NCBI GenBank assembly: GCA_028714255.1
Contig: JAQTMR010000019.1
Span: forward strand, 1 to 42,302
Origin: Phycisphaerae bacterium
Lineage (GTDB): Bacteria; Planctomycetota; Phycisphaerae; Sedimentisphaerales; Anaerobacaceae
DNA length: 42,302 nucleotides
Reading direction: 5' to 3'
In this document: positions 1 to 42,302 of the stretch, piece by piece
Layout of the letters: each line of letters begins with the position of its first letter
Numbering within the stretch: position 1 is the first letter of the stretch
Position numbers and translations under genes: made by a program
Notes under the pieces: model-generated
What the model was told of the DNA's origin: nothing
Database searches by the model: none
The model's input: only the letters and a program-made list of their open reading frames with translations

Positions 1-1
1 A

Positions 2-1321
2 TTTGCTGGTTCCATATCGGGCAGATTGCTGGATGCTCAATCGGCGGAACCTATTGTCGGTATCGAAGTAACTTATTGGAACGAGGCCGAATCTTTCTGG
101 ACGAATGATGTGACCGATTCTGACGGCAGTTTCCTGCTGGATAGTTTGCCCGAAGGTTTTGCCGAAATAAAAGCATGTCCTGAGATTAATACGGGATATG
201 CTTACCAGCCATCGGATTGCAGACAAGTCTATTTGGCCGAAGGGCAGAGCAAAAGCGGACAGATAATTACTCTGCAAAAAGGCGCACTTGTTCAGGGCTA
301 TATCAAAGATGTGAATATGACATCTATGGCGGAGGTGGAATACGACTGCGATGGAATATACTGCAGCGACGATGGTGTTACCGATACAAACGGAATGTAC
401 CAGATAAGACTTCCTTTTGGTCAATATGTAATCAGCCTGTACGAAGAAAACTACAACGATTTTAATCAGCGCATAACTGTAACAGATGTCAGTCAGACAA
501 CCGATGTAAACGATATCATAGTCTATTCCGCAGGCAATGGCGCAACAATATCCGGAACCGTTACTAATCCGGGCAGTTATTCTTATGAAGGTGGTTTTTC
601 TGTAGTGGCTATCAAGGCTGGAACGGTAATAAATGCTGATAGTATACACATGTTAAGGGGTGTCGGTGAGGATTTCCTGGCTGTGCCTGGTGCATTTACA
701 ATCAGTGCGCTGCCGACAGATATAAATTGTGATATTTACCTTGTAATCAATCAGGATACAGGCAGTGACAGGGAGGTTGCCGTTATTCACGATGTTCAGT
801 ATGATGTATCAGCCGGAACTTCCGATGTGGACCTGCTCTGCGTTCTGCAAAGCAGTTCCGTTATTGGCCGTGTGATAAATGAAGATTCTCAGCCGGTTCT
901 TGGTGCGGTGGTTGTATTAAACGACCAGACCACAGGGGCTTTTGCGGGTTTCATTGATGCGGATGAACAAGGCGATTACATAATTCAAAATGTTCCGGCC
1001 GGGACATATACTTTTACCGCGGTTCACAGCAGATATCTGAACACGTCGGTCATCGTACAAGTCACCGATGACGTACCCGTCAATGTGGATGCGATTGTAA
1101 TGCCATATGCCGCTCAAAAAGAAGGGCCAGACCTCAACGGCAATGGTACCGTGAATATGTCGGACTTTGCAATTTTTGCCAACCAGTGGATGCAATCCGG
1201 TTCATTGGAATCTAATTTTAACCAGCAGGGAGTTGTGGATTTTAACGACCTCATCAGGCTTGCTGAAAATTGGCTCGGTGAATCTATCTGGCACTATGTT
1301 GTTGGTATAACACCTTATTAA
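2..1321 (+). CDS. Secreted surface protein with carboxypeptidase-regulatory-like repeats and C-terminal dockerin-type repeat (5' partial)
   Basis: The frame is open to the left edge, so the true start lies outside; the first in-frame TTG is at 26. The visible part is a chain of beta-sandwich carboxypeptidase-regulatory-like (CarboxypepD_reg) units, recognisable by the recurring pattern G-x-(I/V)-x-G followed by V-x-(D/N) and G-x-Y, near the left edge and around residues 90, 170 and 280 of the visible part. The end is a dockerin-like pair of calcium-binding motifs, DLNGNGTVNMSDFAIFANQW followed by a second copy with VDFNDLIRLAENWL. Dockerin-type ends of this kind are common on secreted planctomycete proteins that carry no cellulosome. 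Extracellular location is inferred. The ligand or role is unknown. Confidence 0.8.
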   Translation, partial: FAGSISGRLLDAQSAEPIVGIEVTYWNEAESFWTNDVTDSDGSFLLDSLPEGFAEIKACPEINTGYAYQPSDCRQVYLAEGQSKSGQIITLQKGALVQGYIKDVNMTSMAEVEYDCDGIYCSDDGVTDTNGMYQIRLPFGQYVISLYEENYNDFNQRITVTDVSQTTDVNDIIVYSAGNGATISGTVTNPGSYSYEGGFSVVAIKAGTVINADSIHMLRGVGEDFLAVPGAFTISALPTDINCDIYLVINQDTGSDREVAVIHDVQYDVSAGTSDVDLLCVLQSSSVIGRVINEDSQPVLGAVVVLNDQTTGAFAGFIDADEQGDYIIQNVPAGTYTFTAVHSRYLNTSVIVQVTDDVPVNVDAIVMPYAAQKEGPDLNGNGTVNMSDFAIFANQWMQSGSLESNFNQQGVVDFNDLIRLAENWLGESIWHYVVGITPY

Positions 1322-1448
1322 AACATAACCGCTCGGATAGTGTTTTTCTCCTGAATTTTTATTTTTGCGTTTTGATTTTCAATTTATCTTCTCATCGCAA
1401 TGGTTACAGTTGACATTTCACACCGGCTGACAGTATAGTAGCCGAGTT

Positions 1449-2051
1449 ATGAGCAATGTTTACACTGAATCCCTGAATAGCCTGATAGAAGAGTTCGGCA
1501 GGTTGCCGGGCATCGGCCCGAAAACCGCCGAACGGCTGGCTTTTTACATATTAAAGGCCCAGCCCGCCGAAGCTATGGCACTTGCCAAAGCTATCAGCGA
1601 CGTCAAAACTAAAATCAGACGCTGCGAAATCTGCTACAATTATTCGGAGGATAAAATCTGCGAAATCTGCTCCGACCACCGGCGTGACAGCGGTATTATC
1701 TGCGTCGTCGAGCAGCCGAAAGACGTAATTGCCCTGGAAAAAACCGGCTCCTGCAAATGGGTCTATCACGTTCTCGGCGGCCACATCGCACCGCTCGAAG
1801 GGGTTGAGCCGGGCAATTTGACTATCGAGCAGCTTGTTGCAAGGGTCCGCAAGGGCGAGGTCAAAGAAATAATAATGGCGACCAATCCGAATATGGCCGG
1901 CGACGGCACATCTCTTTACATAAACTCGCTGTTAAAAGATGCCGGCGTGAAAATCACAAGACTGGCAAGGGGGCTGCCCACAGGCAGCACTATCGAGTAT
2001 GCAAACGGTAAAATGCTTACCGACGCTATAATCGGCAGGCAGCAGCTATAA
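1449..2051 (+). CDS. recR: Recombination mediator protein RecR
   Basis: 200 residues, the normal RecR length. An N-terminal helix-hairpin-helix (FGRLPGIGPKTAERLAFYIL, about residues 16-35) is followed by a four-cysteine zinc finger (C59, C62, C71, C74) and a Toprim domain beginning at ICVVEQPKDV, with the family's GGHIAPLEGV motif near 111-120. RecR works with RecO (and RecF) to load RecA onto gapped single-stranded DNA. The dnaX-ybaB-recR arrangement often seen elsewhere is not visible here: upstream is a secreted protein gene, with a 127-bp gap and no clear terminator. ATG start at 1449. Confidence 0.97.
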   Translation: MSNVYTESLNSLIEEFGRLPGIGPKTAERLAFYILKAQPAEAMALAKAISDVKTKIRRCEICYNYSEDKICEICSDHRRDSGIICVVEQPKDVIALEKTGSCKWVYHVLGGHIAPLEGVEPGNLTIEQLVARVRKGEVKEIIMATNPNMAGDGTSLYINSLLKDAGVKITRLARGLPTGSTIEYANGKMLTDAIIGRQQL

Positions 2052-2117
2052 TAATTTTCATCTCCCGGACGTATTAATCCTTAACCTTCCGAATTGCCTG
2101 AATTTTTCGCGGATTTA

Positions 2118-2126
2118 TGGTATAAT
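2118..2126 (+). promoter_or_regulatory. Extended -10 promoter before rpoN
   Basis: TGGTATAAT is an extended -10 element (TGn plus TATAAT) with only a weak -35 candidate (TGAATT at 2099). It would start a transcript near 2133 with a leader of about 100 nt before rpoN. Assigned by consensus only. Confidence 0.4.
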
Positions 2127-2232
2127 AAACCCGGTTGGAGATTTCTCAAAGCTGTAATTTAATAGTATATTTTAGTTATAGACATTTTTAGCGGCTCATA
2201 GTTATCGGGTGCAAGAGGTTTTGGGTGAATTT

Positions 2233-3705
2233 ATGAAATTCGGAATGGAAGCACAAATGCGGATGGACCAGCGGATGGTGTTGGCTCCCCGTATGATTCA
2301 GTCGATGGAGATTCTCCAGCTCTCAATCCTCGCTCTTCAGGAAAGAATAGAGCAGGAGCTTAACAGCAATCCCGTTCTGGAAATGACGGAGCCGTCAAAT
2401 CCCGAGGATATCGGCCCGGTTGACCAGCAGCCTCGGGATGATATTGGCGAAAGGGTTTTAGTTGTCGATACCGACAACGATAAAGCCAAAGACTTTGAAC
2501 GCCTTAATAGTCTTGACGATGATTACGGCGATTATATGAGACAGAGCGGGACCTTTCATCGCCGGGGTAATAATGACGAGCCGGACAAAAAATTCGAGGC
2601 AATAAGCAATACTGCTGCTCCGCCTCAATCACTGCACGACTATCTGACGGAACAATGGCAAATGGTCGAGGCTGAAGACGGAATAAAAAAAGCCGGCATC
2701 GCCATTATAGATTATATCGACGAAAAAGGGTATCTGGCTGTTCGGCTGGAGCAGTTGTATAACAAGGACAAAGCCGATTTTACTCTTGATGATTTAAAGC
2801 AGGCCCTGCAGCTTGTGCAAAAGCTCGAACCTATGGGCGTCGGCGCACGCGACCTGCGGGAGTGCCTGCTTATCCAGATGGCGCAAAACGGTAATGATAT
2901 GAGCTTTGAGCAGCGTCTGGTTTCCGAACATATGGATGAATTGCTCGAAAATCACCTGCCGGATATTGCCAGGAAGATGAATTGCAGCATTGAAGAAATC
3001 AACCGGGCCATTGAACGCATGAGCAAGCTCGACACGTCACCCGGCCTGCAAATCGGAGGAGACCACAACCATCCTATTATCGCTGACGTAATAGTGCAAT
3101 CTGCGGATGATTCGGACGACTATTCCGTGCGGCTGGCTGATTCGAGTTTGCCGGCCTTGAGAGTAAACAGCTACTATGCAAAAATGGCGAAAGATGCCAA
3201 GGTTAATGAAAAAACAAAGACGTTTTTGCAAAATAATATCCAGTCCGCTCAATGGATTATAGATGCAATCGAGCAGCGAAAGAATACATTGCTTAAAGTT
3301 GCGGGGGCGGTGGTCAAATTCCAGCGTGATTTTTTCGAAAAAGGCCAGTTGTATCTTAAACCACTGCCGATGTCGAAAGTCGCCGATGAGGTCGGTGTGC
3401 ATCTGGCGACCGTATCCCGTGCCGTCGCCGGCAAATATATTCAGTGCTCGTGGGGGATATTGCCGCTGCGGAAGTTCTTCAGCGGCGGCACCGAGGGCGC
3501 CGAAGGCCAGGAACACAGCTGGGAGGCCATAAGGGGAAAATTGCAGCAGATTATAGATGCTGAAGATAAAAGCAAACCTTTCAGTGATGACCAGATACGT
3601 AAAAAATTAGTCGAGGCCGGTATAGAAAATCTGGCCAGACGAACCGTCGCAAAGTATCGCAAGCTGCTTAACATCCCATCCGCGAGATTCAGGAAAAAGT
3701 ATTAA
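2233..3705 (+). CDS. rpoN: RNA polymerase sigma-54 factor RpoN
   Basis: The alternative sigma factor that directs RNA polymerase to -24/-12 promoters and needs AAA+ activators to open them. The N-terminal activator-interacting domain shows Q-rich helices (MIQSMEILQLS). The core-binding region follows an acidic linker. The DNA-binding helix-turn-helix is at VADEVGVHLATVSRAVAGKY, and the diagnostic RpoN box ARRTVAKYRKLLNIPSARFR lies at the C-terminus. An in-frame GTG lies at 2209; I prefer the ATG at 2233 because the protein then begins like family members, though neither start has a strong ribosome binding site. About 490 residues, normal for the family. Convergent with the next gene, with one base between the stops. 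Confidence 0.96.
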   Translation: MKFGMEAQMRMDQRMVLAPRMIQSMEILQLSILALQERIEQELNSNPVLEMTEPSNPEDIGPVDQQPRDDIGERVLVVDTDNDKAKDFERLNSLDDDYGDYMRQSGTFHRRGNNDEPDKKFEAISNTAAPPQSLHDYLTEQWQMVEAEDGIKKAGIAIIDYIDEKGYLAVRLEQLYNKDKADFTLDDLKQALQLVQKLEPMGVGARDLRECLLIQMAQNGNDMSFEQRLVSEHMDELLENHLPDIARKMNCSIEEINRAIERMSKLDTSPGLQIGGDHNHPIIADVIVQSADDSDDYSVRLADSSLPALRVNSYYAKMAKDAKVNEKTKTFLQNNIQSAQWIIDAIEQRKNTLLKVAGAVVKFQRDFFEKGQLYLKPLPMSKVADEVGVHLATVSRAVAGKYIQCSWGILPLRKFFSGGTEGAEGQEHSWEAIRGKLQQIIDAEDKSKPFSDDQIRKKLVEAGIENLARRTVAKYRKLLNIPSARFRKKY

Positions 3706-3706
3706 C

Positions 3707-4249
3707 CTATTTGTCGGTTTCGTGTTCGGCGTTCTTCCTGCGTTTCAATAATTTCAGAGTGATAATCCCGCCAATGAAAATGCAAAGGATGAGAATCAGC
3801 CATTTAACTTTGGAATTTGACGGTGGTGGCGGTGACGACGGCGGTGTTGCTTTTTTTTTCTCCGGGACTGAGGTATCTGTATCCGGCTTATGCGGCTGGC
3901 ACAACATCCCGGTAATCTTGTCGTTGTTATCCAGCCAAATAATCATATCTGCAGCTCCGCGTTCGCAGTACGCAACAAAAATTAGCTGTCCCAGGTCCCT
4001 TCGCAGATTGTCAATCCGGACGATTTTGCCGTGTTGGGCTAACAGATTGTCTAAGAGCCGTCTGCGACTATCGTCACCTGTTATCGGCGGGTCAAAATCC
4101 ATTCCAATAAGCTCGTAGTTTTGCTCATTGACGGACTTAACCATTCTATTGACAATTTCCTCGCTTTTTTCAGTTGGCTTATCTTCAGCAAGGGCCGGGG
4201 ATAAACTAAAACTAAATGCACAAATAGCTATAAGAACGAACTTTCTCAT
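3707..4249 (-). CDS. Hypothetical exported protein with C-terminal membrane anchor
   Basis: I do not recognise the family. From the ATG at 4249, preceded by an AGGAG ribosome binding site, it begins with a signal peptide (MRKFVLIAICAFSFSLSPALA). About 110 residues of soluble domain follow, then a Lys/Pro/Ser-rich linker and a C-terminal transmembrane helix (VKWLILILCIFIGGIITL) with a positively charged tail. The frame stays open a further 40 codons upstream, but that extension has no binding site and places residues before the signal peptide, so it was rejected. About 180 residues. The layout resembles small periplasmic proteins tethered to the inner membrane. Confidence 0.7.
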   Translation of the reverse strand: MRKFVLIAICAFSFSLSPALAEDKPTEKSEEIVNRMVKSVNEQNYELIGMDFDPPITGDDSRRRLLDNLLAQHGKIVRIDNLRRDLGQLIFVAYCERGAADMIIWLDNNDKITGMLCQPHKPDTDTSVPEKKKATPPSSPPPPSNSKVKWLILILCIFIGGIITLKLLKRRKNAEHETDK

Positions 4250-4404
4250 TATTAAGTCTCCTAAAAAATAAACATTGAATTTATAAAAATAACAAATAAT
4301 CGTCAAGTAAAATATACGCTGTTTTCCATAACAAACAGCTATATAAGGACTCCAATCGGGGTATCGCAAGAAATAGGAAAAACAAAAACTTTGATTTAAT
4401 CCGA

Positions 4405-4440
4405 ACTATATATTACTATATGAGTATATAGTCATATAGT
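4405..4440. promoter_or_regulatory. Nested inverted repeats upstream of arsR, probable ArsR operator
   Basis: The sequence holds ACTATATGA at 4415-4423 and its exact reverse complement TCATATAGT at 4432-4440. Inside it is a second perfect pair, ACTATAT and ATATAGT (4415-4421 and 4426-4432). An extra ACTATA at 4405 repeats the arm. ArsR/SmtB repressors typically bind imperfect palindromes of this AT-rich kind. It lies 22 bases before the arsR start, so a bound repressor would block its own promoter. Confidence 0.65.
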
Positions 4441-4461
4441 TTGGGTTTTTGAGGTTTTACT

Positions 4462-4791
4462 ATGTTGAACAAACAGAGAAAGATACTATTCGAGAAACAG
4501 GCGGAGATTGCAAAGGCGATAGCACATCCGCTGCGGATAGCGATACTTGATTTTCTGAAAAACAAAGAACAGTGCGTTTGTGATATAGCTGCTTACGTCG
4601 GCTCGGAGCAGTCGAATGTATCCCGGCATCTTTCGGTGATGGCCAAAGCAGGGGTGCTGGATTGCCGCAAGGATGGACTAAAGGTTATCTATAAATTAAA
4701 GACCCCCTGTATTCTCGATTGTTTTTCGTGCATAACGACCTGTTTGAAACAGCAGGCAGATGAAAATGTAAAGTTTTTGAGAGCCATCTGA
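4462..4791 (+). CDS. arsR: ArsR/SmtB-family metalloregulator
   Basis: 109-residue winged-helix repressor, the usual ArsR size. The recognition helix lies at SEQSNVSRHLSVMAKAGVL. The classical ELCVCD-type metal box is present as EQCVCD (C38, C40), and a second cysteine cluster stands at the C-terminus (C83, C87, C90, C94). Trivalent arsenic or antimony binding would release it from the operator just upstream. Its stop is one base from the permease start, so it is the first gene of the ars operon. Which cysteine set is the sensor cannot be told from sequence: ArsR proteins have evolved several site geometries. Confidence 0.9.
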   Translation: MLNKQRKILFEKQAEIAKAIAHPLRIAILDFLKNKEQCVCDIAAYVGSEQSNVSRHLSVMAKAGVLDCRKDGLKVIYKLKTPCILDCFSCITTCLKQQADENVKFLRAI

Positions 4792-4792
4792 A

Positions 4793-5965
4793 ATGAGCAT
4801 AAAAACTGAAAGCAAAAAATTGGTTTTAATCGCTGCGGTCTTTTTGGTTTTCTACTTTTTACCTGTCGGGGCTGGCCGATTCGATAATGCTGTAATGCAG
4901 TCTTTACTGCTTGTCAAATGGTATGCGCGGGAACACGTACTTTTGTGCCTTGTGCCTGCTTTTTTCATAGCGGGGGCAATTTCAGTTTTCGTAAGCCAGG
5001 CGTCGGTTATGAAATACCTCGGCGCCAAGGCAAATAAAGTATTGGCATACAGCGTTGCAAGTGTATCAGGGACTGTTCTTGCGGTCTGCTCGTGCACGGT
5101 TCTGCCGTTATTCGCCGGCATTTATAAAATGGGTGCCGGTCTTGGGCCTGCCACTGCGTTTTTGTATTCCGGTCCGGCGATAAACGTTCTTGCGATTATT
5201 CTGACGGCGAGGGTACTTGGTTTTGAGCTTGGCGTTGCAAGGGCGGTCGGGGCGATTGTGTTCAGTGTAGTAATAGGCCTGTCTATGCATTTGATATATC
5301 GAAAAGAAGAAAATCAAAAGGCAGAAGATGCCGCGGTAATGCCGGACGACCGAAAGAGCAGGCCGTTGTGGAAGAATGGTTTGTATTTCGCTTCGATGGT
5401 TGGTGTTCTGGTTTTTGCCAACTGGGCCAAACCGATTGAATCTGCCGGGGCGTGGTCTGCGATTTATTCGGCGAAGTGGATTGTTACCGGTGTTTTTCTC
5501 GCGGCATTGATATTTTTTCTTTTTCTCTGGTTCAGTAAAAAGGATTTGGCCGAGTGGACTGGCGCAACGTGGGGTTTTACCAAACAGATTCTGCCTTTAC
5601 TTCTGGCGGGTGTTCTTGTCGCAGGTTTTCTGCTGGGTACGCCTAAAGGCGAGGGGGTTATACCGTCAAAATGGGTTTCAGCCGCTGTCGGCGGCAATTC
5701 GATATGGGCGAATTTGTTCGCTTCGGTGGCGGGGGCTTTTATGTACTTTGCGACGCTGACGGAGGTGCCGATAGTTCAGGGGCTTGTATTAGCTGGTATG
5801 GGAAAGGGGCCTGCACTTGCGCTGCTGCTCGCGGGGCCGGCATTAAGCTTGCCGAATATGCTGGTTATTCGTTCGATTATGGGGACACAAAAGACAATTG
5901 TATTTGTAACGCTGGTTATTGTGATGGCGACGATTTCAGGGATGCTTTTCGGGACATTTTTTTAG
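4793..5965 (+). CDS. arsP: ArsP-type permease (two-domain DUF318 permease), probable organoarsenical efflux
   Basis: 390-residue inner-membrane protein with about ten hydrophobic segments in two repeated halves, each carrying a GP-rich motif (LYSGPAINVLAI; LLAGPALSLPNML). The conserved cysteine motif CSCTVLP (C99, C101) matches the ArsP permease family, whose characterised members export trivalent methylated and aromatic arsenicals. Placement directly between arsR and arsM fits that substrate. The same permease superfamily also moves other metals, so the substrate remains an inference from context. Confidence 0.8.
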   Translation: MSIKTESKKLVLIAAVFLVFYFLPVGAGRFDNAVMQSLLLVKWYAREHVLLCLVPAFFIAGAISVFVSQASVMKYLGAKANKVLAYSVASVSGTVLAVCSCTVLPLFAGIYKMGAGLGPATAFLYSGPAINVLAIILTARVLGFELGVARAVGAIVFSVVIGLSMHLIYRKEENQKAEDAAVMPDDRKSRPLWKNGLYFASMVGVLVFANWAKPIESAGAWSAIYSAKWIVTGVFLAALIFFLFLWFSKKDLAEWTGATWGFTKQILPLLLAGVLVAGFLLGTPKGEGVIPSKWVSAAVGGNSIWANLFASVAGAFMYFATLTEVPIVQGLVLAGMGKGPALALLLAGPALSLPNMLVIRSIMGTQKTIVFVTLVIVMATISGMLFGTFF

Positions 5966-5977
5966 CAGGAATCCACT

Positions 5978-6796
5978 ATGGAGCCGAACGAAAAAATAAG
6001 AGAGACCGTCCGTGAAGGATATACAAAAATTGCAAAGGGCAATTCAGGCTGCTGCTGCGGCTCATCATCGCCTGACAAGCTCGCTGCGGGAATAGGTTAT
6101 ACGAACGATGAACTTGAGATTTTGCCTGAAGGTGCGAATATGGGGCTATCCTGCGGCAATCCGACCGCAATCGCAAATCTTAAGTCCGGTCAGGTGGTCC
6201 TTGATTTGGGAAGTGGGGGCGGTTTTGACGTATTCATCGCGGCGAAAAAAGTAGGGCCAAAAGGAAAATCCATCGGTGTAGATATGACGCCGGAAATGAT
6301 AAGCAAGGCAAGGGCTGGCATTTCTAAATTCACTGAAAAAACAGGACTTGATAACGTCGAGTTTCGGCTCGGCGAGATTGAATATCTTCCCGCGGCGGAT
6401 GCGAGCGTCGATGTTGTAATTTCCAATTGCGTAATCAATCTTTCGCCGGACAAACAACAGGTCTGGAATGAGATTGCCCGCGTATTAAAGCCCGGCGGCA
6501 AAGCGTGCGTCTCCGACCTTGCGTTAAAGAAGCCTCTGCCGAAGGATGTCCTTAGGTCTGCCGCTGCGCTGGTAAGCTGTGTCGCCGGTGCGGTTGGCAT
6601 AGACGAAACTATTGAGATGGCCGGTCGGGCGGGCCTTGTTGATATTCAGACAGATGAAAAGGCATATAATATTGATGTAATGGCCGATTGCAGCGACCCG
6701 CTTTACAGGCAGGTTAAAGAATCGTTGCCGCGGGGCGCAAAGCTTAGCGATTATATTGTCAGTGTCAATGTTACTGCGTTCAGGACAAAAGAATAA
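5978..6796 (+). CDS. arsM: Arsenite S-adenosylmethionine methyltransferase ArsM
   Basis: 272 residues. The SAM-binding motif is [20 protein letters not shown] (about 73-92). The arsenic-binding cysteines are C59, C151 and C201; the 50-residue spacing of the last two matches known ArsM enzymes, and an N-terminal GCCCG motif (C25-C27) is also typical. ArsM methylates As(III) stepwise using SAM and reduced thiols. The methylated trivalent products are the type of substrate ArsP exports, so the adjacent genes make a plausible make-and-export pair. Starts 12 bases after arsP with a GCAGGA ribosome binding site. Confidence 0.95.
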
Positions 6797-6807
6797 GGAG
6801 TTTTAAT

Positions 6808-7986
6808 ATGATAGAAGGCAAGGCAAGGAAGCTCGGCATTTTTGAGAGGTATCTTACCCTGTGGGTAATTCTTTGCATTGTTATCGGTATTGTTTTAGGA
6901 AAGCTTGCGCCAGGCTTTGCCAAATCTCTCGACGCAATGGCAATATATGTCAACGGCGCACCGGTTGTTTCAATTCCGATAGCGATTTGTCTTTTCTTTA
7001 TGATGTACCCGATAATGGTCAAGATTGATTTCACGGAGGTTCTGAAAGCGGGCAAAAGCGTCAAGCCGGTCGGGCTTACACTTTTTGTCAACTGGGCGAT
7101 AAAGCCATTTACAATGTATGCGATAGCGTTATTGTTTCTGGGCGTTCTGTTCAGGGGATTTATTGGCGCAGATGCGGTTGACCTCGTCAAAATGCCGTTT
7201 GGGTTGGACCTGCCCATCGGCGCTGCTTACGGTGTCGGTACGATAGTTATGGAAAACGGCGTCAAAATGATGCAAGTCCCGCTTTGGCGAAGCTATCTGG
7301 CGGGCTGTATCCTGCTGGGTATCGCGCCTTGCACGGCGATGGTTCTTGTCTGGGGTTATCTTGCAAAAGGCAACGACGGCCATACGCTTATCATGGTGGC
7401 AATCAATTCATTGAGCATGCTGTTTCTGTACGGTCCTTTGGGAGGCTTTCTGCTCGGAGTCGGTCGGCTACCTGTACCGTGGCAGGCGCTGGTTCTTTCG
7501 ATAGCAATATACGTTGCTCTGCCGCTGGTGGCGGGATACTTTTCGAGAAAATGGATTATAGCGGTCAAGGGGCGAAACTGGTTTGAGGAAAAGTTTTTGC
7601 ATTTCCTGACGCCGATTACGATTATAGCTTTACTGATTACTCTTGTGCTGCTGTTTTCATTCAAGGGCGAGATTATTCTGTCTAATCCGCTGACGATACT
7701 CTGGATTGCGATACCGCTGTTTATTCAGACCAATTTAATATTCTGGATAGGATATATCGCCGCGAAAATGTGGAAGTTTAATTACAGGGACGCTGCGCCG
7801 TCGGCTATGATAGGGGCGTCGAATCATTTTGAAGTCGCGATTGCTACGGCGACGATGCTGTTCGGCCTTTCCAGCGGCGCAGCTCTTGCGACGGTTGTCG
7901 GAGTCCTCATCGAAGTGCCTGTAATGCTGATGCTGGTAAAGATATGCCTTAAAACACAAAACTGGTTTGCCGTTCAGGAAGGCTGA
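6808..7986 (+). CDS. acr3: Arsenite efflux transporter of the ACR3 family
   Basis: 392-residue membrane protein with about ten transmembrane helices. Family marks: [20 protein letters not shown] near the N-terminus, [11 protein letters not shown], the catalytic cysteine in [12 protein letters not shown] (C175), and the conserved [14 protein letters not shown] in the C-terminal half. ACR3 expels As(III) by proton antiport. Between the third hydrophobic segment and the cysteine helix there is an extra stretch (about residues 115-165, with a hydrophilic [16 protein letters not shown]) longer than in common ACR3 proteins. A GGAG ribosome binding site precedes the ATG, 11 bases after arsM. Confidence 0.94.
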
Positions 7987-8010
7987 AAATAGATAGAGAG
8001 ATAAGAACAG

Positions 8011-8829
8011 ATGGAGACGGTCACAACATTTCCGAAAGTAGAAGAATTTGAAAGGGCCAGGATTCGTCTTGATTCTTTACACCTGCCTTACCGGGTGATA
8101 TTGCCGAAACCGGCTTATCATCTTGTTGGAGCGCCCGCTCTTGTGATGGAACAGGAGGTTAGAGCCGTTCTTTGCGCCAAAGATTCAAACGAATTTGTCT
8201 ATTCCGGCTGGGTGGACTATATGGCATCGCAAATTCAAGTGCCGGATATAACTCCTCCGGGCTATGTGGAAGATGTTTTCGGCTATGCCTCGATTATGGT
8301 TCTTGCGCCTTGCATAGCCGATTCAGCAAAAATTCGTCTTATAGCTCATATTTCAGGTGACATGGCTGAAGTATTTCCATATCTCAATAGTGATATGCCG
8401 CAGGTCTGCTATAACCGTAATGTGTCGATTGTAACATTTATGGATGGCCATCGAATGGTAGTGCTTTATCCTCGCCGCATCGCAGTCGCCAAGGCCGATG
8501 ACATTATTGATGGCTGGCGCACACTGGAAATGATTCGTTGTCTAATTAACGATATTTGGACCCGCCGCTCCAGCATTGAACCTTCGTATCAGATGCGCAA
8601 GAAGCCACCTGCCTTAGAGATTTACAAACGCCTTCCAGGTACAAATTGTAAGGCCTGTGGCGAAAAGAGCTGTATGTTATTTGCCCTGCAATTGTGGCAG
8701 GGGCAAAAGGTACCTTCTTTGTGCAAACCCGTGTTTGAAGGTAATTTTGTTCATCTCAAAGATGCTCTACTGGAAATCTGTGCCGGCCTGGGGGTGTTAG
8801 AGTCGGCATCGGAGGCAAATCGAATATGA
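8011..8829 (+). CDS. (Fe-S)-binding protein with C-terminal four-cysteine cluster domain
   Basis: 272 residues. The C-terminal part has TNCKACGEKSC followed by a fourth cysteine (C213, C216, C221, C238; C-x2-C-x4-C-x16-C), the PF04060 pattern known from RnfB and corrinoid/Fe-S proteins, which predicts a [4Fe-4S] cluster. The N-terminal 200 residues are not a family I can name; the opening segment (EFERARIRLDSLHLPYRVIL) faintly recalls DUF3343-type putative sulfur/selenium carrier folds. It lies 24 bases after acr3 and overlaps the next gene by four bases, so it belongs to the ars operon. An electron-transfer or metalloid-handling role is inference from position. Confidence 0.75.
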   Translation: METVTTFPKVEEFERARIRLDSLHLPYRVILPKPAYHLVGAPALVMEQEVRAVLCAKDSNEFVYSGWVDYMASQIQVPDITPPGYVEDVFGYASIMVLAPCIADSAKIRLIAHISGDMAEVFPYLNSDMPQVCYNRNVSIVTFMDGHRMVVLYPRRIAVAKADDIIDGWRTLEMIRCLINDIWTRRSSIEPSYQMRKKPPALEIYKRLPGTNCKACGEKSCMLFALQLWQGQKVPSLCKPVFEGNFVHLKDALLEICAGLGVLESASEANRI

Positions 8830-8987
8830 AAGACATTGTCATTACAATTACCACTCAGGAACAAATGGAAATGGAAGCGATATTATTGGATAAAGACGAA
8901 GAGGCCGCCTTGGCTTTTCTAAAAGTGTTGGAAGATCGTATTGAAGCTGTAAACCGTAAACAAATGCGGTCACCACTGGATAAATGA
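8826..8987 (+). CDS. Small hypothetical protein, 53 residues
   Basis: A short reading frame beginning at an ATG that overlaps the preceding stop (ATGA), the classical sign of translational coupling. The product is acidic and probably all helical, beginning MKDIVITITTQEQMEMEAIL and ending RKQMRSPLDK. It has no cysteine, so it is unlikely to bind arsenic itself. A partner or modulator of the upstream Fe-S protein is possible; I do not recognise the family. Confidence 0.65.
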   Translation: MKDIVITITTQEQMEMEAILLDKDEEAALAFLKVLEDRIEAVNRKQMRSPLDK

Positions 8988-9000
8988 AAGAGAGATTCTT

Positions 9001-9234
9001 ATGAAAAAAATTCAAATCCTCGGTACGGGATGTCCGAAGTGCAAAAAGCTGGCGGAAAATGCGGAAATCGCCGCTAAAGAAATGGGCATAGAATACGAAA
9101 TCGAGAAGATTACAAAAATCGGCGACATAATGAAATTTGGCGTAATGATAACGCCTGCTCTTGCGGTTGACGGAAAAGTTAAAATTGCGGGCAAAGTTGC
9201 TTCGCCGGACGACATCAAGGCGATGCTTTCTTAA
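9001..9234 (+). CDS. Small thioredoxin-fold protein with CPKC active site
   Basis: 77 residues, matching the redox-active disulfide protein 2 type of mini-thioredoxin (thioredoxin_3 family). The redox pair is C11 and C14 in TGCPKCKK, and a cis-proline segment follows at VMITPAL. No signal peptide, so cytoplasmic. Such proteins often sit with permeases and CcdA genes in metal and arsenic loci, where they probably supply reducing equivalents or shuttle a thiol-bound metal. AGAGA ribosome binding site; 13 bases after the 53-residue gene. Confidence 0.88.
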   Translation: MKKIQILGTGCPKCKKLAENAEIAAKEMGIEYEIEKITKIGDIMKFGVMITPALAVDGKVKIAGKVASPDDIKAMLS

Positions 9235-9245
9235 TAGGTATATAA

Positions 9246-9857
9246 ATGGCCAATGGATACATAATTCTTTCGTTGCGGTGTCCGTGCAGTGACGGGCCAG
9301 GAAATCCGATACTGCTGCTGGTGATATTCTTTGGGTCGTGGTTTTTATTTAACTGGATAAGAACATTAATAAAATCTAAAGGAAATTCGTTTATGAATAA
9401 GGCAACGAAGATTGTCATTGTTATCGCTTTGATTTTGGCTGTGGGAGTGGTTTTTGCCTTAAAGCAGAAAGAAAAAGGTCAGAACCCTGAACCTGCTGCT
9501 GCGGCAAATTCCGAAGCAATAACAGAAGGCGGTCAGGAAGCCCCGGAAAACGCCGAGGTGACGGCCAATCTCCCTCGGCTGGTTGATTTGGGGGCTGATA
9601 AATGTATTCCCTGCAAAATGATGGCCCCGATACTTGAAGAGTTGAAAAAAGATTACGCCGGTACTGTCAATGTGGAATTCATCGACGTCTGGAAAAATCC
9701 TGACAAGGCCAAAGAGTACGGAATATCGATTATTCCAACACAGATATTTTTTGATTCTTCCGGCAGGGAACTTTTCAGACACGAAGGTTTTTTCTCGAAA
9801 GAAGATATTTTAGCCAAGTGGAAAGAGTTTGGCGTAGAACTTACAAAAATTAAATGA
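9246..9857 (+). CDS. Membrane-anchored thioredoxin-like protein with CIPC motif
   Basis: The thioredoxin domain has LGADKCIPCKMMAPIL (C120, C123) and a cis-proline at SIIPTQIFF. As drawn it has two hydrophobic segments (about 21-40 and 55-72). An internal ATG at 9393 has a better ribosome binding site (AAAGGA, nine bases upstream) and would give a 154-residue protein with one N-terminal anchor, so 9393 may be the true start. The domain would face the periplasm, where CcdA-like proteins deliver electrons. Its stop overlaps the next start (ATGA), tying it to the CcdA-like protein functionally. Confidence 0.82.
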   Translation: MANGYIILSLRCPCSDGPGNPILLLVIFFGSWFLFNWIRTLIKSKGNSFMNKATKIVIVIALILAVGVVFALKQKEKGQNPEPAAAANSEAITEGGQEAPENAEVTANLPRLVDLGADKCIPCKMMAPILEELKKDYAGTVNVEFIDVWKNPDKAKEYGISIIPTQIFFDSSGRELFRHEGFFSKEDILAKWKEFGVELTKIK

Positions 9858-10555
9858 TGCAGCAGCTTTTTACTAATTTGACTAACGCCGTTGAGGCTGC
9901 GCCGATGATAGCGGTAGGCGCAGCTTTTGTATGGGGCGTTTTGAGTGTAATTCTAAGTCCTTGTCACCTGGCGAGTATTCCATTGATAGTAGGATTCATC
10001 GATGAGCAGGGCAGGATTTCAACAAAACGGGCATTCGTAATATCGGCTTTATTCGCAGCGGGGATACTTATCACCATTGGAGCTATCGGGGTCATTACGG
10101 CGGCGGCGGGGCGAATGATGGGTGATGTCGGAAAATACGGCAATTATTTTGTCGCATTGATATTTTTCTTAGTTGGGCTTCATCTGCTCGATGTTATTGC
10201 TATGCCTTGGTCCGGCACAGGACAGGTTGGAATGAAGCGCAAAGGTATGCTGGCTGCTTTTATTCTCGGCTTGGTATTTGGAATTGCATTAGGACCCTGC
10301 ACTTTTGCTTATATGGCGCCGATGCTCGGCGTTACATTCAAACTGGCGAATGTGAATTTACTTTACGGCGTCCTGCTGTTGGTGGTTTACGGAATCGGCC
10401 ATTGCTCGGTAATTGTGCTGGCGGGAACGTCAACGGAACTTGTGCAAAAGTATATGGACTGGAACGAGCGTTCGAAGGGGGCGGTAATACTCAAAAAAAT
10501 CTGCGGCGTAATGGTTCTGGCAGGGGGGCTGTATATGATTTATACGGCCTCTTGA
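9854..10555 (+). CDS. CcdA/DsbD-like transmembrane thiol-disulfide electron carrier
   Basis: 233 residues with six predicted helices. The two conserved membrane cysteines are in LSPCHLASIP (C37) and LGPCTFAYMA (C149), the CcdA/DsbD-beta signature for passing electrons from cytoplasmic thioredoxin to periplasmic thiols. The four-base overlap with the membrane thioredoxin suggests that protein is its electron acceptor. At the end of the ars operon, it could keep periplasmic or arsenic-bound thiols reduced; it could also serve cytochrome c maturation, but no other ccm gene is in view. Confidence 0.85.
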   Translation: MMQQLFTNLTNAVEAAPMIAVGAAFVWGVLSVILSPCHLASIPLIVGFIDEQGRISTKRAFVISALFAAGILITIGAIGVITAAAGRMMGDVGKYGNYFVALIFFLVGLHLLDVIAMPWSGTGQVGMKRKGMLAAFILGLVFGIALGPCTFAYMAPMLGVTFKLANVNLLYGVLLLVVYGIGHCSVIVLAGTSTELVQKYMDWNERSKGAVILKKICGVMVLAGGLYMIYTAS

Positions 10556-10579
10556 CTTTACAAAGTTTTTCTGTATAAT
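10552..10579 (+). promoter_or_regulatory. Sigma-70 promoter of the fluoride unit
   Basis: TTGACT (10552-10557) and a perfect TATAAT (10574-10579) stand 16 bases apart. The -35 box contains the stop codon of the preceding CcdA-like gene. Transcription would start near 10586, directly at the fluoride aptamer. Confidence 0.8.
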
Positions 10580-10585
10580 GAATCG

Positions 10586-10639
10586 CTTGTGGGAATGGAG
10601 TTTCCCCTATAACCGCCCGAAAGGCTGATGACTCCTACA
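10586..10639 (+). promoter_or_regulatory. Fluoride riboswitch (crcB motif)
   Basis: The segment carries the aptamer's invariant pieces in order: GGGAATGGAGTTTCCCC, TATAACCGCC, then GGCTGATGACTCCTAC, which match the crcB-motif consensus closely. It lies between its own promoter and a terminator, 86 bases ahead of crcB. Fluoride binding would stabilise the aptamer, prevent the overlapping terminator from forming, and turn on crcB. Confidence 0.95.
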
Positions 10640-10665
10640 GTAAACAATACTGCGGGAGTTTTTTT
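10631..10665 (+). terminator. Riboswitch-controlled intrinsic terminator
   Basis: ACTCC and CAGTA pair with TACTG and GGAGT around an ACAA-type loop, followed by seven T. The 5' arm is the 3' end of the fluoride aptamer, so the two folds exclude each other. Confidence 0.88.
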
Positions 10666-10724
10666 GTATCCTCCCTAAGTTTGTTTCCAAAAAATAATGC
10701 TGCTTTTAGTTTCGGAGATTTTTT

Positions 10725-11102
10725 ATGTTTTGGAAATTCATATACCTTGCTGCCGCCGGCGGGGCGGGGACGCTTGCCAGATATTGGCTCGGCGGCCTTG
10801 TTCAGAGAAATATGACGACGGATTTTCCTTTTGGTACGGCAGCGGTCAATATCATCGGTTGTCTCGTGTTCGGGCTGCTCTGGGCGTTTATGGAAAGCAG
10901 GCTGTCAATCAGCGGACAGATTCGAACAGTTATTTGCGTGGGTTTTTTCGGGGCGTTTACCACGTTTTCTACATTTATGTTCGAAACGGCACAGCTTCTC
11001 GATGAGTCACAATGGCTCTGGGCGTCAGCTAATATTATACTGCAAAATATTCTCGGATTGATTAGTATTATAATCGGTCTGACAATCGGCAGATTGGTCT
11101 AA
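10725..11102 (+). CDS. crcB: Fluoride ion channel CrcB/Fluc
   Basis: 125 residues with four transmembrane helices, the normal size of a Fluc channel subunit, which works as an antiparallel dimer. Family motifs are GGAGTLARYWLGG, FGTAAVNIIGCLVFG with the conserved Asn, and GFFGAFTTFSTFMFE with the phenylalanines that line the fluoride path. It expels fluoride passively. Control by the fluoride riboswitch upstream confirms the role. The ATG follows a CGGAGA binding site. Confidence 0.97.
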   Translation: MFWKFIYLAAAGGAGTLARYWLGGLVQRNMTTDFPFGTAAVNIIGCLVFGLLWAFMESRLSISGQIRTVICVGFFGAFTTFSTFMFETAQLLDESQWLWASANIILQNILGLISIIIGLTIGRLV

Positions 11103-11117
11103 GTGGAAGGGATTATT

Positions 11118-11465
11118 ATGAAACTGCCGTCGGAAGCAAAGCTCTTGCGGATTTTTATCGGTGAGGCGGATAAGTTCGGGGGTAAGCCTTTGTTCGAGGC
11201 CATAGTTAATCTGGCAAGAAAACAAGGTATGGCAGGAGCCACCGTTCTGCGCGGGCTGATGGGATTCGGGGCTGACAGCAGGATGCATTCGGCGAATATT
11301 CTCAGGCTCTCGGAAGATTTGCCTATTGTGATAGAGATTGTGGATTCCGCAGAAAAAATTGAAAGTTTTTTGCCATTGTTCGACAATATGATAAAAGAGG
11401 GGATGGTTACTCTCGAAAAAGTCGATGTAATTGCTTACCGGTATAATACTAAAGATGGGAAATAA
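11118..11465 (+). CDS. DUF190 family protein
   Basis: 115 residues from the ATG at 11118, chosen over an in-frame GTG at 11103 because GGAAGGGA stands just before the ATG. It matches the DUF190 pattern: LLRIFIGEADKFGGKPLFEA, then GMAGATVLRGLMGFG. DUF190 proteins have a PII-like ferredoxin fold and are often encoded next to crcB. Here it starts 15 bases after crcB, so it is co-transcribed under fluoride control. Ligand and action are unknown; a regulatory or sensing partner of the channel is the common guess. Confidence 0.9.
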   Translation: MKLPSEAKLLRIFIGEADKFGGKPLFEAIVNLARKQGMAGATVLRGLMGFGADSRMHSANILRLSEDLPIVIEIVDSAEKIESFLPLFDNMIKEGMVTLEKVDVIAYRYNTKDGK

Positions 11466-11514
11466 TATGGAATTGGAGTAACGTAATACACAACAAGATA
11501 AAGGAGACAGTAAC

Positions 11515-11889
11515 ATGGCACAATTACCAGACGCAGTTAAAGAAGCAATAACCAAACAGGATGTTTTTCCTGTGGCGACAAGCAATCAGGATTGCATGCC
11601 CAATGTCATATACATTGGATATCTTAAGGTTGTAAACGACGAAACAGTCTTAATCGCGGACAATTACCTTAATAAAACCCGTGATAATATTTTAAGCAAT
11701 GGCAAGATATCTTTTGTTGTGCGTGATGAGAAAAAAGGTTCTTACCAGATAAAAGGTACTGCCGAAAGACTAACAGAAGGGGACCTGTTCGATGAAGTTC
11801 AGAAATGGGTGCCGGATGACCTTCCAAAAGTTGCAGCTATTTTAGTGCACGTGGAAGAAATATATAACGGAGCAGAGCAGATTTCTTAA
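11515..11889 (+). CDS. Pyridoxamine 5'-phosphate oxidase-like (FMN-binding split barrel) protein
   Basis: 124 residues. Features of the small split-barrel family: FPVATSNQDCMPNVIYIGYL, an ADNYLNKTRDNILSNGKISF strand-helix-strand, and SYQIKGTAERLTEG. Small family members bind FMN, F420 or haem, and few have known reactions; true PdxH activity is unlikely at this length. AAGGAG ribosome binding site eight bases before the ATG. The gene may ride on the fluoride transcript, since only 49 bases separate it from DUF190. Confidence 0.82.
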   Translation: MAQLPDAVKEAITKQDVFPVATSNQDCMPNVIYIGYLKVVNDETVLIADNYLNKTRDNILSNGKISFVVRDEKKGSYQIKGTAERLTEGDLFDEVQKWVPDDLPKVAAILVHVEEIYNGAEQIS

Positions 11890-12101
11890 AGATAACACTC
11901 TGCGAACATAATCGCAGCAAAGCTATACAAATTAAGCGTCTTAACGGGCTTTATACCCTGTGGTTAGCCGAAAGGGCTGTATTAACTGTTGCATCTTAAT
12001 TTATAAGGGTGTATGATATTCGGTGAATAGCGGCCTGGTATTCGTTCAAATAGTAAAGGGCTGCGAAAAATTATAGCTGTACAATTAAGGAATTTAGCGA
12101 A
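11890..12101 (+). promoter_or_regulatory. Leader with weak resemblance to a c-di-GMP-I riboswitch
   Basis: The segment 11915-11980 shows GCAAAGCTA, then a variable stretch, then GTGGTTAGCCGAA. These recall the GCAAAGC and GGTTGCCGAA blocks of GEMM/c-di-GMP-I aptamers, but the central GGxCT block and closing stems are not convincing. It precedes a phosphomannomutase gene. Treat as a candidate only. Confidence 0.2.
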
Positions 12102-13472
12102 ATGAACCCTGCAATTTTCAAGGCATATGATATAAGAGGCATTTATAACGAACAGTTTAATGAAGAAGACGCGTGGAAGATTGGCTACGCCTCGGCGCAG
12201 TTTTTAAGGTCGATGCTAAGCGGTTTCGAGCGGGGACAGACCAATTCTCAGGCGGTGTGCGTTGGGCGGGATATGAGAACGCACAGCAATAGTCTGGCAG
12301 CCGCTCTTATCGAAGGGATGAAGGCCTGCGGGGCGAATGTGATTGATATAGGAATGATTGATACGCCCCAGATATATTTTGCGGTTAATCATCTGGGTAC
12401 ATGCGGCGGCATTCAGGTCACGGCTTCACATAATCCTGCCAAGTATAACGGCTTCAAAATTTCCGGACTGCAGGCAAAGCCGGTCGGTATCGACACAGGC
12501 CTGAAAGATATAGAGCATATCGCAATGGCCCTGATTCATACCAAGGGCAACGCCACAGGCAAGGTAGAGCAGGTCGATTTGACAAGCGAATATAAAAATC
12601 ATGTTCTGAAATTTCTTCGGCCCAATTTGAAACCATTAAAAATTGCCATCGATGCTTCAAACGGGATGGCCGGAAAGATGGTTCCTGCGTTGTTCGGGGA
12701 TTTGCCGATAGAGATAATCCAGCTTAACTTCGAGCATGCCGGCGTATTCAAACACGAGCCGAACCCAATGGTCGAGGAAAACCTGGCGGAATTAAAAGCC
12801 GCGGTGAAAGACAATAAATGCGATTTTGGAATCTGCTTCGACGGCGACGCTGACAGGCTGATGATGGTTGACGAGAAGGGGGTAAATATCAGCTGTGATT
12901 TGCTGACGGCTTTGATTGCATCGTATTTTTTGCAGAGCAATCCGAGTTCGGCGATAGTTTATGATTTACGCAGCAGCTGGGTAGTTGTCGAGGAGATTCT
13001 CAAACACGGCGGTACGCCGCGAAGAGAAAGAGTCGGACATGCTTTTATGAAAAAGGCTCTGCGCGATTCACATGCGGTGTTCGGCGGAGAGCTTTCCGGC
13101 CACTTCTATTATCGTGACAATTACTATGCTGATTCGGGTATGATTACCTTTGTGCATGTATTGAACATAGTCAGCGGCGCGGAAGTTTCGGTAAGCGAGC
13201 TTGTCAAGCCTTTGCGAAGATATTTCAGCAGCGGCGAGATAAATTTCAAGGTCGAAGACAAACAGGCCAAGATGGATGAGCTTCAGAAAAGATACAGCGA
13301 CGGCCAAATCGACAATTTGGACGGCGTTACCATTCAATATAAAAACTGGTGGTTTAACTGCCGGCCGAGCAATACCGAGCCGTTTCTTAGACTGACTGTC
13401 GAGGCAAAGAGCAAAGAGGTGCTTGAGGAAAAGCTTTCCAAGCTTGAGTCCCAGCTCGGCAAGCCCGTGTAA
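12102..13472 (+). CDS. manB: Phosphomannomutase/phosphoglucomutase
   Basis: 456-residue alpha-D-phosphohexomutase of the AlgC/ManB type, with all four domains. The opening KAYDIRGIYNE, the phosphoserine loop TASHNPAKYNGFK (S109), the metal loop DGDADRL (about 245-251), the sugar-binding GELSGHFYYRD (about 330) and the C-terminal phosphate-binding PSNTEPFLRLTVE are all present. It interconverts hexose 1- and 6-phosphates for nucleotide-sugar and exopolysaccharide synthesis. Mannose versus glucose preference cannot be read with certainty; GELSGH is typical of dual-specificity enzymes. Confidence 0.93.
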   Translation: MNPAIFKAYDIRGIYNEQFNEEDAWKIGYASAQFLRSMLSGFERGQTNSQAVCVGRDMRTHSNSLAAALIEGMKACGANVIDIGMIDTPQIYFAVNHLGTCGGIQVTASHNPAKYNGFKISGLQAKPVGIDTGLKDIEHIAMALIHTKGNATGKVEQVDLTSEYKNHVLKFLRPNLKPLKIAIDASNGMAGKMVPALFGDLPIEIIQLNFEHAGVFKHEPNPMVEENLAELKAAVKDNKCDFGICFDGDADRLMMVDEKGVNISCDLLTALIASYFLQSNPSSAIVYDLRSSWVVVEEILKHGGTPRRERVGHAFMKKALRDSHAVFGGELSGHFYYRDNYYADSGMITFVHVLNIVSGAEVSVSELVKPLRRYFSSGEINFKVEDKQAKMDELQKRYSDGQIDNLDGVTIQYKNWWFNCRPSNTEPFLRLTVEAKSKEVLEEKLSKLESQLGKPV

Positions 13473-13485
13473 AGCGGGAGGTGAC

Positions 13486-13794
13486 GTGGAGATTCACACA
13501 AAGACATATCAAACGCCCAACGGTCCTGTGGAAGGCGTGCAGGCCAAATGGGCGGGGTTTAGCATTTTGCTTGTAACCGGTACAAAAGGTTTTTTGGCGT
13601 GTCCCGCAATTGACGTTGATGCCTGCCTGCGCTATGACGCAGCGGCGGCATTGGTGGAGAGCACACCTGATAATCCCATCGGCACACTCGAAAGATTTCC
13701 GAATCGCAAGGTTACAAAGATAAATGCTAAAGCCAGGGCTCTCGGCATAAGAGAAGGTATGGATGTTACCGATGCCTTTGCGCTTATAGCATAA
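13486..13794 (+). CDS. DUF1805 (YunC-like) protein
   Basis: 102 residues from a GTG at 13486 with a GGGAGG binding site five bases upstream. The earlier ATG at 13423 lies inside the mutase gene and reads low-complexity serine-rich sequence, so it was rejected. Family marks: VEGVQAKWAGFSILLVTGTK, FLACPAIDVDACLRYDAAAA. YunC-like proteins are small, conserved and of unknown function. It begins 13 bases after manB and is probably in the same operon. Confidence 0.8.
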   Translation: MEIHTKTYQTPNGPVEGVQAKWAGFSILLVTGTKGFLACPAIDVDACLRYDAAAALVESTPDNPIGTLERFPNRKVTKINAKARALGIREGMDVTDAFALIA

Positions 13795-13835
13795 AATTAA
13801 TTCGCGATAGAACACAAACAAAAAAGAGGGGCATT

Positions 13836-14705
13836 ATGAAAACCATAAAGTGTTACCTTGTTTTAGCTGTTGCAATTGGAATCTTATGTGTTCCTGTCAT
13901 CGGCGAGGTCGAGGCAGCTCCCACAGAGACTAAGCCTATACTGCTTGGTCAGCCCAATCCCGCTCTGGCGGGAATAAAGCAATTATATGTTGTCATTCCT
14001 GCCCCAAGTGCTGAGCCGAACAGCCACGGGCTGGTTTTCAATGAGCTTGAAAAATTAGTTACGGACAAGCTCAAAGAGGCCGGTATTACAATTGCTGAGC
14101 CGGATGCTAACGAGATGGAGCTTGATGCCGCACAGGCAAAAATGACAAGAGCTTTGAGGATAAAAGCAGGGTATGCCGACATCGAAGGCATGGAATTCAG
14201 GCATCCCCGCATTCCCGAACTTCACGTTTACGTAGAGGTACTTGATGTGGGGGATTCGCAGCAGGTTGTTTTTCGTGTTCAAATGTCTTTAACGCGGCTG
14301 GTATATCTTAGCAGGGACAGAAGGCCGAGCTTTAAGACAGATATTTGGCGCTCCGAGCCGATAATGCAGGTGACATCGGCGGAAGATATGCCTGCTGCTG
14401 TTACAAAGGTTGTTTCGGAGCAGTCTGAAGCTTTTATACATGCCTATCTTACAGCTAATCATCCCAATAAACAGCGGCCTTCCGATGTGAATGACGTTAG
14501 TGTAGTTCCGAAAAAACAACTCAAGCCCGTCGTCAAATCGACAACGGCGGAGTACAAATATGTTGCGTCAAAGAACAGCAAGGTATTCCATAAACTCGAT
14601 TGCGGCTCGGCAAAGGCAATCAAGCCGGAAAATCTCGTCGGTTACAGCAGCAGGGCCGAAGCAATAAAGGCCGGCAAAAGACCATGCAAGAAGTGTAACC
14701 CGTAG
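13836..14705 (+). CDS. Hypothetical secreted protein with C-terminal zinc-ribbon-like Ada-type domain
   Basis: 289 residues. A signal peptide (about 1-28, ending VEAAP) precedes an unrecognised alpha/beta region (30-210), rich in V-x-V strands, that might be related to curli-assembly-like LPS or penicillin-binding-protein activator folds. The C-terminus (about 241-289) reads YVASKNSKVFHKLDCGSA and ends RPCKKCNP. This H-x3-C plus C-x2-C arrangement is the small domain found at the end of many secreted nucleases and competence proteins, thought to bind a metal. AGAGGGG ribosome binding site. Part of the run manB, DUF1805, this gene and a methyltransferase. Confidence 0.75.
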   Translation: MKTIKCYLVLAVAIGILCVPVIGEVEAAPTETKPILLGQPNPALAGIKQLYVVIPAPSAEPNSHGLVFNELEKLVTDKLKEAGITIAEPDANEMELDAAQAKMTRALRIKAGYADIEGMEFRHPRIPELHVYVEVLDVGDSQQVVFRVQMSLTRLVYLSRDRRPSFKTDIWRSEPIMQVTSAEDMPAAVTKVVSEQSEAFIHAYLTANHPNKQRPSDVNDVSVVPKKQLKPVVKSTTAEYKYVASKNSKVFHKLDCGSAKAIKPENLVGYSSRAEAIKAGKRPCKKCNP

Positions 14706-14711
14706 GTACTT

Positions 14712-15398
14712 ATGAACGAGCAGAACCACAGTCGAATAAACGACATCTACAAAGATATGCCGCTCGAAGAAATTCCTTGGAACAATGAGCAGCCGCCGGG
14801 GCTGCTTGTCGAATTGGTAGAAAGCGGCAAAGTCAGGCCCGGCCGAGCTTTGGATTTGGGCTGCGGGCTGGGCAATTATGCAATCTGGCTGGCGAGCAAA
14901 GGATTTGAAGTTGTGGGGATTGATGCCTCGACGACGGCCATAAAGATTGCGAAGCAAAACGCCAAAAAGAAGAAGGTCGAATGCGGGTTTATGGTTGGAG
15001 ATTTGACCGGTGATTGGCCCGATTTGGGCGGGCAGTTTGATTTTGTTTACGACTGGGGTCTGTTTCATCATATACTTCCGGAAGATAGAAACAAATACAT
15101 AGAAAATGTTTTTAGGGTGCTTAAGCCGACGGGTAAGTATCTTTCTGTATGTTTTAACGAGAAGGACACCGCGTTCGAGGGTGCAGGAAAATACAGGCAA
15201 ACCAGTATGGGTACGGTTGTGTATCTGTCGTCGGAAAAAGAATTGAGAAAACTTTTCGGGCGGTTTTTCAGTATTATCGATTTTCGCGTCCTCGAAATAA
15301 CAGGCAAAGTTATGACGCCCGCCTCGACTCGCCAGGCGCGAGTCGGGCGAGGCGGGCATATATTCAACTATTGTTTGATGCAGTGGGAAGGGCAATAA
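14712..15398 (+). CDS. Class I SAM-dependent methyltransferase carrying an in-frame palindromic insertion
   Basis: 228 residues. SAM-binding motif I is ALDLGCGLGNYAIWLASKGF, followed by the acidic residue in VVGIDAS and motif IV FDFVYDWGLFHHI. It resembles thiopurine/tellurite-type methyltransferases, but the substrate is not clear. Near the end, codons for PASTRQARVGRGG come from a 42-bp near-perfect GC-rich palindrome that keeps the frame; the C-terminal strand IFNYCLMQWEGQ follows it, as expected for the family. Six bases after the previous gene. Confidence 0.8.
   Translation: MNEQNHSRINDIYKDMPLEEIPWNNEQPPGLLVELVESGKVRPGRALDLGCGLGNYAIWLASKGFEVVGIDASTTAIKIAKQNAKKKKVECGFMVGDLTGDWPDLGGQFDFVYDWGLFHHILPEDRNKYIENVFRVLKPTGKYLSVCFNEKDTAFEGAGKYRQTSMGTVVYLSSEKELRKLFGRFFSIIDFRVLEITGKVMTPASTRQARVGRGGHIFNYCLMQWEGQ
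15316..15357. repeat. GC-rich palindromic element inside a methyltransferase gene
   Basis: GCCCGCCTCG-ACTCGC on one side pairs with GCGAGTCGGGCGAGGCGGGC on the other; the arms match over 16 bases apart from a four-base bulge. It is far more GC-rich than its surroundings and 42 bases long, a multiple of three. It resembles the palindromic elements that insert into genes and intergenic regions in other bacteria. Confidence 0.75.
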
Positions 15399-15402
15399 GA
15401 AG

Positions 15403-15963
15403 GTGGAACTTCCTGCGATAATTGCAATAGCGATGAGTCTGGCGATGGATGCGTTTGCCGTGTCGGTAGTAACAGGGGCGGCATATAAAGAATTGCACAT
15501 CAGGCACACGCTTAGAATGGCGATGTTTTTCGGGGGTTTCCAGGCGTTTATGCCCGCCGTGGGTTACCTGGCGGGACTTACGGTAAGACAATACATATCA
15601 GATTACGACCACTGGATAGCATTTGCGATTTTAGCAGCAGTCGGACTGAAGATGATTTACGAATCGTTCAAAATAAAATCCGAAAGGCGGGCGATGCACC
15701 CGGCGAATCTTGCGATGCTGCTTGCTCTTGCGGTGGCAACGAGCATTGATGCGCTGGCGGTCGGAATAACGCTTTCACTTATCACCAGCTCGATTATCGC
15801 AGCGATTATCATAATCGGGGTTGTTACGTTTGTTTTGTCGTGCGTCGGCGTAACTATCGGCAAGCGGTTCGGGCATTTCTTCGAGAGTGGTATCGAGGCC
15901 TTCGGCGGACTTGTTCTAATCGGCATCGGCGTAAAAATACTCATTCAGCATCTTTTCTTCTAA
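15403..15963 (+). CDS. mntP: Manganese efflux pump MntP (DUF204)
   Basis: 186 residues with six transmembrane helices in two repeats. The duplicated metal-binding motif is visible as AMSLAMDAFAVSV (N-terminal half) and AVATSIDALAVGI (C-terminal half), each with the conserved Asp. It exports Mn(II) across the inner membrane. GTG start at 15403, four bases after the methyltransferase stop, with AGAAGG just upstream. No yybP-ykoY (manganese) riboswitch is visible before it, so control must come from the upstream operon or another factor. Confidence 0.93.
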   Translation: MELPAIIAIAMSLAMDAFAVSVVTGAAYKELHIRHTLRMAMFFGGFQAFMPAVGYLAGLTVRQYISDYDHWIAFAILAAVGLKMIYESFKIKSERRAMHPANLAMLLALAVATSIDALAVGITLSLITSSIIAAIIIIGVVTFVLSCVGVTIGKRFGHFFESGIEAFGGLVLIGIGVKILIQHLFF

Positions 15964-15982
15964 GCAAAGGCAAATTACCTCC

Positions 15983-16010
15983 TTGCAAAAAGGCCGATAT
16001 TTGTTATAGA
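15983..16010 (+). promoter_or_regulatory. Candidate promoter before the metallopeptidase/ATP-grasp pair
   Basis: TTGCAA (15983-15988) and TATAGA (16005-16010) with a 16-base spacer. The -10 lies in a short palindrome, GTTATAGATAAC (16003-16014), which could be an operator half. Consensus only. Confidence 0.35.
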
Positions 16011-16080
16011 TAACAAGAGGATATAAGTGGAACGGATGTGAAAGCGCATGCTGACAGTAATTAAGCCCCGATAAAACCTT

Positions 16081-17109
16081 ATGGCGAAAACAACAAAGGC
16101 GACGGCCTGGAAAAAACTGACAGATGATGAAATCCAGCAGATGCGGGTTAGAGACTTTAATCTGCAAATAAAGGGTTCTCCTCTCGAACCGCTCATAGAA
16201 AGAATCTATGATGAGCTTACCGCAAAAGGTATAACCTTTCATCCTCCGTGCTATCTTGCTGATGAGTGGCTTTGTCCGGACAAAGAGCCGATTATTGGTA
16301 TTCCATTTTTTCTGGCCAATCCCAGGTTGAAAAAAATAGAGAAAAAGATTATGTTCGAAGTCGAAGGCGGAGCGGAAAAATCGTGCATGAAACTTCTCCG
16401 TCATGAGTGCGGGCATGCCTTGAACTACGCGTATGAGCTGTATAAAAAAACCCGATGGCGCGAATTGTTCGGCCCTTTCTCAGCCAGGTATTCTGATTAC
16501 TATTACTGCCAGCCCTATTCCAGACGTTTTGTTCTCCACTTAAAAGACAACTACGCCCAGTCCCATCCGGATGAGGATTTTGCGGAAACTTTTGCCGTTT
16601 GGCTTAATCCGAACAATAATTGGCAGGAGAAATATAAGGGCTGGCCAGTCATCAGGAAACTAAAATACGTCGATAACGTGATGAAGAAGCTTGGCAGCCA
16701 GCCTCCCGCAGTTACCGCGACGAGTAATCCTCCCTGGTCGGCTTCACGAATGACTTCTACCCTTGCCGGGTTCTACGACAGAAAACGAAAAGTGCTCGGA
16801 AGCAGCTTCCACGGCTTCTACGACGATAGTCTAAAAGAGTTGTTCAAGGCGGGAAGCTCGGCTTCCTCGACGACCAAAGCTTCCAATCTTCTTCGCTTGC
16901 ATCGTCGCCAGATTATTGATAACGTTGCAAAATGGACCGGACACCGTAAATACGACATTCATCAACTGGTCAGCAGAATAATTATTCGTTGTGATGCACT
17001 CGATTTATATTCTGAAAGCAGTACAATTGACGACATAATAGCCTTGACTGTTTTGCTAACAGCTATTGCAAGAGATACTTTTAGAATCAGAAAAAAGCAG
17101 CGACATTAA
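16081..17109 (+). CDS. Putative zinc-binding metallopeptidase
   Basis: 342 residues. The zinc-binding helix is RHECGHALNY (H108, E109, H112), and a downstream acidic motif HPDEDFAETFAVWL (about 162-175) supplies the likely third ligand, as in the putative zinc-binding metallopeptidase family PF15887. No signal peptide, so probably cytoplasmic. The C-terminal 130 residues are not recognised. Its stop overlaps the next ATG (TAATG), so the two proteins are translationally coupled and probably act in one pathway. What it cleaves is unknown; a peptide made by the coupled ligase is an attractive guess. Confidence 0.8.
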   Translation: MAKTTKATAWKKLTDDEIQQMRVRDFNLQIKGSPLEPLIERIYDELTAKGITFHPPCYLADEWLCPDKEPIIGIPFFLANPRLKKIEKKIMFEVEGGAEKSCMKLLRHECGHALNYAYELYKKTRWRELFGPFSARYSDYYYCQPYSRRFVLHLKDNYAQSHPDEDFAETFAVWLNPNNNWQEKYKGWPVIRKLKYVDNVMKKLGSQPPAVTATSNPPWSASRMTSTLAGFYDRKRKVLGSSFHGFYDDSLKELFKAGSSASSTTKASNLLRLHRRQIIDNVAKWTGHRKYDIHQLVSRIIIRCDALDLYSESSTIDDIIALTVLLTAIARDTFRIRKKQRH

Positions 17110-18125
17110 TGAAACGAAAACTGAATATTACCGCTCTGGTCGATAGCTGGACCATACCTGCTAATGACCCTGACTTCAGGGAAAAGCCGAAAGAGCCCAG
17201 CACCGAGTATCATGTCATCAGGACATTACGCGAACTGGGGCACAGCGTTTCTGTCCTTGGCTGTAAAGATGATATTGTGATTGTGGTAAATACGCTTAAA
17301 GAGAAACAGCCCGATTTGGTTTTCAACCTTACCGAGGCGCTCGATGGAAACCGCTGTATGGATATGAACATTGCTGCGCTTTTGGAAATGCTTGGCATCC
17401 CCTTTACCGGTTCAGGCCCTAAAGGACTGATGTTATGCAGGGACAAGGGACTATGCAAGCAAATGTTGGCCAGCCACAGAATACGTATTCCCGGCTTTGT
17501 TTCCATCGCCCCGCACCAAAAAGTCCGGATTCCCAAATCCCTTCGTTACCCGCTGGTCGTCAAACCGGTATTCGAAGACAGCTCCGAGGGCATCTCCAAT
17601 GCGTCTATTGTCAATAACGAGACGGCGCTGATGGAACGGGTCAAATTCGTTCATGATGGCTGGAGCCAGCCCGCTATAGCCGAGGAATACATCGAAGGCA
17701 GGGAGCTTTATATCGGTATGATTGGGAGTAAGCGTCTTACTATCTTGCCCATACGCGAATGTTTCTTCGATTCTGACAGCTCCGAAGGGCCTCGACTCGC
17801 GACCTACCGTGTAAAATGGAATGCCGGATACCGTGAAAAATGGGGCATCAGATTCGGCTACGCCAAACTTGATGATGCCACCGTTAAAAACATCGAGCGA
17901 ACCTGCAAAAGGGTCTATCGCCTGCTTCAAATTCGCGATTATGGAAGAATCGATATAAGACTCACGCCGGAAAATAAAATTGTTGTCCTCGAAGTCAACC
18001 CCAACGCCGATATCGCTTATGGTGAGGAAATAGCCGAGGCTGCGGAAAAAGCCGGCATCTCGTATGAAAAATTAATTGATAATATTATCCACTTTGCATT
18101 GCGTCGCCGTGAAGGGGCACAATAG
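17109..18125 (+). CDS. ATP-grasp ligase, D-alanine-D-alanine ligase-like
   Basis: 338 residues. ATP-grasp marks: VFNLTEALDG (about 71-80), the GIPFTGSGP turn, the ATP lysine in VVKPVFEDSSEGIS (K152), EEYIEGREL, DYGRIDIRL and the magnesium motif LEVNPNADI. Ddl-like enzymes join an amino acid to a second amine through an acyl phosphate. True Ddl is encoded with the mur genes, so this distant relative beside a metallopeptidase probably makes another peptide or amide. It resembles the C-terminal half of the fusion at 34382-36421. Confidence 0.85.
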   Translation: MKRKLNITALVDSWTIPANDPDFREKPKEPSTEYHVIRTLRELGHSVSVLGCKDDIVIVVNTLKEKQPDLVFNLTEALDGNRCMDMNIAALLEMLGIPFTGSGPKGLMLCRDKGLCKQMLASHRIRIPGFVSIAPHQKVRIPKSLRYPLVVKPVFEDSSEGISNASIVNNETALMERVKFVHDGWSQPAIAEEYIEGRELYIGMIGSKRLTILPIRECFFDSDSSEGPRLATYRVKWNAGYREKWGIRFGYAKLDDATVKNIERTCKRVYRLLQIRDYGRIDIRLTPENKIVVLEVNPNADIAYGEEIAEAAEKAGISYEKLIDNIIHFALRRREGAQ

Positions 18126-18188
18126 CATTCACAACATAGTTAAACAGAAACGAAAAATCAGGATTTATTTATATTGGAGTAATAGTAT

Positions 18189-19265
18189 ATGGCATCTAAG
18201 GTATATTTTATCGAGGCGTCTCTCAGTGACGGCGAGCGAAAACTTTCAGACAAAGCCGTCAAATTATTCAAGGCGGGCAAATTTGCGAACTGCTTTTCAG
18301 AAAATGATTTTACCGCCGTCAAGATTCACGTCGGCGAAGACGGCAATACTACGTATCTAAAAGCCGATTGTCTCAAGGGATTGGTAAAAGAGCTGCTGGC
18401 CTCGAAAGCAAAACCATTTTTAACCGATGCTTCTACTTTATACATAGGCCGAAGGCACAATGCCATCGACCATACAGTTCTTGCTTCGAAGCACGGATTC
18501 GATTACGCAGGTCTTGGGATACCGTTTATTGTTCCTGACGGGTTGTTCGGCAATTCCGGTGTAGAAGTGGAGGTCAACTGCGAAGTTAATAAAAAAGTTT
18601 TTATCGCTTCGGAACTTATGAAGTGCCAGTCGCTTCTTTCGATTGCGCATTTTACCGGCCATCTCGCTACCTGCTTCGGGGCCACGATAAAGACGCTGGG
18701 TATGGGATGCGCAAGTAAAGAGGGAAAACTGAAACAGCATTCTTCTCTTAAGCTCCAGATTAACGACAACTGCGTGCTCTGCGGCGTTTGTTACAAACAC
18801 TGTCCCGCTGATGCCATTACCCTCGGCAAAGTAAAGGCCCATATAGACCAGGACAAGTGCATCGGATGCGCAGAATGCCTGGCTGCGTGCAGGTTTACTG
18901 CCGTTGATTCCGACTGGGGACAGCAGAACGAAGTACTGCAGAAAAGCATGGCTGAACATGCCCTTGGCGTGCTAAAAGGAAAAGAAAATAAAGCGGTGTT
19001 CTTCAACTTTATTATCTCAGTTACCAAAGACTGTGATTGTTTCGATGCCAAAGATATGCCTAATATAATCGATGACATTGGCATAGTTGCATCGACCGAC
19101 CCGGTCGCCATCGATAAGGCGTCCTTGGATTTAGCCGAAGCCAAAGGCAAAAAAAAACTGCCGCAATTAGTCGGAAACAGTGAACTTAATCCGCGTTATC
19201 AAATCGAGCACGCCGAGCGCATCGGTTTGGGAAGTGCCGATTATGAGCTTGTAGGGGTTGATTAA
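18189..19265 (+). CDS. DUF362 protein with two [4Fe-4S] ferredoxin motifs
   Basis: 358 residues. The DUF362 core begins at DFTAVKIHVGEDGNTTYLKA and contains the LLSIAHFTGHLATCFGATIK helix. It is interrupted by a two-cluster ferredoxin segment, CVLCGVCYKHCP then CIGCAECLAACRF (about 190-235). The DUF362 domain resumes with STDPVAIDKASLDL. Proteins of this type are widespread in anaerobes and usually have no assigned reaction. GGAG ribosome binding site. A separate short leader (63 bases) from the ATP-grasp gene leaves it unclear whether they share an operon. Confidence 0.88.
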   Translation: MASKVYFIEASLSDGERKLSDKAVKLFKAGKFANCFSENDFTAVKIHVGEDGNTTYLKADCLKGLVKELLASKAKPFLTDASTLYIGRRHNAIDHTVLASKHGFDYAGLGIPFIVPDGLFGNSGVEVEVNCEVNKKVFIASELMKCQSLLSIAHFTGHLATCFGATIKTLGMGCASKEGKLKQHSSLKLQINDNCVLCGVCYKHCPADAITLGKVKAHIDQDKCIGCAECLAACRFTAVDSDWGQQNEVLQKSMAEHALGVLKGKENKAVFFNFIISVTKDCDCFDAKDMPNIIDDIGIVASTDPVAIDKASLDLAEAKGKKKLPQLVGNSELNPRYQIEHAERIGLGSADYELVGVD

Positions 19266-19309
19266 AGGCTAAAATAGCAAACTTTGTTAAATATTTACCT
19301 AACTTTTAT

Positions 19310-19337
19310 TTGCATTTAGTAAAATTTCTGCTATAAT
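19310..19337 (+). promoter_or_regulatory. Promoter of the XRE/S24 repressor, nearly leaderless
   Basis: TTGCAT (19310-19315) and a perfect TATAAT (19332-19337), 16 bases apart. The gene's ATG is at 19347, only nine bases past the -10, so transcription would begin within a few bases of the start codon and no ribosome binding site fits. TTTAC and GTAAA flank this promoter and might be operator arms. Confidence 0.7.
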
Positions 19338-19346
19338 TTTGGCATT

Positions 19347-20123
19347 ATGTCATTAGGCCAGATAATAAGAAAAAAGCGGGAGCAGTTGCATCTGACTCTG
19401 GACGAGGTCAGTGCCGGCGTTGGGTTTTCCAAGCCCTATTTATCCACCATCGAAACCGGGAAGGTAAATAATCCGCCCAGCGACGAGTTGCTGACAAAGC
19501 TTGAAAAGACCCTTGAGTTTGAGCCGGGACTGCTGCTGCACATTGCTCATATGGAGGCTTTGCCTCCTGATGTTCGTCAGGGATACGAATCTGCCGAGGC
19601 GGAAAACCAGAAATTACGCCAGTTTATCAAAAACATTATTCACAAAAAAACCAATGCCGCCAAACTTGACACACTTCTGGCGGAAAGCGAACTGGGCGTC
19701 GAGCAGACAAAGGCGTCTTTGGCGGCAGGGCGGTTAGTGCCGGTGATAAACAAAGTTACTGCCGGCTATCCATCCGATTTCAACGACCTCGATTATCCTG
19801 CGGGCGTAGCAGATGATTATGTTCGCTGTCCGGATTTGCACGACGTCAATGCCTTTGCTGTCCGGGTCGTCGGCGATTCGATGGAGCCGAAGTTCAGGGA
19901 AGGGGACATTGTGGTCTTCTCGCCCGCAGCCGAGGTGCATAACGGCGATGATTGCTTCATTCGTTTTGCGATGCCGCACGAAACGGCTTTCAAGCGGGTC
20001 TTCTTCGAGCCGAGCGATAAGGTAAGACTCCAGCCGAGAAATGAGAAATACGCGCCCATAATCGTTAACGGTAAACGCATCGACGGCCTGTACCGCGCAA
20101 TTATAAAATACGAAAAATTATAG
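19347..20123 (+). CDS. XRE-family repressor with LexA/CI-type S24 peptidase domain
   Basis: 258 residues. An N-terminal helix-turn-helix (LTLDEVSAGVGFSKPYLSTI, about 17-36) is joined by a helical linker to a C-terminal S24 domain. The catalytic dyad is S178 in GDSMEP and K216 in HETAFKRVF, and a possible autocleavage Ala-Gly (A139-G140, in INKVTAGYP) precedes it. Proteins of this layout repress phage or DNA-damage genes and cleave themselves when RecA filaments form. No phage genes are near, so its targets are unknown. Read from a nearly leaderless transcript. Confidence 0.88.
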   Translation: MSLGQIIRKKREQLHLTLDEVSAGVGFSKPYLSTIETGKVNNPPSDELLTKLEKTLEFEPGLLLHIAHMEALPPDVRQGYESAEAENQKLRQFIKNIIHKKTNAAKLDTLLAESELGVEQTKASLAAGRLVPVINKVTAGYPSDFNDLDYPAGVADDYVRCPDLHDVNAFAVRVVGDSMEPKFREGDIVVFSPAAEVHNGDDCFIRFAMPHETAFKRVFFEPSDKVRLQPRNEKYAPIIVNGKRIDGLYRAIIKYEKL

Positions 20124-20143
20124 TAATTTCTCTATTGTTTAGC

Positions 20144-20165
20144 AGTCGCCGTTCCGGCGACTTTT
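20144..20165 (+). terminator. Intrinsic terminator after the repressor gene
   Basis: GTCGCC and GGCGAC enclose a five-base loop, followed by TTTT. It separates this gene from the convergent comF gene. Confidence 0.6.
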
Positions 20166-20953
20166 CAGATATTTTGACCCGCGACAGCAAGGACCAGTGC
20201 AAAAACTTTGGAAACTCCTGCCTCTTTTAATACCTTCGCGCATTCGTTTAATGTCGCACCAGTTGTTTTAATATCATCGATAAGGCAAATATTTTTTCCA
20301 GCAAAGTTATGTCCCTTGCGGACGGCAAAAGCGTCGGCTACGTTTCTCGCACGCGCAGCGGGACTTACCATCGCCGGCTGGGTCTTGGTTCGTTTAATCC
20401 GAACAAGGTCCGTGTTGATTTTCGCTGTGGAATGTTTTAATTTCCCCGCTAAAACTAAAGACTGGTTGTAGCCTCGAATCAATCGTCTTGTCCAGTGCAG
20501 CGGAACAGGAACAAAAAAATCTATCTCATTACAAAAGCCGCTTCCTGCTAAAGCGGAATTGGCCAGAAAGCCGAGCGTTAAATCCAGTTCGGTTTTGCCG
20601 TTCTTAAAGGCCAGTATCATTTTTTGTAAGGTGTCTGCGTAAACGCCGCTTCGAGCTATTCTGTCGAAGTGAATTTCATTGTCCTGGCAGTTGGGACATG
20701 CGCCGTTAATTAAAGCGTATCTGCTTGCGTCCCTGCCGCAGCGTCGGCAGTAATCGCCCGCTGTGCAGAAAAGTAGCTCGTCCCAGCATTTTTTGCACAG
20801 GTTGTTGTCTGTTTCACAGACGCTTTGCCCGCAGTTGGCACAGACCGCGGGCCAGAGAAGCTGATTTAAACTCTGTAAAGCGAAGATGGCATTTCGTTTT
20901 ATTTTTCCCGTATCCACACTACTGATTATACAAAACTCAGCGCTAAAGACCAT
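20165..20953 (-). CDS. comF: ComF family phosphoribosyltransferase-like protein
   Basis: 262 residues. An N-terminal zinc finger (CANCGQS, CKKCW, CRRCGRD, CPNCQ) is followed by a phosphoribosyltransferase fold: FVPVPLHWTRRLIRGYNQS and the PRPP loop ICLIDDIKTTGAT near 225. ComF is needed for DNA uptake in naturally competent bacteria and binds single-stranded DNA. The start drawn is the ATG at 20953, one base after the upstream pseudopilin stop. A GTG at 20917 is an alternative and has a TATAAT seven bases before it, so the gene may also have its own leaderless promoter. Confidence 0.9.
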   Translation of the reverse strand: MVFSAEFCIISSVDTGKIKRNAIFALQSLNQLLWPAVCANCGQSVCETDNNLCKKCWDELLFCTAGDYCRRCGRDASRYALINGACPNCQDNEIHFDRIARSGVYADTLQKMILAFKNGKTELDLTLGFLANSALAGSGFCNEIDFFVPVPLHWTRRLIRGYNQSLVLAGKLKHSTAKINTDLVRIKRTKTQPAMVSPAARARNVADAFAVRKGHNFAGKNICLIDDIKTTGATLNECAKVLKEAGVSKVFALVLAVAGQNI

Positions 20954-20954
20954 T

Positions 20955-21773
20955 TTATTTCAGGTCGAATAAGCTGTTGTCTAATGGCTCAAACCAGCCC
21001 AGTTCCATACGGTCAGAAGCGGCGTTATAAGCACTACTATTTTCGCAATCTGCCTTTTGACGTGAACTAATATGCCCATCGGCCCAGCCGATATTTGTGT
21101 GTCCATTGTGCCTGAAGTGAATACTTGGATATGGGTGCGTTTTCTGCAGCTTACCTTTGCGAATCAGGAAGTAAGGCTCAGCAAATGAATACTCTATCAA
21201 GCTGTTGTTTTGATTAAACGCGGTATCTGCAAACATCAATGTCTTGTCTGGCTTGGCGATTTCTAACATGCGGGCGGTTTGACCATATACCTCCTCGAAA
21301 CTCGAACCGCCTCGCCAGAGCCGGCTGCCAATGTAAATCATATTATAGCCGTATCCGCCGCAGCCTGCTTCAAAAGCCTGAGTGCCTTCTGTAAGGAAAT
21401 GTACCAACCGGGGACATTGTTTGACTTTGCCGTCGGAAAGATAAGAACGCAGCGGTCCTTTCAGCGGGTCAAAGGTGTTCTTTGCCTGGTTGGGGTCAAC
21501 TGCTGTTGTCTCTCTTACTCCGTGCCAGCGATGACTACCACCGAAGCCGATCCACATATCGCTCGCGGCCGGGACACAAGAACCATCATTCTCATTTGAA
21601 TAACCAATATTAGCCAGGACGAGCTGGCGAAGATTAGACCTGCAGACAATACTACTTGCCTGAGACCTCGCATTGCCCAGCGCAGGAAGCAGTATCGCTG
21701 TCAACAGGCCGATGATGGAAACAACCACCAGCAGCTCTATAAGGGTAAACGCTTTTGTTTTTTTGGAAATCAT
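20955..21773 (-). CDS. Type II secretion/type IV pilin-like protein with H-X9-DG motif
   Basis: 272 residues from the ATG at 21773. The N-terminus has the class III prepilin signal [20 protein letters not shown] with the conserved Glu at mature position 5 and a cleavage site before FTLIE. The mature domain ends in [12 protein letters not shown], the H-X9-DG motif of planctomycete pseudopilins. An upstream 18-codon extension was rejected because it precedes the short basic leader. Such proteins assemble into pseudopilus-like envelope structures. It is the third gene after the B12 riboswitch, 23 bases after the dockerin protein. Confidence 0.88.
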
Positions 21774-21796
21774 CAGTTCAAAACGCAAAAATATAT

Positions 21797-22915
21797 TCAA
21801 TAACGCCAGCTTTCTTTGCCGAGCCATTGTTCGCTGAATTCAGCAAGGTCAAGCTCATCTATAATAAAATCCTTCGGCTCGGCTAAATCGCATCGCATCA
21901 CCCAGCCTGTCCCGCCGAAATGCCTTTTCCACGCATGTGCAAACACCGCGAAGTCGTCAAAATCCACTACACCGTCAAGATTTATATCTGCCGAGTATTT
22001 TTGTTCGTTAAGTACGCCTATGGCCTCTAAATCCACTCCGCCGGGATTGAATGTTACCCACGCATCGTATATAGGAGAATTTGTGTAATAGTAGTCCCAG
22101 TTGGGCCAACTGTCGGGGTCGATGTGCCTGATGGACTCGTCATAAAAATCTCCGCTTCCGGGTACATCTACTATTCGCACATAGCTTATGTTGTTGATAT
22201 CAACAAGGCCTGAGACAACATTCGGGTCATCGGCTATATCGCTCAAATCGAACGGCGTTCCGGTGCAAACGCCCCCGGCATTGGGATGCTTGCCGGCAAG
22301 ATTAAATACGTTGCTTATCTCAATCGTGCCGAGTGCCCCAACAGTTCCTGCGGTTAAAGAGACCGATGGAAATCGCGCGAAGTTGACGCCGTCAGAAGAT
22401 ACCTCCACATATCCGAGTTCCGCGAACATCTCGCCGGCAACAAAACCAAATTTCGGGTCTGTGGAGTTGATAAGAAAGGCATTTTCGAAAACAACAAAAT
22501 CATAACCTCCGGCGTTGCGAATATGATTCGGGTCATTAGGGACAGATGGATTGCCAAAGAGCAGAGTTATTTGTCCCGGTGCGCAGCCGTCGGCCATCTC
22601 AACACTGTTCAAATCACCCAAACCTACAACCTCAAGATAATTGCCGTCAACAGGGCCAAGCGCCCTTTGTGGGTCATTAAAGTCATAATCAATCTGATAA
22701 TGAGTCAAGTCGTCGTCAGATGGGAAATAATCCTCAAATCCTGTGGCCCAGCCTCGAAATATCGGATTTAGAACTGCATCGGCATCGCACGGGTCAGCGT
22801 GCCGCCAGTCATCACCGATGTATCCGTTTACTCCCGATTCGGTATATGGCCCGGCTTTGGTTACCGTTGTTATAACGAGCAAAATTATCGCAATCATGCC
22901 CAGTCGTTTTGACAT
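21797..22915 (-). CDS. Secreted surface protein with C-terminal dockerin-type repeats, in a B12-controlled operon
   Basis: 372 residues. A signal peptide ([21 protein letters not shown]) is followed by a domain with [34 protein letters not shown] and [15 protein letters not shown]. This resembles a surface-protein family often found beside corrinoid-uptake genes in Bacteroidota. The C-terminus has a dockerin pair ([20 protein letters not shown] and a second copy ending [12 protein letters not shown]). It lies 81 bases after the DUF4465 gene on the same strand. A role in catching or handling corrinoids at the cell surface is inference from the riboswitch and neighbours. Confidence 0.8.
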
Positions 22916-22996
22916 GATAGATTCCTTTCACATTGCAAACTTATAAATGGGACATCGGCAAACCGCGTCTGCCGGTGTCCCGAAGCTATCAGGGCC

Positions 22997-23770
22997 TTAT
23001 GGTTTTTTACGTTTTGAAATCAACAGACTGCCAAAAGCCAACAGCGCCATTGTTGCTGGTTCAGGGACATAACTTAAGTTATCCATCGCAAAATATGCAG
23101 GGGTATTCATTCCCATAACACCGGTGTCACTCGAACTAAGGTTAAACTCGATATTCTTAACTGTGCCTAAAGAGCTCAGGTCAACGTATTCCCACATATC
23201 GACGATATAATCTTCACTGTTGTCTGCGAAACGGTAGTCTGCCAGATAAAAATCAATGGTGTCAGTTACTATCCCGCTGATATTTTTGCCTGTAACAGTC
23301 AGCAGGAACCAGTCTTCGTCATTGCCGCTGCTGCCGCCGAACTTTTTGCCGTAAGCATCACCGTTCAGCATCGAGTAATACGCATAGTTGTTGTTCGTTA
23401 CATACAAACCATCGACAACACCTGCTATGTCCAGCGTAATAGTGGGCAGTTCAGCCCAACCGATGTAACTGATGCCATAGTTAGCAGAGCCGTTTTGCCC
23501 GACGCCGGTAATGGCGTTATACTGGGCCGTCAATCCTGATGAAGCGGTGTCGGTGATATTCGAATAGGCGAAACCATCCCAGGAGCCGTACGTAGAGTTA
23601 TAATTATTGTTAAAGTAAGTGCCTCCGCTGGCAAAATCACCCGACTGGTCTGAACCGTTCCAATAGGATTCAGGTGATAAAGATAAATCATCAAAGCCGG
23701 CAATATCGGCGCCGGCAACGCCCGCGAACGCAAACGCTAAAACCAAACTCATCAATCTCCTCGAAGCCAT
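22997..23770 (-). CDS. DUF4465 domain protein with PEP-CTERM sorting signal
   Basis: 257 residues. A signal peptide is followed by a DUF4465-type beta-rich domain, recognised by FDDLSLSPESYWNG, the serine/asparagine-rich strands, GTYFNNNYNSTYGSWDGFAY, and DTIDFYLADYRF. The PEP-CTERM tail VPEPATMALLAFGSLLISKR ends in a Lys/Arg-rich anchor. Exosortase would cut after PEP and deliver the protein to the cell surface. DUF4465 genes commonly sit near B12-uptake genes in Bacteroidota, and this one is first after a cobalamin riboswitch. ATG at 23770 with an AAGAGAGAA binding site. Confidence 0.85.
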   Translation of the reverse strand: MASRRLMSLVLAFAFAGVAGADIAGFDDLSLSPESYWNGSDQSGDFASGGTYFNNNYNSTYGSWDGFAYSNITDTASSGLTAQYNAITGVGQNGSANYGISYIGWAELPTITLDIAGVVDGLYVTNNNYAYYSMLNGDAYGKKFGGSSGNDEDWFLLTVTGKNISGIVTDTIDFYLADYRFADNSEDYIVDMWEYVDLSSLGTVKNIEFNLSSSDTGVMGMNTPAYFAMDNLSYVPEPATMALLAFGSLLISKRKKP

Positions 23771-23889
23771 AGTATTCTCTCTTTCTTAAATTCGAAAAAG
23801 TTGCAAATTCTTTTCAAAACCTCTTGCTCTTGTTTTTTTGCTCTGTTCTCCTTTCATTGTTATCAGGCCCTTATCGCGAGGGCGCCAAT

Positions 23890-23927
23890 AAAAAAAACCG
23901 CCGTTCCTCGCGAGAGGAACGACGGTT
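23890..23927 (-). terminator. Intrinsic terminator between B12 riboswitch and DUF4465 gene
   Basis: On the minus strand, AACCGTCGTTCCTC pairs with GAGGAACGGCGGTT, followed by a run of T. It lies between the aptamer and the first gene, as expected for a riboswitch that acts by termination when B12 is bound. Confidence 0.88.
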
Positions 23928-24010
23928 CTGAAATCAAACAGTCAAAAACTGAAATTAGAAGCTGTCGCACCGTGTTCCAAATCGCGAGAACACCGAAAAT
24001 GCGTAACTAA

Positions 24011-24230
24011 CCCCAGGCAGGTTTTCTGACTTGCGTCCTACCGAAAGACTCCTTCCCATCCATTGGAATTTTACTTATGGATAGTGGTAAAATGTCTCTC
24101 GGACTTCCCCCCAAACTTTCTTGTGAAAGCAAGAATGGGGGAAACAGGCGCTTACAGCGGCGCGACCGTCGCGGATTTTAACCGCGTTCCCGTTTGACTA
24201 TCCCGAAGCGACAGCTTCAGGACCTGCAGT
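24011..24230 (-). promoter_or_regulatory. Cobalamin (B12) riboswitch
   Basis: Read on the minus strand: GCAGGTCCTGAAGC starts P1, the core follows as GGGAACGCGGTTAAAATCCG then GACGGTCGCGCCGCTGTAAG, and the 3' end reads GTCAGAAAACCTGCCTGGGG, which pairs back to the start. These are the core, B12-box-like and closing elements of the cobalamin class. The core GGTTAAAAT differs from the common GGTGAAAAT by one base. It precedes the DUF4465 operon and its terminator. Confidence 0.92.
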
Positions 24231-24312
24231 TAAGATATATTTTTTCAAAGAGCAATTCTTTATGATTCTTATCAGGCCGGTGTATGTTCTTCAAGCGAAA
24301 AATAAAATTTTT

Positions 24313-25071
24313 TTAGCCTCTTAAATAAAGAATAATGCCGGTCAATATCAAAATAGTCACAAAACACACACCCAGTGCTATCATAAAGACCCATACAAAG
24401 GTTTTACGATTACGGGAAATAATATATTTGAGGTGTCTGTCACTGGCAGCAAATGTTTTACTCATTTGCACAATTCCATCAGCGTGCCTGTTAGTATTCT
24501 GATTAAGTTTGCCCAGAGTTTCGTTGAATTTATTAAGGCTCTCGGTCATTTGCACATCGACGTCGGCTCCGGCTGCGAGCTGATTGTTAATGTCGGTCAG
24601 GGCGTCGGTTTGCTTGGCGGTTTCGGTCGGAATCTTTTCTATCGTTTCCACGAACCCCCGCTCTGTTATAGCGGTTGCTTTTAGCTGTTCCAGCAGCTGC
24701 TCGGTTAGCAGCTTTTGGTTTTCCAGAGCAGTCGGGAAGTTTTCCAGCAGCCTGGGAAGTTGTTCAATCCGCTTCATCAGTTCTTCATTATGAACGGCCT
24801 GGCGGTTCAGATGACTGTTTATGCCTTCGAGCTGCTCGACGAGATTATCGAAACTGCCCTGCAATTTTTCAAGCGATTGCGTTTTATCTGTTGGCGGAAT
24901 CGTTTTGACCAGAACCTGGTCGCCCTGACCGGTATTGTTATGCGAGGCAGTCTCTGTTGGTTCACTTATTAACCCCTCATCGTCTGTTGCCGGATGATAA
25001 TTTGTGTTCCCGTGTGGTTTGTGGGCCTCCAACCAGATGCTTGCCTTCGACCAGAAATCCTTTATCGCCAT
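24313..25071 (-). CDS. Hypothetical coiled-coil protein with C-terminal membrane anchor
   Basis: 252 residues, family not recognised. The N-terminal 50 residues are polar and probably disordered. Residues 65-205 form a long coiled coil (heptads such as LEKLQGSFDNLVEQLEGINS and ELMKRIEQLPRLLENF), and the C-terminus is one transmembrane helix (KTFVWVFMIALGVCFVTILI, continuing about 10 residues). The protein would be tail-anchored with the coil in the cytoplasm. Coil-plus-anchor proteins of this layout include structural and tether proteins; no enzyme motif is seen. Confidence 0.7.
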   Translation of the reverse strand: MAIKDFWSKASIWLEAHKPHGNTNYHPATDDEGLISEPTETASHNNTGQGDQVLVKTIPPTDKTQSLEKLQGSFDNLVEQLEGINSHLNRQAVHNEELMKRIEQLPRLLENFPTALENQKLLTEQLLEQLKATAITERGFVETIEKIPTETAKQTDALTDINNQLAAGADVDVQMTESLNKFNETLGKLNQNTNRHADGIVQMSKTFAASDRHLKYIISRNRKTFVWVFMIALGVCFVTILILTGIILYLRG

Positions 25072-25187
25072 TTTGGTATCCCCAAAAATGCCTAACTTAT
25101 AAGCCTTGCCGAATTCAAACGCTATTAGAAGCTTTTTTGCTGTAAGTTCAAGTCATTTTTGCTATTATTACCACTATTGGTGAGCAA

Positions 25188-26099
25188 ATGAAGCTAATAA
25201 CATTTAAGAAAAACGCATCTATTTGTGTTGGTGTCCTGACCGACAAAGGCGTCGTGGATTTAACCGGCGATTTTCAAAGCGTAAAACATATCCTCGCCGG
25301 CGGCCCAGAAACCATCGAAAAAATCAGACTCATTATTGATAAATGTACGAAATTTATTGTTCCTTCTGTGGTGAAGCTTTTAGCTCCGGTTCCGAACCCT
25401 GCGAAAATCCTCGCGCTTGCGGGAAACTACAGCGAGCACATTACCGAGGTAGGCCTTACGCTTGGTCTGTCGGATTCGCCTTGCAAAACGACCGTACCCA
25501 GGCCGTTTATTATGCCCCCAACGGTGATAACAGGCTGCGATGAGGAAATTCAATGGCCTGCTTACAGCAAACAAATAGATTATGAAATCGAGCTTGCCGT
25601 CGTCATCGGAAAAGAAGCGAAATGTATAACTCCTCAAACTGCAAAGGAAGTAATCGCCGGCTACACAATCATAAACGACGTATCAGCTCGAAGTGTAACT
25701 TTCGCAGAGGGCAGAAAGAAAAGGCCCTGGGACGAATTTTATGACTGGCTCAACGGCAAATGGGCCGATGGCTTTATGCCGATGGGACCTTTCCTGCTTA
25801 CCGCAGATGAGGTTGAAGACCCGCAGAACCTGCAGATGACTCTCAAGGTAAATGGCGAAACCCGCCAGAATGCGAACACATCCGGAATGATTTTTGGTGT
25901 TTACCAGATAGTATCGTTTTTGAGTAATTTGATGACACTTCAGCCGGGCGATATCATAGCTACGGGGACACCCCATGGCGTGGCAATGGCCACCGGGAAA
26001 TTCCTCCGGGGCGGCGATAAAATCCAGTGCACCATCGAAAAACTCGGCACGCTGACAAACACCCTCGGCCCGAAACCAGAAAAATTCTACGAACGTTAG
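25188..26099 (+). CDS. Fumarylacetoacetate hydrolase family protein
   Basis: 303 residues. The catalytic metal ligands appear in QIDYEIELAVVIG (E133, E135), with IINDVSARSVTFAEG, KWADGFMPMGPFL, and the C-terminal GDIIATGTPHGVAM. FAH-family enzymes cleave carbon-carbon bonds of diketo acids or decarboxylate and isomerise related acids; 2-oxo-hept-3-ene-1,7-dioate hydratase-like and oxaloacetate decarboxylase activities occur in family members. The exact substrate cannot be told. The neighbours (a coiled-coil protein and rpoD) give no metabolic clue. The preceding 116 bases hold no obvious promoter. Confidence 0.88.
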   Translation: MKLITFKKNASICVGVLTDKGVVDLTGDFQSVKHILAGGPETIEKIRLIIDKCTKFIVPSVVKLLAPVPNPAKILALAGNYSEHITEVGLTLGLSDSPCKTTVPRPFIMPPTVITGCDEEIQWPAYSKQIDYEIELAVVIGKEAKCITPQTAKEVIAGYTIINDVSARSVTFAEGRKKRPWDEFYDWLNGKWADGFMPMGPFLLTADEVEDPQNLQMTLKVNGETRQNANTSGMIFGVYQIVSFLSNLMTLQPGDIIATGTPHGVAMATGKFLRGGDKIQCTIEKLGTLTNTLGPKPEKFYER

Positions 26100-26141
26100 C
26101 TCAATAAAAAATCGCGCTATACCAAATAGCTTATGGGCCGT

Positions 26142-27899
26142 TTATCTTGTTTTGTGGTCGATAAAGCCTTCGAGTCTTCGGCTCCTTACAGGATGCTGCA
26201 GCTTCCTTATGGCTTTCGCCTCGACCTGCCTGACACGCTCGCGTGTAACCTTGAAAATTCTGCCAACTTCTTCGAGTGTATAAGTATAGCCGTCGCCGAT
26301 TCCGTATCGCAGCTTGATAATCTCGCGTTCGCGATATGAAAGCGTTTTCAAAATCATATCGATTCTTTCCTTGAGCATCTCCTGCGTAGCAGAGGCCACC
26401 GGCGAGTCTATTTCGTCGTCTTCGATAAAGTCTCCGAAATAGCTGTCCTCACTTTCGCCTATGGGCCTGTCAAGACTGATTGGGTGCTTGGATATTTTCA
26501 CAACCCTGCCGGTCTCCTCTATGCTCATATTGGCTTCTTTGGCAAGCTCTTCAGTCGTTGGTTCCCTGCCTAATTTCTGAAGCAGAGTTTTGGTGGCGGT
26601 TCGCAGCCGGCTCATTGTCTCTATCATATGCACCGGAATACGAATCGTTCGTGCATGGTCGGCAATCGCTCTGGTGATTGCCTGACGAATCCACCATGTG
26701 GCGTAAGTGCTGAATTTATAGCCTCTGCGATATTCGTATTTATCGACCGCCCTCATCAGGCCGGTATTGCCTTCCTGGATTATATCCAGAAAACTCAAGC
26801 CCCGGTTTCGATACTTCTTGGCAATCGAGACCACCAGTCTGAGGTTCGCACTGGACAGTGTTCGTTTGGCGTGCTCGTACTGGTAAAAAACTCTTTCGAT
26901 GGCTCGCAGTCTTTTATCGAGCTGCTTTGGAGTTTCCATCGCCAGTTCCTGCAGGCCGGCCAGTTCCTGCTTCATCGCCTGGATATCTTCTGCCATTATA
27001 TCCTTCGTTGGTCCTGTGCTGATATTCTGCTCTAATTGATGCATTTTATGGCAGATGCCATGCAGCTTATTTTTCATCGGTTGGATTCTGCTTGTTCGCA
27101 GACTGAGTTCTTCCAGTAGCGTTGCGATTTTGCGTTTGTTTCTGTATATTCGTCTTAAATCTGACCTGCCGGGGCTTTTGATGCCGTCGTCGGGTGGGTT
27201 CAGCAGCCATTTCTTAAACAAACTTTGATTAATCTGCAGCAGTGTATTTACCGTTTGAAGGTTTCCCGGCAGCCGCTTCTTTATTACGGACCTGACGAGG
27301 TTTTCGGCAGTGCTTATCTTCATTGTTCTGTCGAAGCTCAACGTCCCGTCCTGAACATGTTCGAGTATCTCCACGGCGCCTCTGGTGCAATAATCGCATT
27401 CGAGCATTCTTCTTCTAAAACTCATACGCGCCAATTCTATCTTGCGGGCCAGCGCAATCTCACTTTCCCGTGTAAGCAGAGGAATCTCACCCATCTGGGT
27501 CAGGTATGTTCTTATGGGGTCATCGAACCGCCGGCTGCTTTCTGCGCCGACCAGTTGTTTTTCCAGCAGCTCATCCTCTTTGACATGGTCTTCTTCTTTA
27601 GCCGCTTCCGGCTCGCCTTCCGGAGTTTCGAATTCCTCTTTTTCCACATCGGCTTCATCGATGATGTTGATTCCCATTTCATCCAGAGTCGCCAGTAAGC
27701 TGTCCAGACGGTCAGGAGTGACAAGCTCCTCGGGCAGGTCTTCGTTCATTTCCTCGTAAGTAAGATACCCTTTTCGCTTGCCTTTTTCGGTAATTGCTTT
27801 TATTTGCTGTTCAGCATCTTTGGTTTTCGTGCTGCTTGTCGAGAAGCTGGTCTCGTCGGAAGAATCTGGTTTGTTTGCTTTTATTCTTTTTCTTGCCAC
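26142..27899 (-). CDS. rpoD: Primary RNA polymerase sigma factor RpoD (sigma-70)
   Basis: 585 residues from the GTG at 27899, chosen because AAGGA stands eight bases upstream; the ATG at 27920 has no such site. Region 1.1 is present near residues 40-100, region 1.2 at [20 protein letters not shown], region 2 at [19 protein letters not shown] and [20 protein letters not shown], region 3 after it, and region 4 at [20 protein letters not shown]. All parts of a housekeeping group 1 sigma factor are there. Downstream of dnaG, forming the classical dnaG-rpoD pair. Confidence 0.97.
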
Positions 27900-27947
27900 A
27901 GTTAGTATCCTTATGCACAATTTATGAAATATTAAGCTGTTTGTTCG

Positions 27948-29747
27948 CTATGTCATTCCTATACTGCGTGGATTTTGTTTCCCCGTATTTTCGAGGACTC
28001 GTTTTAGAAACTGCCGTTCGTCTATCGCTTTAATATCCGTTTTTCTTGCCTGCGCCTTGTGTCGGCCTATCGCTTCCATCGCCCCGGCTAAACGGGAATC
28101 GAAATTGCCTTTTGCTTCTCCCGATTCTGCCAGTTCCACGATAAAACCGCCTGCCTCCGGCGATTCTACCTTCGTTAGTATCTCCGCAAGACTCGTTTCA
28201 GGTTTGGCGTTTAGCGCTTCGAATAATATCGATGCCGTTTGCCTAAGTGTCGGGACATCAAAATCCTCGGCTGTGATTTTTCCTCTTACAGTTTCGAACA
28301 GTCTCGGCTTGTTCAGCAGCACCTCCAGAATTTCCCGTTGTGCTATGGCAAAGAAACCGTCGCCCAAATCCACGCTGCGCACTTTTTGGTTTTCCACATT
28401 GTAGCTCGCGGTTTTTGCCGACCTTCCGATTCTTTTGTTCAGCTCGACGTTTATTTCTTTGCTGTCCAGGCCGATAATCTTCGAAAGACGGTTGACTATC
28501 AGCCCTCGCTCTATAACCGCCAGATTACCCGACCGTAAGCTTGTCGCTATTGTTTGCAAAAACTCTTCGATAGCTGCCTTTCTGCCGGCCAGTGTCTCAT
28601 CTTTGCCGAAGCTCTCGGCTAATCTGTTCCATTTGAACTGGAAGACATCGATGGCCTCATCTGTCAATTGCTCGAACCGTTCTTTGCCCGCCGCTAAAAT
28701 AAAATCACACGGGTCTTTCCCCTGTGGCACCGAAGCCATCGCGATATCCGTATGCTGTGTCAGACAAACCTCCAAAGCCCTGTTAGCGGCCTCCATACCT
28801 GCGATGTCGCTGTCGAAAACCAAAACTATTTTTTTTGCGTATCGCCGCAGAATTCGCCCGTGCCCGGACGTAAAGCTGGTGCCTAAAGTCGCGACCACGT
28901 TATTACAGCCCTTGCTGTGTGTCATTATAACGTCGGTATAACCTTCCACGACAACCGCTGTACCCGTCGAGACAATCTTGTGCCGGGCTTGTTCGAGGCC
29001 GTATAGAGTATTGCTTTTGTCGAACAGAACCGTTGTCGGCGAATTTATATATTTAGCGCCCTTTTCATCCAGCGTCCGTCCCCCGAAGCCGATTACCCTG
29101 CCCGTTACGTCGGTAATAGTGAACATTAACCTATTAACGAATTTATCACTTAGTCCTCCGCCTGCTTGTCCCGCAACAAGTCCCGCCTGCTGCAAAAGTT
29201 TTACGGGTATATTTTTTGCGTTTGCGGCTTTGAGCAAATCGTCCTGCGAACTGACAGCCAGACCCAGCCGCCATTTTTTAACGCTCTCGGGCGTGATTTG
29301 TCTTTGAGCAAGATATTCCCGTGCGAACTTGCCTTTTTTTTCGTCACGGAGATTCGCCTCGAAGTATTTCGCCGCCCACTCATTGACCCTCGCCAGCATG
29401 TTAGGGTCGATATCCGAATCACTGGTTTTGGGTTTGAAATCCCCTGTCCTGGGTTTTATTTTTATACCAGCGCGCTCGGCTAATCTTTCTATCGCGCCGG
29501 AAAAAGACAGACCTTCCCGCATCTGGACGAACTTAAAAACATCGCCGCCGGCTCCGCAGGCAAAGCACTTGAATATCTGCTTGACGGCGTTGACATTCAT
29601 ACTCGGACGGTGGTCCTCGTGGAATGGACATAGGCCCACCATTTCTCTGCCCTTTTTAACCAGATTCACGTGCTCGCTTATTACGTCAACGATATCGTTG
29701 GCCTGTTGAACCTGATTAACTATTGATTGGTCGAAAAAACCTGCCAT
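27948..29747 (-). CDS. dnaG: DNA primase DnaG
   Basis: 599 residues. The N-terminal CHC2 zinc finger has C40, H43, C61 and C64 (LCPFHEDHRPSM, KCFACGAGGD). The TOPRIM catalytic core follows, with VVVEGYTDVIMTHSKG and VFDSDIAGMEAANRA. A C-terminal helicase-interacting region is about 150 residues long. It makes RNA primers for replication. ATG start at 29747. The stop lies 48 bases before the rpoD start, so they form one operon. The 221-base leader upstream contains a stable hairpin, CGGGCG and CGCCCG at 29793-29810. Confidence 0.97.
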   Translation of the reverse strand: MAGFFDQSIVNQVQQANDIVDVISEHVNLVKKGREMVGLCPFHEDHRPSMNVNAVKQIFKCFACGAGGDVFKFVQMREGLSFSGAIERLAERAGIKIKPRTGDFKPKTSDSDIDPNMLARVNEWAAKYFEANLRDEKKGKFAREYLAQRQITPESVKKWRLGLAVSSQDDLLKAANAKNIPVKLLQQAGLVAGQAGGGLSDKFVNRLMFTITDVTGRVIGFGGRTLDEKGAKYINSPTTVLFDKSNTLYGLEQARHKIVSTGTAVVVEGYTDVIMTHSKGCNNVVATLGTSFTSGHGRILRRYAKKIVLVFDSDIAGMEAANRALEVCLTQHTDIAMASVPQGKDPCDFILAAGKERFEQLTDEAIDVFQFKWNRLAESFGKDETLAGRKAAIEEFLQTIATSLRSGNLAVIERGLIVNRLSKIIGLDSKEINVELNKRIGRSAKTASYNVENQKVRSVDLGDGFFAIAQREILEVLLNKPRLFETVRGKITAEDFDVPTLRQTASILFEALNAKPETSLAEILTKVESPEAGGFIVELAESGEAKGNFDSRLAGAMEAIGRHKAQARKTDIKAIDERQFLKRVLENTGKQNPRSIGMT

Positions 29748-29968
29748 TGTCTTTAATTGCTTGTCCTTTATGGAGGAGACTGCTTACACCCTCGGGCGGC
29801 TGTTCGCCCGGTTCTCTTAGTACTTTTGGTGAGAAGTTCGTCCCAAACCGCCACCCATCGACTCAGCTTGTAATGGTTGGCTACACTAAATATAGTCCGA
29901 TTTGGCGAAAAGTCAAGTCCTGTCCCAAAACCCCACTTCTAATACTATTAAAGCCGTTTTTTGCCCGT

Positions 29969-30640
29969 TTAGACACTTGGCCTAATGAGACGGTTGGACG
30001 GCAAAACTTTGAACCAGTCCTCTCGGCGAAACGAAACCAAAACCCAGATAAAGACAGAGACAACCAGGCCAAACGTCAGGTTGCTGGCAAAAACTTGTAT
30101 CGTAAGAAGCAGAGCCTTGTTCCAAAATGGACTCAAGACCACTATAGAGAGCGGTTCTTTGTTAAGGCCGTAGGTAATCCAAATAGCAAGCTTAAGAACA
30201 ATAAAAGCGTGTATCAAAATCATTCCCCACAGCAGCGCCCATCCTTTTCGTCTCCATGGAATCGGCCCGGCCAGAATTAAAGCGGTCAGAAACGCTGCAT
30301 ATATGTAGCCCTCCCGACGGCTGTTATGGTCTATGTGTCCGACCGGCAGCATTTTGTCAACTGGGCCTGTTTGGTCTCGATTATAGAAGATAATCCTTAT
30401 ATCGTTTTCTACATCGCTTAGCGGTTGAAAACGAACGACTCCTTCAGGTGTGAGTGATTCAAATAAGAAAGCAACCCCTGTCCTGTAAAGTTTTGAATAG
30501 GCTGCTGCCAATGCCAGGCCCGGCCAGGGAACCATCAGCGGCACATAAATAAGCACAAACGCGCAGAAAAATCCTATGATGTGCTTAGTTGAGATTGGCT
30601 TGATATGTACCGTGTCGATATTTGATTTTGCGTTGCCCAT
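29969..30640 (-). CDS. Membrane protein associated with exosortase H
   Basis: 223 residues from the ATG at 30640, which lies inside the end of the exosortase gene (67-base overlap). An ATG at 30694 would add 18 residues but has no binding site. About five hydrophobic segments (IIGFFCAFVLIYVPLMVPWP, then YIYAAFLTALILAGPIPW, ALLWGMILIHAFIVLKLAIW and ALLLTIQVFASNLTFGLVVS) surround a periplasmic loop. Exosortase H genes are often followed by a membrane protein of this size, thought to be part of the same machine. No catalytic residues are visible. The overlap points to coupled expression. Confidence 0.72.
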   Translation of the reverse strand: MGNAKSNIDTVHIKPISTKHIIGFFCAFVLIYVPLMVPWPGLALAAAYSKLYRTGVAFLFESLTPEGVVRFQPLSDVENDIRIIFYNRDQTGPVDKMLPVGHIDHNSRREGYIYAAFLTALILAGPIPWRRKGWALLWGMILIHAFIVLKLAIWITYGLNKEPLSIVVLSPFWNKALLLTIQVFASNLTFGLVVSVFIWVLVSFRREDWFKVLPSNRLIRPSV

Positions 30641-31221
30641 CGCAGCCACACAATCCAAAACAAGACAGCGAAAAATATAAATAGGGCCTGCCATACATCG
30701 AGGTGCATAATCTCAACAGCCCTGGGAAAATAAACACCAATCAGAAACAGGCTCACTATCCTTACGAAGTTAAGAATGCCTAAAAGCAGTGACCCTGCTA
30801 TAAGGCCGGGAATCTTTCTCAAAAAAGGTACCGGAAAGGCCAGAACAGCGCAGAAGAATAAAGCAATTGGTTCGATGCCGTCACATCCCGGAGCAACACA
30901 GACAGAGAAACTTGGTGAAGAGATGGACGAGCCTGCGACAGTAATATCCTGGCCGAGAAAAGACAATATAGCGCCTGATACCCTGGCATTGAAGGGAAGA
31001 TAAGAAAGCAGAAAATCCCTTTGGTAAAATGGCGTAAATACCGCAAACGCATAAAACAGTCCCATCAGAACACCGAAAATAAGTAAAAACACCATTACAG
31101 AATGTCGAGAGAACCAACCTGTTGCGGCCTCGAAAATAGACCTCTTTTCGTCTTTATCAGCCTTTTTCTTCGGACCGCAAACTACGGCCCGTTTAGGCCG
31201 CCTTCTTTTCTTTCGACTCAT
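30574..31221 (-). CDS. xrtH: Exosortase H (XrtH), IPTLxxWG-CTERM-specific
   Basis: 215 residues with about six transmembrane segments. The exosortase triad is C113 in APGCDGIEPI, R154 in NFVRIVSLF and H173 in IMHLDVWQ, spaced as in the family. A basic cytosolic N-terminus (MSRKKRRRPKR) is unusual but common in planctomycetes. Exosortase H recognises IPTLxxWG-type tails, and the gene just upstream encodes one, so substrate and enzyme sit side by side. ATG at 31221. Confidence 0.92.
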   Translation of the reverse strand: MSRKKRRRPKRAVVCGPKKKADKDEKRSIFEAATGWFSRHSVMVFLLIFGVLMGLFYAFAVFTPFYQRDFLLSYLPFNARVSGAILSFLGQDITVAGSSISSPSFSVCVAPGCDGIEPIALFFCAVLAFPVPFLRKIPGLIAGSLLLGILNFVRIVSLFLIGVYFPRAVEIMHLDVWQALFIFFAVLFWIVWLRWATQNQISTRYISSQSQLSTS

Positions 31222-31339
31222 TGGTGTTGATGCTTCCTTCCTTACAAGTTGTTAGGAAACAAGCGCAGACTCAAGCTCTTCCTTTAGAGTCTGTCTTCTT
31301 ACGCTTTTTTACGCAAACCGCAGTAACTTCCGTTACTGG

Positions 31340-32221
31340 TTATGTTACCACAGTTTTTCTTCTCTTAATAATAACCGCACCAGCTGCCACCAATAGCGCC
31401 GCCATAATAATCAGACCCCATTCGGAAACCGTAGGGATACTGGAAGCCGACGGCAGTTCCGATTGGAAAAAAACATGACCTGCCCCTAATTCAGGGTTGC
31501 CAATGAACCGCACACGTGCCGATACGACGATGTGTGTGCTTAGTGGCGCAATCGGGACATTTGCGATTCTAATCGTTTCATCCGGACTCATATCAAAGCT
31601 GCCTGGTAAGTTGCTCCACAGGATAGTTACGTTCTCTCCGTTCAGATTTTCCAAAGGCACTGGTTCGGACACAAAAGCGTAATTTACCTCGTCGATGGTG
31701 ATGCCAGGGTTATTAAACGGTGATGTTATGTTGATTCCAATAACGTCCTCGCTGACAAAGACAACCTCAGGCTTCGCACAAGCAGGGGCGATAGCAACGG
31801 GTTCCCCATCTTGCGTGATCACGACATGTGACATCTTGAAACCATCTGGCAGCTTATCTAAATCAAGTTTCACACCGAGGTGGATCTTATTAGTAGCCTG
31901 CGGATCGTTCGGAACAGGACCTTCCCACCGGACGACCCCCACTGGTACGCTATCGACCATCGCATCTCCATATGTGGGGCCGGTAAATCCAGGGTGATTG
32001 TAAGATTCAGCGTTCGCAGCCTGGATTTGGGCACCAGTCGCTCCGGCGAAGAGAAAGTCGATATCATTTCCAGCAATCCCGGACGTATTATATAGATCCT
32101 TATTGAACCACTTAATGTTTGCTGCATTCGCATCCTGGTAAAAGGAAAAGACGCAACTAAGAAAAAGCGGAATGAACATCAGGATCCTGTAGTTCTTTTG
32201 TATTGAATATTTGCTTTTCAT
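31340..32221 (-). CDS. Secreted protein with IPTL-CTERM sorting signal, probable XrtH substrate
   Basis: 293 residues. An N-terminal signal peptide (about 1-34) leads to a beta-rich domain of unknown function. The C-terminal signal is IPTVSEWGLIIMAALLVAAG followed by a basic anchor (IPTV at about 262). The core fits the IPTLxxWG rule except for a Val at the Leu position. AAGGAG ribosome binding site ten bases before the ATG. The neighbouring exosortase is the obvious processing enzyme. What the mature protein does is unknown. Confidence 0.85.
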   Translation of the reverse strand: MKSKYSIQKNYRILMFIPLFLSCVFSFYQDANAANIKWFNKDLYNTSGIAGNDIDFLFAGATGAQIQAANAESYNHPGFTGPTYGDAMVDSVPVGVVRWEGPVPNDPQATNKIHLGVKLDLDKLPDGFKMSHVVITQDGEPVAIAPACAKPEVVFVSEDVIGINITSPFNNPGITIDEVNYAFVSEPVPLENLNGENVTILWSNLPGSFDMSPDETIRIANVPIAPLSTHIVVSARVRFIGNPELGAGHVFFQSELPSASSIPTVSEWGLIIMAALLVAAGAVIIKRRKTVVT

Positions 32222-32565
32222 TTTCTTTTATCTCCTTTTTATTCAAGTTAACTTGGCTTTGCTCCGGGGCATAATGCCCAGCCCCAATATGATAGTTTGT
32301 TATAGTGGTCTTGATTTGCTCATATCATCCTCCCTTCCGTTTTAAAGGATTACTTAATGAGAAAACCGCATTTTTTGTGGTGATGGAGGGGAAGCTTGCC
32401 GGAAAACAGAGCAAAATTTTCCCCAACTCCTCTGTTACAGCATGCCATAAATTTTGAGCGATTCAGGTGTGATTGTCAACAAAATTATCGAAGCTTTTAG
32501 ACCTTGTTAATTTGGGGTAAATAGTTGTTGGGAAAAAGCGATTTTTTGTTAAAAACAACCGGTCT
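32222..32565. other. Intergenic region before the IPTL protein
   Basis: This 344-base gap holds the upstream region of the IPTL gene (minus strand) and the end of tatD. Near the IPTL start are two perfect palindromes listed separately. The rest has AT-rich stretches and a 7-codon frame (MSKSRPL) preceded by GGAGG, which is probably fortuitous. No -24/-12 sigma-54 promoter was seen despite the rpoN gene in the window. Confidence 0.4.
32244..32279. promoter_or_regulatory. Two perfect palindromes before the IPTL-CTERM gene
   Basis: CAAGTTAACTTG (32244-32255) and GGGCATAATGCCC (32267-32279) lie 12 bases apart, between the likely transcription start and the ribosome binding site. Perfect short palindromes here could be operator sites or a leader hairpin. 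Confidence 0.4.
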
Positions 32566-33339
32566 TTAACCAGGTAGACCGAAAAATGTTTTGCTCGTGG
32601 CGGTTACGGCTTCTGCGAAATCAGCCAAATTCATCTTCTTCAGTTCAGCCAATCGTCTGGCCGTGTGAACCATCAGGGCCGGCTCATTTGTCTTTTGCTT
32701 TCGCATCGGCTCAGGTGACATAAACGGGCAATCCGTTTCAACCATCATTCTATCCAAGGGTACGATTCGGGCTGCATCCCTAAGGGCGTCAGCGTTTTTG
32801 AATGTCACCACACCTGTGAAGGAAATATAAAAGCCTTTATCGAGGATGATTTTGGCCTGTTCCGCGGAGCCGGAGAAACAATGAAAGACGATCTTTTTAG
32901 CGTCTTTGAATTTATCTAAAACACCAATCGTTTCATCGAAAGCCTCCCGACAATGAATAATAGCCGGCAGGTTCATCTCCGCAGCGATTTTAAGGTGCTC
33001 GGCAAATACCTTTCTTTGTTCTTCGTGCGACGAGAAATTGTAATGGTAATCCAGCCCCGTCTCGCCGATAGCGACTATCTTTTTATGTTGTGCAAGTCCC
33101 CGCAGCTCTTTGAATGTGTCCGCCGTTACAGTTCTCGCATCGTGCGGATGAACTCCGACAGCCGCACACATTTTTTCGAATCTCTCGGTAAGCTCCGCCG
33201 CCTTTCGGCTGTCAGCCAAATCAGTACCCACAGTTATCCAGCCCGTAACGCCAGCGTCGATACTCCGCCGGATGACCGGAGTGATGTCTTCTCCGAACTG
33301 CTCAAACGTCAAATGGCAATGTGTGTCAATCAATTCCAT
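32566..33339 (-). CDS. tatD: TatD family metal-dependent hydrolase
   Basis: 257 residues with the full TatD set: the first metal motif IDTHCHL, VGVHPHDAR, GETGLDYHYN, PAIIHCREA, FHCFSGSAEQA, and the final VETDCPFMSPEPMR. TatD proteins are divalent-metal DNases or RNases (3'-5') thought to work in RNA or DNA quality control. Four bases after the yraN gene, in the tail of the translation block; such placement is common and does not show partnership. Confidence 0.95.
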   Translation of the reverse strand: MELIDTHCHLTFEQFGEDITPVIRRSIDAGVTGWITVGTDLADSRKAAELTERFEKMCAAVGVHPHDARTVTADTFKELRGLAQHKKIVAIGETGLDYHYNFSSHEEQRKVFAEHLKIAAEMNLPAIIHCREAFDETIGVLDKFKDAKKIVFHCFSGSAEQAKIILDKGFYISFTGVVTFKNADALRDAARIVPLDRMMVETDCPFMSPEPMRKQKTNEPALMVHTARRLAELKKMNLADFAEAVTATSKTFFGLPG

Positions 33340-33342
33340 AAG

Positions 33343-33744
33343 TTACGGCACAAATGCGTTTTCGTAGTGTCTTATCTGGGGCCGGCCTTTTTGCCCCAGA
33401 ACTATCGCGACAACATCGAAGCGTAAAGGCCTGTCTTTTATATTATTAGTTGCTAAAAAATAGCGGGCAGCTCTGTTCATTCGGGTTTTTTTGGCAGCGG
33501 TGATAGCCGATTCAGCAGAGGTGAGGTCTTCATCCGTTCTGGTTTTTACCTCGACAAAAACAACGGCCCCATCGGTATCGACCATAATCAAATCAATTTC
33601 ACCGCTCTTGCAGGAAAAGTTACGGGCGAGTTTCTTAAAACCTTTCTTTTTCAGAAAGCCCTCGCAGTGTTTTTCACCCCATTTGCCGAGGCTCTTTTTA
33701 TCAGCCAACAGTTTGTTTCTGCTCGGCAGCCAGTCCATCATCAT
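33343..33744 (-). CDS. YraN family protein (UPF0102)
   Basis: 133 residues from the first of three consecutive ATG codons at 33744. The frame stays open 60 codons further upstream, but that part overlaps rplS and does not look like the family. The endonuclease-like core is GEKHCEGFLKKKG, GEIDLIMVD and VFVEVKTR, the restriction-nuclease-fold motif D-(E)xK. YraN proteins often follow rplS and rnhB. Function is unproven; DNA repair or Holliday junction roles have been proposed. Confidence 0.92.
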   Translation of the reverse strand: MMMDWLPSRNKLLADKKSLGKWGEKHCEGFLKKKGFKKLARNFSCKSGEIDLIMVDTDGAVVFVEVKTRTDEDLTSAESAITAAKKTRMNRAARYFLATNNIKDRPLRFDVVAIVLGQKGRPQIRHYENAFVP

Positions 33745-33802
33745 ATTGATTATTGGTAGTTGACGGATTGAAAAAGCGTTAAGAATAACAATAGAAAAAT
33801 AA

Positions 33803-34171
33803 TTATTCGGTAACGGTATGCTCACCATACCTGTGAGCCAGCCTGACCGACTTACCTGTTCGCTCGCGGAGGTAATACAATTTTGCGCGTCTTGATTTAC
33901 CGCTTCGAACCGGCCGTATATCAACTACGTTTGGCGAATGAAGCGGGAAGATTCGCTCTACTCCCTCTTCATCCACGATTCGCCGCACCGTAAAGGTCTC
34001 GTTGATTCCGCGACCTCTGCGGGCGATTACTGTTCCGCTGAATGTCTGTATGCGCTCTTTGTCGCCTTCTTTGATTCTGCACTTCACATCTACGATATCG
34101 CCTATTTCAAAATGCGGTATATCTTTTTTCAGCGACTTCTTCTCAATGGCATCCAGTATTTGCGTTTTCAC
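33803..34171 (-). CDS. rplS: Large ribosomal subunit protein bL19
   Basis: 122 residues, the normal size. Signature stretches: FEIGDIVDVKCRIKEGDKER, FSGTVIARRGRGINETFTVR, and FPLHSPNVVDIRPVRSGKSR. bL19 sits at the subunit interface. In most bacteria rplS follows trmD directly; here a 2-kb methyltransferase/ATP-grasp gene intervenes. Confidence 0.98.
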   Translation of the reverse strand: MKTQILDAIEKKSLKKDIPHFEIGDIVDVKCRIKEGDKERIQTFSGTVIARRGRGINETFTVRRIVDEEGVERIFPLHSPNVVDIRPVRSGKSRRAKLYYLRERTGKSVRLAHRYGEHTVTE

Positions 34172-34381
34172 TGGTACATCTCCTTGTTATTATCAATAGG
34201 ACTTACTAAGCGGATAAATTGCTTCGCTTTTTATGACAAACCCTGGTGAAATTACAAACCGGTATTTTAACGACCTTTTATCATAAGGGCAAGCAATTTT
34301 TGAAAAATAGTGGTTTTTAGCCCGTTTCGGCCGTAAATCTGCTCCTTTGGCCGTAACCAGAATGGGCCGTCCGCCGCATGG

Positions 34382-36421
34382 CTAAGAAATTTGTATCGGT
34401 TGGGATAACTGACTTTTAGCCTGTGGCAGGGCAGCCTCCTTGATTTTTATATTATTTTCCACCAGTTCAGGCTGTCTTTCAGTTTTTTTCCCCGCAGCGG
34501 CCTGAATTTCCAATCGCTCTTCAGCCGCCTGAAGGATTGCTTTTAACATATCCGAATAAGACATCCCGGCCAATTTTGCCATTTTTGCCAGGTGGCCGTC
34601 CCAGCACCAGCCCGGATTGGGATTGACCTCGAGCAGTTTCGGCTCGCCTTTTGAATTGAGCCTCCAGTCGAACCTGCCGTAGTCCCTGCAGTCCAGTCGC
34701 TCGAACAGTTTCAAACAGCATTCGACAACAAATTTCTCCGTACCCTCAGGCAATTTCGCGGGAACAGAACGGATATTCCAATACGGTGAATCGGGAAGCC
34801 ATTTCGCCTCATAGCCGCACAATCTGGGTATATCAGGTGGTAGGGCAGAGTAGTCTTCTTCGATAATCGGAAGAACCGTGTAGGATTCCGGCAGATTGCC
34901 TACTATTCCTACCGTAATATCTTTGCCGGTCAGAAACTCCTCGACGAGAATGGGTTTTTCATAACCGAATTGCTCTCTTATTTCCGAAACGGCATTGACA
35001 ATTTCTTCGATATTATTCGCGACGCTTCGCTGGGTTATTCCGAAACTCGAATCTCCGGAATTCGGTTTTACGATGACTGGAAATCCGAACGGAAGCTCGA
35101 AAGTATCGTCCTGCGGCCTTATGAAGAACGCATCGGGGACTGGAATCTGCATCTCCATAGCAATTCCGCGTACGAGCGACTTGTCATAACAGAAAGCAAG
35201 ACATTGCGGCCCGCCACCCGTATATGGTATGTTCAGCACTTCCAGCAGAGACGGGATATGCAGTTCTTTGCGGGCGTCGTTATAGTAGCCCTCATCGCAC
35301 AGATTTAAGACAAAGTCTGTTTTTGATTTCAGTTTCACCAGGTCGTTATACAGGCTGTCGTGATTGTTGAGGTATGTAATCTGATATTTGTTCAGGTCTC
35401 TCAAAGCGTTTTTCATCTGGTCAATCGTGTAAAAGTCATCGTCGTCAAAAACACGCAAAGGTTTTAATACGTCCGGCTTCGAAGGGTCGCCGAGAATTAC
35501 GACCATATTGTTTGTTGGCTCCGTCTTTTTCTTCGGGACCGTCCACTCTTTTCTGGCTACAGCCGTCAGTGTTATACGTCTTTCCATCATTCCGAGGTCC
35601 TGATTGCGCCGTGAATCCGCCGTTATCTCGTTGTGGATAGCAAAATCTTTGAAGCCCGCTTTTTTGAACAGGTCCTCCATGTTCTTGCGGCTGTAAAGCC
35701 TTTCAGCGTAAAACTGGTCTGCGACAATGCCTTTTTTAACGTGGGTAACTACTTCCCGCGAGATTAAGCGATGCTTGTCCAGAGAAAGCGAACGCTCCCT
35801 GCATACGAAATAATTTTTATCGACCCATTCCCACGACCTCGGCTGAAATCGTTTTCTTAAATACTCACCGTCGGCAACGTCGATAAGAATTTTCCCCCAG
35901 GGCTTTAACACACGCAGTACCTCTTTTAAGACCCTGATGTCGTCCTGTGCCGTTTCGAAATAGCCGAAGCTGTTCCCAGGAATCATAACCACATCGAAAC
36001 TGTCCGCCTGATATGGAAGTTTTCGGGCGTCTCCCTCTTTGAAGTTGGCGTTCAAACTTTCTTTTTTGCCTTGAGCTTTAGCCTTTTGAATCAGGTAGCG
36101 GGAGCGGTCCAGCCCTTCAACCTTATTAAATCCCCGCCTTGCCAGTTCGAGAGCTATACGTCCCTGTCCGCAGCACAAGTCCAGAATATCGTCCTCCGCC
36201 GACAGCTTGAGGATATTTGAAAACAGGTCCACTTCTTTGGTCGTTATCTGCGTATCATCAATCACGTCCCCGTCTGTCTTCAGGTAGATTGAATTGAAAA
36301 TCCGCCGCCACCAATCAGGCTGGACATGCTCCTCAAGGTCAGGTACAGGCCCAAGCGTTCTTACACATCCAGTTGCGTTTTTATTCTTCTGAAGCAGTTT
36401 GTGATTTGGTTCTACCTTCAT
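34382..36421 (-). CDS. Methyltransferase/ATP-grasp fusion protein
   Basis: 679 residues. The N-terminal half is a class I SAM methyltransferase: ILDLCCGQGRIALELARRGF (about 79-98), EGLDRS, and PYQADSFDVVMIPGNSFGYF. A short linker (residues about 285-310) leads to a D-Ala-D-Ala-ligase-like ATP-grasp: FVLNLCDEG, IPYTGGGPQ, the ATP lysine in VIVKPNSGDSSFGI, VEEFLTGKDI, DYGRFDWRL, and LLEVNPNPGW. It could ligate an amino acid and methylate the same product. The last 40 residues are polar. It lies between trmD and rplS, so it interrupts a universal ribosomal operon. Confidence 0.88.
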   Translation of the reverse strand: MKVEPNHKLLQKNKNATGCVRTLGPVPDLEEHVQPDWWRRIFNSIYLKTDGDVIDDTQITTKEVDLFSNILKLSAEDDILDLCCGQGRIALELARRGFNKVEGLDRSRYLIQKAKAQGKKESLNANFKEGDARKLPYQADSFDVVMIPGNSFGYFETAQDDIRVLKEVLRVLKPWGKILIDVADGEYLRKRFQPRSWEWVDKNYFVCRERSLSLDKHRLISREVVTHVKKGIVADQFYAERLYSRKNMEDLFKKAGFKDFAIHNEITADSRRNQDLGMMERRITLTAVARKEWTVPKKKTEPTNNMVVILGDPSKPDVLKPLRVFDDDDFYTIDQMKNALRDLNKYQITYLNNHDSLYNDLVKLKSKTDFVLNLCDEGYYNDARKELHIPSLLEVLNIPYTGGGPQCLAFCYDKSLVRGIAMEMQIPVPDAFFIRPQDDTFELPFGFPVIVKPNSGDSSFGITQRSVANNIEEIVNAVSEIREQFGYEKPILVEEFLTGKDITVGIVGNLPESYTVLPIIEEDYSALPPDIPRLCGYEAKWLPDSPYWNIRSVPAKLPEGTEKFVVECCLKLFERLDCRDYGRFDWRLNSKGEPKLLEVNPNPGWCWDGHLAKMAKLAGMSYSDMLKAILQAAEERLEIQAAAGKKTERQPELVENNIKIKEAALPQAKSQLSQPIQIS

Positions 36422-36812
36422 ATTTTCATCGACTCCTTATGCCGTAATACGGCAATCTTTGGTTAAAAACAGAATCCGAACTGAGGCGGGGACTCTCCGT
36501 TTTGGGGGGGTGCTCCTCCAGCAGGGCAGTGTCACCCTTGTCGCGGTGTTACCGGCCGATTTGTTAGACTGGCAACACCGGTACGGGTCTTCTTCGTCTT
36601 TCGAGACTTCCAATTGAGACGCCTTTAGTTTCCCTAACAGGCTCGCTGCCCCAGCTTCACAACGCCGGGAAATCAGGGCGAACCTGACATTTTTCAGGAT
36701 TCAGCGGTTGTCCGCTCATGGCGAACTTACACTGATTAATATGGGCGGGCATCATAAGTTTCTGTATGCTTGAAGTCAATAGGGTGTGTATGTTTTTGAA
36801 AAAAAATTATTT
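36422..36812 (-). ncRNA. Candidate structured RNA or long leader between trmD and the fusion gene
   Basis: A 391-base gap. Read on the minus strand, 36510-36720 is GC-rich and full of hairpins: GGTGTTGCCAG with CCGGTAACACC (10 of 11 pairs), AGCTGGGGCAG with CTGCCCTGCT, CCTGTTAG with CTAAAGG, GTCT-CGAA-AGAC, TCAGG with CCTGA and GCGG-ACAA-CCGC. I could not match it to tmRNA, RNase P, SRP, 6S or a known riboswitch. It may be a free RNA or a riboswitch for the downstream fusion gene. Confidence 0.35.
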
Positions 36813-37505
36813 TTAAGCTTCTTCCAGCAGGTCGGGTCGCCATTTCTTTGTGCGTTCGAGCCCCTGCTGGCGCCGCCACTCGGCGATTTTACCGTGGTCG
36901 CCGCTTAGAAGAATATCAGGCACCTTCATCCCCCGAAAAACCTCAGGCCTGGTATATTGAGGATACTCTAACCCGCCGTCGCTGGACGGACTGAAGGACT
37001 CGTCCTTTGACGAATTGTCATCGCCCAGTGCCCCGGGCAGCAGTCTTACAATCGCGTCAATGACTATCATAGCTGCCAGCTCTCCGCCGGAAAGGACGTA
37101 GTCGCCTACTGATATTTGCTCGGCTCCGAGCCCTGTACGGATTCGCTCGTCGAAACCCTCATATCTGCCGGAAATAAAAATCAGCCGCTTTTCCTCGCTT
37201 AGCTCAACTGCTTTTGCCTGGTTAAATTTCTGCCCCTGGGGCGAGAGTAAAATTACGCGTCCCTTTTCTGCTGATTGTTTCTCGACGTGTTCGAAGCAGT
37301 CGAAAATCGGGCCCGGCATCATTACCATACCCTGCCCGCCCCCGTAAGGCTTGTCATCGACCTTTTTGTAATTGTCGGTTGTGAAATCTCTTATGTTAGT
37401 AAGAACGATATTGACTATGCCTGCCTGCTGTGCCCTCTTTAATATCGAGTAACGCAGAGGTGATTCGAACATCTCCGGAAAAAGCGTTAGAACATCAATT
37501 CTCAT
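36813..37505 (-). CDS. trmD: tRNA (guanine37-N1) methyltransferase TrmD
   Basis: 230 residues. SPOUT-knot methyltransferase marks: MRIDVLTLFPEMFESPLRYS, DDKPYGGGQGMVMMPGP, FISGRYEGFDERIRTGLGAE, and SVGDYVLSGGELAAMIVIDA. It methylates G37 of tRNAs to prevent +1 frameshifting. It follows rpsP by 13 bases, so rimM, which usually lies between them, is missing here. The ATG at 37505 has nearby GAGTAA but only a weak ribosome binding site. Confidence 0.97.
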   Translation of the reverse strand: MRIDVLTLFPEMFESPLRYSILKRAQQAGIVNIVLTNIRDFTTDNYKKVDDKPYGGGQGMVMMPGPIFDCFEHVEKQSAEKGRVILLSPQGQKFNQAKAVELSEEKRLIFISGRYEGFDERIRTGLGAEQISVGDYVLSGGELAAMIVIDAIVRLLPGALGDDNSSKDESFSPSSDGGLEYPQYTRPEVFRGMKVPDILLSGDHGKIAEWRRQQGLERTKKWRPDLLEEA

Positions 37506-37518
37506 TACTCTCGTTTGT

Positions 37519-38097
37519 TTACTCTGGCTTTGGTTCCGCGTCAGCTTCGGGTGCTTTTTCTTCGACCTTTGCCTCGGCTTCAGCCTTAGCTTTTGCTTCA
37601 GCGTCAGCTTTTGCTTTTGCCTCAGCTTCTGCCTTAGCCTTTACCTCGGCTTCCGCAGCAGCTTTTTCAGCAGCGGCATCGGCTTTGGCTTTTTCTTCCG
37701 CCGCGGCAGCGTCGGCCTTGGCTTTTTCAGCAGCCTCGGCGGCAGCCTTTTCCGCTGCGACTCGTTCTGCCTTTGTGAACGTTTGGCCTTTGGCACGCAC
37801 TAACACTCTGGCTTTGCTGCGCCGAACTGTTTTTTCCTCTCCGTATTTGGTTTTGATGCCTTGCTTTCGCAAAATCTCTGAAACCGTATCAGACGGTATT
37901 GCCCCGTTGTCGAGCCAGTATTTTACTCGTTCAATCTTGAGCACAATCTGCTTGGATTGGTCTTTTTCAATCGGGTCATAGTGCCCAAGTTTTTCTATAA
38001 TTCGCCCGTCACGCGGCGTGCGGGATTCGATTGCATTGATTCTAAAAAACGGCCGATGCCGTCTGCCCATTCTTGCCATTCTCAGTTTTACTGCCAT
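37519..38097 (-). CDS. rpsP: Small ribosomal subunit protein bS16 with long low-complexity C-terminal extension
   Basis: The first 85 residues are normal bS16: VKLRMARMGRRHRPFFRINA, DGRIIEKLGHYDP, VKYWLDNGAIPSDTVSEILR. From about residue 110 on, the protein is nearly all Ala, Lys and Glu in a repeating pattern (KAKADAAAAEEKAKADAAAE and variants) to residue 192, twice the normal length. Such helical tails are seen on ribosomal proteins of some planctomycetes. The repeats make the opposite strand an open frame, which is a shadow. Confidence 0.95.
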   Translation of the reverse strand: MAVKLRMARMGRRHRPFFRINAIESRTPRDGRIIEKLGHYDPIEKDQSKQIVLKIERVKYWLDNGAIPSDTVSEILRKQGIKTKYGEEKTVRRSKARVLVRAKGQTFTKAERVAAEKAAAEAAEKAKADAAAAEEKAKADAAAEKAAAEAEVKAKAEAEAKAKADAEAKAKAEAEAKVEEKAPEADAEPKPE

Positions 38098-38316
38098 AAT
38101 TTTGCCCTTTCTTTTGTTATATGATAAATTTTCGCGTTTTTTCCACTTCGCGAAACACGTTTATTGAGTACGTAAGCCTTATAGTAAAGACAAGCAGTTT
38201 ACACGAATGGACAATCTTTTTCAAGTGCCGGTTAAATTTTATCTGTTTTTACCTAAATGATGTGATTTGACAGGGGGCGATAGGGCTATTTTCAGCGAAA
38301 AAGCCGTCCAGAAATG

Positions 38317-38598
38317 CTAAAGCCTGCTATTTCTGCAATATAACATATAGCCGTTGATAAAAATGGCTAAATTTGCCGTGTTGATTTGTGCGTCATCGGC
38401 GATTTTTTGAACCTGCTCGTCGGTCAGGCTATCCGCGTTTTTCTTCTCGCTCGGCGTCATTATCGCCACCGCTGTTTTTAACTGCTCCAGCTCTTCTACG
38501 CTCGGCGCCGCCAGCATCGCCAGTTCGCTGCCGCCTTCGATGTCCTTGAATTTGCCCCTTATCATTTTGCCGTACTCGCTGCCGGCGAATTGGGCCAC
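38317..38598 (-). CDS. Small protein resembling a degenerate Ffh M domain
   Basis: 93 residues from a GTG at 38598. The frame stays open upstream to the end of ffh, where an ATA overlaps the ffh stop, so the true start may be earlier (reading KQKITIEEYLEKV). The last 55 residues align without gaps with the M domain of the neighbouring Ffh: LEQLKTAVAIMTPSEKK against LQRMEGIVHSMTLAERR, then QKIADDAQ against RRIAAGAG. The arginines that hold SRP RNA are replaced. It starts 35 bases after ffh. It is probably not an RNA-binding SRP protein, but may bind signal peptides or Ffh partners. Confidence 0.65.
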   Translation of the reverse strand: MAQFAGSEYGKMIRGKFKDIEGGSELAMLAAPSVEELEQLKTAVAIMTPSEKKNADSLTDEQVQKIADDAQINTANLAIFINGYMLYCRNSRL

Positions 38599-38633
38599 TT
38601 TCTCAAGGTATTCTTCAATCGTTATTTTTTGTT

Positions 38634-40082
38634 TTATCGCCGTTTTCTTTTTCCTTTTCGGATAATTGTCCTTTTTCGTCTCGACCGCTGCTTTATTTTT
38701 CTGCCAGAGCTCATAGCCGCGCTCATCGCGTCCATATTAAATCCGCCCGAAAAAAGACTCTTAAGCCCGCCGAGCCTTCCGCCGCTAAGCGCCTTCATCA
38801 TGTCCCTGCTGCGCGTAAATGTCTTCACCAGGCCGGAAACGTCGTTGACCTCTACCCCCGCTCCTGCCGCGATTCGTCTCCGCCGCGATGAGTCTATTAC
38901 ATCGGGCTCGCGCCTCTCGGCAAGCGTCATCGAATGTACTATCCCTTCCATCCTTTGCAGTTCGCCATCGTCGAAGTCCATGTCCCCAAGCTGGCTGCCC
39001 ATCCCCGGCATCATCTTGAGCATATCTTTCATCCCGCCCATTTTTTTTACCGACTGCATCTGCTTGAGAAAATCATCGAAGCCGAAGCTGCCCTTGGCCA
39101 TCTTCTTTTGAAGCTTTTCTGCTTCCCCGGCGTCGAACTGCTCCTGTGCCTTCTCCACCAGCGTTACGACGTCACCCATGCCGAGAATTCTCCCTGCCAT
39201 CCGGTCGGGATGAAATTCTTCGAGCTTGTCCGTCTTTTCGCCTACCCCGATGAACTTAATGGGCTTGCCTGTCACCGCCTTTACGCTAAGCGCAGCTCCG
39301 CCTCGTGCGTCACCGTCTAATTTCGTAAGGATAACGCCGTCAAGCTCCAGCCGTTCGTTGAATTCTTTCGCTGAATTGACCGCGTCCTGGCCGGTCATCG
39401 CGTCGCAGACCAGATAAATCTGGTGCGGACTGACCGCCTTTGCAACGTCGGCGACCTCTGTCATCATCTCTTCGTCTATATGTAACCGGCCGGCGGTATC
39501 TAAAACAATTACATCGAAGCCGTTTTGCTGCGCGTGTTTTATCGAATTTTTCGCGACCTTGACTGCGTCTCCCGGAAGGGATCCTGTGGACTTGCTTTCT
39601 TCGCGATAGACCTCCGTATTTATCTGCTGGCCCAAAACAATCAACTGCTCGATAGCCGCGGGCCTGCGAAGGTCGTCAGCAACCAATAAAGGCTTCTTGC
39701 CCCTGGCGATTAAGTATTGTGCCAGCTTTGCTGCGGTTGTTGTTTTACCGCATCCCTGAAGACCGGCTAACATAATTATCGTGGGCCCGGGCGATACAAA
39801 ATAGATTTTACTATCGACCGGCCCCATCAGCTCGGTCAGCTTATCGTTGACGATTTTTACAAGAACCTGGCCGGGATGAAGGCTCTTTATCACCTCTGCC
39901 CCGATGGCAGCTTCGGTAACGTCCTTGCAGAACTGCTTGACCACGTTGTAGTGGACGTCCGCTTCTAAAAGTGCCTTGCGCACGTCGCGCATAGCGTCTG
40001 ATATGTTGGCTTCGGTGATTCTGCCTCTGCCGGACAGCGACCGGAAAACAGAGTTGAATTTTTCAGTTAATGACTCAAACAC
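38634..40082 (-). CDS. ffh: Signal recognition particle protein Ffh
   Basis: 482 residues. The NG GTPase has the P-loop GLQGCGKTTTAAKLA, DDLRRPAAIEQL, DTAGRLHIDEEM and TKLDGDARGGAALS. The M domain has the RNA-binding MTLAERREPDVIDSSRRRRI. The tail is basic rather than methionine-rich. Ffh with SRP RNA delivers nascent membrane proteins to FtsY. It heads the minus-strand run ffh, small protein, rpsP, trmD, as in the common ffh-rpsP order. Confidence 0.97.
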   Translation of the reverse strand: MFESLTEKFNSVFRSLSGRGRITEANISDAMRDVRKALLEADVHYNVVKQFCKDVTEAAIGAEVIKSLHPGQVLVKIVNDKLTELMGPVDSKIYFVSPGPTIIMLAGLQGCGKTTTAAKLAQYLIARGKKPLLVADDLRRPAAIEQLIVLGQQINTEVYREESKSTGSLPGDAVKVAKNSIKHAQQNGFDVIVLDTAGRLHIDEEMMTEVADVAKAVSPHQIYLVCDAMTGQDAVNSAKEFNERLELDGVILTKLDGDARGGAALSVKAVTGKPIKFIGVGEKTDKLEEFHPDRMAGRILGMGDVVTLVEKAQEQFDAGEAEKLQKKMAKGSFGFDDFLKQMQSVKKMGGMKDMLKMMPGMGSQLGDMDFDDGELQRMEGIVHSMTLAERREPDVIDSSRRRRIAAGAGVEVNDVSGLVKTFTRSRDMMKALSGGRLGGLKSLFSGGFNMDAMSAAMSSGRKIKQRSRRKRTIIRKGKRKRR

Positions 40083-40251
40083 AGCTCAATACTCATAATT
40101 GGTGATTAGTAATTGGTAATTAGTAATTTGTAATTTGTAATTACCGGTTACCAATTTCCAGTTACCCTTTACATCAGCACAAACGGATTAAATTGTTCCG
40201 CAAAACGAATATTGTAGGCAGTTAACGCGTTTTTGCAAGGGCAAAATCCGC
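40083..40251. repeat. AT-rich short tandem-like repeats upstream of ffh
   Basis: Between about 40096 and 40166 the motif TAATTxGTAAT recurs (TAATTGGTGATTAGTAATTGG, with variants), ending in an inverted part, ACCGGTTACCAATTT. It is a low-complexity intergenic repeat. No promoter for ffh is evident. Confidence 0.5.
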
Positions 40252-40590
40252 TTGTCATTGTCTAGCCCTGCCGCTTGCGGCAGGGGTTGTCATTCCCGCG
40301 AATGCGGGAATCCATTCCCGTCATTGCGAGCGCAGCGCGGCAATCTCAAAATGGTTAGCCCCGCCCGTCCCGAGCATAGTCGAAGGGTCATCTTGTATGA
40401 CATGGTTCGCTTGTGCTGCCTGCTGTTCGGATACTTGTTTTTCTACTGCGTCCCTCGCGGGACTGCGTAACACCGGACGTTTCCTCATTCCGGCCTCCGG
40501 CAGCACTTCGCAAATTGTCATTCCCGCGAACGCGGGAATCCAGAAACGGTTAACCCCGCCCGTCCTGAGCATAGTCGAAGGGGCATCTTG
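40252..40590. repeat. Composite intergenic palindromic repeats
   Basis: Four repeat types follow one another: CCCTGCCGCTTGCGGCAGGG; a palindrome TTCCCGCGAATGCGGGAA at 40287-40314 with a second copy at 40515-40542; CGTCATTGCGAGCGCAGCGC; and a 43-base unit with CCCGTCCCGAGCATAGTCGA at 40353-40395 and again at 40548-40590. All are intergenic types spread across many bacterial phyla. Reading frames predicted inside are artefacts. Confidence 0.8.
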
Positions 40591-40624
40591 ATGACGGGGT
40601 TTGTACCTACTTACGGATTTGGAT

Positions 40625-40870
40625 TCAGTAGTTGAATAGGTCGGAAAGAGAATATGTTTTGCCGGAGGCGATGTTGAGTGCGCTTAGGACTTTCGACTGG
40701 GTATTAGCGGTTAACCTTCTGCCCTTGCAGGCGCGGGAGACCATTTTGTGTGTAAGCTGCTGCTTTGAGGCAGCCACGAGACTGTGAGGCTTTAAGTTTA
40801 GCTTGGCCAATATCCTGCCAATCGGCTGTGGCCCAAGCTCGCGCTCATTTTTAATATTCTCTTCTGCCAT
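40625..40870 (-). CDS. Small conserved protein with probable helix-turn-helix
   Basis: 81 residues. It carries a compact helical part, LKPHSLVAASKQQLTHKMVS followed by RACKGRRLT and TQSKVLSALN, which has the spacing of a Cro-like helix-turn-helix with a basic recognition segment. The C-terminus is SGKTYSLSDLFNY. I have an impression of relatives in planctomycetes but cannot name a family. Its neighbours are repeats, so a chromosomal target is not suggested. Confidence 0.65.
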   Translation of the reverse strand: MAEENIKNERELGPQPIGRILAKLNLKPHSLVAASKQQLTHKMVSRACKGRRLTANTQSKVLSALNIASGKTYSLSDLFNY

Positions 40871-41237
40871 TCAATCCTCACAACAACAATATTGTGAATA
40901 GTTATTATATACCACATTTCACGCCCCAGTTACAGAGCCGCGACGGTTATGGAGCGGTAATCCAAATATGTTTAGCCCCCAAGCCTACTTGGGGGTTGTT
41001 AGCCCCACGTTTCACGTGGGGTTTCCCCTCAATATCCGAAAGCCCCAAGGTTTATCCTGGGGGTTCTTTTCTCTTTTCCCCTTCCCTTTCCCCTATTTTT
41101 CTGTTATTCTCTGTCCCTTAAGGAGTGAGCCACCCGGGAGCGAAAACATACACGAAATACAACCGACCCTTTGTACCTAAAGGCACTGATAGGCTGCATT
41201 GTTAAAATGTCTTAATTTTATTGATGTGGAGTAAATC
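40871..41237. other. Intergenic region containing three REP-like palindromes
   Basis: This 367-base gap contains a REP cluster at about 40972-41066, listed separately. The remainder, about 41070-41237, is AT-rich and holds no gene or promoter that I can support. Confidence 0.5.
40972..41066. repeat. Three REP-type palindromes of the RAYT family
   Basis: Copies begin at 40972 (TTAGCCCCCAAGCCTACTTG, then GGGG), 40999 (TTAGCCCCACGTTTCACGTG, then GGG) and 41041 (AGCCCCAAGGTTTATCCTGG, then GGG). Each is an imperfect hairpin with a GTTAG- or TTAG-like head. They share the head and C-rich arm with the pair flanking the transposase. Confidence 0.85.
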
Positions 41238-41486
41238 ATGAATGCTAACCTAGAGAAAAGACACTTATTGGTTTTGAACATTGCTGGAGATGATGGTGCG
41301 GCAACAATTTTTATCTATAATTCTCTTCCTGAGCAGATTGTAGATGTCAAACCATTGGTATCTGGAGGGGCAGAAGTGACGCTCACTCTGCCAAATAGAG
41401 AGCTATTGCCTTTCAAAGTAACTCAATCTGAAGAAGAAATCAGGAAAACTATAGCCTTATGCAAAAAATTAGATAACATTGATTAA
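41238..41486 (+). CDS. Hypothetical protein, 82 residues
   Basis: Not recognised. It has no signal peptide or transmembrane segment. The middle, LPEQIVDVKPLVSGGAEVTL, and LPFKVTQSEEEIRKTIALCK suggest a small beta-plus-helix fold. A GGAGTAAATC binding site precedes the ATG. It lies between REP clusters, so it could be accessory. Confidence 0.55.
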   Translation: MNANLEKRHLLVLNIAGDDGAATIFIYNSLPEQIVDVKPLVSGGAEVTLTLPNRELLPFKVTQSEEEIRKTIALCKKLDNID

Positions 41487-41701
41487 AAACAAGAAAAATA
41501 GGCTACCATAAATGATTGAGGACAGTCACCCATTTTGCTCGTGCGAGTTATGAAATAAGAATTGGTGTGGTTAAAGATTAATCAAAACCATATATACCCA
41601 CCCACCAAAACCGGCAAATTTCAAATTTTTTTAATCCTCTCCGTATAACTATTTGCGTTTTTTTGTCCCCAATTTACCCCCAACACAATGGAAAACTAAA
41701 C

Positions 41702-41731
41702 TAACCCCCAAGATAAACTTGGGGGCTAACC
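41702..41731. repeat. REP palindrome, left flank of the transposase
   Basis: TAACCCCCAAGATAAACTTG then GGGGCTAACC. It is the reverse complement of the type at the right flank, with compensatory base changes in the stem. It lies seven bases beyond the transposase stop. Confidence 0.85.
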
Positions 41732-41738
41732 AATAAAC

Positions 41739-42212
41739 TTAATGCCTTTTTACATATGCAATTTTTTGCTCCAGTTCTTTCTGGTTGTAACAAAACTGCT
41801 TATCGAAACCTCGCGACCATAACCTTGTATTGAAACCTGAATTTCTCAAGGCAACTCTGGCAGCGTTCTTGTAGTGACTGACTGTTTCTTCGATTGACAA
41901 CGCATCTTTTTCGACAACAACGTGCACATGATTTGAATATACAATTATAGCCGATATCTTCTGGTTTAATGCCAAGGCCTTTTCCTTAATCGCTGTTTCA
42001 ACAATCATTTTTTGGCGGCGATTTAGTCTGACCGGCGAACATTTCAATCGTGATAGGTTATCTTTTTCCAGCGATTCGGACGGTTTAAGAACCTCTCCGT
42101 TTTTGACGTATCCCTTTTTGTGACCCTGAAGCCACGTTCCATAAGTTGTCCACGTCAACATATAACCTGCGAGTTTTTTGTTTGTGTTTGATATCGTTAT
42201 TTTTTGAATCAT
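41739..42212 (-). CDS. REP-associated tyrosine transposase (RAYT, Y1 family)
   Basis: 157 residues. The HUH nuclease is recognised by the metal motif SNHVHVVVEK and the catalytic tyrosine in VSHYKNAAR. It has the typical opening MLTWTTYGTWLQGHKKGY. RAYTs cut and move REP palindromes, as known for TnpA-REP. The end, KIAYVKRH, is shorter than in many relatives, which continue past a YxxxNP-like stretch, so the C-terminus may be clipped. REP palindromes stand just outside both ends in inverted orientation, the usual RAYT layout. Confidence 0.88.
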   Translation of the reverse strand: MIQKITISNTNKKLAGYMLTWTTYGTWLQGHKKGYVKNGEVLKPSESLEKDNLSRLKCSPVRLNRRQKMIVETAIKEKALALNQKISAIIVYSNHVHVVVEKDALSIEETVSHYKNAARVALRNSGFNTRLWSRGFDKQFCYNQKELEQKIAYVKRH

Positions 42213-42219
42213 AACACTT

Positions 42220-42249
42220 GGTTAGCCCCCAGCTTTATGCTGGGGGTTC
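42220..42249. repeat. REP palindrome, right flank of the transposase
   Basis: GGTTAGCCCCCAGCTTTATG then CTGGGGGTTC. The stem CCCCCAGC pairs with GCTGGGGG. It matches the left copy in inverted orientation, and lies seven bases before the transposase start. Confidence 0.85.
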
Positions 42250-42302
42250 TTTTGCTTTTGGTGAATTCGGATTCAAAATATCCCCATGGCCTCTTGTTAT
42301 GT

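Follow-up and report, generated by a model that had tools for sequence, protein, structure and literature searches.

Gene Location and Question

The DNA examined here, hereafter the window, is a stretch of 42,302 nucleotides from a Phycisphaerae bacterium (contig JAQTMR010000019.1). Between trmD and rplS it carries a gene for a methyltransferase fused to an ATP-grasp ligase resembling D-alanine-D-alanine ligase (Ddl). The question is whether this location among genes for translation says what the enzyme does and, if it does not, what the protein itself can tell. An earlier note on this DNA regarded the position within ffh-rpsP-trmD-rplS as meaningful. The results below show that the location argument fails and that the protein itself deserves attention. 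Its close versions, scattered in sediment bacteria and archaea, suggest a widely traded pathway, as yet without a name, that leads to a small methylated metabolite.

The fusion gene (34382..36421, minus strand) encodes 679 amino acids from an ATG start with an AAGGAG ribosome-binding site upstream; the plus strand of the same interval contains 15 stops. The N-terminal part is a class I S-adenosylmethionine (SAM) methyltransferase domain (approximately residues 29-289; 35555..36337, minus), and it is followed by an ATP-grasp ligase domain with the fold of D-Ala-D-Ala ligase (approximately residues 303-640; 34502..35515, minus). Pfam placed Methyltransf_25 on residues 79-176 and Dala_Dala_lig_C on residues 444-631, both far over the cut-off. 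The C-terminal residues, 641-679 (34385..34501, minus), form a variable tail modelled at low confidence by AlphaFold2, with pLDDT below 50 from residue 643. The 679-residue fusion and its place between trmD and rplS were therefore as the earlier note had described them, and the strand, which it left unstated, is minus.

In comparison with the homologue in a relative (genome G017), dN/dS was approximately 0.10 in each half of the fusion, and pN in the tail was high relative to both domains. Purifying selection maintains both domains. Because of these low ratios in both halves, and because full-length relatives occur across two domains of life, the fusion is not a chance open reading frame. The AlphaFold2 model of the whole chain had a mean pLDDT of 86.8 and a pTM of 0.56. 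The prediction of linked active sites proposed in the earlier note thus succeeded for each domain, which is well modelled, and not for their mutual placement, which is uncertain given the whole-chain pTM; a claim of channelling would draw no support from this model. NCBIfam produced only sub-threshold matches among the matches listed and no curated name, and no named family for the fusion was found. The open-access literature searched contained no account of a methyltransferase/ATP-grasp fusion; subscription papers were outside the scope of that search.

Setting between trmD and rplS

On the minus strand, the order is ffh (38634-40082), rpsP (37519-38097), trmD (36813..37505), the fusion, rplS (33803..34171), and then yraN- and tatD-like genes, all named by sequence. 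The open reading frames of trmD and rplS were also identified by homologue matches, and we treat these two genes as upstream and downstream neighbors outside the system. The product of rpsP, ribosomal protein S16, has a long repeat tail rich in alanine, lysine, and glutamate. An IS200-type transposase-like gene of the REP-associated kind, judged by sequence, lies on the same strand (41739-42212, minus).

The positions of trmD and rplS were determined in 45 genomes of the bacterial family, and 24 pairs were located on one contig and strand. The interval between the two genes was 1-12 kb in 13 of these pairs and 56-348 bp in the other 11, one of which, from a genome of the same genus (G001), had the genes 155 bp apart with no fusion between them. 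Only 3 of the 13 open gaps were occupied by the fusion; 10 were open without it. Insertions between trmD and rplS have thus recurred in the family, the fusion being one of several, and for this reason location was rejected as a functional clue.

A sample of 60 genomes of relatives included 9 others with a full-length fusion, one of which (G017) had it twice, the reading frame of one copy being broken; the remaining relatives had only Ddl, stand-alone ATP-grasps, or stand-alone methyltransferases. The fusion adjoined trmD only in the window, on contig C173 of G017 (L008/L058), in G029 (L039), and in G034 (L041). It was situated away from trmD at L037, L038, and L042-L045 and at loci in other phyla, where contigs were long enough. 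The search of other genomes thus did not find the fusion always in this operon, and across carriers it does not belong to ffh-rpsP-trmD-rplS. Its frequency in unrelated positions, which the earlier note had named as grounds for dropping its idea, counts against the location half of that idea only. The ribosome-gene location of the fusion in the window genome is incidental. The second copy in G017 (L037, 5794-7792) has its frame break near residue 570, which may reflect strain mixture, sequencing error, or decay.

Leader RNA and Putative Promoter

Exactly 391 bp (36422-36812) separate trmD from the fusion. On the minus strand, the folding of this gap was better than that of every one of 100 dinucleotide shuffles (z = -3.5), which bears out the earlier mention of a 391-base structured gap. 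We assign a structured leader RNA to 36422..36745 (minus) from the folding of the gap and from homologous leaders, which precede the fusion in L058, L037, and, in part, L039. Across three sequences, the central hairpin retained its pairing through three double-sided changes. The leader had no Rfam match at the gathering score and no meaningful match at a relaxed threshold. The leader was rejected as a family-wide regulator, since four related loci were the only ones in which it was found; in L041 the gap measures 66 nt and contains no leader.

A putative sigma-70-like promoter, TTGACT-17-TATGAT, was located at 36751..36779 (minus) with 10/12 matches in the scan. The scan total was not above that of shuffles, so the promoter call rests on recurrence of the block TATTGACTT at the same place in the window, L058, L037, and L039. 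The L037 contig shows no trmD, yet it has this block and a related leader before the fusion. The fusion may therefore have its own transcription start, and it appears to bring along its own promoter and leader. Elsewhere in the window, a cobalamin riboswitch (23999-24242, minus) and a fluoride riboswitch (10582-10644, plus) scored over the gathering score.

Distribution and Phylogeny

A survey of one genome per species, covering approximately 85,000 species, recovered at least 498 relatives of the fusion, and the best 80 loci all spanned both halves. The 82 homologues aligned to the protein of the window were full length and 50-76% identical to it. The sources included Planctomycetota, Atribacterota, Desulfobacteraceae, Desulfococcaceae, Spirochaetota, Calditrichota, Omnitrophota, Lokiarchaeota, Jordarchaeia, Methanophagales, and Methanosarcinaceae. 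Most carriers are metagenome bins, in which stray contigs are possible; in Desulfonema magnum (L096), the fusion is on a complete isolate chromosome. At a threshold of E = 1e-80, and with each sample containing its center genome, which was picked as a carrier, the fusion was present in 12 of 392 sampled genomes of Planctomycetota (3%), 22 of 119 in the phylum of the Lokiarchaeota genome (18%), 7 of 198 in the phylum of Desulfonema, and 31 of 50 in Atribacterota (62%).

A tree built from 92 sequences showed the archaeal or bacterial label switching 7 times, with at least 3 of the switches forced by well-supported branches. This mixed tree fits repeated transfer of the fusion between bacteria and archaea. 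Full-length copies were absent from plasmids, and none were found in viral contigs. A defense role was considered and rejected; the match in question, to MADS mad2 (E = 1.5e-16), involved the methyltransferase domain only.

Neighbors and the M14 Partner

The nearest upstream gene was on the same strand as the fusion in 84 cases and on the opposite strand in 63, and the nearest downstream gene in 90 and 64, respectively. Among 118 same-strand neighbors there was no dominant family, in a search that systematically covered reading frames down to 60-80 amino acids; short precursor genes of a graspetide or other clustered peptide pathway might lie below that size. Since orientation was only mildly biased and no neighbor family dominated, the fusion for the most part stands alone. 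Neighbors encoding an aldo-keto reductase, an M32 peptidase, or MarC were set aside as clues to function because they look lineage-specific.

One partner did recur, an M14-type amidohydrolase of the AstE/AspA family (PF24827). It adjoined the fusion, on either side, in L050, L066, L096, L128, and L131, with approximately 58-64% identity among these copies, and decayed remnants of it were beside the fusion in L038 and L051. Full-length M14 was present in 8 of 26 fusion genomes tested compared to 0 of 14 without the fusion; when three genomes that had been picked for adjacency were removed, the counts were 5 of 23 carriers and 0 of 14 non-carriers (p of approximately 0.08). In the 392 genomes of the phylum of the window, the sole two full-length copies were within the 12 fusion carriers, unlinked in G419 and adjacent in G425, a co-occurrence with a chance of about 66/76,636 (approximately 0.0009). 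A fragment was present in the non-carrier G396. In G009 and G034, the locus of M14 is conserved, with priA-like and hydroxyglutarate-oxidase-like genes next to it (names by sequence), and the non-carrier G018 (L230) has a 49-residue M14 relic in the same setting near the priA-like gene. In a second phylum, Desulfobacterota, M14 was found in 1 of 198 genomes; that one was the chosen center and hence adds no support.

M14 seems to need the fusion and not vice versa, a pattern expected of a turnover enzyme. It was absent from the genome of the window and from every Asgard and Atribacterota carrier in which it was sought, and the link therefore says little about the core reaction. One long same-strand cluster in Desulfococcaceae (L225, 2889-14773) combines the fusion and M14 with a second ATP-grasp, a gamma-glutamyltranspeptidase, an N-formylglutamate amidohydrolase, a carbon-nitrogen hydrolase (nitrilase/GNAT), and an amino-acid permease. 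Next to another M14 there is a divergent RimK.

The Two Catalytic Halves

Modelled alone, the methyltransferase half had a pTM of 0.83. Its Rossmann core is present, and the class I SAM-binding motif DLCCGQG is conserved in the family, consistent with the earlier proposal that the enzyme could methylate. The closest folds were small-molecule methyltransferases, many of them N-directed: CcbJ, CypM, TylM1, glycine sarcosine N-methyltransferase, and NmbA. These share with the fusion the class I Rossmann fold, a motif-I DLxCGxG, FGYFE, and the beta cap. NmbA (9ri2) was also the best PDB sequence match (E = 2.7e-21), superposing with Z = 21.5 over 202 residues at 3.1 A. NmbA is a bacillithiol N-methyltransferase that is reported to act on the cysteine nitrogen (PMC12719100). 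However, identity to NmbA and the other small-molecule N-methyltransferases was only about 15-26% in structural alignment, and the fusion differs from them in being joined to a ligase and in having near-invariant cap motifs of its own (RSWEW, FVCRER, ADQFYAERLY, and QDLGMM). In the structure comparison, the C-methyltransferases PsmD and SgMT scored about as well as the N-methyltransferases. For this reason N-methylation is only a lean, methyltransferase families being a poor guide to the methylated atom.

The ATP-grasp half superposed on Ddl structures with Z of 26-29 over approximately 290 residues. Among 83 sequences, the ATP and magnesium residues K452, K540, R583, D585, and N600 were invariant and E598 was conserved in at least 90%; we take these to correspond to K144, K215, R255, D257, E270, and N272 of E. 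coli DdlB. The fusion thus shares with Ddl (PF07478, TIGR01205) the fold, the ATP-grasp core, and the ATP and Mg ligands. In contrast, it scored about half the NCBIfam cut-offs for a D-alanine-D-alanine ligase (130 bits against 243 for NF002378 and 122 against 246 for TIGR01205). The Ddl of the same genome (L003), a normal enzyme whose gene adjoins murB- and ftsQ-like genes (names by sequence), has the motifs GGIGAERDIS, LHGMFGEDG, HAKY, and SHSLLP; their counterparts in the fusion are GDPSKPD, NLCDEGYYN, EAKW, and WDGHLAK, largely invariant in the 83 sequences. The Glu of GGxSAExxIS and the His of HGxxGEDG, which mark the first D-Ala site of Ddl, are absent from the fusion. Both the first-substrate motifs and the loop for the C-terminal substrate have therefore been replaced, the former by GDPSKPD and NLCDEGYYN, with KW and PNPGWCWDG following.

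A paralogous stand-alone ATP-grasp ligase lies at 17109..18125 (plus), recognized by Pfam and by its identity to the fusion. It was 33% identical to fusion residues 339-638 over 300 residues (E = 1e-42), as the earlier note had seen, and it is closer than the genome's own Ddl, which was 29% identical to the ATP-grasp half (E = 1e-13). It shares with the fusion EVNPN at the Mg site and KW in place of KY; it differs in standing alone, in its first-substrate motifs, and in its genomic setting next to a Peptidase_Mx gene. The region 16081-19265 contains a zinc-peptidase-like gene, this ligase, and a DUF362 ferredoxin in a row, and many relatives have two ATP-grasp genes in tandem.

Proposed Function and Alternatives

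Our main reading, to which we give a probability of roughly 55%, is that the fusion combines two functions, those of a methyltransferase and of an amide ligase, to produce a small N-methylated amide or a dipeptide-like metabolite, and that it has been widely exchanged. The N-terminal domain would transfer a methyl group from SAM, and the most likely acceptor is an amine carried by an amino acid or a small peptide. The ATP-grasp domain would convert a carboxylate to an acyl phosphate and then join it to an amine. The product would arise in the cytosol, its precursors being common ones and no dedicated operon being needed, and in some hosts the M14-type amidohydrolase might cleave or recycle the amide. 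The gene would have spread between bacteria and archaea of apparently anoxic habitats, as judged by carrier names, and in the window genome it would be a separately transcribed cassette in the often-opened trmD-rplS site. We infer the N-methylation, the amide product, the order of steps, the role of M14, and the separate transcription, the chemistry from fold and residues. Small-metabolite ATP-grasp ligases, such as those of the bacilysin type, form amide bonds on free small molecules and sometimes have methyltransferases in their clusters. Unlike these dipeptide and amide ligases, the fusion combines ligase and methyltransferase in one chain, has no conserved cluster, and is spread over two domains of life.

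The nearest fold and sequence are those of D-Ala-D-Ala ligases, and the enzyme might accordingly be read as a variant D-Ala-D-X ligase with a methyltransferase that alters peptidoglycan precursors. We regard this as extremely improbable: the D-Ala motifs of Ddl, including the Tyr after the catalytic Lys and SHSLLP, are missing, the genome already has a normal Ddl, and the Lokiarchaeota, Methanosarcinaceae, and other archaea among the carriers, all without peptidoglycan, make a cell-wall role unlikely. A translation-linked modifier of a ribosomal protein, tRNA, or rRNA would suit the trmD-rplS site in the window genome and three relatives, and RimK-type ligases would provide a parallel. This is quite improbable, however, as no translation gene recurs beside the fusion elsewhere, insertions into the interval are common in the family, and sporadic presence makes a core ribosomal role unlikely.

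ATP-grasp enzymes build glutathione-type peptides, and the product could also be a low-molecular-weight thiol bearing an N-methyl group, analogous to N-methyl-bacillithiol or glutathione and serving redox or metal protection in anaerobes. The match of the methyltransferase half to NmbA and the gamma-glutamyltranspeptidase in one Desulfococcaceae cluster are in favor of such a thiol; yet no thiol-handling gene recurs near the fusion, and archaea carry it although no bacillithiol (bsh) pathway is reported in archaea (PMC12719100). We consider this explanation unlikely. The identity between the two ATP-grasps of the window led the earlier note to suppose that both loci may make related peptides, and a ribosomal-peptide or dipeptide antibiotic pathway in common with the 17109 locus would account for it. 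That is highly improbable, since neither transporter nor tailoring genes recurred among the neighbors surveyed and enzymes of the 17109 type are common among the searched relatives that lack the fusion.

Returning to the bifunctional methyltransferase and amide ligase, an enzyme found at approximately 65% identity across bacteria and archaea, lone, and apparently moved horizontally would be expected to make a product generally useful in many cell backgrounds. Because one gene combines two recognizable activities, that product could be sought, and it may be a new metabolite of mostly uncultured deep-sediment microbes. A bolder version, which we advance tentatively and somewhat doubt, is that the fusion defines a mobile and undescribed pathway that crosses between domains, in which one polypeptide N-methylates and ligates to give a new small metabolite (an osmolyte, thiol, or signal) in anoxic-sediment bacteria and archaea, among them most of the Atribacterota sampled and roughly a fifth of the phylum that contains Lokiarchaeota, with M14 as its dedicated turnover enzyme in some hosts.

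Additional Feature of the Window

Downstream of the trmD-rplS region, at 30574-32221 (minus), an exosortase-like membrane protein with an APGCDGI motif adjoins a secreted protein that has IPTVSEWG, a membrane helix, and KRRK at its end; by sequence, these two are possibly a dedicated sorting pair.
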